Made by a program: the position numbers and the translations under genes. A stretch of DNA of 53,356 nt from Siminovitchia fordii DSM 16014 = CIP 108821 (GTDB taxonomy: Bacteria > Bacillota > Bacilli > Bacillales > Bacillaceae_C), in assembly GCF_000374565.1 (NCBI RefSeq), contig NZ_KB894690.1:150920-204275 (forward strand). Direction: 5' to 3'. Under the pieces are notes generated by a model. The model searched no databases. It was not told the origin of the DNA and saw only the letters and a list, made by a program, of their open reading frames with translations. Below are positions 1 through 53,356 of the stretch, piece after piece. Position 1 is the first letter of the stretch. Every line of letters starts with the position of its first letter.

Positions 1-204
1 GGAGATGAACAGGATCCAGGAAACGAGGACGGCTCTGCTGAGGAAAATGGTGGAGATGAACAGGATCCAGGAAACGAGGACGGCTCTACTGAGGAAAATG
101 GTGGAGATGAACAGGATCCAGGAAACGAGGACGGTTCCGCTGAAGAAAACGGCGGAGATAAACAAGAGCCGGGAAAAGAAGATGGCACGACTGAAGAAAA
201 TGAG
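1..204 (+). repeat. 51-bp tandem coding repeat, 4 units
   Basis: Units begin at 1, 52, 103 and 154. The first three are nearly identical and the fourth has diverged. Each encodes a 17-residue acidic spacer starting GDEQDPGNEDGS. The array may continue left of the window. It forms a flexible stalk ahead of the first visible NEAT domain. Confidence 0.9.
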
Positions 205-3200
205 GATGGAGAAAAAACTGATCCAGAAACAATCACACTGGAAGAAGGAAATTACACAATTGATCTTGAGGCCTTGCATGCTAAAGAGGATAAACCATCC
301 GGCATGGCAAGGTATATTGATAAGACGGCTTCACTAGCCGTGAAAGCTGGTAAAACCTTTCTGACGCTTACCTTAACTGATCATAAGACAGTTACCGGTT
401 TTCAAGTAGAAGGAAAGCAGCCGGTAAAAGAGGAAGTAAATGAAGCTGACAATACGAGAGCTGTCACGTATGAGTTTGATCAATTGACAACGATAATGAA
501 CGCGCAAGTCCAATATACGGTAGGTGCTCATAACGGTGACCAGCCGCTTCGACTTCAATTTAACAAGGACAGCATTACAGAAGCAGATGAAAAAGAGGAA
601 GATGGAGATACGGATCATCCGAAATATGCAGATGGAGTTTACACATTGCCATTTGTCGTATGGAAAGAGCTTGTGGATGAGCAATCTGTAGCGGATGATT
701 ATTTCGAAAAGCCGGCTAAGCTAACCATTGAAAATGGAAAGTACACTGTCCAAGCTGAATTAAAGAACAGTTCATGGTGGCAGTATTTCAAAGTTCAATC
801 TGGCAATGATTTTATTGATGTTACTGAAGTAAGTAAAGATGAAGAAAAGGATACAAAAATCGTTGAATTTAAAGTAGATGATCTTGATCAAATCCTAAAT
901 GCCAAAGTGCATATTATCGTTCCATTCATTAATTACGATAATCAATATGACATCCGCTTTAAATTTGATCCGAGTAAAATGGAACTCCAAAATGGGGATA
1001 ATAAGCCAGAACCAATATATTTGGAAGAAGGAAATTATACAATTGCTCTTAATGCCTTGCATGCTAAGGAGGATAAACCATCCGGCATGGCAAGATATAT
1101 TGACCAGACAGCTTCCCTGGCGGTAAAAGGTGGAAAAACTCTTCTGACACTTACGTTAACTGATCATAAGACAGTCACTGGTTTTCAAGTGGAAGGAAAG
1201 CAGCCAGTAAAAGAAGAAGTAGATGAAGCGAAAAATACGAGAGCAGTCACGTATGAACTTGATGAGCTAACAACGATGATGAACGCGCAAGTGCAGTATA
1301 CGGTAGGTGCTCACAATGGTGACCAACCGCTTCGTCTAGCATTCGATGAAGACAGTGTATCAGAAGTCGTTGTGGAAGAACCTGAAGAGACTTCGACTCC
1401 AATACATTTGGAAGAAGGAAATTATACAATTGACCTTGAGGCCTTGCATGCTAAAGAAGATAAACCATCCGGTATGGCAAGGTATATTGACCAGACAGCT
1501 TCCCTAGCAGTAAAAGATGGAAAAACCCTTCTAACGCTTACGTTAACTGATCATAAGACAGTCACTGGTTTTCAAGTGGAAGGAAAGCAGCCAGTAACAG
1601 AAGAAGTAAATGAAGCGAAAAATACGAGAGCAGTCACGTATGAACTTGATGAGCTAACAACGATGATGAACGCGCAAGTGCAGTATACGGTAGGTGCTCA
1701 CAATGGAGACCAACCGCTTCGCCTTCAGTTTAACAAGGACACCGTGACGGTGGTAGAAGATGATGACAAGGACGAAGAAGTAGATCAATCGAAATACAAA
1801 GATGGAGTTTATAAGCTACCGTTTGTCGTGTGGCAAGCAGAGAAGGATGAGAAATCTGTAGCGGATGATTATTTCGAAAAGCCAGCCCAACTGACCATAG
1901 AAGATGGAAAGTACACTGTCCAAGCTGAATTAAAGAATAGTTCATGGTGGCAGTATTTCAAGGTACAATCAGGTAATGATTTTATTGATGTTACCACAGT
2001 TAGTGAAGATGTGAAGAAAGGTACAAGGATTGTTAAATTTAAAGTAGATGATCTTGATCAAATCCTAAATGCCAAAGTGCATATTATCGTTCCATTCATT
2101 AATTACGATAATAAGTATGACATCCGCTTTAAATTTGATACAAGTGAAATCCCATTATCAGGAGAAAACCCGGGTGAAGGACCAGGAGAAAACCCGGGTG
2201 AAGGGCCAGGAGAAAACCCGGGTGAAGGGCCAGGAGAAAACCCGGGTGAAGGGCCAGGAGAAAACCCGGGTGAAGGACCAGGAAAAAATCCGGGTGAAGA
2301 TGATTCGAAATACAAAGATGGAGTTTACACGCTACCGTTTGCCGTGTGGAAAGATAAAGAAAATATTTCTTCTGTAGCTGATGGTTATTTTATTAAACCG
2401 GCAACAGTCAAAATTGAAAAAGGGAAATATACGGTTCAGACCACATTAAAAAATGGTTCGTGGTGGAAGTCATTCCAGACAGCTTTTGGTAACAAATTTA
2501 AAGAGGTAAAAACTGTAAGTGAGAACAAGAAGGATGACACACGCATCGTTCAATTTGCTGTCGAAGATTTGGATGAAATTTTAAATGGTAAAGTCCACAT
2601 CATTGTCAAAGGAATTCCAGGTTTCGAATACGACAACAAATATGACATCCGCTTTAAGTTCCATACAGACCAACTTAAGCTAGTACAAAATGGCGATAAC
2701 GGATTTGTGGATGATAGCAAAGATCCAATCGGAGGAGACAATAACGGTCATTCGAATAATGGAAATCAAAACGGCAATAACAACAGCAATAACAACGGTC
2801 AAAATGGTGGCCATGGCAATGGGGGACAACATCAAGTCATCGACCCGAGAAACTTAAAAGATGGAGAGTATTCAATTGAATACAAAGTATTAAAATACAA
2901 TACGAACCAAACATCTGTGATGAATGATTATGTTGTAAGCCCTGGTCATCTGAAAGTAAAAGATGGAAAGAAACTTTTAGCGATTACGCTAAAAAATAGT
3001 TCATGGATTACAGACTTTAAAGTCAATCAACAAGGGAAATTAGCTGCGACGACAGTATTAAGTACAGACACTAAGGCGGATACTCGTGTCGTAGAATTTG
3101 AAGTAGGCGATTTATTTAAAAAGCTGGATGCTTGGGTAAAAGTCGACTTTGACATTCCAGGCTTAAGCTATCACAACGAGTATGATGTGCAATTTGCTTT

Positions 3201-3510
3201 CGATCCAAATTCTATCAAGCTATTAAAAGCGGGAGAAACTTACCCGCCTAAAGGCGAGGTAGACGATAAGAAGCTAAAGCCGAATGGAGAAACTAAGTCT
3301 GAGCAAGATAATGAAACTGATACTACAGTCCCTGCATTTGACCGTAATGGCGATAACATTAATAAAAATAACGGCGGCATTACGAACAAACTAGGAATCA
3401 ATCCTAAAACAGCTGATAAAGCAAAAATTATTTTATTTGCCACTTTATTAATGGGATCACTCATTTTATTAATCATTAAGTGGCGTAGAAAACTAGGTAC
3501 GAATAATTAA
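1..3510 (+). CDS. NEAT-domain cell-wall haem/haemoprotein receptor (5' partial)
   Basis: The reading frame is open from base 1, so the gene starts left of the window; 1169 codons are visible. After acidic repeats (residues 1-68) come seven NEAT domains beginning near residues 78, 208, 338, 467, 598, 770 and 952. They fall into two types. Domains 2, 5, 6 and 7 have the S-x-A/M-D-x-Y helix region and a YxxxY motif in the last strand (for example YDNQY, YHNEY), the tyrosine pair that binds haem in Isd proteins. Domains 1, 3 and 4 are near copies of one another, carry KPSGMARYID, and have no YxxxY (VGAHNGDQPLRL instead). Linkers are Pro-Gly-Glu-rich (721-768) and Asn-Gly-rich (about 900-948). The C-terminus is NPKTA (residue 1134), a hydrophobic segment and KWRRK, a sortase B-type signal; a class B sortase lies four genes downstream. 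Role: surface capture of haem or haemoprotein for the importer that follows. Confidence 0.93.
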   Translation, partial: GDEQDPGNEDGSAEENGGDEQDPGNEDGSTEENGGDEQDPGNEDGSAEENGGDKQEPGKEDGTTEENEDGEKTDPETITLEEGNYTIDLEALHAKEDKPSGMARYIDKTASLAVKAGKTFLTLTLTDHKTVTGFQVEGKQPVKEEVNEADNTRAVTYEFDQLTTIMNAQVQYTVGAHNGDQPLRLQFNKDSITEADEKEEDGDTDHPKYADGVYTLPFVVWKELVDEQSVADDYFEKPAKLTIENGKYTVQAELKNSSWWQYFKVQSGNDFIDVTEVSKDEEKDTKIVEFKVDDLDQILNAKVHIIVPFINYDNQYDIRFKFDPSKMELQNGDNKPEPIYLEEGNYTIALNALHAKEDKPSGMARYIDQTASLAVKGGKTLLTLTLTDHKTVTGFQVEGKQPVKEEVDEAKNTRAVTYELDELTTMMNAQVQYTVGAHNGDQPLRLAFDEDSVSEVVVEEPEETSTPIHLEEGNYTIDLEALHAKEDKPSGMARYIDQTASLAVKDGKTLLTLTLTDHKTVTGFQVEGKQPVTEEVNEAKNTRAVTYELDELTTMMNAQVQYTVGAHNGDQPLRLQFNKDTVTVVEDDDKDEEVDQSKYKDGVYKLPFVVWQAEKDEKSVADDYFEKPAQLTIEDGKYTVQAELKNSSWWQYFKVQSGNDFIDVTTVSEDVKKGTRIVKFKVDDLDQILNAKVHIIVPFINYDNKYDIRFKFDTSEIPLSGENPGEGPGENPGEGPGENPGEGPGENPGEGPGENPGEGPGKNPGEDDSKYKDGVYTLPFAVWKDKENISSVADGYFIKPATVKIEKGKYTVQTTLKNGSWWKSFQTAFGNKFKEVKTVSENKKDDTRIVQFAVEDLDEILNGKVHIIVKGIPGFEYDNKYDIRFKFHTDQLKLVQNGDNGFVDDSKDPIGGDNNGHSNNGNQNGNNNSNNNGQNGGHGNGGQHQVIDPRNLKDGEYSIEYKVLKYNTNQTSVMNDYVVSPGHLKVKDGKKLLAITLKNSSWITDFKVNQQGKLAATTVLSTDTKADTRVVEFEVGDLFKKLDAWVKVDFDIPGLSYHNEYDVQFAFDPNSIKLLKAGETYPPKGEVDDKKLKPNGETKSEQDNETDTTVPAFDRNGDNINKNNGGITNKLGINPKTADKAKIILFATLLMGSLILLIIKWRRKLGTNN
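2161..2304 (+). repeat. 24-bp tandem coding repeat, 6 units
   Basis: Five near-perfect 24-bp units plus a degenerate sixth (from 2281) encode GENPGEGP-type octapeptides. They form a Pro/Gly/Glu spacer between NEAT domains 5 and 6. Confidence 0.92.
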
Positions 3511-3525
3511 GAAGTACGTTAAGTC

Positions 3526-3567
3526 GAGTCTTGTTGCCTTTGTTCTTGGTAACAAGACTCCTGTTTT
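3526..3567 (+). terminator. Hairpin terminator after the NEAT gene
   Basis: A 13-bp stem (3526-3538 with 3548-3560, one G-U pair) with a 9-nt loop is followed by CTGTTTTG. The T-run is interrupted, so it may act as a partial terminator that lowers transcription into the haem-transport genes. Confidence 0.65.
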
Positions 3568-3601
3568 GATAAATATGTCTTGCTATGGGTGGGAACTTCT
3601 T

Positions 3602-4483
3602 ATGAAAAGGAAAATCCTTATTATGTTGATGGTTGTCATCTTGTTACTCATAGGCTGTTCATCTGAAAAAAATGCAAAGAAAACAATAAAAGAGAATAAT
3701 GATCCTGAAAATAATCGTATAGTAGCTACGACGGTGGCAGTAACTGAAATAATGGATGCATTGGAAATTGATTTAATCGGTATTCCAACAAGCTATAAAA
3801 AATTGCCCGAGAGATACAAGGGGATTACAGAAGTAGGAAATCCGATGAGTCCAGATATGGAATTGATTATGTCATTGCATCCGAAAGAAGTTATGTCTGT
3901 TACCACATTAAAGTATGATTTGGAGTCTGTTTTTGATGATGCAGGCATTACTACGCGATATGTAAACTTAGAGAGTATCGATGATATGTACTCAGAAGTT
4001 TTAAAGATCGGAGAACAATATCATCGTCAAGAGCAAGCAGAGAAAATAGTAAATGAATTTGATGAAAAATTGATAGAAATTGAGAAAAAAATTGAAGGGA
4101 AACCTGCGCCTAAGGTACTCATTTTAATGGGGGTCCCCGGAAGCTATTTAGTTGCGACGGATCGTTCGTACATAGGCGACCTGGTTAAAAAGTGCGGCGG
4201 TATAAATGTTTTTTCTGGAGAAAAAGTTGAATATCTCGCCTCTAATACCGAACATTTACAGCAATCAAATCCTGATATTATTTTACGGGCGGCACACGGA
4301 ATGCCGGATGAAGTGGTAGAAATGTTTGACAAGGAATTTAAGGAAAATGATATTTGGAAACATTTTAATGCTGTAAAAAATAATCGGGTATACGATTTGG
4401 AGGAGACTCTTTTCGGTACGACCGGAAACTTAGCGGCGCCTGAAGCGTTAGATGTGATGGTAAAACTGCTCTATTCGGAATAA
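3602..4483 (+). CDS. isdE: Haem ABC transporter substrate-binding lipoprotein (IsdE-like)
   Basis: A 293-residue lipoprotein with an N-terminal signal peptide ending in lipobox LLIGC (Cys19), followed by a periplasmic-binding-protein fold of the FecB/BtuF type. Members accept haem at the membrane surface from NEAT proteins and pass it to the permease. The ATG at 3602 is preferred over the frame opening at 3566 because the signal peptide begins there and a GGGTGGG site precedes it. It is followed by the permease and ATPase genes, and lies between the NEAT receptor and the sortase, which supports haem rather than siderophore as the ligand. The exact ligand is inferred from context. Confidence 0.88.
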   Translation: MKRKILIMLMVVILLLIGCSSEKNAKKTIKENNDPENNRIVATTVAVTEIMDALEIDLIGIPTSYKKLPERYKGITEVGNPMSPDMELIMSLHPKEVMSVTTLKYDLESVFDDAGITTRYVNLESIDDMYSEVLKIGEQYHRQEQAEKIVNEFDEKLIEIEKKIEGKPAPKVLILMGVPGSYLVATDRSYIGDLVKKCGGINVFSGEKVEYLASNTEHLQQSNPDIILRAAHGMPDEVVEMFDKEFKENDIWKHFNAVKNNRVYDLEETLFGTTGNLAAPEALDVMVKLLYSE

Positions 4484-4523
4484 GGGTGGAATAGATCGCT
4501 GTCTATTGAAAAGGATGTTCTAA

Positions 4524-5507
4524 ATGAAGAAAAAATGGCTTAGTTTTATGACAATAATTGTATTATTAATGATTGCGCTTATCTACTCGGTCAATGCCGG
4601 CAGTATTCATGTTTCTTTCGGTGAATTAATAAACGGGCTAATAACTGGTACAAATGGAGACGTTCAAGTCATTAGAGATTTACGTCTGCCGAGGATTATT
4701 ATTGCAGTGTTTGCAGGAGCGTCTCTATCGGTTTCGGGAGTGTTGCTGCAAGCAGTGATGAGGAACCCATTAGCAGAGCCAGGAATAATCGGTGTTTCAT
4801 CAGGTGCAGGTTTTATGGCGATGTTAATGGTCGTAATCTTTCCGACTTTATATTTCTATATGCCTTTGTTTGCTTTTTTAGGTGGTGCCCTGGCATTTTT
4901 TCTTGTCTATTCCATCTCGTGGAAATCAGGTTTAGATCCGTTGCGGATGATTTTAATTGGAGTGGCAATCAATGCGATTTTTACAAGTTTAAGCCAAACG
5001 TTTAATTACCGGGGAAGTTATACAACATCGATGGTACAAGAAGTAACAACATCCACTTTGGCGATGAAGAAGTGGAGTGATGTGGAAATAATGGTTATTT
5101 ACGGGACAATCGGATTACTTCTGGCCTTAACGGTTTATGCTTGGTGTAACTATTTGGCATTGGAAGATAAAACAGCAAAAAGCCTGGGGTTTAATGTGAA
5201 CTTAGCTCGTTTTGTCATTTCAGGAATTGCGGTGTTGCTTGCTTCAGTCGCTACGGCCACTGCTGGATTGTTCGTATTTGTGGGGCTGCTTGTACCGCAT
5301 ATCGGCCGAATACTGGTTGGAACAGATCATAAAGTACTCATCCCTTTTTCTGCGCTACTAGGTGCACTATTAATTTTACTATCGGATACGCTGGGAAGAA
5401 CATTAATAGCTCCAAATGAAATTCCTGCATCGATCATTATGGCATTGATTGGTGGGCCATTTTTAATATTCTTACTTAGAAAGAGTGATCGTATCTATGG
5501 AAATTAA
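4524..5507 (+). CDS. isdF: Haem/iron ABC transporter permease (FecCD family, IsdF-like)
   Basis: A 327-residue, very hydrophobic protein with about nine or ten membrane segments. It shows the FecCD hallmarks LRLPRIIIAVFAGASL, RNPLAEPGIIGVSSGAG and, near the end, FVGLLVPHIGR. It forms the homodimeric membrane channel of a BtuCD-type importer. An AAAGGA site precedes the ATG. It overlaps the start of the ATPase gene, indicating translational coupling. Length and motifs are normal for the family; haem specificity comes from the gene neighbourhood. Confidence 0.9.
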   Translation: MKKKWLSFMTIIVLLMIALIYSVNAGSIHVSFGELINGLITGTNGDVQVIRDLRLPRIIIAVFAGASLSVSGVLLQAVMRNPLAEPGIIGVSSGAGFMAMLMVVIFPTLYFYMPLFAFLGGALAFFLVYSISWKSGLDPLRMILIGVAINAIFTSLSQTFNYRGSYTTSMVQEVTTSTLAMKKWSDVEIMVIYGTIGLLLALTVYAWCNYLALEDKTAKSLGFNVNLARFVISGIAVLLASVATATAGLFVFVGLLVPHIGRILVGTDHKVLIPFSALLGALLILLSDTLGRTLIAPNEIPASIIMALIGGPFLIFLLRKSDRIYGN

Positions 5508-6270
5508 AGATATTACCTATTCATATGATAAGAAAACGAATCATCTAAAAAATATTTCCAGTAAGATTGATCAGCATAAGATTACGACCATTATTGGCCC
5601 AAATGGATCAGGGAAGTCGACTTTGTTAGGGATATTAGCCAATAGCTATGCACCGAATAAAGGGCAAGTTATGATAGATGGGAAGCAACTGCATCATATA
5701 AAGCCGAAGGCACTGGCTAAAAAAATTGCGATTGTACATCAACAAAATAGTGCACCAGCTGATATGACAGTAGAAAAGCTGACAAGCTATGGAAGACTGC
5801 CGTACAAATCAATCTTTTCCAATCAGACGTCTGATGATCAACAAGCTGTCGAATGGGCTTTACAAAAAACAAATTTAATAGATAAGAAGAATAAAATGAT
5901 CAGTGAGCTATCGGGAGGAGAGCGGCAACGTGCTTGGATTGCAATGACATTGGCGCAAAGCACTCCATATCTATTTCTGGATGAACCAACCACTTATTTA
6001 GATATTTATTATCAGTATGAGATATTGGAATTGGTCAAACAGTTAAATAGCGAAAATGGTTTAACGATTGTGATGGTGCTTCATGATATTAATCAAGCTA
6101 TTCGTTATAGTGATACGATCATGGTGATGAAAGATGGAAAACTGATAAAGAAAGGCACTCCTGAACATGTCGTTACTTCTGAATTGATTCAAGAAATATA
6201 CGGAGTGCAGGCGATTGTCAAAATGGATGAAGAATCCGGTTTGTATATTCTCCCTTTGGGAACCCAATAA
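5497..6270 (+). CDS. Haem/iron ABC transporter ATP-binding protein
   Basis: A 257-residue ABC ATPase of the FepC/FhuC type. Walker A GPNGSGKST is at residues 34-42. The signature LSGGERQR, Walker B YLFLDEPT and switch HD are all present. It should energise the permease encoded immediately upstream, whose last codons it overlaps. The ATG at 5497 is chosen because the family begins MEIKDITYSYD-like; a GTG at 5485 in the same frame has no better ribosome site. No residue needed for activity is missing. Confidence 0.9.
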   Translation: MEIKDITYSYDKKTNHLKNISSKIDQHKITTIIGPNGSGKSTLLGILANSYAPNKGQVMIDGKQLHHIKPKALAKKIAIVHQQNSAPADMTVEKLTSYGRLPYKSIFSNQTSDDQQAVEWALQKTNLIDKKNKMISELSGGERQRAWIAMTLAQSTPYLFLDEPTTYLDIYYQYEILELVKQLNSENGLTIVMVLHDINQAIRYSDTIMVMKDGKLIKKGTPEHVVTSELIQEIYGVQAIVKMDEESGLYILPLGTQ

Positions 6271-6293
6271 TCTTTTTGCTTGAGGTGTTGATA

Positions 6294-7064
6294 ATGAGCG
6301 GAGAACGGCAAAAGAAAGGGAGCATCGGACAAAAGGTGTTCACCATCTTATGTTTAATCGTCCTTGTTTATTCGGGATATGAGCTGGCGAGCATTTTCAT
6401 CGGTTATTACAAAAATCGCCAGGTTTTGGCAGAAGTCCAGGAACTCTATTATAATGAACATTCCGCTGAAATCGAGGAGGTCAAAGAAGGTGAGATTCGT
6501 CCTCAGTTTCATAAATTGCTTCAGATAAACCCTGATATAATAGGTTGGATCACCATTGATGATACGAAGGTTAATTATCCGATCTTGCAGGCAGATACAA
6601 ATGAGTATTATCTGTACCGGAATTATAAAAAGGAAGACTCTCGTGCGGGCAGTATTTTCATGGATTACAGGAATGATATTACTGCACATGATCGGAATAC
6701 CATTATCTATGGCCATTCTATGAAAGATGGTTCCATGTTCAATCAGTTGAAGAAGTTCCTTGATCAAGATTTCTTTGAATCGCATCAAACGATTTATTTT
6801 GATTCGCTGTATGGCGCTTACGATGCGAAAGTGTTTGCCGTTTATCATACAACAACCGATTTTGACTATATTCAAACGGAATTCGATTCGGACGAAGAGT
6901 ATGCCGCTCTTTTACAGAAGATGATGGATGAATCAATTTATTGGACAGATGTTGAATTGCAGGCTGATGATCAAGTCCTCACCTTATCAACCTGTGATTA
7001 CTTGCTGGATCCCGATAAGGGAAGATTTGTAGTACAAGCGAAGCTGGTTCCGAGAAATGGCTAA
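6294..7064 (+). CDS. srtB: Class B sortase
   Basis: A 256-residue membrane-anchored transpeptidase. An N-terminal hydrophobic segment (about residues 14-36) is followed by the sortase barrel with catalytic His141 (YGHSM), Cys234 (LSTCDY) and Arg244 (GRFVV). The TLSTC-D-Y context and length fit class B, which recognises NPxTx signals. The NEAT protein of this cluster ends in NPKTA, the probable substrate. GAGGTG precedes the ATG at 6294. It is the last gene of the haem cluster, 23 bases after the ATPase. Confidence 0.93.
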   Translation: MSGERQKKGSIGQKVFTILCLIVLVYSGYELASIFIGYYKNRQVLAEVQELYYNEHSAEIEEVKEGEIRPQFHKLLQINPDIIGWITIDDTKVNYPILQADTNEYYLYRNYKKEDSRAGSIFMDYRNDITAHDRNTIIYGHSMKDGSMFNQLKKFLDQDFFESHQTIYFDSLYGAYDAKVFAVYHTTTDFDYIQTEFDSDEEYAALLQKMMDESIYWTDVELQADDQVLTLSTCDYLLDPDKGRFVVQAKLVPRNG

Positions 7065-7147
7065 ATAGTCCGCTTGAGAGTGATAGGAATCGGTTTTGCT
7101 GATTAATATTGAACAAGGGGATGTTTATAAAGGTAATTGGACATCAG

Positions 7148-7178
7148 GACGGGCTTATCGCCCGTTCTTTGTTGTTTC
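7148..7178 (+). terminator. Terminator after the sortase gene
   Basis: A 7-bp GC-rich stem (GACGGGC at 7148-7154 with 7160-7166) and a 5-nt loop are followed by a T-rich tail. This is a typical intrinsic terminator about 85 bases past the sortase stop. Confidence 0.8.
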
Positions 7179-7183
7179 CGGTG

Positions 7184-7640
7184 GGTCACGATTGGGGGAG
7201 AAAGATGCCCATTTTAGGCGGTTTACCTAAAAAGCGGTCACGATTAGTGAGGCAAGGTGCCCGTTCCAGACGGTTTTTTTAAAAACCGGTCACGATTAAT
7301 GAGGAAAAGTGCCCGTTTTAGTCGGTTTTCAGTAAAAGCGGTCACCATTAGTGAGGAAAGATGCCCGTTTTAGTCGGTTTTCAGTAAAAGCGGGCACGAT
7401 TAGTGGAGAAAGATGCCCGTTTTAGTCGGTTTTCAGTAAAAGCGGTCACCATTAGTGAGGAAAGTTGCCCAATCTAGTCGGTTATCAGTAAAAACGGTCA
7501 CGATTAGTGAAGAAAGGTTCCCGTTTTATGCGGTTATCAGTAAAAGCGGTCACCATTAGTGGGGAAAGATGCCCATTTTAGTCGGTTTCCCTAAAAAGCG
7601 GTCACGATTGGTGAAGAAAGGTACCCGTGTTTTCCTTTGA
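7184..7640. repeat. 52-bp intergenic tandem repeat, 9 units
   Basis: Units start with GGTCAC(G/C)ATT at 7184, 7236, 7288, 7340, 7392, 7444, 7496, 7548 and 7600; the ninth is incomplete. Period is exactly 52 bp, not a multiple of three, and no convincing gene crosses it. Within units, TGCCCGTTTT and AAAAGCGG(T/G)CA form an inverted repeat, so each unit can fold into a hairpin, and paired changes across it are visible in some copies. The rest of the 7065-7749 gap holds the sortase terminator, this array and the terminator of the next gene. Function unknown; it is a minisatellite-like array, not CRISPR. Confidence 0.92.
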
Positions 7641-7694
7641 GGAAATACCCTAAATCAAATAGGTGTAGTACTTAGAGGGGGACAGTGTACAGGG

Positions 7695-7735
7695 GAAAAA
7701 AGAGAAATAAAAAATGCCCCCGGTTATTGGAAGCA
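7695..7735 (-). terminator. Terminator of the DUF420 gene
   Basis: On the minus strand TGCTTCC and GGGGGCA (7729-7735 with 7715-7721) pair, with two G-U pairs, and are followed by TTTTTTATTTCTC. Confidence 0.7.
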
Positions 7736-7749
7736 CTCCTTAAAACGTA

Positions 7750-8304
7750 TTATCCATAATAAGGCGAAATCATAATATAGACCAGTACGCCTGTAAAGCT
7801 AACGTACAACCAGATCGGCATCGTCCAGCGGGCGATTTTTCTATGTCGATCATTTTCCATGTTCCATGCGCGTGCAACACTAGTGAGGGCAAGCGGCACA
7901 ATGGCGGCAGCCAGCGTGATATGTGTAATTAAAACGAAATAATAGATGCCGGCCAACAGCCCCGATCCCCCATATGGCGTGGAAGGTGATAGGAAGTGGA
8001 ACGTTACATACGTGATGAGAAAGAAAAATGTGGTAACGAAAGCCGCATAGATGAAACGGCGGTGAACCTTGATGTTGCGCTTTAGAATCGCAATCAAAGC
8101 CGCAGTCAGAAATACAAAGGTGAAGCTGTTTAAAATGGCATTCATTAAAGGAAGAATTGTGACATCAAAGGCATCGAAGTCCTCGACCCCTGGCATCCCG
8201 GCTAATACTCCTATTGCACCGATAAGCACGACTGAAATCGTAATGATCGCCGGCCGATAGTTTCTCTTCACATGTGTAGCAGTCTCAAAATTGTTATTGT
8301 TCAT
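7750..8304 (-). CDS. DUF420 membrane protein (CtaM/YozB-like)
   Basis: A 184-residue protein with about five membrane segments and conserved histidines (VHRRF, THITL, RHRKIARW). It matches the DUF420 family, whose B. subtilis/S. aureus members (YozB, CtaM) are needed for maturation of haem-copper oxidase aa3. The ATG at 8304 is preferred to a GTG at 8316 because GGAGTG sits nine bases before it. It stands alone; no oxidase gene is in the window, so the role rests on family resemblance. Confidence 0.8.
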   Translation of the reverse strand: MNNNNFETATHVKRNYRPAIITISVVLIGAIGVLAGMPGVEDFDAFDVTILPLMNAILNSFTFVFLTAALIAILKRNIKVHRRFIYAAFVTTFFFLITYVTFHFLSPSTPYGGSGLLAGIYYFVLITHITLAAAIVPLALTSVARAWNMENDRHRKIARWTMPIWLYVSFTGVLVYIMISPYYG

Positions 8305-8773
8305 TATTCGATACACTCCATTAAGGTTTCAATTCGAATTAAGTGTATCACAACCTGTTTCAGGGAGCGTCCATACAGGGAAACGTTCACAGTCTTTTCG
8401 ATTATTTCAATAAAAAGAAGATCCGTCGGCGCATCTTCTATTTGTCTGCAATCCACCGCAAGTTTAAAAAGAGCTTAATCCTTCCGTTTGGCTTCGATCA
8501 TACACCCTAATTTAAGGAGCTGTTTCCTTTTATTTCGTGAAGGAATCGGAAAAACATGCCCACATCCAAAAAACGGTGATGTGGTGAAATCCTCCACGAT
8601 CTTGGATTTGAAATATGCATTTTAGAGAAGCTTCTCCAAAGAGAACCGCTCACGTTTGCAGATGCGGCATCCTTATGATTTTTTGAAATCTGTGAGAGTG
8701 TCCTTGTTTCGGAAGGAGATGGATGATGAGCTTCATGATCAGGCCGGATCTTTGTCATGATTTCATCTTTTCA
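8305..8773. other. Gene-free stretch between DUF420 and AEC genes
   Basis: No convincing gene is seen on either strand; short frames have no ribosome site and no recognisable product. It contains a minus-strand terminator-like hairpin (8412-8439) and a 7-bp inverted repeat (CCACATC/GATGTGG) near 8551-8577. Possibly decayed coding sequence, but I recognise no parent. Confidence 0.5.
8411..8439 (-). terminator. Possible terminator (minus strand)
   Basis: AGAAGAT and ATCTTCT (8433-8439 with 8416-8422) form a 7-bp stem, followed on the minus strand by TTTTTATT. It could end the transcript of the AEC permease, although it lies about 335 bases beyond that stop. Confidence 0.45.
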
Positions 8774-9727
8774 TTAATATGAGGCAAGTAACTGATAGGT
8801 ATAAGCAATAAAAAGGCAGAGAAGTGGAATTGTCATGATGCAAAGTGCCGTTGTGATTAATACACCTAGCGAAGCAAAAAGTGAATCTCCGCCGTACTTT
8901 TGTACGTAAATACAAATAGTCGGAGCAGATGGCATACCGGATACAATGAACGCTGTTAGCAAAACGGGAGGCGGAACCGGCATTGCGATGAACGGGAGCA
9001 AAAGCAAAGGAATAAGCAGTAGTCTTATAAAAGAAGCTCTCCAAAGAAAAGTGTTTTTTAATGATGAAAAGAAGGCTTGCGCCTTAACATTGGCAACTAA
9101 TGCGCCGACAAGAATCATGGATAAAGGTACGGTCATTTTTCCTACACTTTCCAGAGTTCCTGCAATAAAAGCCGGCCAGCCAAAGGGGAGGAATAACAGG
9201 ATGAGACCGGCTGCTGTAGAGAGAATACCAGGGTTCACAAAAACAGCTCGCCAGTTTACCGCATCCTTTTTTCTTGTAAATAGATGGATACCGTATGCCC
9301 AAATAAAAATCAAATAACATACGTTAAAAATAGTGAGATAGATAATTCCTTTTTCTTCTAATAGGATAAAACTGACAGCATATCCGATAAACCCCTGATT
9401 ACCAAAAATCATCAGGCTTTCGAACACAGATTTTTGTTGCGCCGGCAGACGGGATTTTCTACTGAAATAGGCCGCAACAATTGCGGAAAGGATACAAATA
9501 TAGGCCGACATTGTCATCAGCCAAATAAAATCTTTCATAAATTCCAGCGAGAGTCGAATATTCAGAGAATGTAAAATGAGAGCAGGCAGAGTGATATATA
9601 ATAGGAGTTGGGTCAGCACAGCTACTGATCCTTGGCCCAGGATATTCCTTTTCCTGGCGGCCCAACCTAAAAAGGCGATACAATATAAAATAAGCATTTC
9701 CTGAAAAAACACACCTGATGAGATCAT
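8774..9727 (-). CDS. AEC-family permease (auxin efflux carrier/malate permease type)
   Basis: A 317-residue membrane protein with about ten hydrophobic segments. The family pattern is visible in an N-terminal half containing LYITLPALILHSLN and a C-terminal half containing VPLSMILVGALVA and SGMPSAPT. AEC proteins export or exchange small organic anions (malate, citrate, malonate) or, in plants, auxin; the substrate here cannot be told. The ATG at 9727 has GGGAGG seven bases upstream, better than the TTG/GTG codons just before it. Divergent from the DUF3238 gene. Confidence 0.85.
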   Translation of the reverse strand: MISSGVFFQEMLILYCIAFLGWAARKRNILGQGSVAVLTQLLLYITLPALILHSLNIRLSLEFMKDFIWLMTMSAYICILSAIVAAYFSRKSRLPAQQKSVFESLMIFGNQGFIGYAVSFILLEEKGIIYLTIFNVCYLIFIWAYGIHLFTRKKDAVNWRAVFVNPGILSTAAGLILLFLPFGWPAFIAGTLESVGKMTVPLSMILVGALVANVKAQAFFSSLKNTFLWRASFIRLLLIPLLLLPFIAMPVPPPVLLTAFIVSGMPSAPTICIYVQKYGGDSLFASLGVLITTALCIMTIPLLCLFIAYTYQLLASY

Positions 9728-9807
9728 CACCAACCCTCCCTGATGTTTAGGATATGATGGGTTCTTGTCACAGGTTCGAACTGAAAAGGGAAAGCGAGGA
9801 CGATAAT

Positions 9808-11046
9808 ATGGTCAGGCGTTATTTGATACCATTGATCAGTTTTATTGGAACTACTCTTGTAATGATTGGTAAAAAGCTTCAAACGAAGATGTCTTATCCG
9901 AAGCATTTTCCGATTGAGTCGGTTGAGCAGAGGACACATGAAGTCATTTTTCATTTTAGGAGCGGGAAGGGGCCGTTCCGAATATACAGGGAAGGCCGGC
10001 TGATTTATGAAGGGGATGATGAATCCTTTACGGATAACGAATTGGCTGCGGGGACTACTTATCTTTATACAATCGAAATAGGGTCCAGAAGAGGTATGCC
10101 TGAAAGGATGAAAGTCCAAACCTCAACGGACACAGCATTCAAAGAACCTGAAAGTGTTTTGAAAAATTGCACCCAAACGACCATTATTTCCAGGTCACTG
10201 GTTGCGATGGAGTGGGAGCCGATTGAAGGTGTGGAAGAATATCTCATTTACCGGAACGGCAAAAAAATTGCCAAGGTGGAAGAGCCCGTCTTTGTCGACC
10301 GCTGGGTCAGAAGTCAAGTGGAATATACATATGGGATATACGCCAAACGGTCGTTGGTATCAGAAAAAGATTTGGATCAGCCGGAACTCAGGGTAACAAA
10401 AAATGGGAAGAAAGAACAAAATGTTCCCATGGAGAAATTCCAAATGACAAAGGTGCTTGATTCATTGGAAGAAATTTTAAAACCGGAAGATGAGCTATAT
10501 GAGAAAAAGGAATGGAAATTTCTTTATAAAACATTCCTATCCAAAAATTGGATAAAAAACCCGAATAACCAATCTCCTTACCGTTATTTTAAAGGGGATG
10601 GACGCGGGTTTGATCCACTCTCACCTGATTACCGTTCAATGGCCGAAGTCGTTGTAACGGGAGATGGATCTGAGGTCAGGTTAAACAAAGACATAGGGAA
10701 AACGAAAGGATACGGGATGCTGCGAAAGTTGAAGAATGAAGAGACAGCTTCCGACAAGGGTATCTATTTGGAAAATGTTGCAGTGGATGGGGAGAAAGCT
10801 TCCTTTGTGCTGAAGCACTCAGTTACAAATCCTTTGGACGAATTGACAGTCGTCGACTATCAAGTTTGGGCTGATTTGCATCACAGCGGATATTATGACA
10901 TTACCGGAATACATGAGCAATCTCCTGATCATGAAGTTTATTTGAAGCACGGGATACAACGATCATGGACAGTCCTTCACCAGTCCGAGGACGAAGGGAT
11001 GGAGTGGATAGACCTGATGCATTGGAGAGTGTCGAATTTTAAATAG
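9808..11046 (+). CDS. DUF3238 family protein with fibronectin III-like modules
   Basis: A 412-residue protein. A short hydrophobic N-terminus (YLIPLISFIGTTLVMIG) suggests a signal anchor. Two beta-sandwich modules follow (about 30-110 and 115-205) with fibronectin-type wording: YREGRLIYEG...TYLYTIEI, and MEWEPIEGVEEYLIYRNGKKI...EYTYGIYA. The C-terminal half contains FKGDGRGFDPLSPDYRS, a hallmark of DUF3238, found mostly in Bacillaceae and of unknown function. ATG 9808 has GAGGA upstream; the frame opens earlier at 9754 without a ribosome site. Function unknown; probably cell-surface. Confidence 0.72.
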   Translation: MVRRYLIPLISFIGTTLVMIGKKLQTKMSYPKHFPIESVEQRTHEVIFHFRSGKGPFRIYREGRLIYEGDDESFTDNELAAGTTYLYTIEIGSRRGMPERMKVQTSTDTAFKEPESVLKNCTQTTIISRSLVAMEWEPIEGVEEYLIYRNGKKIAKVEEPVFVDRWVRSQVEYTYGIYAKRSLVSEKDLDQPELRVTKNGKKEQNVPMEKFQMTKVLDSLEEILKPEDELYEKKEWKFLYKTFLSKNWIKNPNNQSPYRYFKGDGRGFDPLSPDYRSMAEVVVTGDGSEVRLNKDIGKTKGYGMLRKLKNEETASDKGIYLENVAVDGEKASFVLKHSVTNPLDELTVVDYQVWADLHHSGYYDITGIHEQSPDHEVYLKHGIQRSWTVLHQSEDEGMEWIDLMHWRVSNFK

Positions 11047-11051
11047 GAAAG

Positions 11052-11079
11052 GTTCGGATGGTTTGTCCGAACTTTTTTT
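11052..11079 (+). terminator. Terminator of the DUF3238 gene
   Basis: The stem GTTCGGA/TCCGAAC (11052-11058 with 11066-11072) is followed by seven T. Confidence 0.9.
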
Positions 11080-11220
11080 AGTGTAAAACCTTTCATTTCA
11101 ACATGAAGGGTAGGGATAAGCTTCACTGCTTTAATGTATATGGAAACTGTCCGTACTGAGCACAAAAAGTCATGAATGAATTTAGCGAAATGATATGATT
11201 TTTATAAGGAGTTGATTGGC

Positions 11221-12081
11221 ATGGCATTGGTCGAATCTTTACAAAAAGCAATAGACTACATGGAGGAACATTTACTGGACCCCATCACTATTTCCGATAT
11301 TGCAGAACAGGCGAACGTGTCTCCTTTTCACTTTCAGCGTATTTTCATGATATTGACTGATATGTCCGTGGGAGAATATCTCCGGCGCCGGCGCCTGACA
11401 TTAGCAGCTCAAGAATTGTCCAGTACCGATAGAAAAATAATCGACCTTGCTTATCATTACGGTTACGATACTCCTGAGTCTTTCTCAAGAGCTTTCCGAA
11501 AACAGCATGGAATAACTCCAAGTGAAGCTAGGAAAGGTCAGGGAAGGCTGCAATCTTACAACCGGCTTATGATCCAAGTAAATCTGAGAGGAGCAGAACC
11601 AATGAACTATCGTATTGTCAAAAGGAGTGCATTTGAAGTAATAGGTATTAAACGGGGATTTCCGTGCGGAAATGGAGAAATGGGAATTCCAGGTGTACCG
11701 GACTTTTGGGAAGAAGTTAATGGAAACGGATCAGCTGCCCGATTATTGGAATTGAACAATGGGCAGATTAAAGGTCTGTTAGGTGTTTGTGCTAACCATA
11801 ATGTTGAGAACAATAGAACTGACTATTGGATTGCCGCTGAATCCAGCGGAGAAACATCTGATCAATTCTCAAAATTACATTTCCCTGCAGCTAAATGGGC
11901 TGTGTTTGAGGCCATAGGCCCTGCCCCGGAAGCCATCGTAGATACAACGAAAAAAATATATTCCGAATGGTTTCCTTCGAACAGCTATGAACCGGCTGAA
12001 ATAGCTACTTTTGAAGCATACATTGACCCTGACCCATATAAGAAAGATTCCTATAATGAGATCTGGATACCGATCAAATAG
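11221..12081 (+). CDS. AraC-family regulator with GyrI-like effector domain
   Basis: A 286-residue protein. Two helix-turn-helix motifs of the AraC DNA-binding domain lie in residues 1-105 (ISDIAEQANVSPFHFQRIF; IIDLAYHYGYDTPESFSRAFRKQHGITPSEAR). A GyrI-like (AraC effector-binding) domain occupies about 125-286 and ends EIWIPIK. Such SoxS/Rob-BmrR-type fusions sense small, often amphipathic molecules and activate efflux or metabolic genes; the ligand is unknown. AAGGAG nine bases upstream fixes the ATG at 11221. Transcribed alone, with a strong terminator. Confidence 0.88.
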   Translation: MALVESLQKAIDYMEEHLLDPITISDIAEQANVSPFHFQRIFMILTDMSVGEYLRRRRLTLAAQELSSTDRKIIDLAYHYGYDTPESFSRAFRKQHGITPSEARKGQGRLQSYNRLMIQVNLRGAEPMNYRIVKRSAFEVIGIKRGFPCGNGEMGIPGVPDFWEEVNGNGSAARLLELNNGQIKGLLGVCANHNVENNRTDYWIAAESSGETSDQFSKLHFPAAKWAVFEAIGPAPEAIVDTTKKIYSEWFPSNSYEPAEIATFEAYIDPDPYKKDSYNEIWIPIK

Positions 12082-12091
12082 TTTTGTTGAT

Positions 12092-12138
12092 AAAGCTGTT
12101 GGCAGCGGGAACTTCCCGAACTGCACAGCTTTTTTTTT
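12092..12138 (+). terminator. Terminator of the AraC/GyrI gene
   Basis: The outer stem AAAGCTGT/ACAGCTTT (12092-12099 with 12125-12132) encloses a second hairpin (CGGGAACTTCCCG) and is followed by a T-run. Confidence 0.88.
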
Positions 12139-12226
12139 CGTCGAAATCGAATAATGGGTTTGCCGCCTGAGTATTAGGGAAAATCATAAATAAAGCCATT
12201 TCATTATGTAAAGAGGAGGAATGTAT

Positions 12227-12766
12227 ATGCCCGCGTCAATCTTTTTGAATCTGCTAGCAGCCACAGGTTTGTTATTTTCTTATACCCCAGGGGATTCCAG
12301 CATACATACTCCACAAGCCATCCAACTCAAGAGCAGCGAAGCGAACCATGTGAATAGTCATGAACGAGGGATGGAGGAAGTGGCTGTAAATCTTGCGAAC
12401 GATTTTATCCTTCCGCTTAAACCTGATGGGGAAACCCTCGATTTAAAAACGAAGGAAGACTATATAAACTATTATAGGAATATCAGTGACTTGGATTTGG
12501 CGGAAAAGTTCCTTCAGTCATATTTCATAGAAAAAAACGGAGTCATGGAACTTATTCCGACCGAGCTCCCGCTCTGGTTTAACAGCAAGCTTCCATATGA
12601 ATTTAAAAAAATCAGCGATACAGAGATGAGTATCAGGCAGTTTAGCTCCATTGAATTATATGGACCTACTACATTGACCATTTTTTATAAAAAAGGGAAA
12701 GGAAATGAATGGATCATTGAAGGAGTACATTATAAAGCAGAGAAAAAAGAGTTGAACGTGATATGA
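12227..12766 (+). CDS. Exported protein of unknown function
   Basis: A 179-residue protein beginning with a short hydrophobic stretch (residues 4-18) that may be a signal peptide or anchor, then a polar alpha/beta-looking body ending in KGNEWIIEGVHYKAEKKEL. I do not recognise the family. The ATG at 12227 has GAGGAGG seven bases upstream; an in-frame ATG at 12221 is too close to that site. Its own terminator follows and it appears monocistronic. Size and aromatic-rich C-terminal half recall small secreted NTF2-like or IseA-like proteins, but I cannot support either. Confidence 0.6.
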   Translation: MPASIFLNLLAATGLLFSYTPGDSSIHTPQAIQLKSSEANHVNSHERGMEEVAVNLANDFILPLKPDGETLDLKTKEDYINYYRNISDLDLAEKFLQSYFIEKNGVMELIPTELPLWFNSKLPYEFKKISDTEMSIRQFSSIELYGPTTLTIFYKKGKGNEWIIEGVHYKAEKKELNVI

Positions 12767-12786
12767 TCGATCAGTTTGATTGTTCA

Positions 12787-12820
12787 AGGCGGCCTTCGTA
12801 TATAAAGCCGCCTATCTTTT
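12787..12820 (+). terminator. Terminator after the exported protein gene
   Basis: A perfect 7-bp stem AGGCGGC/GCCGCCT (12787-12793 with 12807-12813) is followed by ATCTTTT. Confidence 0.75.
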
Positions 12821-13086
12821 CATGTATGACATTAGACAAAGTTTTTTCTAACGATGATATGACTTTGTTCAGCCTGATGGACAGGGAGAAATCTTAGGAT
12901 GCGGCGTCATGGGGGTACATGCGCCCATAGAGGCGAGGACCAGGTTAATGTACACCTGCGGCAAAAATTCTTTGGAAACAACAAAGTAAAGCTTGATGAA
13001 TCTTATCAGTGACGTTTCACATGATGTAATGAAAGTCAGTTGCTGCTATGGTGGCTGAAACTGTCTTGCCTGTCTTTGCATTTTTC
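12821..13086. other. Intergenic stretch without a recognised gene
   Basis: Between convergent genes. It holds an ACAAAGT...ACTTTGT inverted repeat near 12836-12868. No open frame with a ribosome site and no RNA fold that I recognise. Confidence 0.5.
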
Positions 13087-13560
13087 TTAATAAATGGGTA
13101 TTAAAATCTCCGCAGTTTCTTCCAGGGCATTTTCATCAATATAATAAATTTCCACAGGAGATGAATGGTCAAACCATCGCTGCTTGTATCCATGCTCCTT
13201 CATCCAGGCGAAAACGGCGTCGTATCCTTCGCTTATCGTTTTGTTTGAACAGGATATTTTTGCATATTTCGTCATAGGAAGTTTGAATCCGATCATACCT
13301 TCAGGAATCTTATCAATCTCATCCACTTCAAGGCAGGCAAAATAGGTTGCGATAATTTCGTTGCACATATACGGGCTGAATAACACTTCTTTACTTTTTG
13401 TGTTATGAACTTCATCTACTCTGTTGAAAAAATCCTTTTGCAACTTGATGGCAGCATCGGGAAAGGAGTCCGGGAAGTTTACAGTGATACTTTGTCCAAT
13501 CAGCTTAAATTCTTTCTGAATGACTTCACATTCGAAAGTGGCAATGTTTTTTGGTTGCAT
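13087..13560 (-). CDS. GyrI-like/AraC effector-binding-domain protein
   Basis: A 157-residue stand-alone effector-binding domain (SOUL/GyrI fold). Typical features are a paired beta-alpha-beta layout, KLPMTKYAKISCS, EGYDAVFAWMKEHGY and the terminal EIYY...AEILIPIY with an acidic residue on the last strands. Such proteins bind small hydrophobic or cationic compounds; some bacterial members hydrolyse or sequester them, others inhibit gyrase. The ATG at 13560 follows AGAGGA by nine bases; earlier ATGs (13578, 13587) have no ribosome site. Second GyrI-type domain within 2 kb of the AraC regulator, but on the opposite strand. Role unknown. Confidence 0.75.
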   Translation of the reverse strand: MQPKNIATFECEVIQKEFKLIGQSITVNFPDSFPDAAIKLQKDFFNRVDEVHNTKSKEVLFSPYMCNEIIATYFACLEVDEIDKIPEGMIGFKLPMTKYAKISCSNKTISEGYDAVFAWMKEHGYKQRWFDHSSPVEIYYIDENALEETAEILIPIY

Positions 13561-13625
13561 AACCGTCCATCCTCTCATTTTTTTCAAATTGATTAATTCG
13601 ACCCGGAACGCCTTTTTCCTCTTTT

Positions 13626-14474
13626 TTAAGAACCTGCATACTTTAATGTGACAGGTCTTGATTTTTCCATTGTTGCCTTATAAATGCTGATGTCTCCAAT
13701 TGGGGGTACGAGCGATTCGGACTGGACTTTAAAATTTTCGTCAAGAGCAATTGTCCAAACAGCTTCATTATTGTTGGTCAGTACAACCGCCAACGTTCCG
13801 AATTGTACGACTTGATCCCAGTTAAATGAATCCATTCCGTCGTTATGGATCACCTTAATTCCATCCTGGCTGCTCGTAACCTCAATATTACCTCCCGACC
13901 AGCGGCCGTAGATGGATGGACCTACATAGTAATAGCCACCGTCTCCGCGGTCCCCATACGTAGCGATGTATTGATGAATGGTATGGTCAGCCGCCCGATA
14001 TGTTACGGCGGCCACATCGTTGGCCAGCCAATACACCTTAAAATCACCGGTTGTTTTATAGGGAAGTGTTTCTTTTGGCCAGGCAAAAATATGGAAGTAC
14101 GTTCTGTAATATATGGATTGCCCCGTTTCTTTATTTTCTTTGATGGATAAAACATGCTTGTAATCGGGAGAAAGCCGAACAATATTTCTTGTTCTTGTAG
14201 AATCAACAGCGAGAAGTATCCCATTGACTAAGATAAATAGGACAATTACCATTCCACCAATGAGCTTCTGCTTTTTACCAATTTTAAGCAAAAGAAGTAT
14301 GGATAGTCCAAGGAAGACGATGCTTAAAATATTAAGAAAGTAGAAAAAACGCTCATCGCTGTATTCGACTTGGAATCGGGCATGTAAAAACAAGAATGTC
14401 ATTTGACAAACGAAAAAGCCGATGGCGAGAAGAAGCAAAATCCAGCCACAGATTTGTTTGGTTTTCTTATTCAT
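13626..14474 (-). CDS. Membrane protein of unknown function with extracytoplasmic domain
   Basis: A 282-residue protein with three membrane segments in the first 95 residues (ICGWILLLLAIGFFVC; FFYFLNILSIVFLGLSILLLL; LIGGMVIVLFILVNGILLAV). A ~185-residue domain follows that should face outward; its repeated beta-strand wording (SPDYKHVLSIKE, YRTYFHIF, VVLTNNNEAVWTIAL) suggests a propeller or sandwich. I do not recognise the family. The ATG at 14474 overlaps the stop of the upstream Asp-box gene by 8 bases and has GGAGGT seven bases before it, so the two are translationally coupled and probably act together. Confidence 0.7.
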   Translation of the reverse strand: MNKKTKQICGWILLLLAIGFFVCQMTFLFLHARFQVEYSDERFFYFLNILSIVFLGLSILLLLKIGKKQKLIGGMVIVLFILVNGILLAVDSTRTRNIVRLSPDYKHVLSIKENKETGQSIYYRTYFHIFAWPKETLPYKTTGDFKVYWLANDVAAVTYRAADHTIHQYIATYGDRGDGGYYYVGPSIYGRWSGGNIEVTSSQDGIKVIHNDGMDSFNWDQVVQFGTLAVVLTNNNEAVWTIALDENFKVQSESLVPPIGDISIYKATMEKSRPVTLKYAGS

Positions 14475-15366
14475 TTGCCTGTACCTCCGTTGAAAACGCC
14501 CACGTTTTTCCATTATCCTTCGAAAGGAATTTTCCTTTTACTTCTCCGCCTGCATAATCGCCGCTGGGTCCCTGGTTTATGAGCATTGCCAGCTGATTTC
14601 CTTCTTTGAAGGGGGCTTCTGCAATCACAAAGATTTTACGATATTTGGCAGGAATTCGAATTTCCGCTTCATTCCAAGTCGCGCCGCCATCTTGTGTCAC
14701 ATGAAGTTCAGGTTGTTCAGGATTCAAGATACCAAACGATAAAAAACCTGTCTGCTCATCGGTAAAGCCGCCATCCGCAACTAACCTTGTGACATTGGAG
14801 TTATTGGTTTCTTTCCAAGTATTTCCACTATCAAGCGTCAAAAAGACACTCGACCGTTCTTGTGACATTGTACGGTCACCGGAAATGATGATGTAGCCGA
14901 AGCGGTCATTAAGAAAAGCAACTTTCCGAAAACGGATGGGTGGATAATCCTCTGCAATGATCACTTCTTCCCATGACTTTCCTTTGTCAAATGAGTGTAT
15001 CAATTTGATTGAATTTTCTTCTGGACTTGCTCCTTCCGAGTATAGGAAGGCTGCATGATTTTCTGTCAAGACATAGCTATTTTCAATCAGCTCCTCACGA
15101 TTCCCACTGTACTCCCCATTAAAAAGCGCATCTTTTTCAATCGGAATGGGGAGCCAGTTCTCTCCATTATCAAAAGTGATATTCACTTCATCATTTTGCA
15201 AGGAGTAATCAACTGCTTCGTCCGCATATAAGGGTTGTTTTATAGGAGGCTCCTGAATATTAGGTTCTTGTCCCACTGTACTTTTTGGAGACATAGGGTA
15301 GAAAATTAATCCGGCGATTTGTCCCACTATTATAAGGACCGCTATACCAAAGATAACATTTTTCAC
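14467..15366 (-). CDS. Membrane-anchored Asp-box (BNR-repeat) protein
   Basis: A 299-residue protein with an N-terminal hydrophobic anchor (about 4-24) followed by at least five Asp-box motifs of the S/x-x-D-x-G-x-x-W type (FDNGENW, FDKGKSW, LDSGNTW, QDGGATW, KDNGKTW). Such motifs mark six- or seven-bladed beta-propellers of the sialidase/YCF48/sortilin-like fold. No sialidase arginine triad is evident, so catalysis is not claimed. The start is taken as GTG 15366, eight bases after AAGGAG; a TTG at 15372 lies too close to that site. Coupled to the downstream membrane protein. Confidence 0.75.
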   Translation of the reverse strand: MKNVIFGIAVLIIVGQIAGLIFYPMSPKSTVGQEPNIQEPPIKQPLYADEAVDYSLQNDEVNITFDNGENWLPIPIEKDALFNGEYSGNREELIENSYVLTENHAAFLYSEGASPEENSIKLIHSFDKGKSWEEVIIAEDYPPIRFRKVAFLNDRFGYIIISGDRTMSQERSSVFLTLDSGNTWKETNNSNVTRLVADGGFTDEQTGFLSFGILNPEQPELHVTQDGGATWNEAEIRIPAKYRKIFVIAEAPFKEGNQLAMLINQGPSGDYAGGEVKGKFLSKDNGKTWAFSTEVQANE

Positions 15367-15468
15367 TATCAAATCTCCTTGAACTTTATAATATTACTAG
15401 TTTATCAGAAGGACTGGCACTGGTGAATATGGAAGAAAATGAATAAAATAGGAAAGTAGTTCAAGTTG

Positions 15469-16377
15469 ATGCTCCTGCTTGTCTTTTCAATCACGAAAGA
15501 GGTGAATGAGATAAAAAAGTACATAGGAATCATTTTTTTAGTTTTTAGTTTAGTATTTGCTTTCGGGGCTTTATCAGAATTTGAGGAGAATATGACCGCT
15601 TCCATCTTTATCTTGTTTCTCGTAAGTCTCCCGCTTTATCTGCTTGGCCAATTAATGCGTACATCTTGGACAGATTTCAAGAAAAAGGTAAAGCGCTGGC
15701 TCGCTATCTATGTTTACTGTATCATCATTGTTCCGCTCATATTTTATTCATATGAGACTTATGAAGAGAGAAAACAAAAAGCGATTTCGGATGGAAAATA
15801 TATCCTATATGAACCGGGAGCCAGTGAGCTCAGTTCCCTTTCACTTGTCTTCATGCTGGCACTTCTTCTTTTCATATCGATTCGTTTTTTCAGTCCCGAT
15901 TTAAAGCGAAAACGGCTTTTAACCGGTATTATTATTGGGACTGTTTTCTTGTACAGTGGCTTTCAATATGTCATGTGGTCTGATTATCGGGGGATTCATC
16001 AGGATCTTGGACTGGTTTCCCATTCTTGGACCGGAAAGCGGACAGTCAAATCATTCGATGAAATCAAGGGGATTTATGTACAGCCATCCGTACATAAAGC
16101 GAAACTGAGTGATCCGACTGACGAGACAGAATTCACCTGGAAGCTGATTTTTGTTGATCATCATAACGAAAAAGTAGAATATCATTTTCGAAGTTTATCA
16201 AAGGATTCATTAGAGGCAGCTCAGCAAATCAAGGGAATCGCCCAAGATAGCCAAATTCTGTTCCGGGTAAACGATATGAGCGACCAGATATTTAAGTGGT
16301 TTGATTTTGAATTGGAACTAAAAGAATTGGACAAGGAGCCTTTTTATCAATTTTTTGAGGTTAATAAAAGTCCGTAA
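15469..16377 (+). CDS. Multi-pass membrane protein of unknown function
   Basis: A protein of about 302 residues with some five hydrophobic segments in its first two-thirds and a soluble C-terminal domain (SDYRGIHQDLGLVSHSW..., FTWKLIFVDHHNEKVEYHF). The family is not recognised. The start is uncertain: ATG 15469 lacks a good ribosome site, while a GTG at 15502 sits directly on GAAAGAG. The gene is divergent from the Asp-box operon. Its strong codon pattern and lack of interruptions argue that it is real. Confidence 0.65.
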   Translation: MLLLVFSITKEVNEIKKYIGIIFLVFSLVFAFGALSEFEENMTASIFILFLVSLPLYLLGQLMRTSWTDFKKKVKRWLAIYVYCIIIVPLIFYSYETYEERKQKAISDGKYILYEPGASELSSLSLVFMLALLLFISIRFFSPDLKRKRLLTGIIIGTVFLYSGFQYVMWSDYRGIHQDLGLVSHSWTGKRTVKSFDEIKGIYVQPSVHKAKLSDPTDETEFTWKLIFVDHHNEKVEYHFRSLSKDSLEAAQQIKGIAQDSQILFRVNDMSDQIFKWFDFELELKELDKEPFYQFFEVNKSP

Positions 16378-16434
16378 CTTAATTTCTTACCAACTCGAGG
16401 TGAAGTTATTCTCTCCCATAAATGATAAACTTCA

Positions 16435-16481
16435 TGAAAAAATATGGGCATGGCTCGTTTCTAATCAAACCATGCCCATAC
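16435..16481 (-). terminator. Terminator of the DCC gene (possibly bidirectional)
   Basis: A perfect 11-bp inverted repeat TATGGGCATGG/CCATGCCCATA (16443-16453 with 16470-16480) has six consecutive T on its minus-strand 3' side. It can also stop the + strand gene ending at 16377. Confidence 0.88.
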
Positions 16482-16496
16482 CAAATTTCTCGCTAT

Positions 16497-16889
16497 CTAA
16501 GATAAAAATCTTCCACGCACATCTGAAGACGGGAGGATGCAGCTTTCCTTTTTTCCGAACCATTTGTAGCGGTTTTTGGCCAAAACATCGTATGCAAAAT
16601 TCCGTGCTGGCGCCGGGATGATCAACAGTATATAAGCCAACTTCCAAAGACCTTTCAGATGCCTGCAGATTCTCAAGGCTGCACCGGACTTGCAATAGGC
16701 CTTATTCCCTTCTATCAAAATCATACTGTCTACATTGGATTGTACATTATATTGTCTCAGCAGTTCTTGAGCGATATCGCTCTGGAGCATGGCAAAGCGA
16801 AAATGCCCTTTTGGATCATTTTTTATAATAAATTGGACGCTTGCATCGCAAAAGTTGCAAACTCCATCGAATAGTATGATTGAATGCAC
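16497..16889 (-). CDS. DCC-family (DUF393) thiol-disulphide oxidoreductase-like protein
   Basis: A 130-residue protein with the family opening ILFDGVCNFC (Cys11-x-x-Cys14, Asp at position 8), then FAMLQSD, ALRICRHLKGLW and NRYKWFGKKE...C near the end. DCC proteins resemble thioredoxin-fold oxidoreductases; their partners are poorly known. The start is GTG 16889, eight bases after AGGAGGG; the ATG at 16907 has no ribosome site. Monocistronic with its own terminator. Confidence 0.85.
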   Translation of the reverse strand: MHSIILFDGVCNFCDASVQFIIKNDPKGHFRFAMLQSDIAQELLRQYNVQSNVDSMILIEGNKAYCKSGAALRICRHLKGLWKLAYILLIIPAPARNFAYDVLAKNRYKWFGKKESCILPSSDVRGRFLS

Positions 16890-16993
16890 GCTCGGATCCC
16901 TCCTCATGTTGAGGTCTTTTTTTATTGTAACCTTTTATCATAGGAATTTTCCAATTGCCCTAACTAGTGCAAAAATAGTCGGAGGAGGGGGTT

Positions 16994-17240
16994 ATGCTTT
17001 AGTTGAATCAGAAGGGGCCGCTGTATGGTATCAGGTCATTGAGTTCGGGAAATTTATCCCTGGTCCTTTTGTAACGAAAGTACTCGGAGATTTAGGAGCG
17101 GAAGTCATAATCGAGATACCCGGAACAGAGGCCCTATTTGAAAGTGGGGTAATAAAATAGAAGGGGACAAAACCGTCTGGTGGGCAACACAAGCCCGAGA
17201 ACCAGATACGAGAGGAAACTGTAGGCGTAAGGTGTAAAAA
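16994..17240 (+). pseudogene. Relic of a class III CoA-transferase (CaiB/BaiF family), 5' fragment
   Basis: A GGAGGAGGGG ribosome site (16981-16990) leads into a broken frame. Frame of 17003 reads LNQKGPLYGIR; one base shift gives VIEFGKFIPGPFVTKVLGDLGAEVI; another gives EGDKTVWWATQARE. Together these follow the N-terminus of CaiB-type CoA-transferases (R-V-x-E-x-x-x-x-x-x-GPF-x-x-x-x-LGDLGAEVIK-I-E, then GD-x-x-R-x-W-x-x-x-x-R-N). At least two frameshifts and in-frame stops are visible and nothing of the remaining ~300 residues follows. It is a decayed, truncated gene. Confidence 0.75.
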
Positions 17241-17953
17241 GATGAGAAAGGGGTTCGCCTTCTTTCGTCTATTTTTAATGGTCGTTATGCCCAATTTCTT
17301 TATAAAAGATAGCGATGACACCTTCTTTTTACAGTATTTTTCACGATGAATCTTCAACTTTTTTGGATAAAGGGTATTTCGGTAAGTATTAGGATACTTC
17401 GACATTGTCTGTGTATTGCCGGGCACTTTGCCCTACCTTTTTTCGCTTGTATTAAGTAACTTAGTGCTAATAAGAAAGGGATAGGGAAGAAATTTGTATT
17501 TCTTATGAACTATTTTTTGGATATGTTATTAAAATATTTAGACAAATCTGATATAATTTTGGTAATCAATCGTATGATTGTGACAGTTATTTTGAACAAG
17601 TCCTAGGTATAAAATCTTAAAGCGAAGACAGTAGATTCAGAGTGATAGCCCATTTGATTTAAAAAAGCTATCCTTTTTTTATCTTCATCCTTTTTTTGGA
17701 TCGTTATATAACAGATATACACGGATAAGGAAGATTACGGTTAGATTTGTTATTCGCCAATGGTTGACTGATTTCAGCAAAAATTGGCAGATTGATTGGA
17801 TTTTGAGGAGGTGATGTGGGCAATTGATGGGACAATTATGAAGAAATAGAAGTCGGATGTTATCTGCCATTGACGCTGGACCCTATCAACCTCTTACATA
17901 ACTCGCCATTCAATCAAATGACAAAGAGGGATATTTTGAAAGGAGTGAGAAAG
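17241..17953. other. Long intergenic stretch upstream of the M14 peptidase
   Basis: No protein gene is supported. It contains a terminator-like hairpin at about 17240-17276, a short GGGC/GCCC hairpin with T-run near 17423-17440, the promoter-terminator unit at 17531-17680, and a GCCAAT/ATTGGC inverted repeat at 17756-17788. GAGGAGGTG at about 17805-17813 precedes an 11-codon frame, with spacing too short to claim translation. Confidence 0.5.
17531..17680 (+). ncRNA. Orphan promoter-to-terminator unit (leader or small RNA candidate)
   Basis: A TATAAT box (about 17555-17560) with a weak TTAAAA -35 at 17-bp spacing is followed, about 85 bases on, by a hairpin GATAGC/GCTATC (17644-17649 with 17667-17672) ending in CTTTTTTT. 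Between them lies a small CAATC/GATTG hairpin. No open frame with a ribosome site lies inside. It may be a small RNA or a leader whose terminator controls the M14 peptidase gene 270 bases downstream. No known riboswitch core was recognised. Confidence 0.4.
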
Positions 17954-19387
17954 TTGTTAAAGCGACGTGTATTTTTTGTATTCGCAGCCTTGTTTCTTAT
18001 TTTTTCATCAAGCGGGGTTGCTGGAGCAGAGTCGGAAAGCATCGTTGGCTCCAATGTCATTCTCTACGATGAAATGGTGGATATTCTTGGGCAGTTGGAA
18101 GAAAAAAGTAATGGCAAACTCGATGTGTTTACATTGAGGGAGTTAGGGATCGAGGAAGGGAGAAGTGAAACAGGCAAGGATCTTTACGTTGCCAAAATAG
18201 GTAACGGGGACAAAAAGATCTGGGTTCAAGGGCGTATCCATGGCAACGAGCCTTATGGTACAAATGCGACGCTGCGTCTGATTGAAAACCTGATAAATGA
18301 AAAGGACGCTTCTTACAAAGAAATTTTGAACGAGCTGACTGTTTATTTTATCCCGATGTATAATGTCGATGGTGCAAATAGAAACCAGCGGGGAACAATC
18401 CTGTATGATCATGAAACTGGGGAGCCCAAGTTGAATGAAAGAGGCCAAACAATCACAGTAGACTTGAACAGGGACTGGGTTGATGGCGGGTTTGCTGCTA
18501 TTGAATCAGTCGGTTACTACAAATTCTGGGCGGAAATCAAACCTGAATTTATGATGGACATCCACCATCAAGGCAATAAAAACTTCTATGGGACTAACAT
18601 TCCTGTGACACTGTCGCTGGGTATTTCTTTAAACCCTGGAGGACCTACCCTTCCAAACATCAAGGGAGGAGAGTTTGAGGATTTAACCCGCCAAGCAATG
18701 GTTACTGTATATGATGCAATGAAACCATATAAAGAATTTACGGTTGACCAATATATCACCGGCAGCAATGTGATTGATATCCGAGGTGGAGTATCATCAG
18801 GGATGATGCTCGGGTTCAATTATCAAGGACTAAACCCTGATGGCCACAGCAATCCAGCTGTTTTCTTGGAAACCTCTGGACAATTCCTTGACGGAGAACG
18901 GGAGCCTTTGATACAGCAGAATATCATCGCCACTCATGCATTTTTATCAGGGCTTGCTTCCGGAGAATTGTATAAGGCTGATCCCGAACGCTGGAATGAA
19001 GTGCCGATACGGCCTATCAGCGGCTTCAATACTGATTATCAAGGGGTGATCCCGATTAATCCTCCGAGACCGGAAATACCTGTAAAGGTATCTGCCGATC
19101 ATATTAAAACGCTTGTCGAACGCTACGAGGAAATTGGCAAGTTTACAAACAAAGGTGTTGCTCAATCCCTGAAGGTACATGCAGAGTCCTTAAAACATTA
19201 TGAAGAGACCGGTCAATTCGAGAAGGTTATGAAGCATTTAGACGGTTTCAATAAGCTGCTCGACCAACATAAAAAGAATAACTTGATGACGGATGGAACA
19301 CATCAAATGCTGAAAGCAAATAGCGATTATTTGAAAGTATTATTGGAAAAACAGAAAACCGAATTGCCAAACGGCAAGGCAAGTTAA
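17954..19387 (+). CDS. Secreted M14 zinc carboxypeptidase with C-terminal FIMAH domain
   Basis: A 477-residue protein. Signal peptide about 1-26 (cleavage near VAGA-ES). Metallocarboxypeptidase domain about 35-340: zinc ligands His96 and Glu99 in HGNE, His204 in DIHHQ, substrate-binding LNRDW (171-175), catalytic Glu306 in VFLETSG. A FIMAH helical domain follows at about 378-465 (ADHIKTLVERYEEIG...GFNKLLDQ). It should trim C-terminal residues from peptides outside the cell. The start is TTG 17954, eight bases after AAAGGAG, directly ahead of the signal peptide; the frame opens earlier at 17870 without a site. First of three exported FIMAH peptidases here. Confidence 0.88.
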   Translation: MLKRRVFFVFAALFLIFSSSGVAGAESESIVGSNVILYDEMVDILGQLEEKSNGKLDVFTLRELGIEEGRSETGKDLYVAKIGNGDKKIWVQGRIHGNEPYGTNATLRLIENLINEKDASYKEILNELTVYFIPMYNVDGANRNQRGTILYDHETGEPKLNERGQTITVDLNRDWVDGGFAAIESVGYYKFWAEIKPEFMMDIHHQGNKNFYGTNIPVTLSLGISLNPGGPTLPNIKGGEFEDLTRQAMVTVYDAMKPYKEFTVDQYITGSNVIDIRGGVSSGMMLGFNYQGLNPDGHSNPAVFLETSGQFLDGEREPLIQQNIIATHAFLSGLASGELYKADPERWNEVPIRPISGFNTDYQGVIPINPPRPEIPVKVSADHIKTLVERYEEIGKFTNKGVAQSLKVHAESLKHYEETGQFEKVMKHLDGFNKLLDQHKKNNLMTDGTHQMLKANSDYLKVLLEKQKTELPNGKAS

Positions 19388-19409
19388 AATTGATATTCCC
19401 TATGAGGTC

Positions 19410-19442
19410 ACCCCTGAATTTTAACGATTCAGGGGTTTTTTT
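19410..19442 (+). terminator. Terminator of the M14 peptidase gene
   Basis: A perfect 10-bp stem ACCCCTGAAT/ATTCAGGGGT (19410-19419 with 19427-19436) with a T7 run. Confidence 0.93.
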
Positions 19443-19559
19443 GATTGTTTAATCATTTTATCCGTATTTCTCCATGAAAAACCAAAATAGGAACAAAGAA
19501 CTAACTATGTATCAGTAAGTATTAATTGCCATATTACCTAAATACTACCCTCCGTTGTA

Positions 19560-19676
19560 AAAAATGTTATCTTTATAATGCTATATAATCATTTTATTTC
19601 AAATGATAACAATCTTCTAAAAATACTGATATAATCAACAATGGAAATTCAAAATTTTTATGTAGGGGGGAATTAA
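19560..19676 (+). promoter_or_regulatory. AT-rich promoter region of the peptidase/TasA-like cluster
   Basis: Several TATAAT-like boxes lie between 19573 and 19636 (TTTATAATG, TATATAATC, GATATAATC), and GTTATC...GATAAC forms an inverted repeat across 19567-19612. A strong GGGGGG ribosome site is six bases before the GTG at 19677. Which box is used cannot be told; the dyad may be an operator. Confidence 0.45.
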
Positions 19677-22600
19677 GTGTCATACGGACGATTTATGTCA
19701 TATTTTTTAGCGGGGACAAGCGTCGTTGCTTTGATCGTTTCCTCATTTTTTGTTAACCCCACTGCAGCAGCCCCGAAAGAGGAGACGACCGAGGTTGAAT
19801 TTGAACGGAAAACAGCACTTGTAGAAATTGTCGTCCCAGATCGGAAGGCAGTGGAGGACTTGGTAGTAAAAGGCTTCGATTTGACAGGGTATGTCAGTGA
19901 CCGAAACGGGCAGCTTGAAGTGCAAGCAGTTGTTACAGAGGCTGACATTGAGATGCTCAAGCTTAAAGGGTATAAAGTGACAATCCTTCAAACTTCTGAA
20001 GAAGGTGAAAAACTTTTAAGGCAGCAGGAAGAGAAAGATAAACAGAAACGCCAACTGGCACAGCAGGCAGACAATGTTAAGGTGTTCAGGGCAGATTATT
20101 TCAAAAATCAATCAGGGCAGTTCTTATATCTTGAAGTAAAGTCAAGTGCAGGACCCAATGTTGGCATGATGGCAGAATGGACAGATAGCAAAGGAAATAA
20201 GCAAACTGCTTCTATGACAAGGAAAGTTGATGCGGGTGAATATCTCTATCACTACGTGTTGACCGATATTGAATCTGTTCCAGAAAAGGTAGTCATTACA
20301 ACTGACCAAGGTGGAAAGGCAGAAACAGCATTAAAAGAATGGATCGGAGAAGGGACCCCTTCAGACGATGAGTATTTCAGTGACTTTGTTGACAGATACA
20401 TGACGCCAACCGAAGTGACAGAAAGGATTGAGCAACTGGCCAAAGAATTTCCGGAGTTAGCAGAAATTGTAGTACTTCCTGAAAAAACAAACGGCTATAG
20501 ACGGAAAGCTCAGGCTACGGTTGGAAATGTTGTGAATGCGGCAATGGTTCTTACATCAAAATCATGGGGACATGAAGGCGGAAATGATATTACGGTTGAC
20601 ATCAGTGCACCTGATAGAGAAAGTGCGGATTTAAAGGTATCTGTTGACAAAAAACATATTGAGGTAAGTCTAGGGACTGACCAATCTGGCAAGCCGACCA
20701 GCACATCTACGGATGTCATTAAAGCCATTAACGAAAATGCCGGTGATCTGGTCACTGCCACAAGGTATAGAAACTCCAATGGAACCGGCATAGTTGAGCC
20801 GCAAAGCGATATAAAGCTGACTGATAATTTAAAAGCGCCAAAGGAAGTATCCAGGGATCCATTCGAAGTGAAAGCCATTCGTATCGGTAAGGTGCGTGAC
20901 GGCTCCAAGCCAGGGGTACTCGGCTATTCACAGGAACATGCTCGTGAATGGGTAACACCGCTTGTGTCTGTTGAAACGGCGGAGCGCCTGCTTCGGAATT
21001 ATCATACAGACGAGGATACAAAGAAGCTTGTAGATAATCTGGATATCTTTATTGTTCCAACCATCAATCCTGATGGAGGGCACTATTCATTTTATGACTA
21101 CAACATGCAGCGCAGAAACTTGTCAAATCATTGTGGCCCCGAAGCATCTGATCCGGCTTACCGCAATTCATGGGGAGTCGACTTAAACCGGAACTATAAA
21201 ATTGGAAGTGTTTGGGACGGCTGGATTGGCGGTTCGAAAAGCTGCACCTCCGATACTTTTGCCGGACCGGAACCATTCTCTGAACCTGAGGCACGGAATT
21301 TAAATTGGCTGGCTGAAGAAAATCCAAACATTAAATTTGCGATGAATATCCATGCTTACGGCGGTTATTTCATGTGGTCCCCTGGTGCATATGATGGAAA
21401 CCGGGTAACGTTGCCCCGCCCTACAGCTGGAGAGGAAGCATATTATTGGCAAGCGTCCGAACATATTCTAAAAAAGATCAAAGAACACCGTGGAACAGTT
21501 ATTTTGCCAAGCAGGACGGGACCGATTCCTGATGTTTTATATTCTGCAGGAGGAAACTCCGCGGATACCCTTTGGTATGAACACGGTATTTATGCATGGA
21601 ACTTTGAAGTTGGCGCAGATCTATGGAATGCCGATACAAAACGGTGGACAGCCGTAGGTTTCCAGCCGGCATTCAGTGAAGGGCATGCTGAGGCGATGGA
21701 ATTCGCAAACGGACTAATCGGTATGTTCGAAGTGGCCTATGAAAATGCTAACGATGATGTCAAACCTGAATCCAAAATAACTCCTGGAGCGGGTACTTAT
21801 AACAACCCTGTAGAAATTAAGTTTGAAACGAGTGAACCGGCAACTGTCTATTATACGCTTGATGGATCAAGGCCAACTCTCAAGTCAAAAGTGATTCAAG
21901 TGGCTGGAACAAGAGAAGCGGCGGAATCTTTAAAAATCGATGAAACGACCACGATTAAATGGTTTTCAGTTGATGCAGCCGGCAATATTGAAAACGGATA
22001 CAATCCTAATGGGGATAAAAACAACTATAACGAGGCAAAAATTGTCATCGATTACTTGGCTGAAGGCGTAAGTGCCAATGCAATGAAAAAGCTTGTTAAG
22101 CACTTTGAAGCTGAAGGTGAAATAACAAGTGCGGTAGCGGCTCGCGCATTAACAACCCACTTGACTGCAGTAGATCTTTACGAACAGAAAAAAGAAGCGG
22201 ATAAAATCATCAAGCATATGAACAGTTTCAAGACACTCCTTGATCAGCAGGAAAAGAATAAACTCATTTCCGGAAAGGCAGCGCGTATTCTTAAGGGATA
22301 TGCAGATGACCTGATAGAAAAATGGGATACAAGGTTTAATCCTGAAAAGGCGATGCAGCATCTTCAGCATTTAAGTGTTGATATCGGACCAAGGGTTACG
22401 GGGACGGATGAAGAAAGGCAGGCCGCCCAATATATTAAAAATGAGTTCGAAAGACTTGGATATGATGTTTCGACTCAGGAATTTAATATCAGGGACAGAG
22501 TGGCAGGAGAATTGAAAATCGTCTCAGATAATAACAAAAAATTACATTTGGCCGTGTCAAGCGGTTCAGCGCAAACCGATGAAAGAGGCATTACAGGAAA

Positions 22601-23567
22601 CTTGTATGATGCGGGATTAGGGAAGCCGGAGAATTTTACAGATGATGCAGAAGGAAAGATCGCTCTTATTCAAAGAGGGGAGAACACATATTGGGAAAAG
22701 GTGGATAACGCAGCGAAGGCAGGAGCAACAGGTGTCATCATTTATGACAATACGGAAAGCCTTGCCCCTATCAACCCGAGCTTGGGGAACAATAGAAGCA
22801 CCATTCCGGTAGTCGGGATTACACAGGCGGATGGAAAAGAATTGCTTTCGAAGCTTTCATCGGGTGGATTGGAAGTAAATCTCACAGTACAGACGCTGAC
22901 AAATCAGAAGTCACAAAATGTTATTGCTGTTAAAAAGCCAAAGGGCATTGAAAATCCGGAAATCGTTTATATTACGGCACATTACGATAGTGTCCCCGGT
23001 TCACCGGGTGCCAATGATAATGGAACGGGTACCTCTTCCATCCTGGAATTAGCCAGGAATTTCAAGGACATGCCAACAAATAAAGAAATCAGATTCATAG
23101 CCTTTGGTGCGGAAGAGATTGGGTTGGTAGGTTCTAGATATTACGTTGGCCAGTTATCAAAAGAAGAAGTAAGCAGAAGTTTGGTCAACTTTAACTTGGA
23201 TATGGTAGGGACAAATTGGGACAAGGCTACACAACTGTCTGTGAATACCGGAGATGGCAGATCCAATCTGGCATGGGAGACCGGAAAAGCGGCAGCTGCC
23301 AAGCTTGGAATAGATGAAAAAATCTTACACATGTACCGCTCAGGCGGATCGGATCACATTCCGTTCTATGAAGCCGGAATTGATGCAGCACTTTTCATCT
23401 GGGAAGAGCCTGTCGCTCATCGCTTGGAGCCATGGTATCACACTCCGGGAGACGTAATTGAAAACGTCAGTCCGGAAAGAATGGAAATCATCGGCAGTAT
23501 CATTCATTCAGCCGTATCAGACCTCGCTGCCCAGGAGCAAGGGGCACAGACGAAAAAAGCATCTTAA
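19677..23567 (+). CDS. Exported M14 carboxypeptidase-FIMAH-M28 aminopeptidase fusion
   Basis: A 1296-residue protein. Signal peptide about 1-32; N-terminal accessory region to about 235; M14 domain about 240-690 with His421/Glu424 (EHARE), LNRNY (503-507), His559 (NIHAYGG) and catalytic Glu644 (WNFEVG); chitobiase-like C-terminal domain about 700-790 (YYTLDGSRPT); FIMAH about 798-884; M28 domain 890-1285 with an inserted PA domain (about 985-1075). M28 metal ligands are His1102 (AHYDS), Asp1114, Glu1147 (GAEE), Asp1175 (NLDMVG) and His1255 (YHTPGD). Both active sites look intact, so one polypeptide could trim peptides from both ends. GTG start with GGGGGG six bases before; ATG 19695 is a possible alternative. 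Confidence 0.9.
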   Translation: MSYGRFMSYFLAGTSVVALIVSSFFVNPTAAAPKEETTEVEFERKTALVEIVVPDRKAVEDLVVKGFDLTGYVSDRNGQLEVQAVVTEADIEMLKLKGYKVTILQTSEEGEKLLRQQEEKDKQKRQLAQQADNVKVFRADYFKNQSGQFLYLEVKSSAGPNVGMMAEWTDSKGNKQTASMTRKVDAGEYLYHYVLTDIESVPEKVVITTDQGGKAETALKEWIGEGTPSDDEYFSDFVDRYMTPTEVTERIEQLAKEFPELAEIVVLPEKTNGYRRKAQATVGNVVNAAMVLTSKSWGHEGGNDITVDISAPDRESADLKVSVDKKHIEVSLGTDQSGKPTSTSTDVIKAINENAGDLVTATRYRNSNGTGIVEPQSDIKLTDNLKAPKEVSRDPFEVKAIRIGKVRDGSKPGVLGYSQEHAREWVTPLVSVETAERLLRNYHTDEDTKKLVDNLDIFIVPTINPDGGHYSFYDYNMQRRNLSNHCGPEASDPAYRNSWGVDLNRNYKIGSVWDGWIGGSKSCTSDTFAGPEPFSEPEARNLNWLAEENPNIKFAMNIHAYGGYFMWSPGAYDGNRVTLPRPTAGEEAYYWQASEHILKKIKEHRGTVILPSRTGPIPDVLYSAGGNSADTLWYEHGIYAWNFEVGADLWNADTKRWTAVGFQPAFSEGHAEAMEFANGLIGMFEVAYENANDDVKPESKITPGAGTYNNPVEIKFETSEPATVYYTLDGSRPTLKSKVIQVAGTREAAESLKIDETTTIKWFSVDAAGNIENGYNPNGDKNNYNEAKIVIDYLAEGVSANAMKKLVKHFEAEGEITSAVAARALTTHLTAVDLYEQKKEADKIIKHMNSFKTLLDQQEKNKLISGKAARILKGYADDLIEKWDTRFNPEKAMQHLQHLSVDIGPRVTGTDEERQAAQYIKNEFERLGYDVSTQEFNIRDRVAGELKIVSDNNKKLHLAVSSGSAQTDERGITGNLYDAGLGKPENFTDDAEGKIALIQRGENTYWEKVDNAAKAGATGVIIYDNTESLAPINPSLGNNRSTIPVVGITQADGKELLSKLSSGGLEVNLTVQTLTNQKSQNVIAVKKPKGIENPEIVYITAHYDSVPGSPGANDNGTGTSSILELARNFKDMPTNKEIRFIAFGAEEIGLVGSRYYVGQLSKEEVSRSLVNFNLDMVGTNWDKATQLSVNTGDGRSNLAWETGKAAAAKLGIDEKILHMYRSGGSDHIPFYEAGIDAALFIWEEPVAHRLEPWYHTPGDVIENVSPERMEIIGSIIHSAVSDLAAQEQGAQTKKAS

Positions 23568-23585
23568 TCGAAGGGAGAAAATAGG

Positions 23586-24056
23586 ATGAGAGGCTTTCAA
23601 ATAGCAAAAAAAGTGGTAGTTTCCTTGAATCAAAATTTAATAATCAAGTGGCTTGCTATCCTGTATTTGTTCATTTGCATCGCCTTTCATCTGACTTCTC
23701 CAACAACGGCACTTTACACCCATGAGGAAAAAATTTCTGGTGTAATGTCCGTCAATGACCAGCAGGAAGAAACAGATGAATCTAATGATACAGTACCGGC
23801 CGACCAGGACGAAGAAATAGACAGAGAAAGTGACTTGGACAATAACGAGGCTAAGTCTGTTGAAATTGAAGAACAAAAGGACAAAATAGAAGACATGGAA
23901 GAAGCGGGTGATCCGAAGAACAAGGTCGATCATGATGCTGCCACCCAAAGTGAAAAAGGAGAGCCCATAAAATCCGAACCTGGGGACCAACAAACGGACA
24001 TTTCAAATAATGCCGATGTCAGCAGCGAAGAAGAGGGGAAAGAACAAGTTCCGTAA
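23586..24056 (+). CDS. TapA-like exported acidic protein
   Basis: A 156-residue protein. The basic N-terminus and hydrophobic segment (about 20-38) end in SPTTALYTHEEK, which resembles the SipW cleavage region of TapA (TSAAFHD). A low-complexity Glu/Asp/Lys/Gln tail follows (about 55-156), like the tail of TapA but without its folded middle domain. The order TapA-like, sipW, TasA-like reproduces the B. subtilis tapA-sipW-tasA operon. GAAGGGA precedes the ATG. Assignment rests on position, signal region and tail; overall sequence similarity is low. Confidence 0.6.
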   Translation: MRGFQIAKKVVVSLNQNLIIKWLAILYLFICIAFHLTSPTTALYTHEEKISGVMSVNDQQEETDESNDTVPADQDEEIDRESDLDNNEAKSVEIEEQKDKIEDMEEAGDPKNKVDHDAATQSEKGEPIKSEPGDQQTDISNNADVSSEEEGKEQVP

Positions 24057-24098
24057 GGGATTTTTACAACCAAAAACAGGTTGGAGTGATGTTTTACA

Positions 24099-24668
24099 AT
24101 GAAGTGGCAAAAAACAAAGAAAGCAATCAGCAATATTGGTTCGACCCTTTCGCTGATCGTCCTGGCTGTCATCTTGATCAATGTGGTTACATCCAAAATG
24201 TCGGGTGAATATCCCAGCATTTTTGGCTACCAAATGAAGGCTGTCCTTTCTGGTTCGATGGAGCCCGATATTAAGACCGGTTCGATCATTTTTATTAAAA
24301 TAACGTCAGAAGGGGATCGATTTGAAAAAGGGGATGTCATCACTTTTATCACAAAAGAGAATGTCCTCGTAACGCATAGAATTACAGAGATAAAGGACGG
24401 GGGCAGCCGTTTTATTACAAAAGGCGATAATAACAATGGTCCAGATTTGGAACCTGTCCATATTAAAAATATTGTTGGCCAATATACAGGGATTACAATT
24501 CCGTATGCGGGCTATCTATTTAAGATCACAGAATCACAACTGGGGGCGGCGCTTTTATTGTTTTTACCTGGAATATTGCTAGTTGGGTATGGCCTTATCA
24601 CGTTATGGCGGACAATGCGAATTCCGGAAAAATATAAGGATTCAGAAGCGCAAACGTCAAATAAATAG
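24099..24668 (+). CDS. sipW: Signal peptidase I of the SipW (ER) type
   Basis: A 189-residue membrane protease with an N-terminal anchor (about 15-30), catalytic Ser53 in SGSMEP, and His93 in VTHRI replacing the lysine of ordinary bacterial type I peptidases, which places it in the SipW/ER class. A second hydrophobic segment lies near 150-172. SipW removes signal peptides from TasA- and TapA-type proteins. Likely substrates here are the upstream TapA-like protein and the two camelysin-like proteins downstream. Confidence 0.93.
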   Translation: MKWQKTKKAISNIGSTLSLIVLAVILINVVTSKMSGEYPSIFGYQMKAVLSGSMEPDIKTGSIIFIKITSEGDRFEKGDVITFITKENVLVTHRITEIKDGGSRFITKGDNNNGPDLEPVHIKNIVGQYTGITIPYAGYLFKITESQLGAALLLFLPGILLVGYGLITLWRTMRIPEKYKDSEAQTSNK

Positions 24669-24698
24669 CATTTTATTAATCTTGGAAATGGGTAGTAC

Positions 24699-24715
24699 CT
24701 ATCTCATAGAGATAG
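24699..24715 (+). promoter_or_regulatory. Small hairpin before the first TasA-like gene
   Basis: CTATCT/AGATAG form a 6-bp stem just downstream of sipW, followed by A-rich sequence and the ribosome site. Could stabilise or separate the tasA-like message; no T-run, so not a terminator. Confidence 0.4.
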
Positions 24716-24743
24716 AAAAAATAAATTAATGGGGGAATCAAGT

Positions 24744-25331
24744 ATGGGAATGAAAAAACGTTTCGGTATGGGTATGATGACTGTGGCTCTGGGTACGGCG
24801 TTGATCGGAGGAGGGACTTATGCATATTTCAGTGATACGGAAACGACAAACAATACATTTGCTGCGGGAACCCTTGATCTGACTCTATCTCCGACAGAAA
24901 TTATTAATGTTGACAATATCGCCCCCGGCGATTCATTTATCCGTGACTTTGAATTAGGAAACGGGGGAACGCTGGACATCGATAAGGTGCTGCTGGAAAC
25001 AGATTATACAGTCATTGATGCCAATGGGGATAATACCGAAGACATGGCAGAGCATATTCAGGTCGAATTTCTATATAACGTGAATAACCTTGATGAAGTC
25101 ATTTTTGAAACCACTTTGGCAGAGCTGAAAGATATGACTCCGGAAGCTGTAAACCAAAATATTTTTTATCCCGAGTTTGGTGATAAGGGACTTCCGGCTG
25201 GGGAGACTCATGACCTTGTAGTCAAATTTAATTTCCTTGAAAACGGGGAGGATCAAAACCAGTTCCAAGGAGATTCACTGAAATTGACATGGACATTCAA
25301 TGCAACGCAAAGACCAGGCGAACAAAAATAG
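24744..25331 (+). CDS. TasA/camelysin (CalY)-family matrix fibre protein 1
   Basis: A 195-residue exported protein of the Peptidase_M73/camelysin family. Features: basic start, hydrophobic signal GMMTVALGTALIGGGTYAYFSD with the SipW-type site before YFSD, then FAAGTLDLTLSPTEIINVDNIAPGDSF and the typical end GEDQNQFQGDSLKLTWTFNATQR. TasA homologues form the amyloid-like fibres of Bacillus biofilms; camelysins were once called casein-cleaving. ATG 24744 is taken because GGGGGA lies eight bases upstream; the frame opens at 24729. Follows sipW by 75 bases. Confidence 0.9.
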   Translation: MGMKKRFGMGMMTVALGTALIGGGTYAYFSDTETTNNTFAAGTLDLTLSPTEIINVDNIAPGDSFIRDFELGNGGTLDIDKVLLETDYTVIDANGDNTEDMAEHIQVEFLYNVNNLDEVIFETTLAELKDMTPEAVNQNIFYPEFGDKGLPAGETHDLVVKFNFLENGEDQNQFQGDSLKLTWTFNATQRPGEQK

Positions 25332-25341
25332 GGGGTAAAAT

Positions 25342-25369
25342 CGGAGCAGGGTGAGATCCTGCTCCGTTT
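25342..25369 (+). terminator. Hairpin after TasA-like gene 1
   Basis: A perfect 9-bp GC-rich stem CGGAGCAGG/CCTGCTCCG (25342-25350 with 25358-25366), followed by only TTTAACGG. Probably a partial terminator or 3' stabiliser, raising fibre-protein mRNA over the downstream peptidase. Confidence 0.65.
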
Positions 25370-25416
25370 AACGGAATATTTCGATTTTTAAAAACTGAAT
25401 AAGGGAGGCTTTTTAT

Positions 25417-27042
25417 ATGAGAATACGCCGTTTTGGCGCCTTCATGTCGGCCGTATTAATTAGTTCTACACTGGTCGGATTTTCACCAAAAAGCATGGAT
25501 TATAATCATACAAGCAGCAATGCAATCACTCAAGAAGAAACAGAAGCCAGCATTGTCAACATGCAGGCGATCATTGACAGCCTGGAAAAAGATGGGGATT
25601 TTGCAAGCCCAGCTGTTTCGCGTGCCTTAAAAACCCACATCACTGCGGTAGGACATTATGAAAGCAGCAAATCATACAAGAAAGCGATCAAACACATGGA
25701 AAGCTTTCATGTTTTACTAAACAACTATGTAACAAAAGGAATGATTTCCGAGAATGCCGCCAATCTATTAAGAGACTATGCCGATGCCCTAATCAGCAAG
25801 TGGGATGCCATATTTGATTCTGCTAGAGTCATGGATTACTTGCATCAATTAAGTGTGGAAATCGGGCCGAGAGTTGCAGGTACGGATGGTGAAAGGAAAG
25901 CTGCGGAATATTTAAAAAGCCAATTCCAGAGCTTTGGGTACGAAACCTCCATCCAGGAGTTCGCCATTAATAACCGGACAGAAAGAACATTGAAAATCCT
26001 AAACAATAATAAGGAACTTGCTTTGGGTGCCGCTACAGGATCATCTGTAACTGGTGTGAAAGGTGTTACAGGCGACTTTTATCATGCAGGCCTTGGGCAG
26101 CCTGGCGACTTCTCAGATGATGCAAAGGGGAAGATTGCTTTGGTTCAGAGGGGAGAGAATTCCTATTGGGAAAAAGTAGTGAATGCGACCAATGCCGGAG
26201 CGATTGGCGTTGTGATTTATGATAACACGGACAGTCTTACTCCAGTTCGTCCGACACTGAATAATAATAGTACCATTCCGGTCGTGGGAATCACAAAAGA
26301 TGATGGTGAAGCATTGCTTGCGCAACTTTCCAAAGGCGCGGTAAAGGCTAACTTGATCATTCATACACACACTAATCAAAAATCCCAAAATGTCATTGCT
26401 GTGAAGAAGCCCGCGAATGTTGTAAATCCGGAAATTGTGTACATCACTTCCCATTATGACAGTGTTCCTTATTCTCCAGGAGCCAATGATGACGGATCAG
26501 GGACCAGCACAATTGTTGAACTTGCGAGGATTTTAAAGAATTTCCCGACCGATAAAGAATTGAGGTTTGTAGCCTTCGGTGCCGAGGAAGTCGGCTTGGT
26601 TGGTTCAAATTACTATGTACGCAACCTTCCGAAAGAGGATTTCGACAGAAGTCTGATTAACTTCCAGATGGAAATGCTTGGAGCGAAATATGAGCCCGCT
26701 TCTTATCTTGCGGTCAATACGGTTGATGGCAAGGCAAATACAGCCTGGGATTACACCAATGCCGCTTTTGATAAATTGGGCAAAGATAAAGAAAAACTGA
26801 TTCTTTTCAGAAGAGGGTCGTCTGACCATGTGCCATTCCATAATGCGGGCATTACCGCAGCTTGCTTTAATATGGGGACAGCAAACGGCGGTTTGGAGCC
26901 GGAATATCACACTCACCACGATACGATCGAAAATATTAGCCCTGAAAGACTGCAATTTGCAGGAGATATCATTAGCACAGCCATATTTGATTTTTTGACC
27001 GACCACAATAGTCAGGAAAAAGATTTAGAGGAAGCATCTTAA
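25417..27042 (+). CDS. Exported FIMAH-M28 aminopeptidase
   Basis: A 541-residue protein: signal peptide about 1-24, FIMAH domain 45-130 (IIDSLEKDGD...ALISKW), M28 peptidase 135-530 with a PA insert (about 220-315). Metal and catalytic residues: His346 and Asp348 (SHYDS), Asp358 (GANDDG), Glu390-Glu391 (GAEEVG), His498 (YHTHHD). The fourth ligand position, Asp in NLDMVG of the fusion protein, is Glu419 here (NFQMEMLG). It is clearly a paralogue of the last 500 residues of the M14-M28 fusion. AGGGAGG precedes the ATG. Lies between two TasA-like genes. Confidence 0.9.
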   Translation: MRIRRFGAFMSAVLISSTLVGFSPKSMDYNHTSSNAITQEETEASIVNMQAIIDSLEKDGDFASPAVSRALKTHITAVGHYESSKSYKKAIKHMESFHVLLNNYVTKGMISENAANLLRDYADALISKWDAIFDSARVMDYLHQLSVEIGPRVAGTDGERKAAEYLKSQFQSFGYETSIQEFAINNRTERTLKILNNNKELALGAATGSSVTGVKGVTGDFYHAGLGQPGDFSDDAKGKIALVQRGENSYWEKVVNATNAGAIGVVIYDNTDSLTPVRPTLNNNSTIPVVGITKDDGEALLAQLSKGAVKANLIIHTHTNQKSQNVIAVKKPANVVNPEIVYITSHYDSVPYSPGANDDGSGTSTIVELARILKNFPTDKELRFVAFGAEEVGLVGSNYYVRNLPKEDFDRSLINFQMEMLGAKYEPASYLAVNTVDGKANTAWDYTNAAFDKLGKDKEKLILFRRGSSDHVPFHNAGITAACFNMGTANGGLEPEYHTHHDTIENISPERLQFAGDIISTAIFDFLTDHNSQEKDLEEAS

Positions 27043-27088
27043 GATTCAAGTCTTCCGTCCGGCAAAGGATGCAATTAGGGGGGAGCAT

Positions 27089-27673
27089 ATGTTGCACTTA
27101 ACAAAAGGCTTAAGAGTAGGCCTAATGTCAATACTGCTTGGTATCGCTCTGATAGGTGGCGGTACTTACGCTTATTTTAGTGACCATAAGATATCGGAAA
27201 ATACATTCGCATCAGGGACCTTGGACTTGTCAGTGAATCCGAATACCTTGATCAATGTAAAAAACATTAAGCCAGGAGACTCATTTCTTCGGAGTTTTAC
27301 ACTTAAAAACAATGGCTCACTGGATATAGGCAAAGTAATTATAGAGACAGATTATACTGTCATTGACGCAAAAGGAGACAATACGGAAGATTTCGGAGAG
27401 CATATTTCAGTGGAATTTTTGCTGAATATGGACAAAAACAACCAACCAATCTATAAAACTTCTTTGTCAAAACTGAAAGATATGTCACCGGATGCCGTAG
27501 CTAGAAACATTACCATTCCTGCTATAGGGAAAGATGGCCTCCCAAGCGGAGCCAGTGACCGTCTTGTTGTAAAATTCTCCTTCGTGGACAATGGAGAAGA
27601 CCAGAACCAATTCCAGGGAGATTCACTTAATCTGGAGTGGAAGTTTGTAGGAATGCAGGCTGTTGATGAGTAA
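27089..27673 (+). CDS. TasA/camelysin (CalY)-family matrix fibre protein 2
   Basis: A 194-residue paralogue of the protein encoded at 24744, with the same signal (LLGIALIGGGTYAYFSD), IKPGDSFLRSF, ETDYTVIDAKGDNTEDF and end GEDQNQFQGDSLNLEWKF. GGGGGGAG precedes the ATG. It should also be processed by SipW. The two may be major and minor fibre subunits, as TasA and CalY are in B. cereus; which is which cannot be told. A strong bidirectional terminator follows. Confidence 0.9.
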   Translation: MLHLTKGLRVGLMSILLGIALIGGGTYAYFSDHKISENTFASGTLDLSVNPNTLINVKNIKPGDSFLRSFTLKNNGSLDIGKVIIETDYTVIDAKGDNTEDFGEHISVEFLLNMDKNNQPIYKTSLSKLKDMSPDAVARNITIPAIGKDGLPSGASDRLVVKFSFVDNGEDQNQFQGDSLNLEWKFVGMQAVDE

Positions 27674-27710
27674 ACGATTAATGACAAAGGTTGAATAAAG
27701 GCATAAAAAT

Positions 27711-27752
27711 AAAGCAGGTGGAGAAAACAAGTTCTTTCACCTGCTTTTTTGT
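27711..27752. terminator. Bidirectional terminator
   Basis: A perfect 10-bp stem AAAGCAGGTG/CACCTGCTTT (27711-27720 with 27738-27747) continues into T-runs on both strands. It separates the matrix locus (+) from the hydroxyproline dehydrogenase unit (-). Confidence 0.92.
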
Positions 27753-27769
27753 TCCTATTATCAAATTTC

Positions 27770-28999
27770 TTAGACTATATTTTTGGAGTTATTCACATCA
27801 AATGCTGCCCAAAGATTATTCATTTTATTTCTTCCGCTGTTGATTTCAGGATTGAATTGTATTGAAGATGTTTGCCTAACAGTTTGTACCTGTTGTAGCG
27901 CCTGGTTTAGTTTTTTAGTGATTGTTTTACTTTCTTTTTCTACTTTATTGGCAATAGAAAGGCCAGCAACTGTCCCTTGCGCCATAGCGATTTTTCCGCT
28001 CTCAATCCCAGTGATATTTCCAGCGACAAACAGTCCTTGAAGCGGCGTTTCCATTGCTTCTGAATGAATGGGGACATGTCCGCCGAGCGCAGGTATGTAT
28101 TCAAAAGGACAACCCGCCACAGCTGCCAACTCCGCTAGAGGGTATAAACCGCCAGCGATGCAAACAAAGTCGGCATCGTACTCAATTTCCGAGTCAGAGA
28201 TTTTGTTGCCTTGAGCGTCAATATCTACCACACGAACACCTTCCACTTGTTCTTTGCCCACAATTTCAACTGCCGCTTTACGCAATTGCAGCGATGTTCC
28301 ATTGACGTTTACCCCATTTTTTGGAAAAAGGCGCAGTCCTATTTTTCTCATCCCTACATTTTTCATCATGCGGCTTCCCGCTCTTAGAAAAGGGGAAGGG
28401 GCAAGGTGTGCGACGTTTAACAGGGATTTCATCACTTCTTCTGGTATGGCTGCGTCTTTGCTCAGCGGACTCTTATCCGGGAGGACGATCCTGTCCACAT
28501 GGATTCCCGCGAGCTGTAGCTCATTTAAAATGGCAAAGGACAAAACATTAGCTCCGATGATGATCCCTCTTTTTCCAACTTGAACCCTATGGACATTGGT
28601 CATTACCTGGGCAGCACCAATGGACATGGCACCAGGCAAAGTCCAGCCCGGAATGGGAATCGGATATTCGGCTGCTCCGGTTGCAAGCAAAATAAACGGA
28701 GCTTGATATGTACACGCATCTGTATAAACATTCCAAAGGGAGTCTTCTTGAAAAATGTTGAAAACGGATACATTTAAACGAATATCGATGCCTAAGTTTA
28801 TTGCTTCTTCATGCAGCCGCTTTGATTCCTCTATCCCATTCCACCATTCGCCGGATGGTTCTTGATGCAATTGTCCAAGCAGCCGTCCACCGGGCTTGAT
28901 GAACTCATCGAGTACCATAACGCTCAGCCCATTCTTATTCGCGGCGATAGCTCCAGCTAAACCCGCGGGACCAGCTCCGATCACAATGACATCTATCAC
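27770..28999 (-). CDS. FAD/NAD-type oxidoreductase, alpha (HcnB-like) subunit of a probable D-hydroxyproline dehydrogenase
   Basis: A 409-residue flavoprotein. FAD-binding VIGAGPAGLAGAIAA (residues 6-20), second dinucleotide fold GKRGIIIGANVLSF, and GLFVAGNITGIESGKIAMAQG near the C-terminus. This is the architecture of HcnB, opine oxidase A and the alpha subunit of dye-linked proline and D-hydroxyproline dehydrogenases. The GTG start overlaps the stop of the ferredoxin-like gene. With the two iron-sulphur proteins upstream and the DAO subunit at 31633 it should oxidise cis-4-hydroxy-D-proline to pyrroline-4-hydroxy-2-carboxylate. Substrate is inferred from the neighbourhood. Confidence 0.85.
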   Translation of the reverse strand: MIDVIVIGAGPAGLAGAIAANKNGLSVMVLDEFIKPGGRLLGQLHQEPSGEWWNGIEESKRLHEEAINLGIDIRLNVSVFNIFQEDSLWNVYTDACTYQAPFILLATGAAEYPIPIPGWTLPGAMSIGAAQVMTNVHRVQVGKRGIIIGANVLSFAILNELQLAGIHVDRIVLPDKSPLSKDAAIPEEVMKSLLNVAHLAPSPFLRAGSRMMKNVGMRKIGLRLFPKNGVNVNGTSLQLRKAAVEIVGKEQVEGVRVVDIDAQGNKISDSEIEYDADFVCIAGGLYPLAELAAVAGCPFEYIPALGGHVPIHSEAMETPLQGLFVAGNITGIESGKIAMAQGTVAGLSIANKVEKESKTITKKLNQALQQVQTVRQTSSIQFNPEINSGRNKMNNLWAAFDVNNSKNIV

Positions 29000-29328
29000 T
29001 GCTCTTCCACCATCCTTTTCACAATATTGGGAAGCTGCCTTCCACTCTCTATTCTCATATTCTTCTCAACAAGAGTTAAGCAGGCCCTTACATTGGATTG
29101 TCCATTCACTGTAACCCGGCATTCCATACAGTGGCCAATATTGCAATAGAAGCCTCGTGGTGTTCCGCTTTCTTCATGGTCCCGCAGCCGACGGACACCG
29201 TTTGCCAGCAAGGCAGCAGCTACCGTTTCCCCTTCGTGAGAATTGTAGGTCTTTCCATCAAACTGGAAAGGAATAGTGTTTTGATTATTGATGGACCCTA
29301 GAATAGGATGGTCTATGATTCTATTCAT
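28996..29328 (-). CDS. [2Fe-2S] ferredoxin-like gamma subunit (HcnA/SoxX-like)
   Basis: A 110-residue protein with a plant-type [2Fe-2S] pattern: GFYCNIGHCMECRVTVNG plus the distal ACLTLV cysteine. It matches Fer2_4 subunits of heteromeric amine and proline dehydrogenases (HcnA, OoxA-associated). Should pass electrons from the flavin subunits. ATG 29328 has TAGGTG upstream; it overlaps the BFD gene (stop 29321-29323) by 8 bases and the alpha-subunit start by 4, so all three are translationally coupled. Confidence 0.88.
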   Translation of the reverse strand: MNRIIDHPILGSINNQNTIPFQFDGKTYNSHEGETVAAALLANGVRRLRDHEESGTPRGFYCNIGHCMECRVTVNGQSNVRACLTLVEKNMRIESGRQLPNIVKRMVEEQ

Positions 29329-29596
29329 GATTATCACCTACTGATCTGAAAGTGACCGGGCGGATGGGAGGTTGATATTTTAAAGGAATATCTGACAAGG
29401 AAACTTCCTTTACAATACTTGCAATCATTTTGTCTACGGAAACCCGGCATGTCCGTCCTCCACAAAAGCCCATTCCCGCCCGTGTTCTTAATTTTAATTC
29501 TCTTGCTGTGCATTGATGTTTTTCGGCTGTTTCCTGAAGAAGTCCGAAGGTCACTTCCTCGCACCGACAAACAACCATTTCTTTCAGCCTGTTCAC
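29321..29596 (-). CDS. BFD-like [2Fe-2S] protein of the dehydrogenase complex
   Basis: A 91-residue protein with four cysteines in the BFD pattern: VCRCEEV near the start and GMGFCGGRTCR later. In related proline/hydroxyproline dehydrogenases this domain is a separate small subunit or fused to the alpha subunit. GTG 29596 is five bases after AAGGAGGGG; the frame opens at 29623 without a site. First gene of the unit, 54 bases past the regulator, behind a sigma-54-like promoter. Confidence 0.85.
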   Translation of the reverse strand: MNRLKEMVVCRCEEVTFGLLQETAEKHQCTARELKLRTRAGMGFCGGRTCRVSVDKMIASIVKEVSLSDIPLKYQPPIRPVTFRSVGDNHE

Positions 29597-29629
29597 ATGA
29601 TCCCCTCCTTCAATTCGTTGCAAAAATAT

Positions 29630-29649
29630 AATGCAAGAAATATACCAGA
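29630..29649 (-). promoter_or_regulatory. Sigma-54-like promoter (minus strand) for the BFD-ferredoxin-alpha unit
   Basis: On the minus strand CTGGTATATTTCTTGCATT has GG (29646-29645) and GC (29634-29633) separated by exactly 10 bases, with a full TTGCA at -12; the -24 is TGGTAT rather than TGGCAC. It lies in the short gap between the sigma-54 activator gene and the BFD gene. Confidence 0.6.
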
Positions 29650-31281
29650 TTAACTTAATCCGAGGCGTTTCATTCGATTGTATAGGGTGGCTCTAGTGAT
29701 GCCGAGCTGTTTCGCGCAATGGGCTTTATTTCCCTTAGCGATTCTTAATGCCCGCTCCAATACTCCCTTTTCATGTATATCCATCTCTTCCTGGAGAGGG
29801 AGAATTTCTTCCTTTTCACTCGTTCGCCCGTCATTTATTTGAGCCTGATTAATCACTCGTCCATTTGAATTAAAAGGCAAGTATTCTGTTTTTATCAGCC
29901 CATCGACTGCAAAAACAACTAGGCGCTCAATGACATTCCGGAGCTCTCGAATATTCCCCGGCCAGTCGTATTGGAGTAGAGCATGCATGATATCTGATGG
30001 GAATCGGTGAATCGGCCGTTTATATCGAATGGACAATTCTTTAAAAAAATGGCTTGTCAGTTCAACGATATCTTCTTTTCTTTCCCTTAACGGTGGAATT
30101 TGTATGCTGACCACATTCAATCTATAAAATAAATCTTCGCGGAATTTCCCGTCTTCGACAAGCTCTGCCAAATCGCGGTTTGTAGCAGCAATAACACGAA
30201 AATCGATATCTATTTCTTGTTCTCCCCCGATTCGGTAAAACTTACGCTCTTGTAATACCCGTAACAGCTTTACTTGCATATCCAGCGGCATTTCACCGAT
30301 TTCATCTAAAAAAAGCGTTCCTCCTTTCGCTAGTTCTACTTTTCCTTTTTTCCCTTTTTGGCTGGCACCAGAAAAAGCTCCTTTTTCATAGCCGAACATT
30401 TCACTTTCAAATAATGATTCCGGAATCGCACCGCAGTTAACGGGGATGAAAGGGGCCTCTTTCAGTTCACTTGCCTCATGAATGGCCTTGGCAAACACTT
30501 CTTTGCCTACCCCGCTTTCACCCATAATCAGGACAGTGGACTTTACTCCGCAAACTTTTCTGGCAAATTCAACTGTTTTTTGAAGGGCAAGGCTTTTTCC
30601 TTTGATGGTACTGAAGGGGTCTTGAGTTTTTCTATACTTGGCAACTTCCTGCTCGAGACGATGGACTTCCGTTGACATGTTGAATAACTTTTCATTAAGA
30701 AGCACATGGCTTGTAACATCTGTTTCAGAGACTACAGCCCCGATGATTTCTCCGTCGCAAAGAACGGGATTGGAGTTGATCAGCACAAACAAGTCGGATC
30801 TGGGCTGGTGCTGATGATGGGCAATGCTTTTTCCCTTATGGAGGGATTCCAGTATTTCAAGCTTTTCCGGTTCAAAAAAATCGGTTATTTTTCGACTCAA
30901 AATTTCATTTTGTTTGATGGAAAAAATCTTTTCTGCACCTTCGGTCCATGTTTTTACCCGTTCCTCCTTATCAATGACGGTTACGGATGAGTCGGTTGTT
31001 TGAATAACGGTCGTATAAAAAGCTTTCAATTGCCTGTATAAGATGTAAAAAATTTGGATGATTTCAGAGGCTGACACAGTTCCAACCGGCTGATTTTGCT
31101 CATCCAGGATGACAATTGAGGAAGCCTCCTGAAACGCTTGAATTAAGTCTTCCGTCGAGTCGTCTACGTGGACGGTTTTGTATGGTTGTTCCTTTTCCAT
31201 ATATAAAAACTGGTTGGTGTTTGATTTTATTTTCAATGCTTCTTTTAGAATATCTTCAATGGATGGAAGTGAAAAAGCCAT
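29650..31281 (-). CDS. Sigma-54-dependent transcriptional activator, probable hydroxyproline regulator
   Basis: A 543-residue enhancer-binding protein: CBS-like segment about 35-80, PAS domain about 90-200, AAA+ domain 225-465 (Walker A GESGVGKE 254-261; sigma-54 contact loop GAFSGA 301-306; Walker B GGTLFLDEIGE; FYRLNV), and a Fis-type HTH 500-543 (AKQLGITRATLYNRMKRLG). The contact loop has Ser where most members have Thr (GAFTGA). GGGAGG eight bases before the ATG. It sits between two hydroxyproline units that each have a sigma-54-like promoter, so it is the likely activator of both; the ligand sensed by the N-terminal part is unknown. Confidence 0.9.
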   Translation of the reverse strand: MAFSLPSIEDILKEALKIKSNTNQFLYMEKEQPYKTVHVDDSTEDLIQAFQEASSIVILDEQNQPVGTVSASEIIQIFYILYRQLKAFYTTVIQTTDSSVTVIDKEERVKTWTEGAEKIFSIKQNEILSRKITDFFEPEKLEILESLHKGKSIAHHQHQPRSDLFVLINSNPVLCDGEIIGAVVSETDVTSHVLLNEKLFNMSTEVHRLEQEVAKYRKTQDPFSTIKGKSLALQKTVEFARKVCGVKSTVLIMGESGVGKEVFAKAIHEASELKEAPFIPVNCGAIPESLFESEMFGYEKGAFSGASQKGKKGKVELAKGGTLFLDEIGEMPLDMQVKLLRVLQERKFYRIGGEQEIDIDFRVIAATNRDLAELVEDGKFREDLFYRLNVVSIQIPPLRERKEDIVELTSHFFKELSIRYKRPIHRFPSDIMHALLQYDWPGNIRELRNVIERLVVFAVDGLIKTEYLPFNSNGRVINQAQINDGRTSEKEEILPLQEEMDIHEKGVLERALRIAKGNKAHCAKQLGITRATLYNRMKRLGLS

Positions 31282-31376
31282 TTAGCTGCCTCCCGTGAGT
31301 AAAATTTTTTATACAGTGTCTATTTAATTATACATCCACTGTTTAATTTTTTAAATGTTCTTATAAAATAAAGCCG

Positions 31377-31555
31377 TTTAACTTCATTCAGCAGAAGTCT
31401 CCCAATTCTGTAAGTGGTGAGATGAATGCATATTGGTATTCCGTTCAGTGGGGGTTCAAACCCCGGCTGAATAAAGTTAAAGCCTCCGGCGGATGCCACA
31501 GATTTTCAGAGGAAATTTATCGAGCGGAGCTCGATAAAATCTGGGCGCAAACACG
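31377..31555 (+). repeat. Structured ~178-bp element, copy 1
   Basis: Roughly 85-90% identical by eye to 36357-36532, same orientation. Foldable parts in order: CATTC/GAATG enclosing a CCACTT-type hairpin (31385-31429); TTCAG/CTGAA enclosing GGGG/CCCC (31444-31470); CAGATTTT/AAAATCTG (31499-31542) enclosing the 19-base palindrome TATCGAGCGGAGCTCGATA (31518-31536). Lies directly upstream of the sigma-54 promoter of the hydroxyproline genes. Could be a leader RNA, an activator-binding region or a mobile relic. Confidence 0.85.
31518..31536. promoter_or_regulatory. Palindrome, candidate upstream activator site
   Basis: TATCGAGC-GGA-GCTCGATA is a perfect 8-bp dyad, centred about 60 bases upstream of the -24 of the sigma-54 promoter, a usable distance for an enhancer-binding protein. 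Copy 2 of the element keeps it with one mismatch (36495-36513). Confidence 0.45.
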
Positions 31556-31583
31556 CCAAGGCGCATTTGATCGAGCATACGCA

Positions 31584-31600
31584 ATGGCACAATCCTTGCA
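31584..31600 (+). promoter_or_regulatory. Sigma-54 promoter of the DAO-epimerase-symporter unit
   Basis: ATGGCACAATCCTTGCA matches the -24/-12 consensus TGGCAC-N5-TTGCA exactly, GG (31586-31587) and GC (31598-31599) being 10 bases apart. Predicted start near 31611, ahead of the ribosome site AAAGGAGGG at 31619. Confidence 0.85.
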
Positions 31601-31632
31601 AATATAGTTAGGCAACGAAAGGAGGGACAGTA

Positions 31633-32808
31633 TTGAAGCATACCGACGTATTGGTGATTGGCGGCGGGATTATTGGCTGTGCGATCGCTTATTACGTATC
31701 CAAATCAGGGCGGCAAGTGACTATTCTCGAAAAAAGGGAATTTGTCAGTGGGACGTCTTCCAAATGTGACGGAAACATTTTGGCGATTGATAAAGATCCC
31801 GGCTTTGACAGCCAAATGTCCCTGGTCAGCCAAAAGCTGGTGGATCAACTGTCAAAAGAATTGAACTATCCCTTTGAATACCGTGCACCAGGAAGCATTC
31901 TTGTCTGTGAGTCGGAGGAAGAAATGGAAGCAGCTCAGCAGTGGGTAGATAGGCAAAAGGCAGCAGGACTGCCTTTCCGGATATTGGATCGCGAAGACAT
32001 TCGCCAGGAATCAAAGTACTTTGCCGATGATCTGCTAGGTGGTTTGGAATGTGCTACGGATTCAACCATTAATCCCTATATGCTCGCTTTTGCTTTACTG
32101 GAAAGCGCACAAAACTATGGAGCTGAAGCTTGGAAACGAACCGAAGTAAAAAGTATAAAAAAAGAACCAGATGGAGGGTTTAGAGTAGAAGCTTCGAATG
32201 GCGATTTTAAGGCTAATCAAGTGGTAAATGCATGTGGTGTCTGGGCACCTCGAATTGGAGAAATGTTAGGACTTTCCATTCCAATTCAGCCAAGGAAAGG
32301 GCATATTATTGTTGCTTCCAGACAGGAACATGTCGGCTCCCGCAAGGTAATGGAATTCGGCTACTTGATTTCTAAGTTTGGAGGGCAGCGGCGAGTGGAT
32401 TCACTCACCGAAAAGTACGGAGTGGCCCTTGTGTTTGAACCGACGGAAAGTCAAAACTTTCTTATCGGAAGCAGCAGGGAGTTTGTCGGCTTTGATACGA
32501 GAGTGAAAAATGAAGTCATTGAGTGCATTGCGAGAAGGGCGATCCGTTTTTATCCGAAGATGGCGGATATGATGATGATACGTTCCTACGCCGGTCTGCG
32601 TCCATACACAGAAGATCATCTACCAATCGTTTCCCATGTGGATGAAGTCCCAGGCTTTTACATAGCGGCAGGCCATGAAGGGGATGGGATCAGCCTTTCG
32701 GCTGTGACCGGAAAAGTGCTTGAAGAGATGCTTAATGAAAAGGGAACGTGCATTCCTGTTGATCCGCTCCGCTATAACCGGTTTTCGAAAAAGGTGGTGA
32801 GTCGATGA
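31633..32808 (+). CDS. DAO-family FAD oxidoreductase, beta (HcnC-like) subunit of a probable D-hydroxyproline dehydrogenase
   Basis: A 391-residue flavoprotein with the N-terminal FAD motif VIGGGIIGCAIAYYVSKSG, the DAO-family central part (AGSILVCESEEEM; VVNACGVWAP), and RSYAGLRPYTEDHLPIV...GFYIAAGHEGDGISLS near the end. It resembles HcnC, glycine oxidase and the beta subunit of proline/D-hydroxyproline dehydrogenases. It probably forms the substrate site of the complex whose other subunits are encoded divergently at 27770-29596. TTG start, seven bases after GGAGGG. Overlaps the epimerase gene by 4 bases. Confidence 0.87.
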   Translation: MKHTDVLVIGGGIIGCAIAYYVSKSGRQVTILEKREFVSGTSSKCDGNILAIDKDPGFDSQMSLVSQKLVDQLSKELNYPFEYRAPGSILVCESEEEMEAAQQWVDRQKAAGLPFRILDREDIRQESKYFADDLLGGLECATDSTINPYMLAFALLESAQNYGAEAWKRTEVKSIKKEPDGGFRVEASNGDFKANQVVNACGVWAPRIGEMLGLSIPIQPRKGHIIVASRQEHVGSRKVMEFGYLISKFGGQRRVDSLTEKYGVALVFEPTESQNFLIGSSREFVGFDTRVKNEVIECIARRAIRFYPKMADMMMIRSYAGLRPYTEDHLPIVSHVDEVPGFYIAAGHEGDGISLSAVTGKVLEEMLNEKGTCIPVDPLRYNRFSKKVVSR

Positions 32809-33842
32809 AGGCACATAAGGTGTTTACAACCATTGATACACATACGGGAGGGAACCCGACAAGGACTTTGATCAGCGGTCTTCCTGAATTGAAAGGAAGC
32901 ACTATGTCAGAGAAAATGCTTTATATGAAAAAAGAATATGATTGGATTCGAAAGCTGCTCATGAATGAACCAAGGGGACATGATGTTATGTCTGGAGTGT
33001 TGCTTACGGATCCTTGCCATCCTGAAGCTGACCTCGGTGTGATTTATATTGAAACAGGCGGATATTTGCCGATGTGCGGACACGATACGATAGGTGTCTG
33101 TACTGCTTTGATTGAGACGGGAATCATTGAAGCGAAAGAACCTGTCACTACTTTAAAACTGGATACGCCAGCAGGAGTGGTGGAAGTAGAAATCAGGGTT
33201 GAGAACGGGAAGGCCAAAGAAGTGTCATTCTGCAATGTACCGGCTTTTTTGTTGAGAAGAGTCTCAGTTGACGTGGAAGGAATTGGAAAAGTAAAAGCAG
33301 ATATAGCCTATGGAGGCAATTTCTACGCCATCATTGACGCAAAGTCAATCGGGATTGAGCTGATTCCTGAAAACGCCTCCACGATAATCGATCAGGCGAT
33401 TACAATCAGAAACACCATCAATGAGCAGATAGAGGTTGTCCATCCGAAATATCCTTTCATCAATGGATTAACCCATATAGAGTTTTTTACAGATCCAACA
33501 AACGAAAAGGCGGATGTGAAAAATACCGTTGTCGTCCCGCCTGGGGGAATAGATCGTTCACCTTGCGGAACTGGAACTTCAGCCAAACTAGCGGTTCTTT
33601 ATGCCAATCAGGAAATTGTCGTAGGAGAAGAGTTCGTACACGAAAGCATTGTTGGCTCTTTGTTTAAAGGACGCGTCTTGGAAACAACAAGCGTAAATGG
33701 GCTGGAAGCAGTCGTAACGAACATCTCAGGATCTGCTTGGCTGATGGGCATGCATCGCTTCTTCTACAACGAAGAAGATCCGTTAAAAGAAGGTTTTCTC
33801 CTCATTCCGCCAATGGAACATGAAAGGGAGGAAGTGAAATGA
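32805..33842 (+). CDS. 4-hydroxyproline 2-epimerase (proline racemase family)
   Basis: A 345-residue enzyme with both catalytic cysteines of the cofactor-independent racemase: Cys91 in LPMCGHDTIG and Cys254 in RSPCGTGTSA. These two act as the acid/base pair that inverts C2. In this context it should convert trans-4-hydroxy-L-proline to cis-4-hydroxy-D-proline, the first step of the pathway; proline racemase activity is the alternative, and the Cys/Cys pair fits both. GTGGTGAG ribosome site; start overlaps the DAO stop (ATGA) and its stop overlaps the next start (ATGA). Confidence 0.9.
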   Translation: MKAHKVFTTIDTHTGGNPTRTLISGLPELKGSTMSEKMLYMKKEYDWIRKLLMNEPRGHDVMSGVLLTDPCHPEADLGVIYIETGGYLPMCGHDTIGVCTALIETGIIEAKEPVTTLKLDTPAGVVEVEIRVENGKAKEVSFCNVPAFLLRRVSVDVEGIGKVKADIAYGGNFYAIIDAKSIGIELIPENASTIIDQAITIRNTINEQIEVVHPKYPFINGLTHIEFFTDPTNEKADVKNTVVVPPGGIDRSPCGTGTSAKLAVLYANQEIVVGEEFVHESIVGSLFKGRVLETTSVNGLEAVVTNISGSAWLMGMHRFFYNEEDPLKEGFLLIPPMEHEREEVK

Positions 33843-34774
33843 ACCTTCAAAAAATATACACTGCAACAGACGTACACATAGCAGGTGAAGTGTTTCGGAT
33901 CATTAATGATGTACCTTTTGTTCAATATGGAAGTTTAAAAGAGTTCGATGAGCAGCTGCCAAGCGTATTCTCGGAAGAGATGGCACTTTTACTTAATGAG
34001 CCGCGGGGGTTTGCGGGGATAAACGGATGTCTGGTCGTTCCTCCGTTCACCGAGAGTGGTGATGTGGCAGCCGTCTTTTTTAACCATGAAGGTACATTGC
34101 CTATTCATTATGGAGGGGTTATTGCAATAGTTACTGCAATGCTTGAAAGCGGCAGATTGCAGGAGAAAGCAGCTGGTGAGTATTACATCGAAACGGTACA
34201 GGGTGTGATTCCTGTGATTGCAGTAAAGGAAAAAGAACAAGTTGTCTCTGCAAGAGTGGCACTTGGAGAATGTTCTGTGATTAAAACTGATGTTCCGCTG
34301 CTTGATGAATCGTATACAATCGTTCAGGCGGATCAACGGTATGCTCTGTTTGATAATAAAGCACTGGGTTTAAAAATTGAGCTCAGTGAGCTTTCCGCTT
34401 TAAAAAAGTGGGGGAAAAACAACTTACAGGAACTAAAAACTAATTCTGACATACAAGGCATCATACTGATGGATGATGAAGCACTGGTACAAGGAAAAAT
34501 TAAGACCGTCACCTTTCGGAAGGATGGTTGGATTGTCCGATCACCGGGCTTTGGACCAACAACAGCTTGTTTTGCATCCCTTTTATCAAGAGATGGAATA
34601 GAAGTGGAACAAACTCTATTAAATGAAAGCGTTTACGGAAGCTTTCTTGAATCCAAGGCACATTATGACGGGAAAGTTCAATTCTCTGTGAATGCAAGAG
34701 CATTTATTACCGGATTGCAAACCTTTGTACTCGATCCGACGGATCCGTTGCCGAAGGGGTTTTTAATTAAATAA
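33839..34774 (+). CDS. Proline-racemase-fold paralogue lacking both catalytic cysteines
   Basis: A 311-residue protein aligned end to end with its neighbour: start TATDVHIAGEVFRI against TIDTHTGGNPTRT, LLNEPRG, then LPIHYGGVIA where the epimerase has LPMCGHDTIG, and RSPGFGPTT where it has RSPCGTGTS. So Cys91 corresponds to His90 and Cys254 to Gly237. Trans-3-hydroxyproline dehydratases replace one cysteine with Thr, but loss of both is not the pattern of a known active class. The frame is intact, uses normal codons and is coupled by ATGA overlap. It may be a partner of the epimerase, a binding protein or an enzyme with other chemistry. Confidence 0.85.
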   Translation: MNLQKIYTATDVHIAGEVFRIINDVPFVQYGSLKEFDEQLPSVFSEEMALLLNEPRGFAGINGCLVVPPFTESGDVAAVFFNHEGTLPIHYGGVIAIVTAMLESGRLQEKAAGEYYIETVQGVIPVIAVKEKEQVVSARVALGECSVIKTDVPLLDESYTIVQADQRYALFDNKALGLKIELSELSALKKWGKNNLQELKTNSDIQGIILMDDEALVQGKIKTVTFRKDGWIVRSPGFGPTTACFASLLSRDGIEVEQTLLNESVYGSFLESKAHYDGKVQFSVNARAFITGLQTFVLDPTDPLPKGFLIK

Positions 34775-34790
34775 ATTTTAGGGGGAGCCC

Positions 34791-36263
34791 ATGATGGAAG
34801 GAGTCATTAATTGGCTGGTCGATCAAGTATGGGGGACTGGTCTAGTTGTTTTTGCACTTGGAGCAGGACTATTTTTCTCTATTACGACTCGTTTTGTTCA
34901 AATTCGGTATTTTAAAGAAATGATTCTGTTGTTGTTTGAGGGAAAAAGCTCCGAGAACGGTATCTCCTCTTTTCAGGCATTTTGTTTAGCTTTGTCAGGC
35001 CGTGTAGGGGTAGGGAATATCGCAGGTGTGGCAACCGCCATTGCATACGGCGGACCGGGAGCGGTTTTCTGGATGTGGGTCATGGCGTTGTTGGGCGGTG
35101 CGAGTGCCTTTATTGAATCGACGCTTGCACAAGTATTTAAGAGCAAGGTGGGAAATGCATATCGCGGGGGAACTCCTTATTTTATTGAAAAAGGGTTAAA
35201 TCTCAAGTGGTTTGCTGTAATCATGGCTGTGGTTGTCACTATTTCCTACGGATTCTTAACACCTGGAGTACAGGCAAATAATATTGCAGCAGGAATGGAA
35301 AATGCCTTTGGCTTAAACAAGACAGTTACCGGAATATTCTTGGTTGCTTTACTTGGAGTAATTATTTTTGGCGGTCTAAAACGCATTGCCAGTGTATCGC
35401 AAACCGTTGTTCCGTTTATGGCGGTTGGCTATGTGGTCGTTACTTTTATTGTATTAGGCTTGAATTATGACAAAGTGCCTGGGATGCTTTCCTTGATCTT
35501 CACTAGTGCTTTCGGATCCAATCAAATCTTTGGCGGAATAGTAGGAACAGCGATTGCCTGGGGGGTCAGAAGGGCCATATTCTCCAATGTTGCCGGTTGC
35601 GGGGAAGCGACATATAGTTCTGCGGCTGCTGAAGTGTCACATCCCGCTAAACAAGGATTAGTTCAAGCTTTCTCAGTCTATATTGATACAATTTTGGTTT
35701 GTACGGCAACGGGTCTAATGATTCTGGTAACGGGGATGTATAATGTGACGCCGGAGGGAAGAGATCCGATTGTTCAGACGTTGCCCGGCATCGAGGCGGG
35801 TCCTGCCTATACTCAAATGGCGGTCGAAACAGTGCTGCCTGGATTCGGTCCCGGGTTTGTGTCCATAGCTATTTTCTTCTTTGCGTTTACTACGTTGATG
35901 GCTTATTACTATATCGCAGAAACAACGTTGATCTATTTGAGCGGAAAGCGAGAATTGCCTTGGTTGAAAACAACGCTAAAAATTGTCATGCTCCTCATGA
36001 TCTTTATAGGCAGCGTTAAATCAGCATCTATGATGTGGGCGCTGGGTGATATCGGATTCGGATCTATGGCATGGCTCAGCCTGCTTGCGATTTTACTTCT
36101 CACTAAACCGACTTTAAAAGTTTTAAAAGATTATGAGACTCAGAAAAAAGCAGGTAAAGATCCTGTTTTTGATCCGATTCAGGCTGGCATAAGCGGCGCT
36201 GATTTTTGGGAGGAAAAATGTAAACAGGCTCGTATAGCCAAAGAAAAGAGTTCAATTGGATAG
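34791..36263 (+). CDS. AGCS-family sodium:amino-acid symporter, probable hydroxyproline uptake
   Basis: A 490-residue transporter with about ten to twelve membrane segments and AGCS hallmarks: ALSGRVGVGNIAGVATAIAYGGPGAVFWMW, GGTPYFIEKGL, WGVRRAIFSNVAGCGEATYSSAAAEV. AGCS members (AlsT/GlnT type) take up alanine, glycine or glutamine with sodium. Position inside the hydroxyproline operon suggests (hydroxy)proline as substrate; not shown by sequence. AGGGGGAG precedes two adjacent ATGs (34791, 34794); the second has the more usual spacing. Confidence 0.88.
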   Translation: MMEGVINWLVDQVWGTGLVVFALGAGLFFSITTRFVQIRYFKEMILLLFEGKSSENGISSFQAFCLALSGRVGVGNIAGVATAIAYGGPGAVFWMWVMALLGGASAFIESTLAQVFKSKVGNAYRGGTPYFIEKGLNLKWFAVIMAVVVTISYGFLTPGVQANNIAAGMENAFGLNKTVTGIFLVALLGVIIFGGLKRIASVSQTVVPFMAVGYVVVTFIVLGLNYDKVPGMLSLIFTSAFGSNQIFGGIVGTAIAWGVRRAIFSNVAGCGEATYSSAAAEVSHPAKQGLVQAFSVYIDTILVCTATGLMILVTGMYNVTPEGRDPIVQTLPGIEAGPAYTQMAVETVLPGFGPGFVSIAIFFFAFTTLMAYYYIAETTLIYLSGKRELPWLKTTLKIVMLLMIFIGSVKSASMMWALGDIGFGSMAWLSLLAILLLTKPTLKVLKDYETQKKAGKDPVFDPIQAGISGADFWEEKCKQARIAKEKSSIG

Positions 36264-36581
36264 AAAAAACTTACCTGTCCAGTTCTGTACTGACCGTTCT
36301 TGTAATCTTTTTGAATACCCTGACTCCCTACTGTGTGTATTCTAAGGACCTGATTTTTTAACTTCATTCAGCAGAAATCTCCCACTTCTGTAAGTGGTGA
36401 GGGTGAATGCATATTGGTATTCCATTCAGAGATTAAACCCCGGCTGAATAAAGTCAAGGTCTCCGGCGGATGCCACAGATTCTCAGAGGAAACTTATCGA
36501 GCGGAGCTCGAGAAAATCTGGGAACAAATACGGTCATGCGGATAGATAAGAATGAAGTAATAGAATCATTAGGAGGAATAG
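36264..36581. other. Gap between symporter and deaminase genes
   Basis: 318 bases holding the second structured element (36357-36532). No clear terminator, sigma-54 site or sigma-A promoter was found, so the downstream genes may be read through from 31611 or be started from within the element. Confidence 0.5.
36357..36532 (+). repeat. Structured ~178-bp element, copy 2
   Basis: Direct repeat of 31377-31555. Outer pairings CATTC/GAATG, TTCAG/CTGAA and most of CAGATT/AATCTG are kept; the GGGG half of the inner GGGG/CCCC hairpin is lost and the 19-base palindrome has one mismatch. The first hairpin (CCACTT/AAGTGG) pairs better here than in copy 1. Lies about 50 bases upstream of the deaminase gene. 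Confidence 0.85.
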
Positions 36582-37505
36582 ATGATGAAAAATTTAAAAG
36601 GCGTATTTCCAGTATTGATTACACCGATGCACCAAGACGAAACGATCAATTGGGAAGGTTTTAGTAACAATATTGAGTATTTCATTAACCAAGGTGTCGA
36701 TGGACTTGCTATCAATGGAAGCACAGGAGAATTTGTAAGTTTGACGAAAGAGGAGCGATTTAAGGCTGTTGAAGTGGCTGTTGAGCAGGTTGGCGGCAGA
36801 ATCCCTCTTATCGTGGGAACTGCAGCGGAAACTACGGAGGATGCGATCGAATACACTCTGCAGGCTGAGAAGGCGGGAGCAGATGCCGCACTACTCATCA
36901 ATTCATATTACGCTCATCCAAAGGAAGAAGAGATTTACGAACATTTTAAGGCTGTGGCTGAATCTGTGTCCTTTCCAGTTATGATCTATAACAACCCTTT
37001 CACATCAGGAGTGAACATTTCGGTTGATACAATCCTTCGGACAGGCAAAAATGTGAGGAATATTACGCACGTCAAAGAATCCAGCGGAGAAATCAGGAAC
37101 GTTCGTGACATTTCTCGCCAAGGCAAAGGATTTATCAAAACATTCTGTGGAGCGGACGATATGGTTCTTGAATCGTTCATGGTCGGGGCGGAAGGTTGGA
37201 TTTCCGTTGGGGGGAACATCGCACCGCGGACGGCCAAGGAAATGTATGATGCCTATATGGCAGGGGACATCGATCGTGCATGGGAATTGTATGATAAACT
37301 GCTTCCCCTTTTGAACTTCCTTGAGGGTTCCGGAAAGTATGTCCAAATTACCAAACATGCTATGGACTTGAAGGGGCTCGCCGGCGGCCCGGCCCGTAGG
37401 CCGCGTCTTGGATTGAACCAGGAAGAGCAGGAAACACTTAAAAGGTTAATGGAGCAGTTGGATGTTCTGGAAGCATCAACGATCCACGGAGGGGAAGGAA
37501 AATGA
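36582..37505 (+). CDS. DapA-family pyrroline-4-hydroxy-2-carboxylate deaminase
   Basis: A 307-residue aldolase-superfamily enzyme: Schiff-base Lys165 (THVKESSG), Tyr136 (MIYNNP), GSTGE at 46-50 and the usual TIM-barrel length. In hydroxyproline clusters the DapA-like member (LhpC/HypD type) deaminates and dehydrates cis-4-hydroxy-pyrroline-2-carboxylate to 2-oxoglutarate semialdehyde. Real dihydrodipicolinate synthase is unlikely in this setting. AGGAGGA precedes the ATG pair at 36582/36585. Its stop overlaps the aldehyde dehydrogenase start. Confidence 0.88.
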   Translation: MMKNLKGVFPVLITPMHQDETINWEGFSNNIEYFINQGVDGLAINGSTGEFVSLTKEERFKAVEVAVEQVGGRIPLIVGTAAETTEDAIEYTLQAEKAGADAALLINSYYAHPKEEEIYEHFKAVAESVSFPVMIYNNPFTSGVNISVDTILRTGKNVRNITHVKESSGEIRNVRDISRQGKGFIKTFCGADDMVLESFMVGAEGWISVGGNIAPRTAKEMYDAYMAGDIDRAWELYDKLLPLLNFLEGSGKYVQITKHAMDLKGLAGGPARRPRLGLNQEEQETLKRLMEQLDVLEASTIHGGEGK

Positions 37506-39007
37506 CAGAAGTAAAGGCAAAATCAACAGAGCTGAAGCCAAGAGTTCGGGAGTTTTTAAAAAATAAATTAGGGCTGTATATTAACGGGGAATTTGTCTCA
37601 TCAAAAAGCGGGCAGACATTCGATGTATTGAATCCGGCCACGGAAGAGAAGATTGCGGAAGTTTATGAGGCGGGGGAGGGAGACATCGATTTGGCAGTTT
37701 CCGCAGCCCGCTGCGCTTTTGACAAAGGGGAATGGACCCGGATGGACGCTGCTTCGCGTTCCAGGCTGATCTACAAGTTTGCAGATTTAATCGAAGAGCA
37801 CAGGGAAGAGTTGGCGCAGCTGGAGACATTGGATAATGGAAAGCCGTATGCTGTTGCCTTGGCCGACGATGTGGACGGCACTGTTCAGCACTTCCGGTAC
37901 TATGCGGGCTGGGCCACGAAGATTGAGGGGAAAACAGTCCAAGTCTCACCGGATTATCTGAACTATATCGTTCATGAACCGATTGGGGTCGTCGGGCAGA
38001 TTATCCCATGGAATTTTCCGCTTGCGATGGCAGCATGGAAGCTGGGGTCGGCCTTGGCGGTCGGCTGTACTGTGGTGATCAAACCGGCAACTGAAACACC
38101 ACTCTCCATTCTGTATGCGGCGCAATTGTTTAAAGAAGCCGGCTTTCCGGACGGTGTGGTAAATGTCGTCCCTGGATCTGGCCGGATAGCCGGGGAAGGG
38201 ATGATCCGCCATAAAGGTGTCGATAAAGTAGCTTTTACGGGATCAACGGCGGTGGGCAAGTCGGTCATGAAGCAGGCCGCGGACCAAATCAAGGGAGTGA
38301 CACTGGAGCTTGGTGGAAAGTCCCCGGCGATTATTCTGGAAGATGCGGATTTAAGTGAAGCGATTGACGGGGCGTTTGCAGGAACAATGTATAACCATGG
38401 CCAAAACTGCAGTGCATGCACAAGGGTTTACGTTCACCGCTCCCTGTATGACGAAGTATTGCAGGGATTGGCCGAAAGGGCAAATTCACTAAAAGTCGGG
38501 CATGGACTTGATGAAGCGACTGAAATGGGGCCTCTTGTTTCACAAAAACAGCTAGAAACTGTCCTCTCCTATATCGAAAAAGGGAAGGAAGAAGGTGCGC
38601 GCCTTATTGCAGGAGGAGAACGTGTCTATGACAAAGGGTATTTTGTCCGCCCCACTATTTTTGCAGATGTGACAGATGATATGACCATCGCCCGGGAGGA
38701 AATCTTCGGGCCGGTCATGGCTGTCTTCCCGTTTGATACGGTGGAAGAAGTCATCCGTCGGGCAAATGACAGCGACTACGGGTTGGCAGCGAGTATCTGG
38801 ACGGAAAACGTTAAAAAAGCCCATTATATCGCGGGCAAACTCCAATCCGGGACAGTCTGGATCAATGATTTTGGCCTTGAATGGGAAACCATGCCATTCG
38901 GTGGTTACAAACAGTCTGGAATCGGCCGCGAAATGGGCGGGGAATACGGACTCGCAAACTATACCGAAGTAAAAAGCGTCTTTGTAAATATGAAAGAGAA
39001 GAGATAA
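37502..39007 (+). CDS. 2-Oxoglutarate semialdehyde (2,5-dioxovalerate) dehydrogenase, aldehyde dehydrogenase family
   Basis: A 501-residue ALDH with IPWNFPLAMAAWKLGSALAVGCTVVIKPA, nucleotide-binding FTGSTAVGKSV, catalytic Glu in LELGGKSP, catalytic Cys in GQNCSAC and PFGGYKQSGIGRE. The overall type is that of betaine/semialdehyde dehydrogenases. Coupled by ATGA overlap to the deaminase, it should oxidise 2-oxoglutarate semialdehyde to 2-oxoglutarate with NAD(P)+, the last step of hydroxyproline breakdown. Last gene of the operon, followed by a strong terminator. Confidence 0.88.
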   Translation: MTEVKAKSTELKPRVREFLKNKLGLYINGEFVSSKSGQTFDVLNPATEEKIAEVYEAGEGDIDLAVSAARCAFDKGEWTRMDAASRSRLIYKFADLIEEHREELAQLETLDNGKPYAVALADDVDGTVQHFRYYAGWATKIEGKTVQVSPDYLNYIVHEPIGVVGQIIPWNFPLAMAAWKLGSALAVGCTVVIKPATETPLSILYAAQLFKEAGFPDGVVNVVPGSGRIAGEGMIRHKGVDKVAFTGSTAVGKSVMKQAADQIKGVTLELGGKSPAIILEDADLSEAIDGAFAGTMYNHGQNCSACTRVYVHRSLYDEVLQGLAERANSLKVGHGLDEATEMGPLVSQKQLETVLSYIEKGKEEGARLIAGGERVYDKGYFVRPTIFADVTDDMTIAREEIFGPVMAVFPFDTVEEVIRRANDSDYGLAASIWTENVKKAHYIAGKLQSGTVWINDFGLEWETMPFGGYKQSGIGREMGGEYGLANYTEVKSVFVNMKEKR

Positions 39008-39014
39008 CGAAAAG

Positions 39015-39054
39015 AACTCTTGGAGAGCTGTTAATTGCTTTCCGAGAGTTTTTA
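39015..39054 (+). terminator. Terminator of the hydroxyproline operon
   Basis: A 14-bp stem with two G-U pairs (39015-39028 with 39037-39050), 8-nt loop and TTTT end. Confidence 0.88.
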
Positions 39055-39130
39055 GGATTGTTTCGCTGAGACGAATTGTTACCAAAGATGACGATATGGT
39101 TTATTCTTAGAACATACTGGAAACAGCTTC

Positions 39131-40360
39131 TTACCCTTTCACTTTCATAATCTGCAAATCAATATATAGTTGACAATTTTTATGGAAGTCATCAAACGAA
39201 ATCGAAGTCGACTCCGTAATTTGATTCAGTCGGTATTTCAGTGTGTTTGTATGGATGAATAGCTTCTCCGCAGCTTGCTTCAGCCTGCAATTTTCCTCCA
39301 AGTAGGTTTCAAGCGTTTGAAGCAGATTCGTTTGGCTTTCTTTGTCCTTTAGTTTCAGCTTCAGAAGGTCCTCATTCACGACATCCATTTTTTTCTGCTG
39401 CTGTGAAATCGCCTCCAAATATCGGTAAAGCCCAAGGTTTTTGTATTCAAATGATGGAAGTTCCTTCAGCCCGATCAATTTGGCTACTTTAATGACTTCC
39501 ATAGCTTCAAGATAACTTTTCCTAAGATGGGTGACAGAGGTATGTTCACGGCTGATTCCAGCATAGACCTGCTCCCCAGTAAACTGTGCCAACACTGACG
39601 ATGTCAGGGTGTTTGCGTGCATAGACAGTTCTTTCGGGGAAGATAGGCTGCTGCCTATCATCACAATCACCATCAGCTGATCAATGAAAAGGTGGCTTGG
39701 CATCTTTAACGCATTTGCGAAAAGTCCAACTTTTTCAAGTAGCTCTCCAAAAGATTCTTCACTAGAGGGGCCAACTGTAAAAACGATGGAAATAAAGGAA
39801 TCTGGCATGGGAATTTTAACATTGGCGGCTTCCCATTTGATTTGGGCTTCCGTTTGGAAAGCTTCCTCCAGGACTTTTCTATAAAAATTATTCTTCTCTT
39901 CGTCTTTTTTCAGCTTCAATTGCTTATTTTGATAGAGAAGTTTGCCTACATGAAAAGAGACATCCAGCAAAAAGTTGAGGTCTTTATCGGTCAGTGGTCG
40001 GTCGGTTTCCTGCACCCAGATGAAACCCAAAACGCGATCTTTATATTTAGCGCTTACAACAACACGCTGATTCAATCCAATCTCCTCTATCTGCTCCACT
40101 CTGAATGGTTCGGGAATTGTTTTTAACTGATCGACAATCCCTTCACTCATAAACTTCTCCAAGATAGGAATCGTCCAGCGTTTTGTAAAAATGGTTTGCT
40201 TGTTGGCTTCATCAAACTGGTCGATGTAAAAAGAGCTGTAAGCCAAAAGGGAAAATTGTTCATCTTCTATGACAACGGGCTTTTTTAAATATTCACTGAT
40301 CATCTCTGTTATTTCTTCGACACTCGTCAGAGACATGATTTTTTCCAAGAGGCTGTCCAT
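39131..40360 (-). CDS. putR: PucR/CdaR-type regulator of proline use (PutR-like)
   Basis: A 409-residue regulator: GAF-like N-terminal sensing region (about 15-160), GGDEF-like middle domain typical of the family, and a PucR C-terminal HTH (LEENCRLKQAAEKLFIHTNTLKYRLNQI). Same length and type as B. subtilis PutR, the proline-responsive activator of putBCP, and it lies directly downstream of putP. The ATG at 40360 has GGGGGGAG upstream; the frame opens at 40375. Symbol assigned by context and architecture. Confidence 0.82.
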   Translation of the reverse strand: MDSLLEKIMSLTSVEEITEMISEYLKKPVVIEDEQFSLLAYSSFYIDQFDEANKQTIFTKRWTIPILEKFMSEGIVDQLKTIPEPFRVEQIEEIGLNQRVVVSAKYKDRVLGFIWVQETDRPLTDKDLNFLLDVSFHVGKLLYQNKQLKLKKDEEKNNFYRKVLEEAFQTEAQIKWEAANVKIPMPDSFISIVFTVGPSSEESFGELLEKVGLFANALKMPSHLFIDQLMVIVMIGSSLSSPKELSMHANTLTSSVLAQFTGEQVYAGISREHTSVTHLRKSYLEAMEVIKVAKLIGLKELPSFEYKNLGLYRYLEAISQQQKKMDVVNEDLLKLKLKDKESQTNLLQTLETYLEENCRLKQAAEKLFIHTNTLKYRLNQITESTSISFDDFHKNCQLYIDLQIMKVKG

Positions 40361-40374
40361 TGAAACTCCCCCCA

Positions 40375-40426
40375 TCCAAAATACAAGCGGTCAATGAAAA
40401 GTTTATCACACTTTTCATTGACCGCT
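40375..40426 (-). terminator. Terminator between putP and putR
   Basis: A perfect 17-bp inverted repeat (40386-40402 with 40410-40426) with 7-base loop, followed on the minus strand by TGTATTTTGG. It ends the putP transcript 80 bases ahead of putR; such a long perfect stem could also be a protein site, but the position favours termination. Confidence 0.8.
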
Positions 40427-40439
40427 TCAAGAAAACACA

Positions 40440-41906
40440 CTATTCCTTCAAAAGACGCAAGCTCTCATCAAACTCTTTGTCGATTTCTTCATTCGGTTTA
40501 AATGTGATCAGGCTGACAATCACTGCAACGAGAAGGTTGATGATGAAGCCTGGCACAATTTCGTATAGAGGAGAGTTCAAGCTTTGCCAAACAAGTACAG
40601 TCACAGCCCCGGCAACCATTCCGGAAATCGCTCCCCAGTTTGTCAGCTTTCTCCAATAGAGGCTTAATACAACGACCGGACCGAACGAAGCGCCAAACCC
40701 AGCCCATGCGTGGGCTACAAGATTCAGGATCGACTCCGTTTTATTGGAGCTGAGAATAAAGGCTATCAATGCCACGGCTAAAACGGCCATTCGTCCGAAA
40801 AAGACCAGCTCTTTGTCACTTGCATCACGACGGAAGATTAATTTGTATAAGTCTTCAGTCAGAGCGCTTGAAGTAACGATCAACTGTGATGAGATGGTAC
40901 TCATGATGGCAGCAAGAATCGCCGCTAAGACAAAACCTGCAAATAATGGATGGAAAAGGATTTGGCCCAGCTCGATAAAGACAGCTTCCTTATCATGCAG
41001 TGTGTGATTCGTCGTATAGAAATACGCGATCCCAATAAGGGCTGTCAATACAGCTCCCAGCAACGATACAATCATCCAACTCATCCCAATTCGGCGGGCT
41101 ACTTTTGTTTCTCGTACTGAACTGATGGCCATGAACCTTACAATGATATGGGGCTGCCCTACATAACCGAGACCCCAAGCAAGGAGGGAAATAATTCCGA
41201 TCAATGTTGTATCCCTAAAAAATGAAAAAATTTCAGGGTCAATAGACTGAATCGTTTCAACTGTTTTTGCCGGACCTCCCGTATTCATAACTGCCAATGC
41301 CGGTACAATCAACAGTGCAGTCAACATGATCAGGCCTTGAGCAAAGTCCGTCCAGCTCACAGCGAGGAAACCGCCAAAAAGTGTGTAGGCCACGACAACG
41401 AAGGCGATGATGAGCAACCCTTGCTGATAACCGAATCCAAAAGAGGTTTCAAAGAAAACGGCTCCTGCGACTAGACCTGAAGAAACATAAAAAGTAAAAA
41501 AGACCAAGATGATAAGGGCCGAAACAATTCGCAGCAGTTTCGTATTGTCTTTCAGCCTATTTTCAAAGAAAGAGGGGATTGTAATGGAATCATTGCTCAC
41601 CTGTGTGTAGCTGCGGAGTCTAGGTGCGACAAAAATCCAGTTTAAGTAAGCTCCTATCGTTAAACCGACGGCAATCCATACACTGGTCAATCCGCTTGCG
41701 TAAACAGCTCCGGGCAGCCCCATGAGGAGCCAGCCGCTCATATCTGCAGCCCCGGCGCTGAGCGCCGTGACTGCCGGACCAAGAGACCGCCCCCCGAGCA
41801 TATAATCGGTCAGGTCGCCTGTCTTCCTATAGGCTACCCAGCCAATCACAAGCATGAGTAACATATACACAACAATTGTGACAAGCTTTAAAGTTTCATC
41901 TGTCAT
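40440..41906 (-). CDS. putP: Sodium/proline symporter
   Basis: A 488-residue member of the solute:sodium symporter family with about twelve or thirteen membrane segments. PutP signatures: YMLGGRSLGPAVTALSAGAADMSGWLLMGLPGAVYASG and WGLGYVGQPHIIVRFMA. Imports proline with sodium. Third gene of the unit proline dehydrogenase, P5C dehydrogenase, putP, matching B. subtilis putBCP. CGGAG lies upstream of the ATG. Confidence 0.93.
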   Translation of the reverse strand: MTDETLKLVTIVVYMLLMLVIGWVAYRKTGDLTDYMLGGRSLGPAVTALSAGAADMSGWLLMGLPGAVYASGLTSVWIAVGLTIGAYLNWIFVAPRLRSYTQVSNDSITIPSFFENRLKDNTKLLRIVSALIILVFFTFYVSSGLVAGAVFFETSFGFGYQQGLLIIAFVVVAYTLFGGFLAVSWTDFAQGLIMLTALLIVPALAVMNTGGPAKTVETIQSIDPEIFSFFRDTTLIGIISLLAWGLGYVGQPHIIVRFMAISSVRETKVARRIGMSWMIVSLLGAVLTALIGIAYFYTTNHTLHDKEAVFIELGQILFHPLFAGFVLAAILAAIMSTISSQLIVTSSALTEDLYKLIFRRDASDKELVFFGRMAVLAVALIAFILSSNKTESILNLVAHAWAGFGASFGPVVVLSLYWRKLTNWGAISGMVAGAVTVLVWQSLNSPLYEIVPGFIINLLVAVIVSLITFKPNEEIDKEFDESLRLLKE

Positions 41907-41930
41907 AAAAATTCATCTCCGTTCCAATGA

Positions 41931-43475
41931 CTACAACATTTCAGATGTAGTCTTCGCCTGCATATGAAGCAGAAGATAATCTGGGCCTCCAGCCTTGGAA
42001 TCGGTACCGGACATATTGAAGCCGCCGAAAGGCTGATATCCTACTATCGCCCCTGTACATCCGCGGTTAAAATATAAATTCCCGACATGGAAATCTTCAC
42101 GGGCTTGTTCCAGGTGCATGCGGTTGTCGGAGATGACAGCTCCTGTCAGCCCATATTCAGTGTTATTGGCAATCTCCAACGCTTCCTTAAAATCTCTCGC
42201 TTTGGCGAATGCTACGACTGGACCGAAAATCTCTTCTTGCATGATGCGTGCTTTAGGATCCACCCCAGCAAAAATGGTCGGTTTGATGAAGTAACCTTGT
42301 GAGTCATCACCTTCTCCCCCGATCATCAATTCACCTTCGTTTTTTCCGATTTCGACATACTTCATGATTTTATCAAATGCATTTTGGTCGTTCACCGGTC
42401 CCATAAAATTATTCTGATCGGCAGGATCCCCTACGGTCAGCTCTTTGGTTAATTCGACGGCACGATTTAACACTTCATCATATACATCATCAACAATGAC
42501 AGCGCGGGAACACGCAGAACATTTTTGTCCGGAAAACCCAAAAGCCGAGCGAACGATTGATTGAGCTGCCAGCTCCAGGTCTGCTTCCTTATCCACGACA
42601 ATTGTATCTTTTCCCCCCATTTCAGCAATTACGCGCTTCAGCCAAATCTGGCCTTCGTTTACAATAGCTGCACGTTCGTAGATACGTGTGCCGACTTCTC
42701 TTGACCCTGTAAAACTGATAAAACGGGTTTTTGGGTGGTCGACAAGGAAGTCGCCGACTTCGGAGCCGCTTCCCGGAATATAATTGAGAACCCCTTTTGG
42801 CAATCCTGCCTCTTCCATCACTTCAACAAATTTGGCTGCGACGACAGGTGTGGTTGATGCCGGCTTCAAGAGGACCGTATTACCTGAAACGATGGCGGCC
42901 ACGGTTGTTCCGGCCATGATGGCAAAGGCGAAATTCCATGGTGAAATGATTACACCAACACCAAGCGGGATATAATCATATCGGTTGTATTCTCCTGGCC
43001 GGCTCTCCACTTTTTTCCCGTCTTTCAACTCAAGCATCTGCCTTCCATAGTATTCCAGGAAGTCAATGCCTTCTGCCGTATCGGCATCCGCTTCATTCCA
43101 TGGCTTCCCGGCTTCTTTGACAAGCAATGCAGAAAATTCATGTTTTCTTCGACGAATGATGGCTGCCGCTTTGAATAGGACATCTGCCCGGATTTCTGGT
43201 TTTACTTTTTTCCAAGATTCAAAGGCTGCGAGTGCACTGTCCATCGCCTGTTGAGCCAATACTCGGTTAGCTTTCGACACTCGGCCGACGGTTTCTTCTT
43301 TGTTTGCAGGATTTATAGAAATGATTTTTTCAACCGTCGTGATTTTTTCACCGCCGATAACTAAAGGGTAGTCCTTGCCAAGATAGCTTTCAACCAAATC
43401 CAGCCCTGCTTTGAATGCCTGTTTGTTTTCCTCTTTGGAAAAATAAGTGAATGGTTCATGTTTATAAGTGATCAT
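41931..43475 (-). CDS. putC: 1-Pyrroline-5-carboxylate dehydrogenase
   Basis: A 514-residue ALDH of the RocA/PutC type: begins [18 protein letters not shown], contains [38 protein letters not shown], catalytic Glu in VIAEMGGKD and Cys in [12 protein letters not shown]. Oxidises P5C/glutamate semialdehyde to glutamate using NAD+. ATG 43475 is nine bases after AAGGAG. Adjacent to proline dehydrogenase and PutP, hence PutC rather than RocA. Confidence 0.93.
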
Positions 43476-43504
43476 CCGCCACAACTCCTTATTATTTTAT
43501 ATGA

Positions 43505-44422
43505 TTATTTTTTTACTAATCCCTTAAAGGCAAATGAAATATTTGCCGGCCTTTCAGCCAGCCTTCTCATGAAATAACCATACCAATCGCGTCCGTATGG
43601 CACGTAAACTCTCATTTTATATCCTTGTTCCACTAACTCCAGTTGAGTCTTGCTCCTCATCCCGTACAACATTTGGAATTCGAATTGGTCATTTGGGATC
43701 TTCAGTTTTTCTGCAAGTGCCTTTGTATAGTTGATCATTTCGTCATCGTGAGTGGCGACGGCCGTATACAGTCCGTATTCCAAGCTTTGCCTAATCAATT
43801 TTTTATAATTGTCATCGACATCCTTTTTATCGGGATAGGCAACTGTTGCCGGCTCTTTGTAGGCCCCTTTAACAAGCCGTAAAAACGGTTTCAAAACACT
43901 TAATTTTTTTAGATCCTGTTCCGTTCGGTACAAATAGGCCTGCAGGACTGTACTGACACAACTGTACGATTCCCTGAGCTGTTTAAATAGCTCCAGTGTT
44001 TGCTCACAGCGTGGCTCATCTTCCATGTCGATCGTAACCATGACGCCATGTTTTTCAGCTGTATCTAAAATGCTTGTCATGTTTCTGACGACAAGATCCC
44101 GGTCAATATCAAGGCCAAGCGATGTCATTTTAACGGATATGTGGGAATCGAGCTTTTCCCTGGCGATCGTTTCGACCGTTTCAATGGCTTCCTTTGTTCT
44201 TTCGATGGCTGTTTCTTTTGAATGGACAAACTCTCCCAAGTGATCAACAGTGGTGGACAAACCCTTTCTGTTAAGCTCTCTGATGATTTGGACCGAATTT
44301 GGAAAATCAATTCCGGCGATGATTTTTCCTGTTACAATACCGCTGCCTCTTTTCCTTGCCACCTGATTCAGCCAATTGTTTTTGGAAAGACATAAAAAGA
44401 AATTTCTTGTTACCGCTTCCAT
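43505..44422 (-). CDS. putB: Proline dehydrogenase
   Basis: A 305-residue FAD-dependent TIM-barrel enzyme of the short Gram-positive type (PutB/FadM): VTIDMEDEPRCEQTLELF, LQAYLYRT, LRLVKGAYKEP, ATHDDEMI, FEFQMLYGMR and the end RVYVPYGRDWYGYFMRRLAERPAN. Oxidises L-proline to P5C, passing electrons to the membrane quinone pool. First gene of the put unit; ATG 44422 has AAGGTGG eight bases upstream. Confidence 0.94.
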   Translation of the reverse strand: MEAVTRNFFLCLSKNNWLNQVARKRGSGIVTGKIIAGIDFPNSVQIIRELNRKGLSTTVDHLGEFVHSKETAIERTKEAIETVETIAREKLDSHISVKMTSLGLDIDRDLVVRNMTSILDTAEKHGVMVTIDMEDEPRCEQTLELFKQLRESYSCVSTVLQAYLYRTEQDLKKLSVLKPFLRLVKGAYKEPATVAYPDKKDVDDNYKKLIRQSLEYGLYTAVATHDDEMINYTKALAEKLKIPNDQFEFQMLYGMRSKTQLELVEQGYKMRVYVPYGRDWYGYFMRRLAERPANISFAFKGLVKK

Positions 44423-44813
44423 TTTATTCACCACCTTAGGTATATTAGACTTAACTTTATTGTATAAACTTTAAAATTATCTGGCATCGTCTGGAGAAAA
44501 CAAAATTTGGCTGCTTTTGTTGTTGGTTGGGGACAAAACGGGTGGGACTGTAGAAAGGTAAAGGGGAATTGGAGGGGAAATATCAAGGTTTTAAAGGAGA
44601 GTCTCTTTAGAAGGCCCTTGTCGGTTCTGATTAAATGAATCTAGGAAACTTTATTCATTTAGTCATCATCACACTTCAAAGAGCGCGAATCTCGATAAAA
44701 GCGCATCGTACGGTCACCATGAATCCTGTTTTTAATAAAGTCCGTTTGCCATGGAAATATCCATAGCTTTACATGAATTAGAAGATGGAATCTAAATGAA
44801 GTGGAGGATAGGG
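44423..44813. other. Intergenic stretch upstream of the put operon and MBL gene
   Basis: About 390 bases between divergent genes. AT-rich sequence near 44440-44480 suits the put promoter. A 9-bp inverted repeat TAAATGAAT/ATTCATTTA (44632-44640 with 44653-44661) and AAAGGAGAGTCTCTTT (44593-44608) may be operators. No gene seen. Confidence 0.5.
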
Positions 44814-45638
44814 ATGGAAAAATTCATTTGTACAACCTGTGGTGTTCAATATCATAAGAGCGAAGAGCCACCTGAATACTGCAGTATTTGTACGGAGGAG
44901 AGGCAGTACGTGAATCCGAACGGCCAGGATTGGACGACGCTTGATGATATGCGGGCCAGTGGTATTTATCAAAATGAAATAGTGAGAATGGAGGAAGGCC
45001 TTTACAGGATAACGACGGTGCCGGAATTCGGGATTGGCCAGTCCGCCTTTGTTGTTCAAGGCGACAGAATCAATGTTCTATGGGACTGCATCTCTTATCT
45101 TGATGTAGAAACCCAAAAGCAAATAAGGGAGCTGGGAGGAATTGATGGCATCAGTCTTTCCCATCCGCATTATTATTCGACTCAGGTTCAGTGGGCAGAA
45201 GCGTTTGATTGCCCCATTTATATTCATGAGGATGACAAAAAGTGGGTGATGGAGCCGAGCAACCGAATTGTTTTTTGGTCGGATGAACAATTGGAATTGT
45301 CTGAAGATCTTTTTCTGCATCGGCTCGGCGGACATTTCAAAGGTGGATCTGTTCTGCATTGGCCGGGAGGAAACGGTGGAAAAGGAATTTTATTGACCGG
45401 CGATATTATTCAAGTTGTGGCAGATACAAACTGGGTCAGTTTCATGTACAGTTATCCGAATCTTATACCACTTCCAGCCAGCAAAGTAAAGGAGCTGGCC
45501 AATCGTGTGAATGACCTTCATTTTGACCGCTTGTATAATGCTTTCCAAAAGGCAGTCATCAAAAATGCTCATGAAGCTGTGCAAAGGTCTGCCAAACGGT
45601 ATATAAACGCATTGGAAGGAACTTTGCTTGATACTTAA
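44814..45638 (+). CDS. MBL-fold metallohydrolase with N-terminal zinc ribbon
   Basis: A 274-residue protein: N-terminal CTTC...YCSIC zinc knuckle (residues 6-32), then a metallo-beta-lactamase fold with LSHPHYYSTQ in place of the usual HxHxDH, GGHFKGGSVLHW and LTGDIIQ. The loop retains two His but not the Asp-His pair, so the metal site is atypical. GGAGG precedes ATG 44814. Similar zinc-ribbon MBL proteins of unknown substrate occur in Bacillus. Transcribed alone. Confidence 0.78.
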   Translation: MEKFICTTCGVQYHKSEEPPEYCSICTEERQYVNPNGQDWTTLDDMRASGIYQNEIVRMEEGLYRITTVPEFGIGQSAFVVQGDRINVLWDCISYLDVETQKQIRELGGIDGISLSHPHYYSTQVQWAEAFDCPIYIHEDDKKWVMEPSNRIVFWSDEQLELSEDLFLHRLGGHFKGGSVLHWPGGNGGKGILLTGDIIQVVADTNWVSFMYSYPNLIPLPASKVKELANRVNDLHFDRLYNAFQKAVIKNAHEAVQRSAKRYINALEGTLLDT

Positions 45639-45639
45639 A

Positions 45640-45686
45640 AACCCCCGTAAACGTCAGATTGTGTCTAACAATTACGGGGCAGTTCA
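45640..45686 (-). mobile_element. Relic IS ends (solo inverted repeat)
   Basis: The minus strand at 45686-45661 reads TGAACTGCCCCG then TAATTGTTAGACAC, closely matching the 26-bp ends of the IS3 element at the right of this window. The sequence just inside (45645-45660) resembles a diverged opposite end (CCCCGTAAACGTCAGA). It seems to be what remains of a related insertion. The paired CCCCGTAA/TTACGGGG now forms a hairpin between convergent genes and may work as a terminator. Confidence 0.55.
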
Positions 45687-45853
45687 CAGAAGGATGCTTT
45701 TTATAAAATAGATCAAGTTCTATAATAGAAAGAATGTGTACGATGCACAGGAGGCAGGAGGTCTTAGTGCCGTCGGTGGCACAGGACATAGAACTTTTAT
45801 CGATCAGGTACATTGGCTTAAGGATCAGATCGGTGGCCGAGGGATTCCTCTTA

Positions 45854-46357
45854 CTAAGGCTGTGCGTCTTGAGCTTTTCTTTCAGTTCTAAAGGTATCAG
45901 GCATGACGACAGCCATTACTTCGCCCTTCGCACATAGTATGTTCCCGGCGAAGACTTCTACTGAGGTTTTCCATTTCTTAGGGTGGATCTCTTCGACTGT
46001 ACCAATCGCTTTTAAAGCTGTTCCTTGGGGAGTAGGTTTTAAATAATCGACATGCAATGAAGCTGTAACGAATCGAGGAGGAGCTTCCCCGCTGCCTGGT
46101 TCGTGGCCATTTTTCCTATGTAGGGCAAGTGCGGCTGAGCCTGTACCGTGGCAGTCGACCAGTGAAGCGAGTAATCCGCCATAAACAAAACCGGGAATCG
46201 CCGTATGTTCTTCTTTGGGTTCATAAATGGTGACCGTTTTGCTGCCTTCCCAGCCAGTCCGAAAATGATGACCTGCCTCGTTTAGGCGCCCGCATCCAAA
46301 ACAGTGGGCGAATTCATCCGGATATTCGTCTTGAATGGCGTTATTGATTATTTCCAA
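45854..46357 (-). CDS. PaaI-type hotdog thioesterase
   Basis: A 167-residue hotdog-fold protein: FAHCFGCG near the start, HTAIPGFVYGGLLASLVDCHGTGSA (the nucleotide/acyl-CoA helix with Asp), and VTASLHVDYLKPTPQG typical of the PaaI/YiiD group. Such enzymes hydrolyse acyl- or aryl-CoA esters; substrate unknown. TTG start, with AAGGGGAAGG upstream. No neighbour indicates a pathway. Confidence 0.8.
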   Translation of the reverse strand: MEIINNAIQDEYPDEFAHCFGCGRLNEAGHHFRTGWEGSKTVTIYEPKEEHTAIPGFVYGGLLASLVDCHGTGSAALALHRKNGHEPGSGEAPPRFVTASLHVDYLKPTPQGTALKAIGTVEEIHPKKWKTSVEVFAGNILCAKGEVMAVVMPDTFRTERKAQDAQP

Positions 46358-46484
46358 CTTTACCTTCCCCTTCCTTTTTCAAAATATGTTTGTCTATCTA
46401 TCTTATATTAAACAAGCAGTTTTGTTTACAGAATAATCACGATTCGATAAGCTTTTTTATAAGAAAAACGAAGGAGTGACAAAA

Positions 46485-47039
46485 ATGAACTTGAATAGTT
46501 GGTTTGAAAAAGGATTGACGCCTGAGCAATATATGGATAAGTTGGAGTACCATAAAGACAGCTTTTTACATATTTTTGAGAACTTCCAACCGCCTGTTGA
46601 CGAAGAGTTTTTGAATAAAATAAAAGAGAAGAACCTGCGTGTTGCAGCGTTGGCTGAAGTTTGGTGTGGCCATTGTATGTTAAATGTTCCCGTTTTGCTT
46701 CGGCTGGCGGAAAAAACAGATATGGACGTCCGGCTTCTCCCGCGTGATCAGCATTTGGATTTGATGGACAAATATTTAACAAATGGAAAGCGGGTCATTC
46801 CGATATTCATTTTCATCGATGAAAATGGCAATGAAGTGGCAAAGTGGGGACCGATCACCGAATCGACGAAAGCTTTTGTCGACGAGTATAAAAAAGAACT
46901 GCCATCAAAAGAAGATGACAACTATGATGAGAAATTCAAAGAGATGGTTAAAATCGTCGCAAAAACGTTCAAAGAAACCCCTGATTTTTGGAATAACTCT
47001 TATGAGAGCATAAGAGAAACTTTAAATGGAGTAAAATAA
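46485..47039 (+). CDS. Thioredoxin-family protein (WCGHC)
   Basis: A 184-residue protein. A helical N-terminal segment (about 1-45) is followed by a thioredoxin-like fold with active site AEVWCGHC (Cys61, Cys64), LLPRDQHLDLMDKYLTNGKRVIPIFIFID with the cis-Pro, and a helical tail. Probably cytoplasmic as no signal is present. It resembles Bacillus proteins annotated simply as thioredoxin family. AAGGAG eight bases before ATG 46485. Confidence 0.85.
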   Translation: MNLNSWFEKGLTPEQYMDKLEYHKDSFLHIFENFQPPVDEEFLNKIKEKNLRVAALAEVWCGHCMLNVPVLLRLAEKTDMDVRLLPRDQHLDLMDKYLTNGKRVIPIFIFIDENGNEVAKWGPITESTKAFVDEYKKELPSKEDDNYDEKFKEMVKIVAKTFKETPDFWNNSYESIRETLNGVK

Positions 47040-47080
47040 ACTTAAATAGGGCGGGGCGATGCCCCGCCCTATTTAAGTTT
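47038..47080. terminator. Shared bidirectional terminator with a 20-bp stem
   Basis: A perfect 20-bp inverted repeat (47038-47057 with 47061-47080) around a 3-base loop. It overlaps the last stop bases of the thioredoxin-like gene and contains the stop codon of the convergent LysR gene. Confidence 0.9.
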
Positions 47081-47978
47081 GGAACTGCAATCCTTTGGCA
47101 ACATCTCTGGTGATGTCCAAAAAACGTTCGACAATAGACGGCTGGTAATGGTTTTGAAGTGTGACCAAGCTTAATTTTGTTTCCAGTGTGGGTTCCGCTA
47201 AAGGAACAAGGTTGGGCAGTCCGGCCCAATTGAACTGGCTGAAATTTTGAGGTACAAAGCTGATTCCTACTCCTTTCATCACCATTAAAAGCATGGGGAA
47301 TACTTCCGTTCCCCAATAAATTACGTCAGGGGAAAAACCGCTGTTATTGCAGGCTTCCATGATCTCTTCAGCAATTCCCGAACCGTGCGAGGAGGTAGGC
47401 AGGATGAATTTCTCATCCCGCAGATCGGCAATACTGATCAACGGCTTTTCCAATAATGGATGCCCGGGGGGCAATGCCAGCAGTAAAGGTTCCGTCATTA
47501 AAGTGGAAATATGGAGATCTTCCGCTTCAAATATCGTACGTACAATGCCGATATCTACTCTATGATTTCTCAATTCATTCAGTACAAATGAAGAATTTCC
47601 CTCCTTTACACGCATGACGATGTTTGGTGCCTCGTCCCGGAGTCTTTTCACAGCATCGGGAATGATGAATAGATTAGCAGAGGTAATGCATCCCGCGGTG
47701 ACAGTCCCACGTATTCCGCCGTTATGCTCAACCAGCTCTTTTACCATCTTTTCGGTCGATGCAATCAGCTCTTTTCCCCGGGAATATAAAAATTCCCCGT
47801 CCCTTGTTAAAGTTAGACGTCTCCCGGAACGGTCAAATAATGCAACTTTTAATTCTTTTTCAAGCTTGCCCATCATTATGCTTAAGGGCGGTTGTGTCAT
47901 ATTCAGGGCTTCAGCCGCTTTAGAAACACTTCCTTCTTCTACTATTTTTATGAAACAGCGTAATCGATGAAGATCCAT
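47073..47978 (-). CDS. LysR-family transcriptional regulator
   Basis: A 301-residue LTTR: HTH in residues 1-60 (FIKIVEEGSVSKAAEALNMTQPPLSIMMGKLEKEL), then a periplasmic-binding-like effector domain (GTVTAGCITSANLFIIPDAVKRL; ALPPGHPLLEK; GVGISFVPQNF). Divergent from the polyamine-type transporter, with AT-rich dyads between them, so it probably controls that operon. GAGGAG precedes the ATG. Effector unknown. Confidence 0.88.
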   Translation of the reverse strand: MDLHRLRCFIKIVEEGSVSKAAEALNMTQPPLSIMMGKLEKELKVALFDRSGRRLTLTRDGEFLYSRGKELIASTEKMVKELVEHNGGIRGTVTAGCITSANLFIIPDAVKRLRDEAPNIVMRVKEGNSSFVLNELRNHRVDIGIVRTIFEAEDLHISTLMTEPLLLALPPGHPLLEKPLISIADLRDEKFILPTSSHGSGIAEEIMEACNNSGFSPDVIYWGTEVFPMLLMVMKGVGISFVPQNFSQFNWAGLPNLVPLAEPTLETKLSLVTLQNHYQPSIVERFLDITRDVAKGLQFQT

Positions 47979-47998
47979 ATTACTTCTCCTCTTACTAA

Positions 47999-48143
47999 AG
48001 TAGTTAAATTATTTGTAATATATATTAAATTCATATGTATTATATATTTGCAATAATATAAAAATCAACTATACTATAGTTTACAGTTAGAATGAAAGGG
48101 TTTTCAATAGTTTTATAGATTTTAATAATAAGGAGGAATCATC
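47999..48143 (+). promoter_or_regulatory. Operator/promoter region of the polyamine transporter
   Basis: TTGCAA (48048-48053) and TATACT (48070-48075) with 16-bp spacing form a likely promoter. Upstream, ATTATTTGTAATATATA and TATATATTTGCAATAAT are an imperfect inverted repeat (about 48009-48056) suited to LysR binding. Confidence 0.55.
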
Positions 48144-49220
48144 TTGAGAAAATTTACATCGCTGATGGCTGCTTTGGTGCTAGTGTTTGTTTTGGCAGCA
48201 TGTGGGAACTCTTCAAAATCTTCTTCGGAATCCGACGGAGGAGAAGGAGAGAAAAAGCTGGCAAAGGAATTGAAAGTTTTTAACTGGGGAGAATATATAT
48301 CTCAAGATCTTTTAAAAAGCTTTGAAAAAGAATATGGTGTTAAAGTGATCTTAGACACATATAGCGCCAATCAGGAAATGTACACGAAACTTAAAGGCGG
48401 GGCTGTTTCTTATGATGTCGTTTTTCCGACCGATTATTTTGTAGAACAAATGATTAAAGACGATTTTCTTCAAGAGTTAAATATGGATAATATTCCGAAT
48501 TTTGAGCATATATCTGAATCATTGAAAAACCAGGATTTTGATCCTGGCAATAAGTATTCCGTTCCTTATTTCTACGGAAGCATCGGACTGGCCTACAATA
48601 AGAAAAAAGCTGGAGAACCAAAGAGTTGGAATGATTTATGGAACCCTGAATATAAAGGCCATGTGGCCATGAATGAAAGTGCTAGGGAAGTATTCACAGT
48701 CCCTCTTCAGGTGTTAGGCTATGACATTAATAAACCCACAGAAAAACAACTTGAGGAAGCTAAGGAAAAATTAACAGAGCTTCACCCTAATGTACTGACA
48801 TATGATGGTACACCTGAAGCCCAGTTTGTAAGTGGAGAAGCTTGGATTGGCATGTCATACAATGGTGATGCTGCACGGGCAATGGCTAAAAATCCAGACG
48901 TAGGATTCGTTTTACCTGAAGAAGGCGGAGTGCTTTGGATGGATAATATGGCCATTCCAAAAACTGCGGAAAATAAATATACCGCAGAAGTATTCATCAA
49001 TTTTATGCTGGACCCCGAAAACAGCAAAAAGAATGCGGAAGAAATAAACGGCAGCAGTCCCAACGCGGCAGCAGTTGAGTTGATGGATGACGATATCAAA
49101 AATAATACCGCCATTTACCCGACGGATAAGGAAGTTGAAAGAGGAGAATGGTATCAAATCTTGGATCCTAAAATTCTTGAGTCAATCAATCGTTTATATA
49201 ACGAGCTGAAAATTCAATAA
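48144..49220 (+). CDS. potD: Polyamine ABC transporter substrate-binding lipoprotein (PotD-like)
   Basis: A 358-residue lipoprotein: signal with lipobox LAAC (Cys20), then the PotD/PotF fold (LKVFNWGEYIS, YDVVFPTDYFVEQM, PYFYGSIGLAYNKKK, WIGMSYNGDAARAM, GVLWMDNMAIP). Binds spermidine/putrescine-like compounds. TTG start after AAGGAGG. A hairpin separates it from the permease genes, consistent with higher expression of the binding protein. Confidence 0.88.
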   Translation: MRKFTSLMAALVLVFVLAACGNSSKSSSESDGGEGEKKLAKELKVFNWGEYISQDLLKSFEKEYGVKVILDTYSANQEMYTKLKGGAVSYDVVFPTDYFVEQMIKDDFLQELNMDNIPNFEHISESLKNQDFDPGNKYSVPYFYGSIGLAYNKKKAGEPKSWNDLWNPEYKGHVAMNESAREVFTVPLQVLGYDINKPTEKQLEEAKEKLTELHPNVLTYDGTPEAQFVSGEAWIGMSYNGDAARAMAKNPDVGFVLPEEGGVLWMDNMAIPKTAENKYTAEVFINFMLDPENSKKNAEEINGSSPNAAAVELMDDDIKNNTAIYPTDKEVERGEWYQILDPKILESINRLYNELKIQ

Positions 49221-49239
49221 TACAAAACATATTGTATTG

Positions 49240-49272
49240 AATAAAGTGGCCTGTCGAGCCACTTTATTTTCA
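49240..49272 (+). terminator. Internal terminator/attenuator between potD and potC
   Basis: A perfect 11-bp stem AATAAAGTGGC/GCCACTTTATT (49240-49250 with 49258-49268) followed by TTCAATT. The weak T-run suggests partial read-through to the permease genes. Confidence 0.7.
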
Positions 49273-49303
49273 ATTACTGCAACATAGAAAGGTAGATGTT
49301 AAG

Positions 49304-50089
49304 GTGCGGCCAAAAACAAAGAAGATACTCTCCATATATACATTCATTATGTTTTTATTTTTCTACGTACCCATACTTGTACTGATGGTTTACTCTTTTA
49401 ATGACTCAAAGACGGGGACTACATGGACTGGTTTTACATTTGAATGGTATGCACAATTATTTTCAAATGGACAAATTTTAAGTGCGACGAAGAACAGTTT
49501 ATTTATTGCGATTGTCACAACTGTGATTTCTGCTTTGATAGGCACGCTTGCTGCACTTGCCTTGCATCGGTATGATTTTCCAGGCAAGAAGCTGTTTGAT
49601 TTTTTATTTTACATTCCTGTCGTTATCCCTCACGTGGTAGTCGCTGTTGCTTTGTTATCTCTATATGGCTGGATGGACGTAACTCTGGGTACAACAACTG
49701 TCATACCCGGTCACGTAGCGTTGACCACCTCATACGTCATTTTTGTTGTCATGGCACGGCTGGTGAGATTTGACAGTTCCATAGAGGAAGCTGCCAAAGA
49801 TCTCGGTGCCAACGGGTGGCATACGTTTTGGAGAGTTACATTTCCATTGATCTTTCCTGCGATTCTTGCAGGATCCTTATTGGTTTTTACGATATCTCTT
49901 GATGAGTTTAATATATCCTATTTTACCGCGGGACCAGGATCCAATACTTTGCCGGTTCTCGTCTATTCAATGGTCCGTCAGGGGATATCCCCTGAGATTA
50001 ATGCCCTTTCTACTATTATGATTTTGTTGATTGTAATCGGGGTTATTGCAGCAGGAAAAGGTATGGGAAGTTCAAACAAAAGTAGATAA
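49304..50089 (+). CDS. potC: Polyamine ABC transporter permease (PotC-like)
   Basis: A 261-residue permease with six membrane segments. PotC wording: YVPILVLMVYSFNDSK, and the EAA loop EEAAKDLGANGWHTFWRVTFPLIFPAI that contacts the ATPase. GTG start with a weak AAAGG site. Precedes potB, reversing the common potB-potC order. Confidence 0.87.
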   Translation: MRPKTKKILSIYTFIMFLFFYVPILVLMVYSFNDSKTGTTWTGFTFEWYAQLFSNGQILSATKNSLFIAIVTTVISALIGTLAALALHRYDFPGKKLFDFLFYIPVVIPHVVVAVALLSLYGWMDVTLGTTTVIPGHVALTTSYVIFVVMARLVRFDSSIEEAAKDLGANGWHTFWRVTFPLIFPAILAGSLLVFTISLDEFNISYFTAGPGSNTLPVLVYSMVRQGISPEINALSTIMILLIVIGVIAAGKGMGSSNKSR

Positions 50090-50102
50090 TGGGGTGATGA
50101 TT

Positions 50103-50957
50103 ATGGTTAAAAATGTAAGAAGTGCTTATGCGATGCTGTCGCCAAGTTTACTTTGGCTGCTATTTTTCCTTATGATACCAGTCGTCATGATTTCCATCAT
50201 CAGTTTTACGGTGAATGGCGGATATGGAACAACCATTTATGAGTTTAGCGTGGAATCCTATAAAACTGCTTTCAGTTCCTTGTACTTAAAGGTCATTTGG
50301 AATTCCCTTTATTGGGCGTTTATGACAACAATTGTTTGTCTCCTATTGGCGTATCCTTTTGCCTACTTTGTGGCTCATGCCGATAAATGGAAAAACCTTC
50401 TGCTTGTCCTTGTCATGATCCCGTTTTGGTGCAATCTTGTTATACGACTTTACTCCTGGATCATCCTATTGAATAATGAAGGTGTGATCAATAATATTCT
50501 TCTAAAACTTGGATTAATTTCGGAATCGGTCAACATGCTGTATACACCCAGTGCAGTTTTGATCGGCATGGTTTATGGATTTCTTCCATTTATGATTCTT
50601 CCTATATATTCATCTATTGAACAATTGGATAAGACTTATTTGGAAGCATCAGAAGACTTGGGGGCAAGCCCTGTAAAGACATTTTTAAATGTTACCCTTC
50701 CCCTCACTATGCCTGGTGTACTGGCAGGCATCATCATTACTTTCGTTCCTGCGTTGAGTGTATTTGTCACAACGGATTTGTTGACCGGAAATAAACTGGT
50801 TATGGTCGGAAATGTCATCCGTGATACCTTCATGGTGGAAATGAACTGGCAGCTTGGATCTGCGCTGGCTATTCTCCTGACAGTGCTCGTTTTGATATCC
50901 ATCATGCTATTTATGAAATACACTTCTTCCAGGGGCCGGAAAAACTTTCTTGTTTAA
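50103..50957 (+). CDS. potB: Polyamine ABC transporter permease (PotB-like)
   Basis: A 284-residue permease with six membrane segments: SPSLLWLLFFLMIPVVMISIISF near the start, and the EAA loop EASEDLGASPVKTFLNVTLPLTMPGV. ATG 50103 has GGGGTG six bases upstream; an ATG at 50097 is too close to it. Pairs with PotC. The PotA-type ATPase gene that would complete the importer is not next to it nor elsewhere in the window. Confidence 0.87.
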   Translation: MVKNVRSAYAMLSPSLLWLLFFLMIPVVMISIISFTVNGGYGTTIYEFSVESYKTAFSSLYLKVIWNSLYWAFMTTIVCLLLAYPFAYFVAHADKWKNLLLVLVMIPFWCNLVIRLYSWIILLNNEGVINNILLKLGLISESVNMLYTPSAVLIGMVYGFLPFMILPIYSSIEQLDKTYLEASEDLGASPVKTFLNVTLPLTMPGVLAGIIITFVPALSVFVTTDLLTGNKLVMVGNVIRDTFMVEMNWQLGSALAILLTVLVLISIMLFMKYTSSRGRKNFLV

Positions 50958-50996
50958 TGTGTAACGGTGGAATTTGGCAGAAAGGAAGAGAATCAT

Positions 50997-51881
50997 ATGG
51001 ACCTTATTGTTTCAGCGATTCAATACTATATAAGAGAAATCGTTGATGAAAAACAGTTTGAAGAACAGGTTGAATTAATGACAAACAAAGCAATGGAAGA
51101 CAATCCGGCTTTTATCTTATTTCCTGAATTTTTTTCAACACAGCTGATTTGCCTTCATCCAAACGGATCGGAATATGATTTGGTCAGGAGACTTGATCAA
51201 TATACGGATCTTTATCTCAATTTGTTCAGGCGGTTAAGTATTGCAAACAATGTTCATATTATAGGCGGCTCTCATGTAGTAAAAGATGAAAACGGCCGGT
51301 GGGTCAATCGGTGCTTCCTGTTTTACCCTGACGGTAAGTTTGTCCATCAGGATAAAATCCATTTGACACAATTTGAAAAAAACGTGTGTCTTTTGGACGC
51401 CGGGAGTCAGTTGAACATCTTTGAGACTGAGTGGGCTAAAGTGGCGTTGTTAACATGCTATGACATTGAATTTCCGGAATTGTCGAGAAAGGCGGTGTCC
51501 GATGGGGCGGAGATTATTTTCTGTCCATCGTGGACCGAAACGATGCACGGAGTGTATCGTGTCGATCATTGTGCAAGGGCAAGGGCGGTAGAAAACCAAG
51601 TCTTTGTTGTAAAAACAGCCACTCTCAGCAATTTGCCCAAACTAGGAAACTTCTCAACAAATGCTGGTTTTGCAGGAATCTATTCTCCATGTGATCCATA
51701 TTTTACAGAGGACGGGATTGTGGCCAGGGGAGAAAATGATAAAGAAATGATCGTAAGCGGGCGGCTTGATTTGGGAGCTTTGAGAAGGTCACGGGAGCAT
51801 AGCCCGGCACCGCTGTTGAATGATGTACGGAATGATGTTTATACAGTTCAATTTCATGGTGTTAAGTTAAACAAAAATTAA
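50997..51881 (+). CDS. Carbon-nitrogen hydrolase (nitrilase superfamily)
   Basis: A 294-residue enzyme with the Glu-Lys-Cys triad: Glu44 (LFPEFF), Lys120 (HQDKIHLTQFE), Cys154 (LLTCYDIEFPE). The type resembles amidases and N-carbamoylputrescine amidase-like proteins. Following the polyamine-type transporter, it may hydrolyse an amide or carbamoyl group of an imported amine; that is inference. ATG 50997 has AAAGGAAGAG upstream; the frame opens at 50967. Confidence 0.87.
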   Translation: MDLIVSAIQYYIREIVDEKQFEEQVELMTNKAMEDNPAFILFPEFFSTQLICLHPNGSEYDLVRRLDQYTDLYLNLFRRLSIANNVHIIGGSHVVKDENGRWVNRCFLFYPDGKFVHQDKIHLTQFEKNVCLLDAGSQLNIFETEWAKVALLTCYDIEFPELSRKAVSDGAEIIFCPSWTETMHGVYRVDHCARARAVENQVFVVKTATLSNLPKLGNFSTNAGFAGIYSPCDPYFTEDGIVARGENDKEMIVSGRLDLGALRRSREHSPAPLLNDVRNDVYTVQFHGVKLNKN

Positions 51882-51938
51882 ACTAAGAAAAGCCTCTCGA
51901 ACTGAAGTGACCCCAAAAAGTTAGACACGGTTATTTCG

Positions 51939-52835
51939 TCAGGCGGCATGTTGGGCATGAACCCGGTATTGTATCGGGCTCATGCCTTTTAATTTGGCCT
52001 TAATCCGTTTGTGATTATAGTATTTTATATACTTTTCTAGTTCTAGTTTAAAGTGTTCCACACTTTCAAACTCCTTAAGATAAAGAAATTCAGACTTCAG
52101 GATACCGAAAAAGTTTTCAATAACGGCGTTGTCATAACAGTTGCCTTTACGTGACATACTTTGCGTAATCCCGCGTTTCTCTAGGGTATGCCGGTATTTT
52201 TTCATCTGATAATGCCATCCTTGATCTGAATGAAGCAGGAGTTCATCCTCTTCTGATAGTCGCTTAAATGCCTGATCCAGCATGGTGGAAACTAGTGAAT
52301 AGGTTGGTCTTGGCCCGATTGTATAAGTGATGATTTCCCCATTAAACAAATCCAGTATGGGTGATAAATACAGCTTCTCCCCAAATAATTTAAATTCCGT
52401 AATATCGGTAACCCATTTCTCATTTGACTTTTCAGCCTGGAAGTTACGGTCTAAGATATTCGGCGCGATCTCACCAACCGTCCCTTTATAGGATTTATAT
52501 TTTTTGATGCGGACTATACATTTAATCCCCAGTTCCTTCATGAGGCGCTGTACTTTTTTGTGGTTTACCTTATACCCACGATTTCTGAGTTCATCGCGTA
52601 TACGGCGGTAACCAAAACGACCTTCATGTTCATCATAAATAGACTGAACCAATTGTTTCAGTTCTTTATCAGGGTCTGGCCGGCCAAAATTTTTTACGTT
52701 GTAATAATAAGTGCTGCGTGGAATACCTGCTAGTTTGATTAGTGCCTTTACCGGAAATTCATGCCTTAGTTCATAGACTACTTGTGCCTTGTCTTGTTTG
52801 GTGACTTTTCCTTGTTTTGAACTAAGGCGTTCAAC
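51939..52835 (-). CDS. IS3-family transposase OrfB (DDE integrase domain)
   Basis: The frame is open from 52835 to the stop at 51939 (298 codons). N-terminal HTH_21-like region (about 60 residues, including ALIKLAGIPRSTYYY), then EGRFGYRRIRDELRNRGY and the rve domain with DDE residues: Asp in WVTDITEF, Asp in LLHSDQGWHY, Glu in AVIENFFGILKSE. It is entered by a -1 frameshift from OrfA at 52835-52841 to give the OrfAB transposase. No inactivating change is visible. Confidence 0.9.
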   Translation of the reverse strand, partial: VERLSSKQGKVTKQDKAQVVYELRHEFPVKALIKLAGIPRSTYYYNVKNFGRPDPDKELKQLVQSIYDEHEGRFGYRRIRDELRNRGYKVNHKKVQRLMKELGIKCIVRIKKYKSYKGTVGEIAPNILDRNFQAEKSNEKWVTDITEFKLFGEKLYLSPILDLFNGEIITYTIGPRPTYSLVSTMLDQAFKRLSEEDELLLHSDQGWHYQMKKYRHTLEKRGITQSMSRKGNCYDNAVIENFFGILKSEFLYLKEFESVEHFKLELEKYIKYYNHKRIKAKLKGMSPIQYRVHAQHAA

Positions 52836-53299
52836 TTTTTTAAATAAGCATTTTCCATACGCAAACGTTCTACTTCTGCCTGTAAAGATTCTACGGATCC
52901 TTCGGCTGAACGTTTTTTATTCAGTTGCTTTTCATCTTTTCTTTTCATGGCTGGACGCCCCTTTTTCTTTGGAATAAGGGCATCTATCCCACCAGACTCC
53001 AGGAGTTTTTTCCAGCTCCGTATCAAGTTGGTGGTAGGAAGGTTGAAAATCGCAGATGTTTCTCGGATAGACGTCCCGTGTTCATTTATATAGTTTAGTA
53101 CGTCTAGTTTATAGTCTGCTGTATAGTTTGTATAGCTCTTTATAAATGCTTGTTCCCCATGGTACTCATAACGCTTAACCCAAAGACGAAAATCTCCACA
53201 ATCAACTCCAAGAGAGTTTGAAATATCCTGATATGACTCCTTTCCTTCTAAATAGCGAAGAACAGCAGTATGTTTATTTGAATCTGATATTTTTACCAT
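52778..53299 (-). CDS. IS3-family transposase OrfA
   Basis: A 173-residue DNA-binding protein with two helix-turn-helix modules (about 5-55, ESYQDISNSLGVDCGDFRLWVKRY, and 60-115, IRETSAIFNLPTTNLIRSW), then a basic stretch and a leucine-zipper segment (VESLQAEVERLRMENAYLKKL). The zipper ends over the slippery run. GGAGGTG nine bases before the ATG. Overlaps OrfB by about 58 bases. Confidence 0.9.
   Translation of the reverse strand: MVKISDSNKHTAVLRYLEGKESYQDISNSLGVDCGDFRLWVKRYEYHGEQAFIKSYTNYTADYKLDVLNYINEHGTSIRETSAIFNLPTTNLIRSWKKLLESGGIDALIPKKKGRPAMKRKDEKQLNKKRSAEGSVESLQAEVERLRMENAYLKKLNALVQNKEKSPNKTRHK
52835..52841 (-). promoter_or_regulatory. Programmed -1 frameshift site A6G
   Basis: The minus strand reads TTA AAA AAG TTG in the OrfA frame; slippage by -1 on AAAAAAG continues as GTT GAA CGC CTT in the open OrfB frame (codon 52835-52833 is in phase with the OrfB stop). 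Confidence 0.82.
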
Positions 53300-53356
53300 C
53301 TAAAAAAGCACCTCCAAATGTTCGAGTATGTGTCTAACATTCGGGGTGCAGTTCAA

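Follow-up and report, generated by a model that had tools for sequence, protein, structure and literature searches.

A gene-less repeat at a hydroxyproline locus of Siminovitchia fordii is probably a short mobile element of the IS200/IS605 type

The window analysed here is a 53,356-nucleotide stretch of the Siminovitchia fordii DSM 16014 = CIP 108821 genome that includes a hydroxyproline locus. According to Pfam, this locus comprises a divergent CBS-PAS-sigma54-activator (AAA+)-Fis HTH regulator on the reverse strand (29650–31281) and, on the forward strand, genes for an FAD-dependent DAO-family oxidoreductase (31633–32808) and a DHDPS-family protein (36582–37505), the latter being the deaminase of an earlier sequence-only reading. 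A sigma-54 −24/−12 promoter of the DAO gene, TGGCACAATCCTTGCA (31585–31600, forward strand), is the single mismatch-free match to TGGCACN5TTGCW in the window and is recognisable in 4/4 aligned genomes, whilst a conserved block further upstream on the same strand, TATACAGTGTC..CACTGTTTAA (31310–31346), may be an activator (enhancer) site. The two direct copies of a non-coding stretch that the sequence-only reading had described ahead of the two gene sets, at 85–90% identity by eye, were readily recovered, with blastn giving 88.3% identity over 180 aligned positions and gap-free repeat families D6 (87% over 109 nt) and D9 (96% over 45 nt) recurring at spacings of 4977 and 4980 nt.

The duplicated unit is longer than the ~178 bp first proposed, its ends as defined from copies in the same genome (14 entered, 11 usable, 3 wrong-strand) and from empty sites giving a non-autonomous element of 190 bp. 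Copy 1 (31382–31571, forward strand) starts with CTTCATTCAGC and ends with GGCGCATTTGAT, and is preceded by a TTTAA target (31377–31381, forward strand) which is chromosomal and stays 5′ of the element, the orthologous empty site in the related genome G002 reading GCCGTTTAA joined directly to CGAACATACGC. Copy 2 (36362–36547, forward strand), behind its own TTTAA target (36357–36361, forward strand), has a degenerate right end, lies at the same place in G002 and is an older, decayed insertion than copy 1. The element has no coding capacity and at 190 nt is too short for a transposase.

Two domains can be distinguished in copy 1. The 5′ (left-end) domain (31382–31478, forward strand; helices 1–3 of the covariation analysis) is closed by an outer stem, CTTCATTCAGC / GCTGAATAAAG, with a single C-A mismatch in this copy and with the AA of the target able to pair with the subsequent TT, and encloses a CTCCCAATT..AAGTGG hairpin and a GGGG-TTCAAA-CCCC hairpin. 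The hairpin CCACTT-CTGT-AAGTGG that had been quoted from near 31400 is present in copy 2, but is imperfect in copy 1, since this copy reads CCAATT. The 3′ (right-end) domain (31479–31571, forward strand; helices 4–7) consists of a long hairpin, GCCACAGATTTT..AAAATCTGGGC, which contains a perfect inner palindrome, TTTATCGAGC-GGA-GCTCGATAAA, followed by a terminal hairpin CAAACACGCC/GGCGCATTTG and the terminus TTTGAT.

The predicted fold of 31377–31566 was far beyond that of shuffled sequences (z −5.3, 0/200 as good), whilst that of 36357–36543 was not (z −1.3, 15/200 as good). No match at gathering score was obtained to any of 4227 Rfam families across the whole window, and the sole sub-threshold match was a spurious one to mir-205 (E 0.19). 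Covariation was assessed in an alignment of 38 sequences hand-picked from 218 together with the window copy and locus L034, in which 93.3% of alignment cells were paired, compared with 25–45% when slid and 91.2% in shuffles. Cells with two-sided changes numbered 49 versus 18 in shuffles and the covariation score was reached by 0/500 shuffles; pairs with two-sided changes (7/49, shuffled mean 6.7) and the number of pair types showed no excess. As the two-sided changes mostly separate two lineages they represent few events. Hairpins near both ends of the element show compensatory changes, and hairpins used in single-strand transposition explain such changes as well as an RNA would.

Comparison with relatives bears on what the two copies do at this locus. 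None of the three genus mates with the DAO gene close by sequence (G002, G003 and G005) has copy 1, and copy 2, present in the orthologous place in G002, was not seen ahead of the gene in G003 or G005, the flank in G005 being too diverged for alignment. Copy 1 has inserted downstream of the divergent regulator gene's start and ahead of the sigma-54 promoter, in the space separating the two, shifting the conserved block from ~48 to ~238 nt upstream of the −24 box, and copy 2 has inserted in the gap between a symporter gene and the DHDPS-family gene. Lying upstream of the conserved sigma-54 promoter, copy 1 is therefore outside the transcript from that promoter.

Elsewhere in the S. fordii genome, 16 search rows resolved into 15 places carrying the element, two of them in the window, and the neighbours of other copies include genes for a histidine kinase, a flagellar rod protein, sulphite reductase, pyruvate:ferredoxin oxidoreductase and transporters. 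Ten genes adjoining copies were tested and had no common theme. The loci examined from S. terrae contain ~168 distinct copies. Members of the family are abundant in Siminovitchia, and their occurrence across Bacillales is spotty; the phages and plasmids searched gave no match to the element, and one 41-base pattern from it had no exact match in viral contigs. Among 205 distinct full copies, 164 begin with TTTAAC and 183 end in TTTGAT. From 28 candidate rows for empty sites nine pairs were inspected, of which two were base-exact (L177/L178, corresponding to copy 1, and L045/L171), both showing insertion 3′ of TTTAA without target duplication; the other pairs were diverged or aligned within adjacent element copies. 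Genes are avoided, with 11/120 occupied TTTAA sites lying inside ORFs compared with 1235/1757 empty ones.

These data weigh heavily against the proposal that the repeat is a hydroxyproline- or proline-responsive leader RNA, or a binding site for a common regulator, present twice so that both gene segments are controlled. The strong predicted fold of copy 1, the compensatory changes in the hairpins and the position of the copies ahead of two gene sets all speak for it. However, copies adjoin unrelated genes, copy 1 is missing from G002, G003 and G005 despite a conserved gene and sigma-54 site, copy 2 is missing from G003 and G005, and copy 1 sits upstream of the promoter. The sequence-only reading had itself named scattered copies and missing compensatory changes as grounds for giving up the idea; the scattered copies were seen, whilst the compensatory changes do exist. 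With so many further copies in S. fordii and related genomes, the favoured idea of the sequence-only reading, one switch governing both sets of hydroxyproline genes, is very unlikely, and a regulatory RNA was rejected in view of the distribution of copies, the empty sites and the position of the promoter. Both copies are probably incidental at the hydroxyproline locus. Duplication of a segment of this one locus, with no mobility, would account for two direct copies ~5 kb apart, but the 15 places occupied in this one genome, together with orthologous sites that are empty, leave it next to no chance of being correct.

The orientation of the copies follows replication, the direction of which was read from GC skew as a marker. 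Firmicutes leading strands are G-rich, and the G-rich strand would mark the lagging-strand template. In S. terrae the orientation of 168/176 copies agreed with the skew of the contig (p 4e-40), and that of 164/176 did so when skew was taken from the single 8-kb tile; agreement with contig skew extended to 48/49 copies between convergent or divergent neighbour genes, so that orientation tracks replication where the neighbours disagree, a further point against a regulator. By hand tally, 20/24 scored copies in G049 (p 0.0015) and 13/14 in the S. fordii genome (p 0.0018) followed the skew. Where tandem genes face against the element, agreement with replication was seen for only 10/16 copies (p 0.45). 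The orientation of IS200/IS605 elements is described as recapitulating replication direction in excerpts of one source (PMC5371812), whilst excerpts of another report one IS605 family without strand preference (leading strand 10/22; PMC7290912).

We consider that the two stretches represent a short mobile element that carries no gene, a palindrome-associated transposable element (PATE), spreading by IS200/IS605-type (HUH-Y1) single-strand transposition (probability roughly 0.9). A mobile origin of this type had been the main alternative in the sequence-only reading, and the empty sites, the TTTAA target and the replication-linked orientation support it strongly. According to excerpts of PMC7290912, IS200/IS605 elements have neither terminal inverted repeats nor target duplications, and their insertion point lies 3′ of a tetra- or pentanucleotide; the present element likewise inserts 3′ of a fixed pentanucleotide, TTTAA, and its orientation follows replication as marked by GC skew. 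As in PATEs, there are no terminal inverted repeats (ends CTTCATTC.. and ..GCATTTGAT, by eye in aligned copies), palindromes lie near both termini (helices 1–2 and 7), the target is not duplicated and the length leaves no room for a transposase; with regard to palindromes related to an IS605-type transposon, the left end resembles that of a TnpB element and no match to the right end was seen. An autonomous IS200/IS605 insertion sequence was rejected, there being no tnpA, a length of 190 nt and 230 full short-form matches (duplicates included). Mechanistically, a transposase, probably of the Y1 (HUH) class, would be supplied in trans, recognise the near-end hairpins in the single-stranded form that the element takes in the lagging-strand template and excise the strand, presumably as a circle ('peel-and-paste'), and this circle would enter a second lagging-strand template immediately 3′ of TTTAA, leaving the target unduplicated.

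The source of such an enzyme was sought among several candidates. No intact cognate transposase was found: in the S. fordii genome matches to Y1_Tnp were only broken or partial and there were none to PF07282 (TnpB), whilst G156 has at least five copies of the element and no Y1_Tnp match. Among the loci examined, no autonomous copy bounded by this pair of ends was seen; five left ends lacked an adjacent right end, three being cut at locus edges, one a 54-nt fragment and one, in L089, followed by a separate complete copy. It is possible, at somewhat under even odds, that the element is what remains of an IS605/IS1341 element that carried TnpB, with that family's TnpA moving it in trans. The left end of a S. 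terrae TnpB element (L206, from ~270) shares CAGAAG-N-CTCCCACTTC..TAAGTGG..GAGATGAATG with the left end of our element, as judged by eye after a motif scan, and an origin from IS605-type elements is known for PATEs (excerpts of PMC3119063); against this, the right end, a hairpin then TTTGAT, is unlike the TnpB right ends seen (..AAGTGGGAG..GTTCAA), no counterpart of it was recognised in an autonomous element, and 0/5 lone left ends were shown to bracket a transposase gene. An IS200-type TnpA of the genus (L219) also has a right end TTTGAT, but its target, judged from the left flank, would be TTGAT, and no match is claimed.

We regard it as improbable that the element is a REP/TIR-like repeat mobilised by the genus's RAYT/TIRYT-like Y1 transposase (185 aa, L228:1456–2013), a protein with a weak match to NF047646 REP_Tyr_transpos (73 bits, cut-off 80). 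Homologues at ≥72% identity occur in 5/34 family genomes (G001, G002, G004, G022 and G049), all five of which carry the element. However, so do 6/29 of the others (search rows: G000 15, G041 5, G043 2, G045 2, G040 1, G023 1), as well as G156 with no Y1_Tnp match, and the co-occurrence could come from relatedness alone. The gene seems to have other cognate repeats because it is flanked in 5/5 loci inspected by GGGG..CCCC palindromes of its own close to GGGGGTCAGACCCCC, and these palindromes also occur in seven examined loci lacking the gene. Pairs of copies at ≥98% identity were absent from G001, G004 and G049, which have the gene, as from G000, which does not, so that copy age does not favour this candidate; the comparison is also confounded by sampling, which ranged from 10 to 168 copies per genome. 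Also unlikely is movement by a Y1 enzyme that has so far been connected with no repeat of this kind, such as one of RAYT/TIRYT subclass 2.1, or by one too divergent for the Pfam Y1 model; in a published survey no REP-like repeats were seen for subclass 2.1, although terminal inverted repeats are known beside some members.

Set against described systems, the element is closest in form to PATEs, which share its lack of terminal inverted repeats, near-terminal palindromes, lack of target duplication, insufficient length for a transposase and many copies. PATEs are described from Haloquadratum walsbyi (PMC3119063), with one PATE-like sequence in Halanaerobium (PMC7290912), whereas the present element is found in Bacillales, where a single family in S. 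terrae roughly equals in copy number the six PATE families of a Haloquadratum strain taken together (177 and 194 copies there); it also differs in its elaborate 190-nt fold, its strong replication-strand orientation and a parent IS that was not found. With IS608/ISDra2 and other IS200/IS605 elements it shares insertion 3′ of a fixed short target without duplication, near-end hairpins and lagging-strand-template orientation, but it differs in having no tnpA/tnpB, in its target TTTAA and in its right end TTTGAT. REP/REPIN and TIR repeats with RAYT/TIRYT are likewise non-autonomous, extragenic and linked to a Y1-type enzyme. REPs are given in excerpts as 20–40 bp with a GTAG or GTGG foot (PMC3733652, PMC6006769), a foot that our element lacks; membership was rejected on its boundaries, TTTAA and TTTGAT, and on the different palindromes flanking the local TIRYT-like gene. 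The Bacillus cereus group repeats, including the high-copy bcr1, are likewise non-coding, 100–400 bp long and associated with a TTTAT motif (excerpts of PMC6542083); compared by description only, they differ from the element in this motif, which is TTTAA here, and in being reported there as restricted to the B. cereus group. No earlier description of the repeat was found in the literature searched, weak evidence given that subscription papers lay outside its coverage.

The hydroxyproline riboswitch is thus a false lead, replaced by a defined mobile element. The question now posed is which Y1 enzyme moves an element with ~168 copies in one species and, if an unlinked or divergent Y1 enzyme is responsible, hosts such as G156, where several copies occur and no Y1 gene is recognisable, would be the ones to examine. 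With strand agreement of 168/176 in S. terrae, the element could also be used to mark replication orientation and to reveal assembly errors.

The sequence-only reading had placed two direct copies of the element in the window, and these were confirmed, with 88.3% identity over 180 aligned positions. Its positions held, whilst its ends fell slightly short of those set from 11 own-genome copies and from empty sites, which give copy 1 a length of 190 nt (31382-31571), inserted after a TTTAA target at 31377-31381. Copy 2 spans 36362-36547 with a degenerate right end, and is also the true source of the hairpin CCACTT..AAGTGG previously ascribed to copy 1, which reads CCAATT. Elsewhere in the window, 1-2353 and 7132-7703 hold dense repeats, whose units measure 24, 51 and 52 nt, along with ~300-nt blocks.

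Distinct full copies with flanks numbered 205; 164 of them start with TTTAAC and 183 end in TTTGAT. From 28 rows of empty-site candidates nine pairs were inspected, of which two were exact to the base (L177/L178, the filled and empty copy-1 site, and L045/L171) and seven, diverged or aligned within adjacent element copies, were left uncounted. These two sites define the element as C...TTTGAT and place its insertion 3' of TTTAA, with no target duplication.

Our search of the own genome returned 16 rows, comprising 13 full or nearly full copies (both window copies included), a truncated one, and a decayed one split into two rows. Ten genes neighbouring copies outside the window, chosen by a simple ORF caller, were tested against Pfam and matched histidine kinase, SBF transporter, MFS transporter, flagellar rod protein, pyruvate:ferredoxin oxidoreductase, sulphite/nitrite reductase, carbon-nitrogen hydrolase, metallo-beta-lactamase fold and one aldehyde dehydrogenase, with no Pfam match for one gene. 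Counting the own genome each time, element matches occurred in 7/40 relatives, 11/34 family genomes and 8/159 order genomes (6/88 genera). The exact core was present in at least 117 stretches of genome contigs, mostly from Siminovitchia terrae among the matches listed. Longer versions in one genome (G030; L041, L047 and L058) carry roughly 55-60 nt extra between the parts matching query 1-141 and 152-195. A relative with the same stems and different loops (L106:4046-4258) lies on a contig labelled Arthrobacter beigongshangensis, in an 8-kb stretch of 43% G+C; label or contig may be a mix-up.

Site choice was compared in 8-kb loci using TTTAA sites on the lagging-template strand, as assigned from tile skew. 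Sites inside ORFs made up 11/120 of those occupied versus 1235/1757 of those empty, and the TAA of the target served as stop codon for the ORF upstream at 17/120 occupied versus 12/1757 empty sites; over 193 copies this arrangement was seen in 30 (e.g. L301 and L303). The ORF avoidance is most simply read as selection against disrupting genes; the stop-codon excess is not wholly accounted for.

Taking the G-rich strand as the lagging-strand template, the element strand in S. terrae was the contig's G-rich strand in 168/176 copies of at least 120 nt (p 4e-40), with skew taken from the 8-kb tiles holding copies and a few tile-border copies possibly counted twice; using the skew of each single tile, 164/176 agreed. 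Skew was followed by 48/49 S. terrae copies between convergent or divergent genes, by 71/71 with both neighbours along the element direction and by 10/16 with both against it (p 0.45 alone). It was also followed, by hand tally, in 20/24 scored copies of G049 (skew from twenty 20-kb windows) and in 13/14 of the own genome. IS200/IS605 orientation is described as recapitulating replication direction in PMC5371812, and one IS605 family as lacking strand preference in PMC7290912.

Pairing was assessed in 38 copies hand-picked for diversity. A 49-pair structure formed in 93.3% of cells, versus 25-45% when slid and 91.2% when shuffled; two-sided changes occurred in 49 cells versus 18 in shuffles, and the covariation score was reached by 0/500 shuffles. 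There was no excess in these copies of pairs with two-sided changes (7 versus a shuffled mean of 6.7) or of pair types (38 versus 39). RNAalifold alone gave 35 pairs, four with two-sided changes, and the compensatory changes mostly split two lineages. Taken together, these alignments support a structural constraint on the element, which single-strand transposition would be expected to impose and which is not specific to an RNA function.

The own genome gave no match to PF07282 and no intact Y1_Tnp, only broken or partial Y1_Tnp matches, and G156 had no Y1_Tnp match though the element is present. A RAYT/TIRYT-like gene (L228:1456-2013) occurred at >=72% identity in 5/34 family genomes, all five with the element, and element rows were found in 6/29 family genomes without such a gene. 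Palindromes close to GGGGGTCAGACCCCC flank this gene (L228; L243-L247) and are also present in other loci examined; they fit GGGGWSAS, the TIRYT motif given in PMC3733652. The FQ, YIHLNP and SS motifs of the L228 protein fit subclass 2.1 of PMC6006769, and its NHIH resembles the forms listed there. The left end of a TnpB element (L206) resembles that of the 190-bp element. By the published definition (PMC3119063), the element is a palindrome-associated transposable element, save that palindrome kinship to a specific IS605-type element is only partly shown.

At the hydroxyproline locus, alignment showed the copy-1 site to be empty in the genus mate G002 (GCCGTTTAA|CGAACATACGC) and copy 1 to be absent from G003 and G005. 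Copy 2 is common to the window and G002 and was not found in G003 or G005; identity of the G005 gene is just 57%, and the flank of that gene could not be aligned. In G003, the match to the DHDPS family (L186, G003:C31:29176-30075) is listed with one internal TAA. Directly downstream of copy 1, before the DAO gene, lies a sigma-54 -24/-12 site with zero mismatches (TGGCACAATCCTTGCA, 31585-31600), recognisable in 4/4 genomes aligned. Because this site, free of mismatches in the window, is recognisable in four genomes and adjoins a divergent gene for a CBS/PAS sigma-54 activator (29650-31281), the gene cluster is probably under sigma-54 control. Copy 1 lies upstream of the site and therefore cannot be in the transcript starting there. 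A conserved upstream block (31310-31346), a putative enhancer, has been moved by the copy-1 insertion from ~48 to ~238 nt from the promoter.
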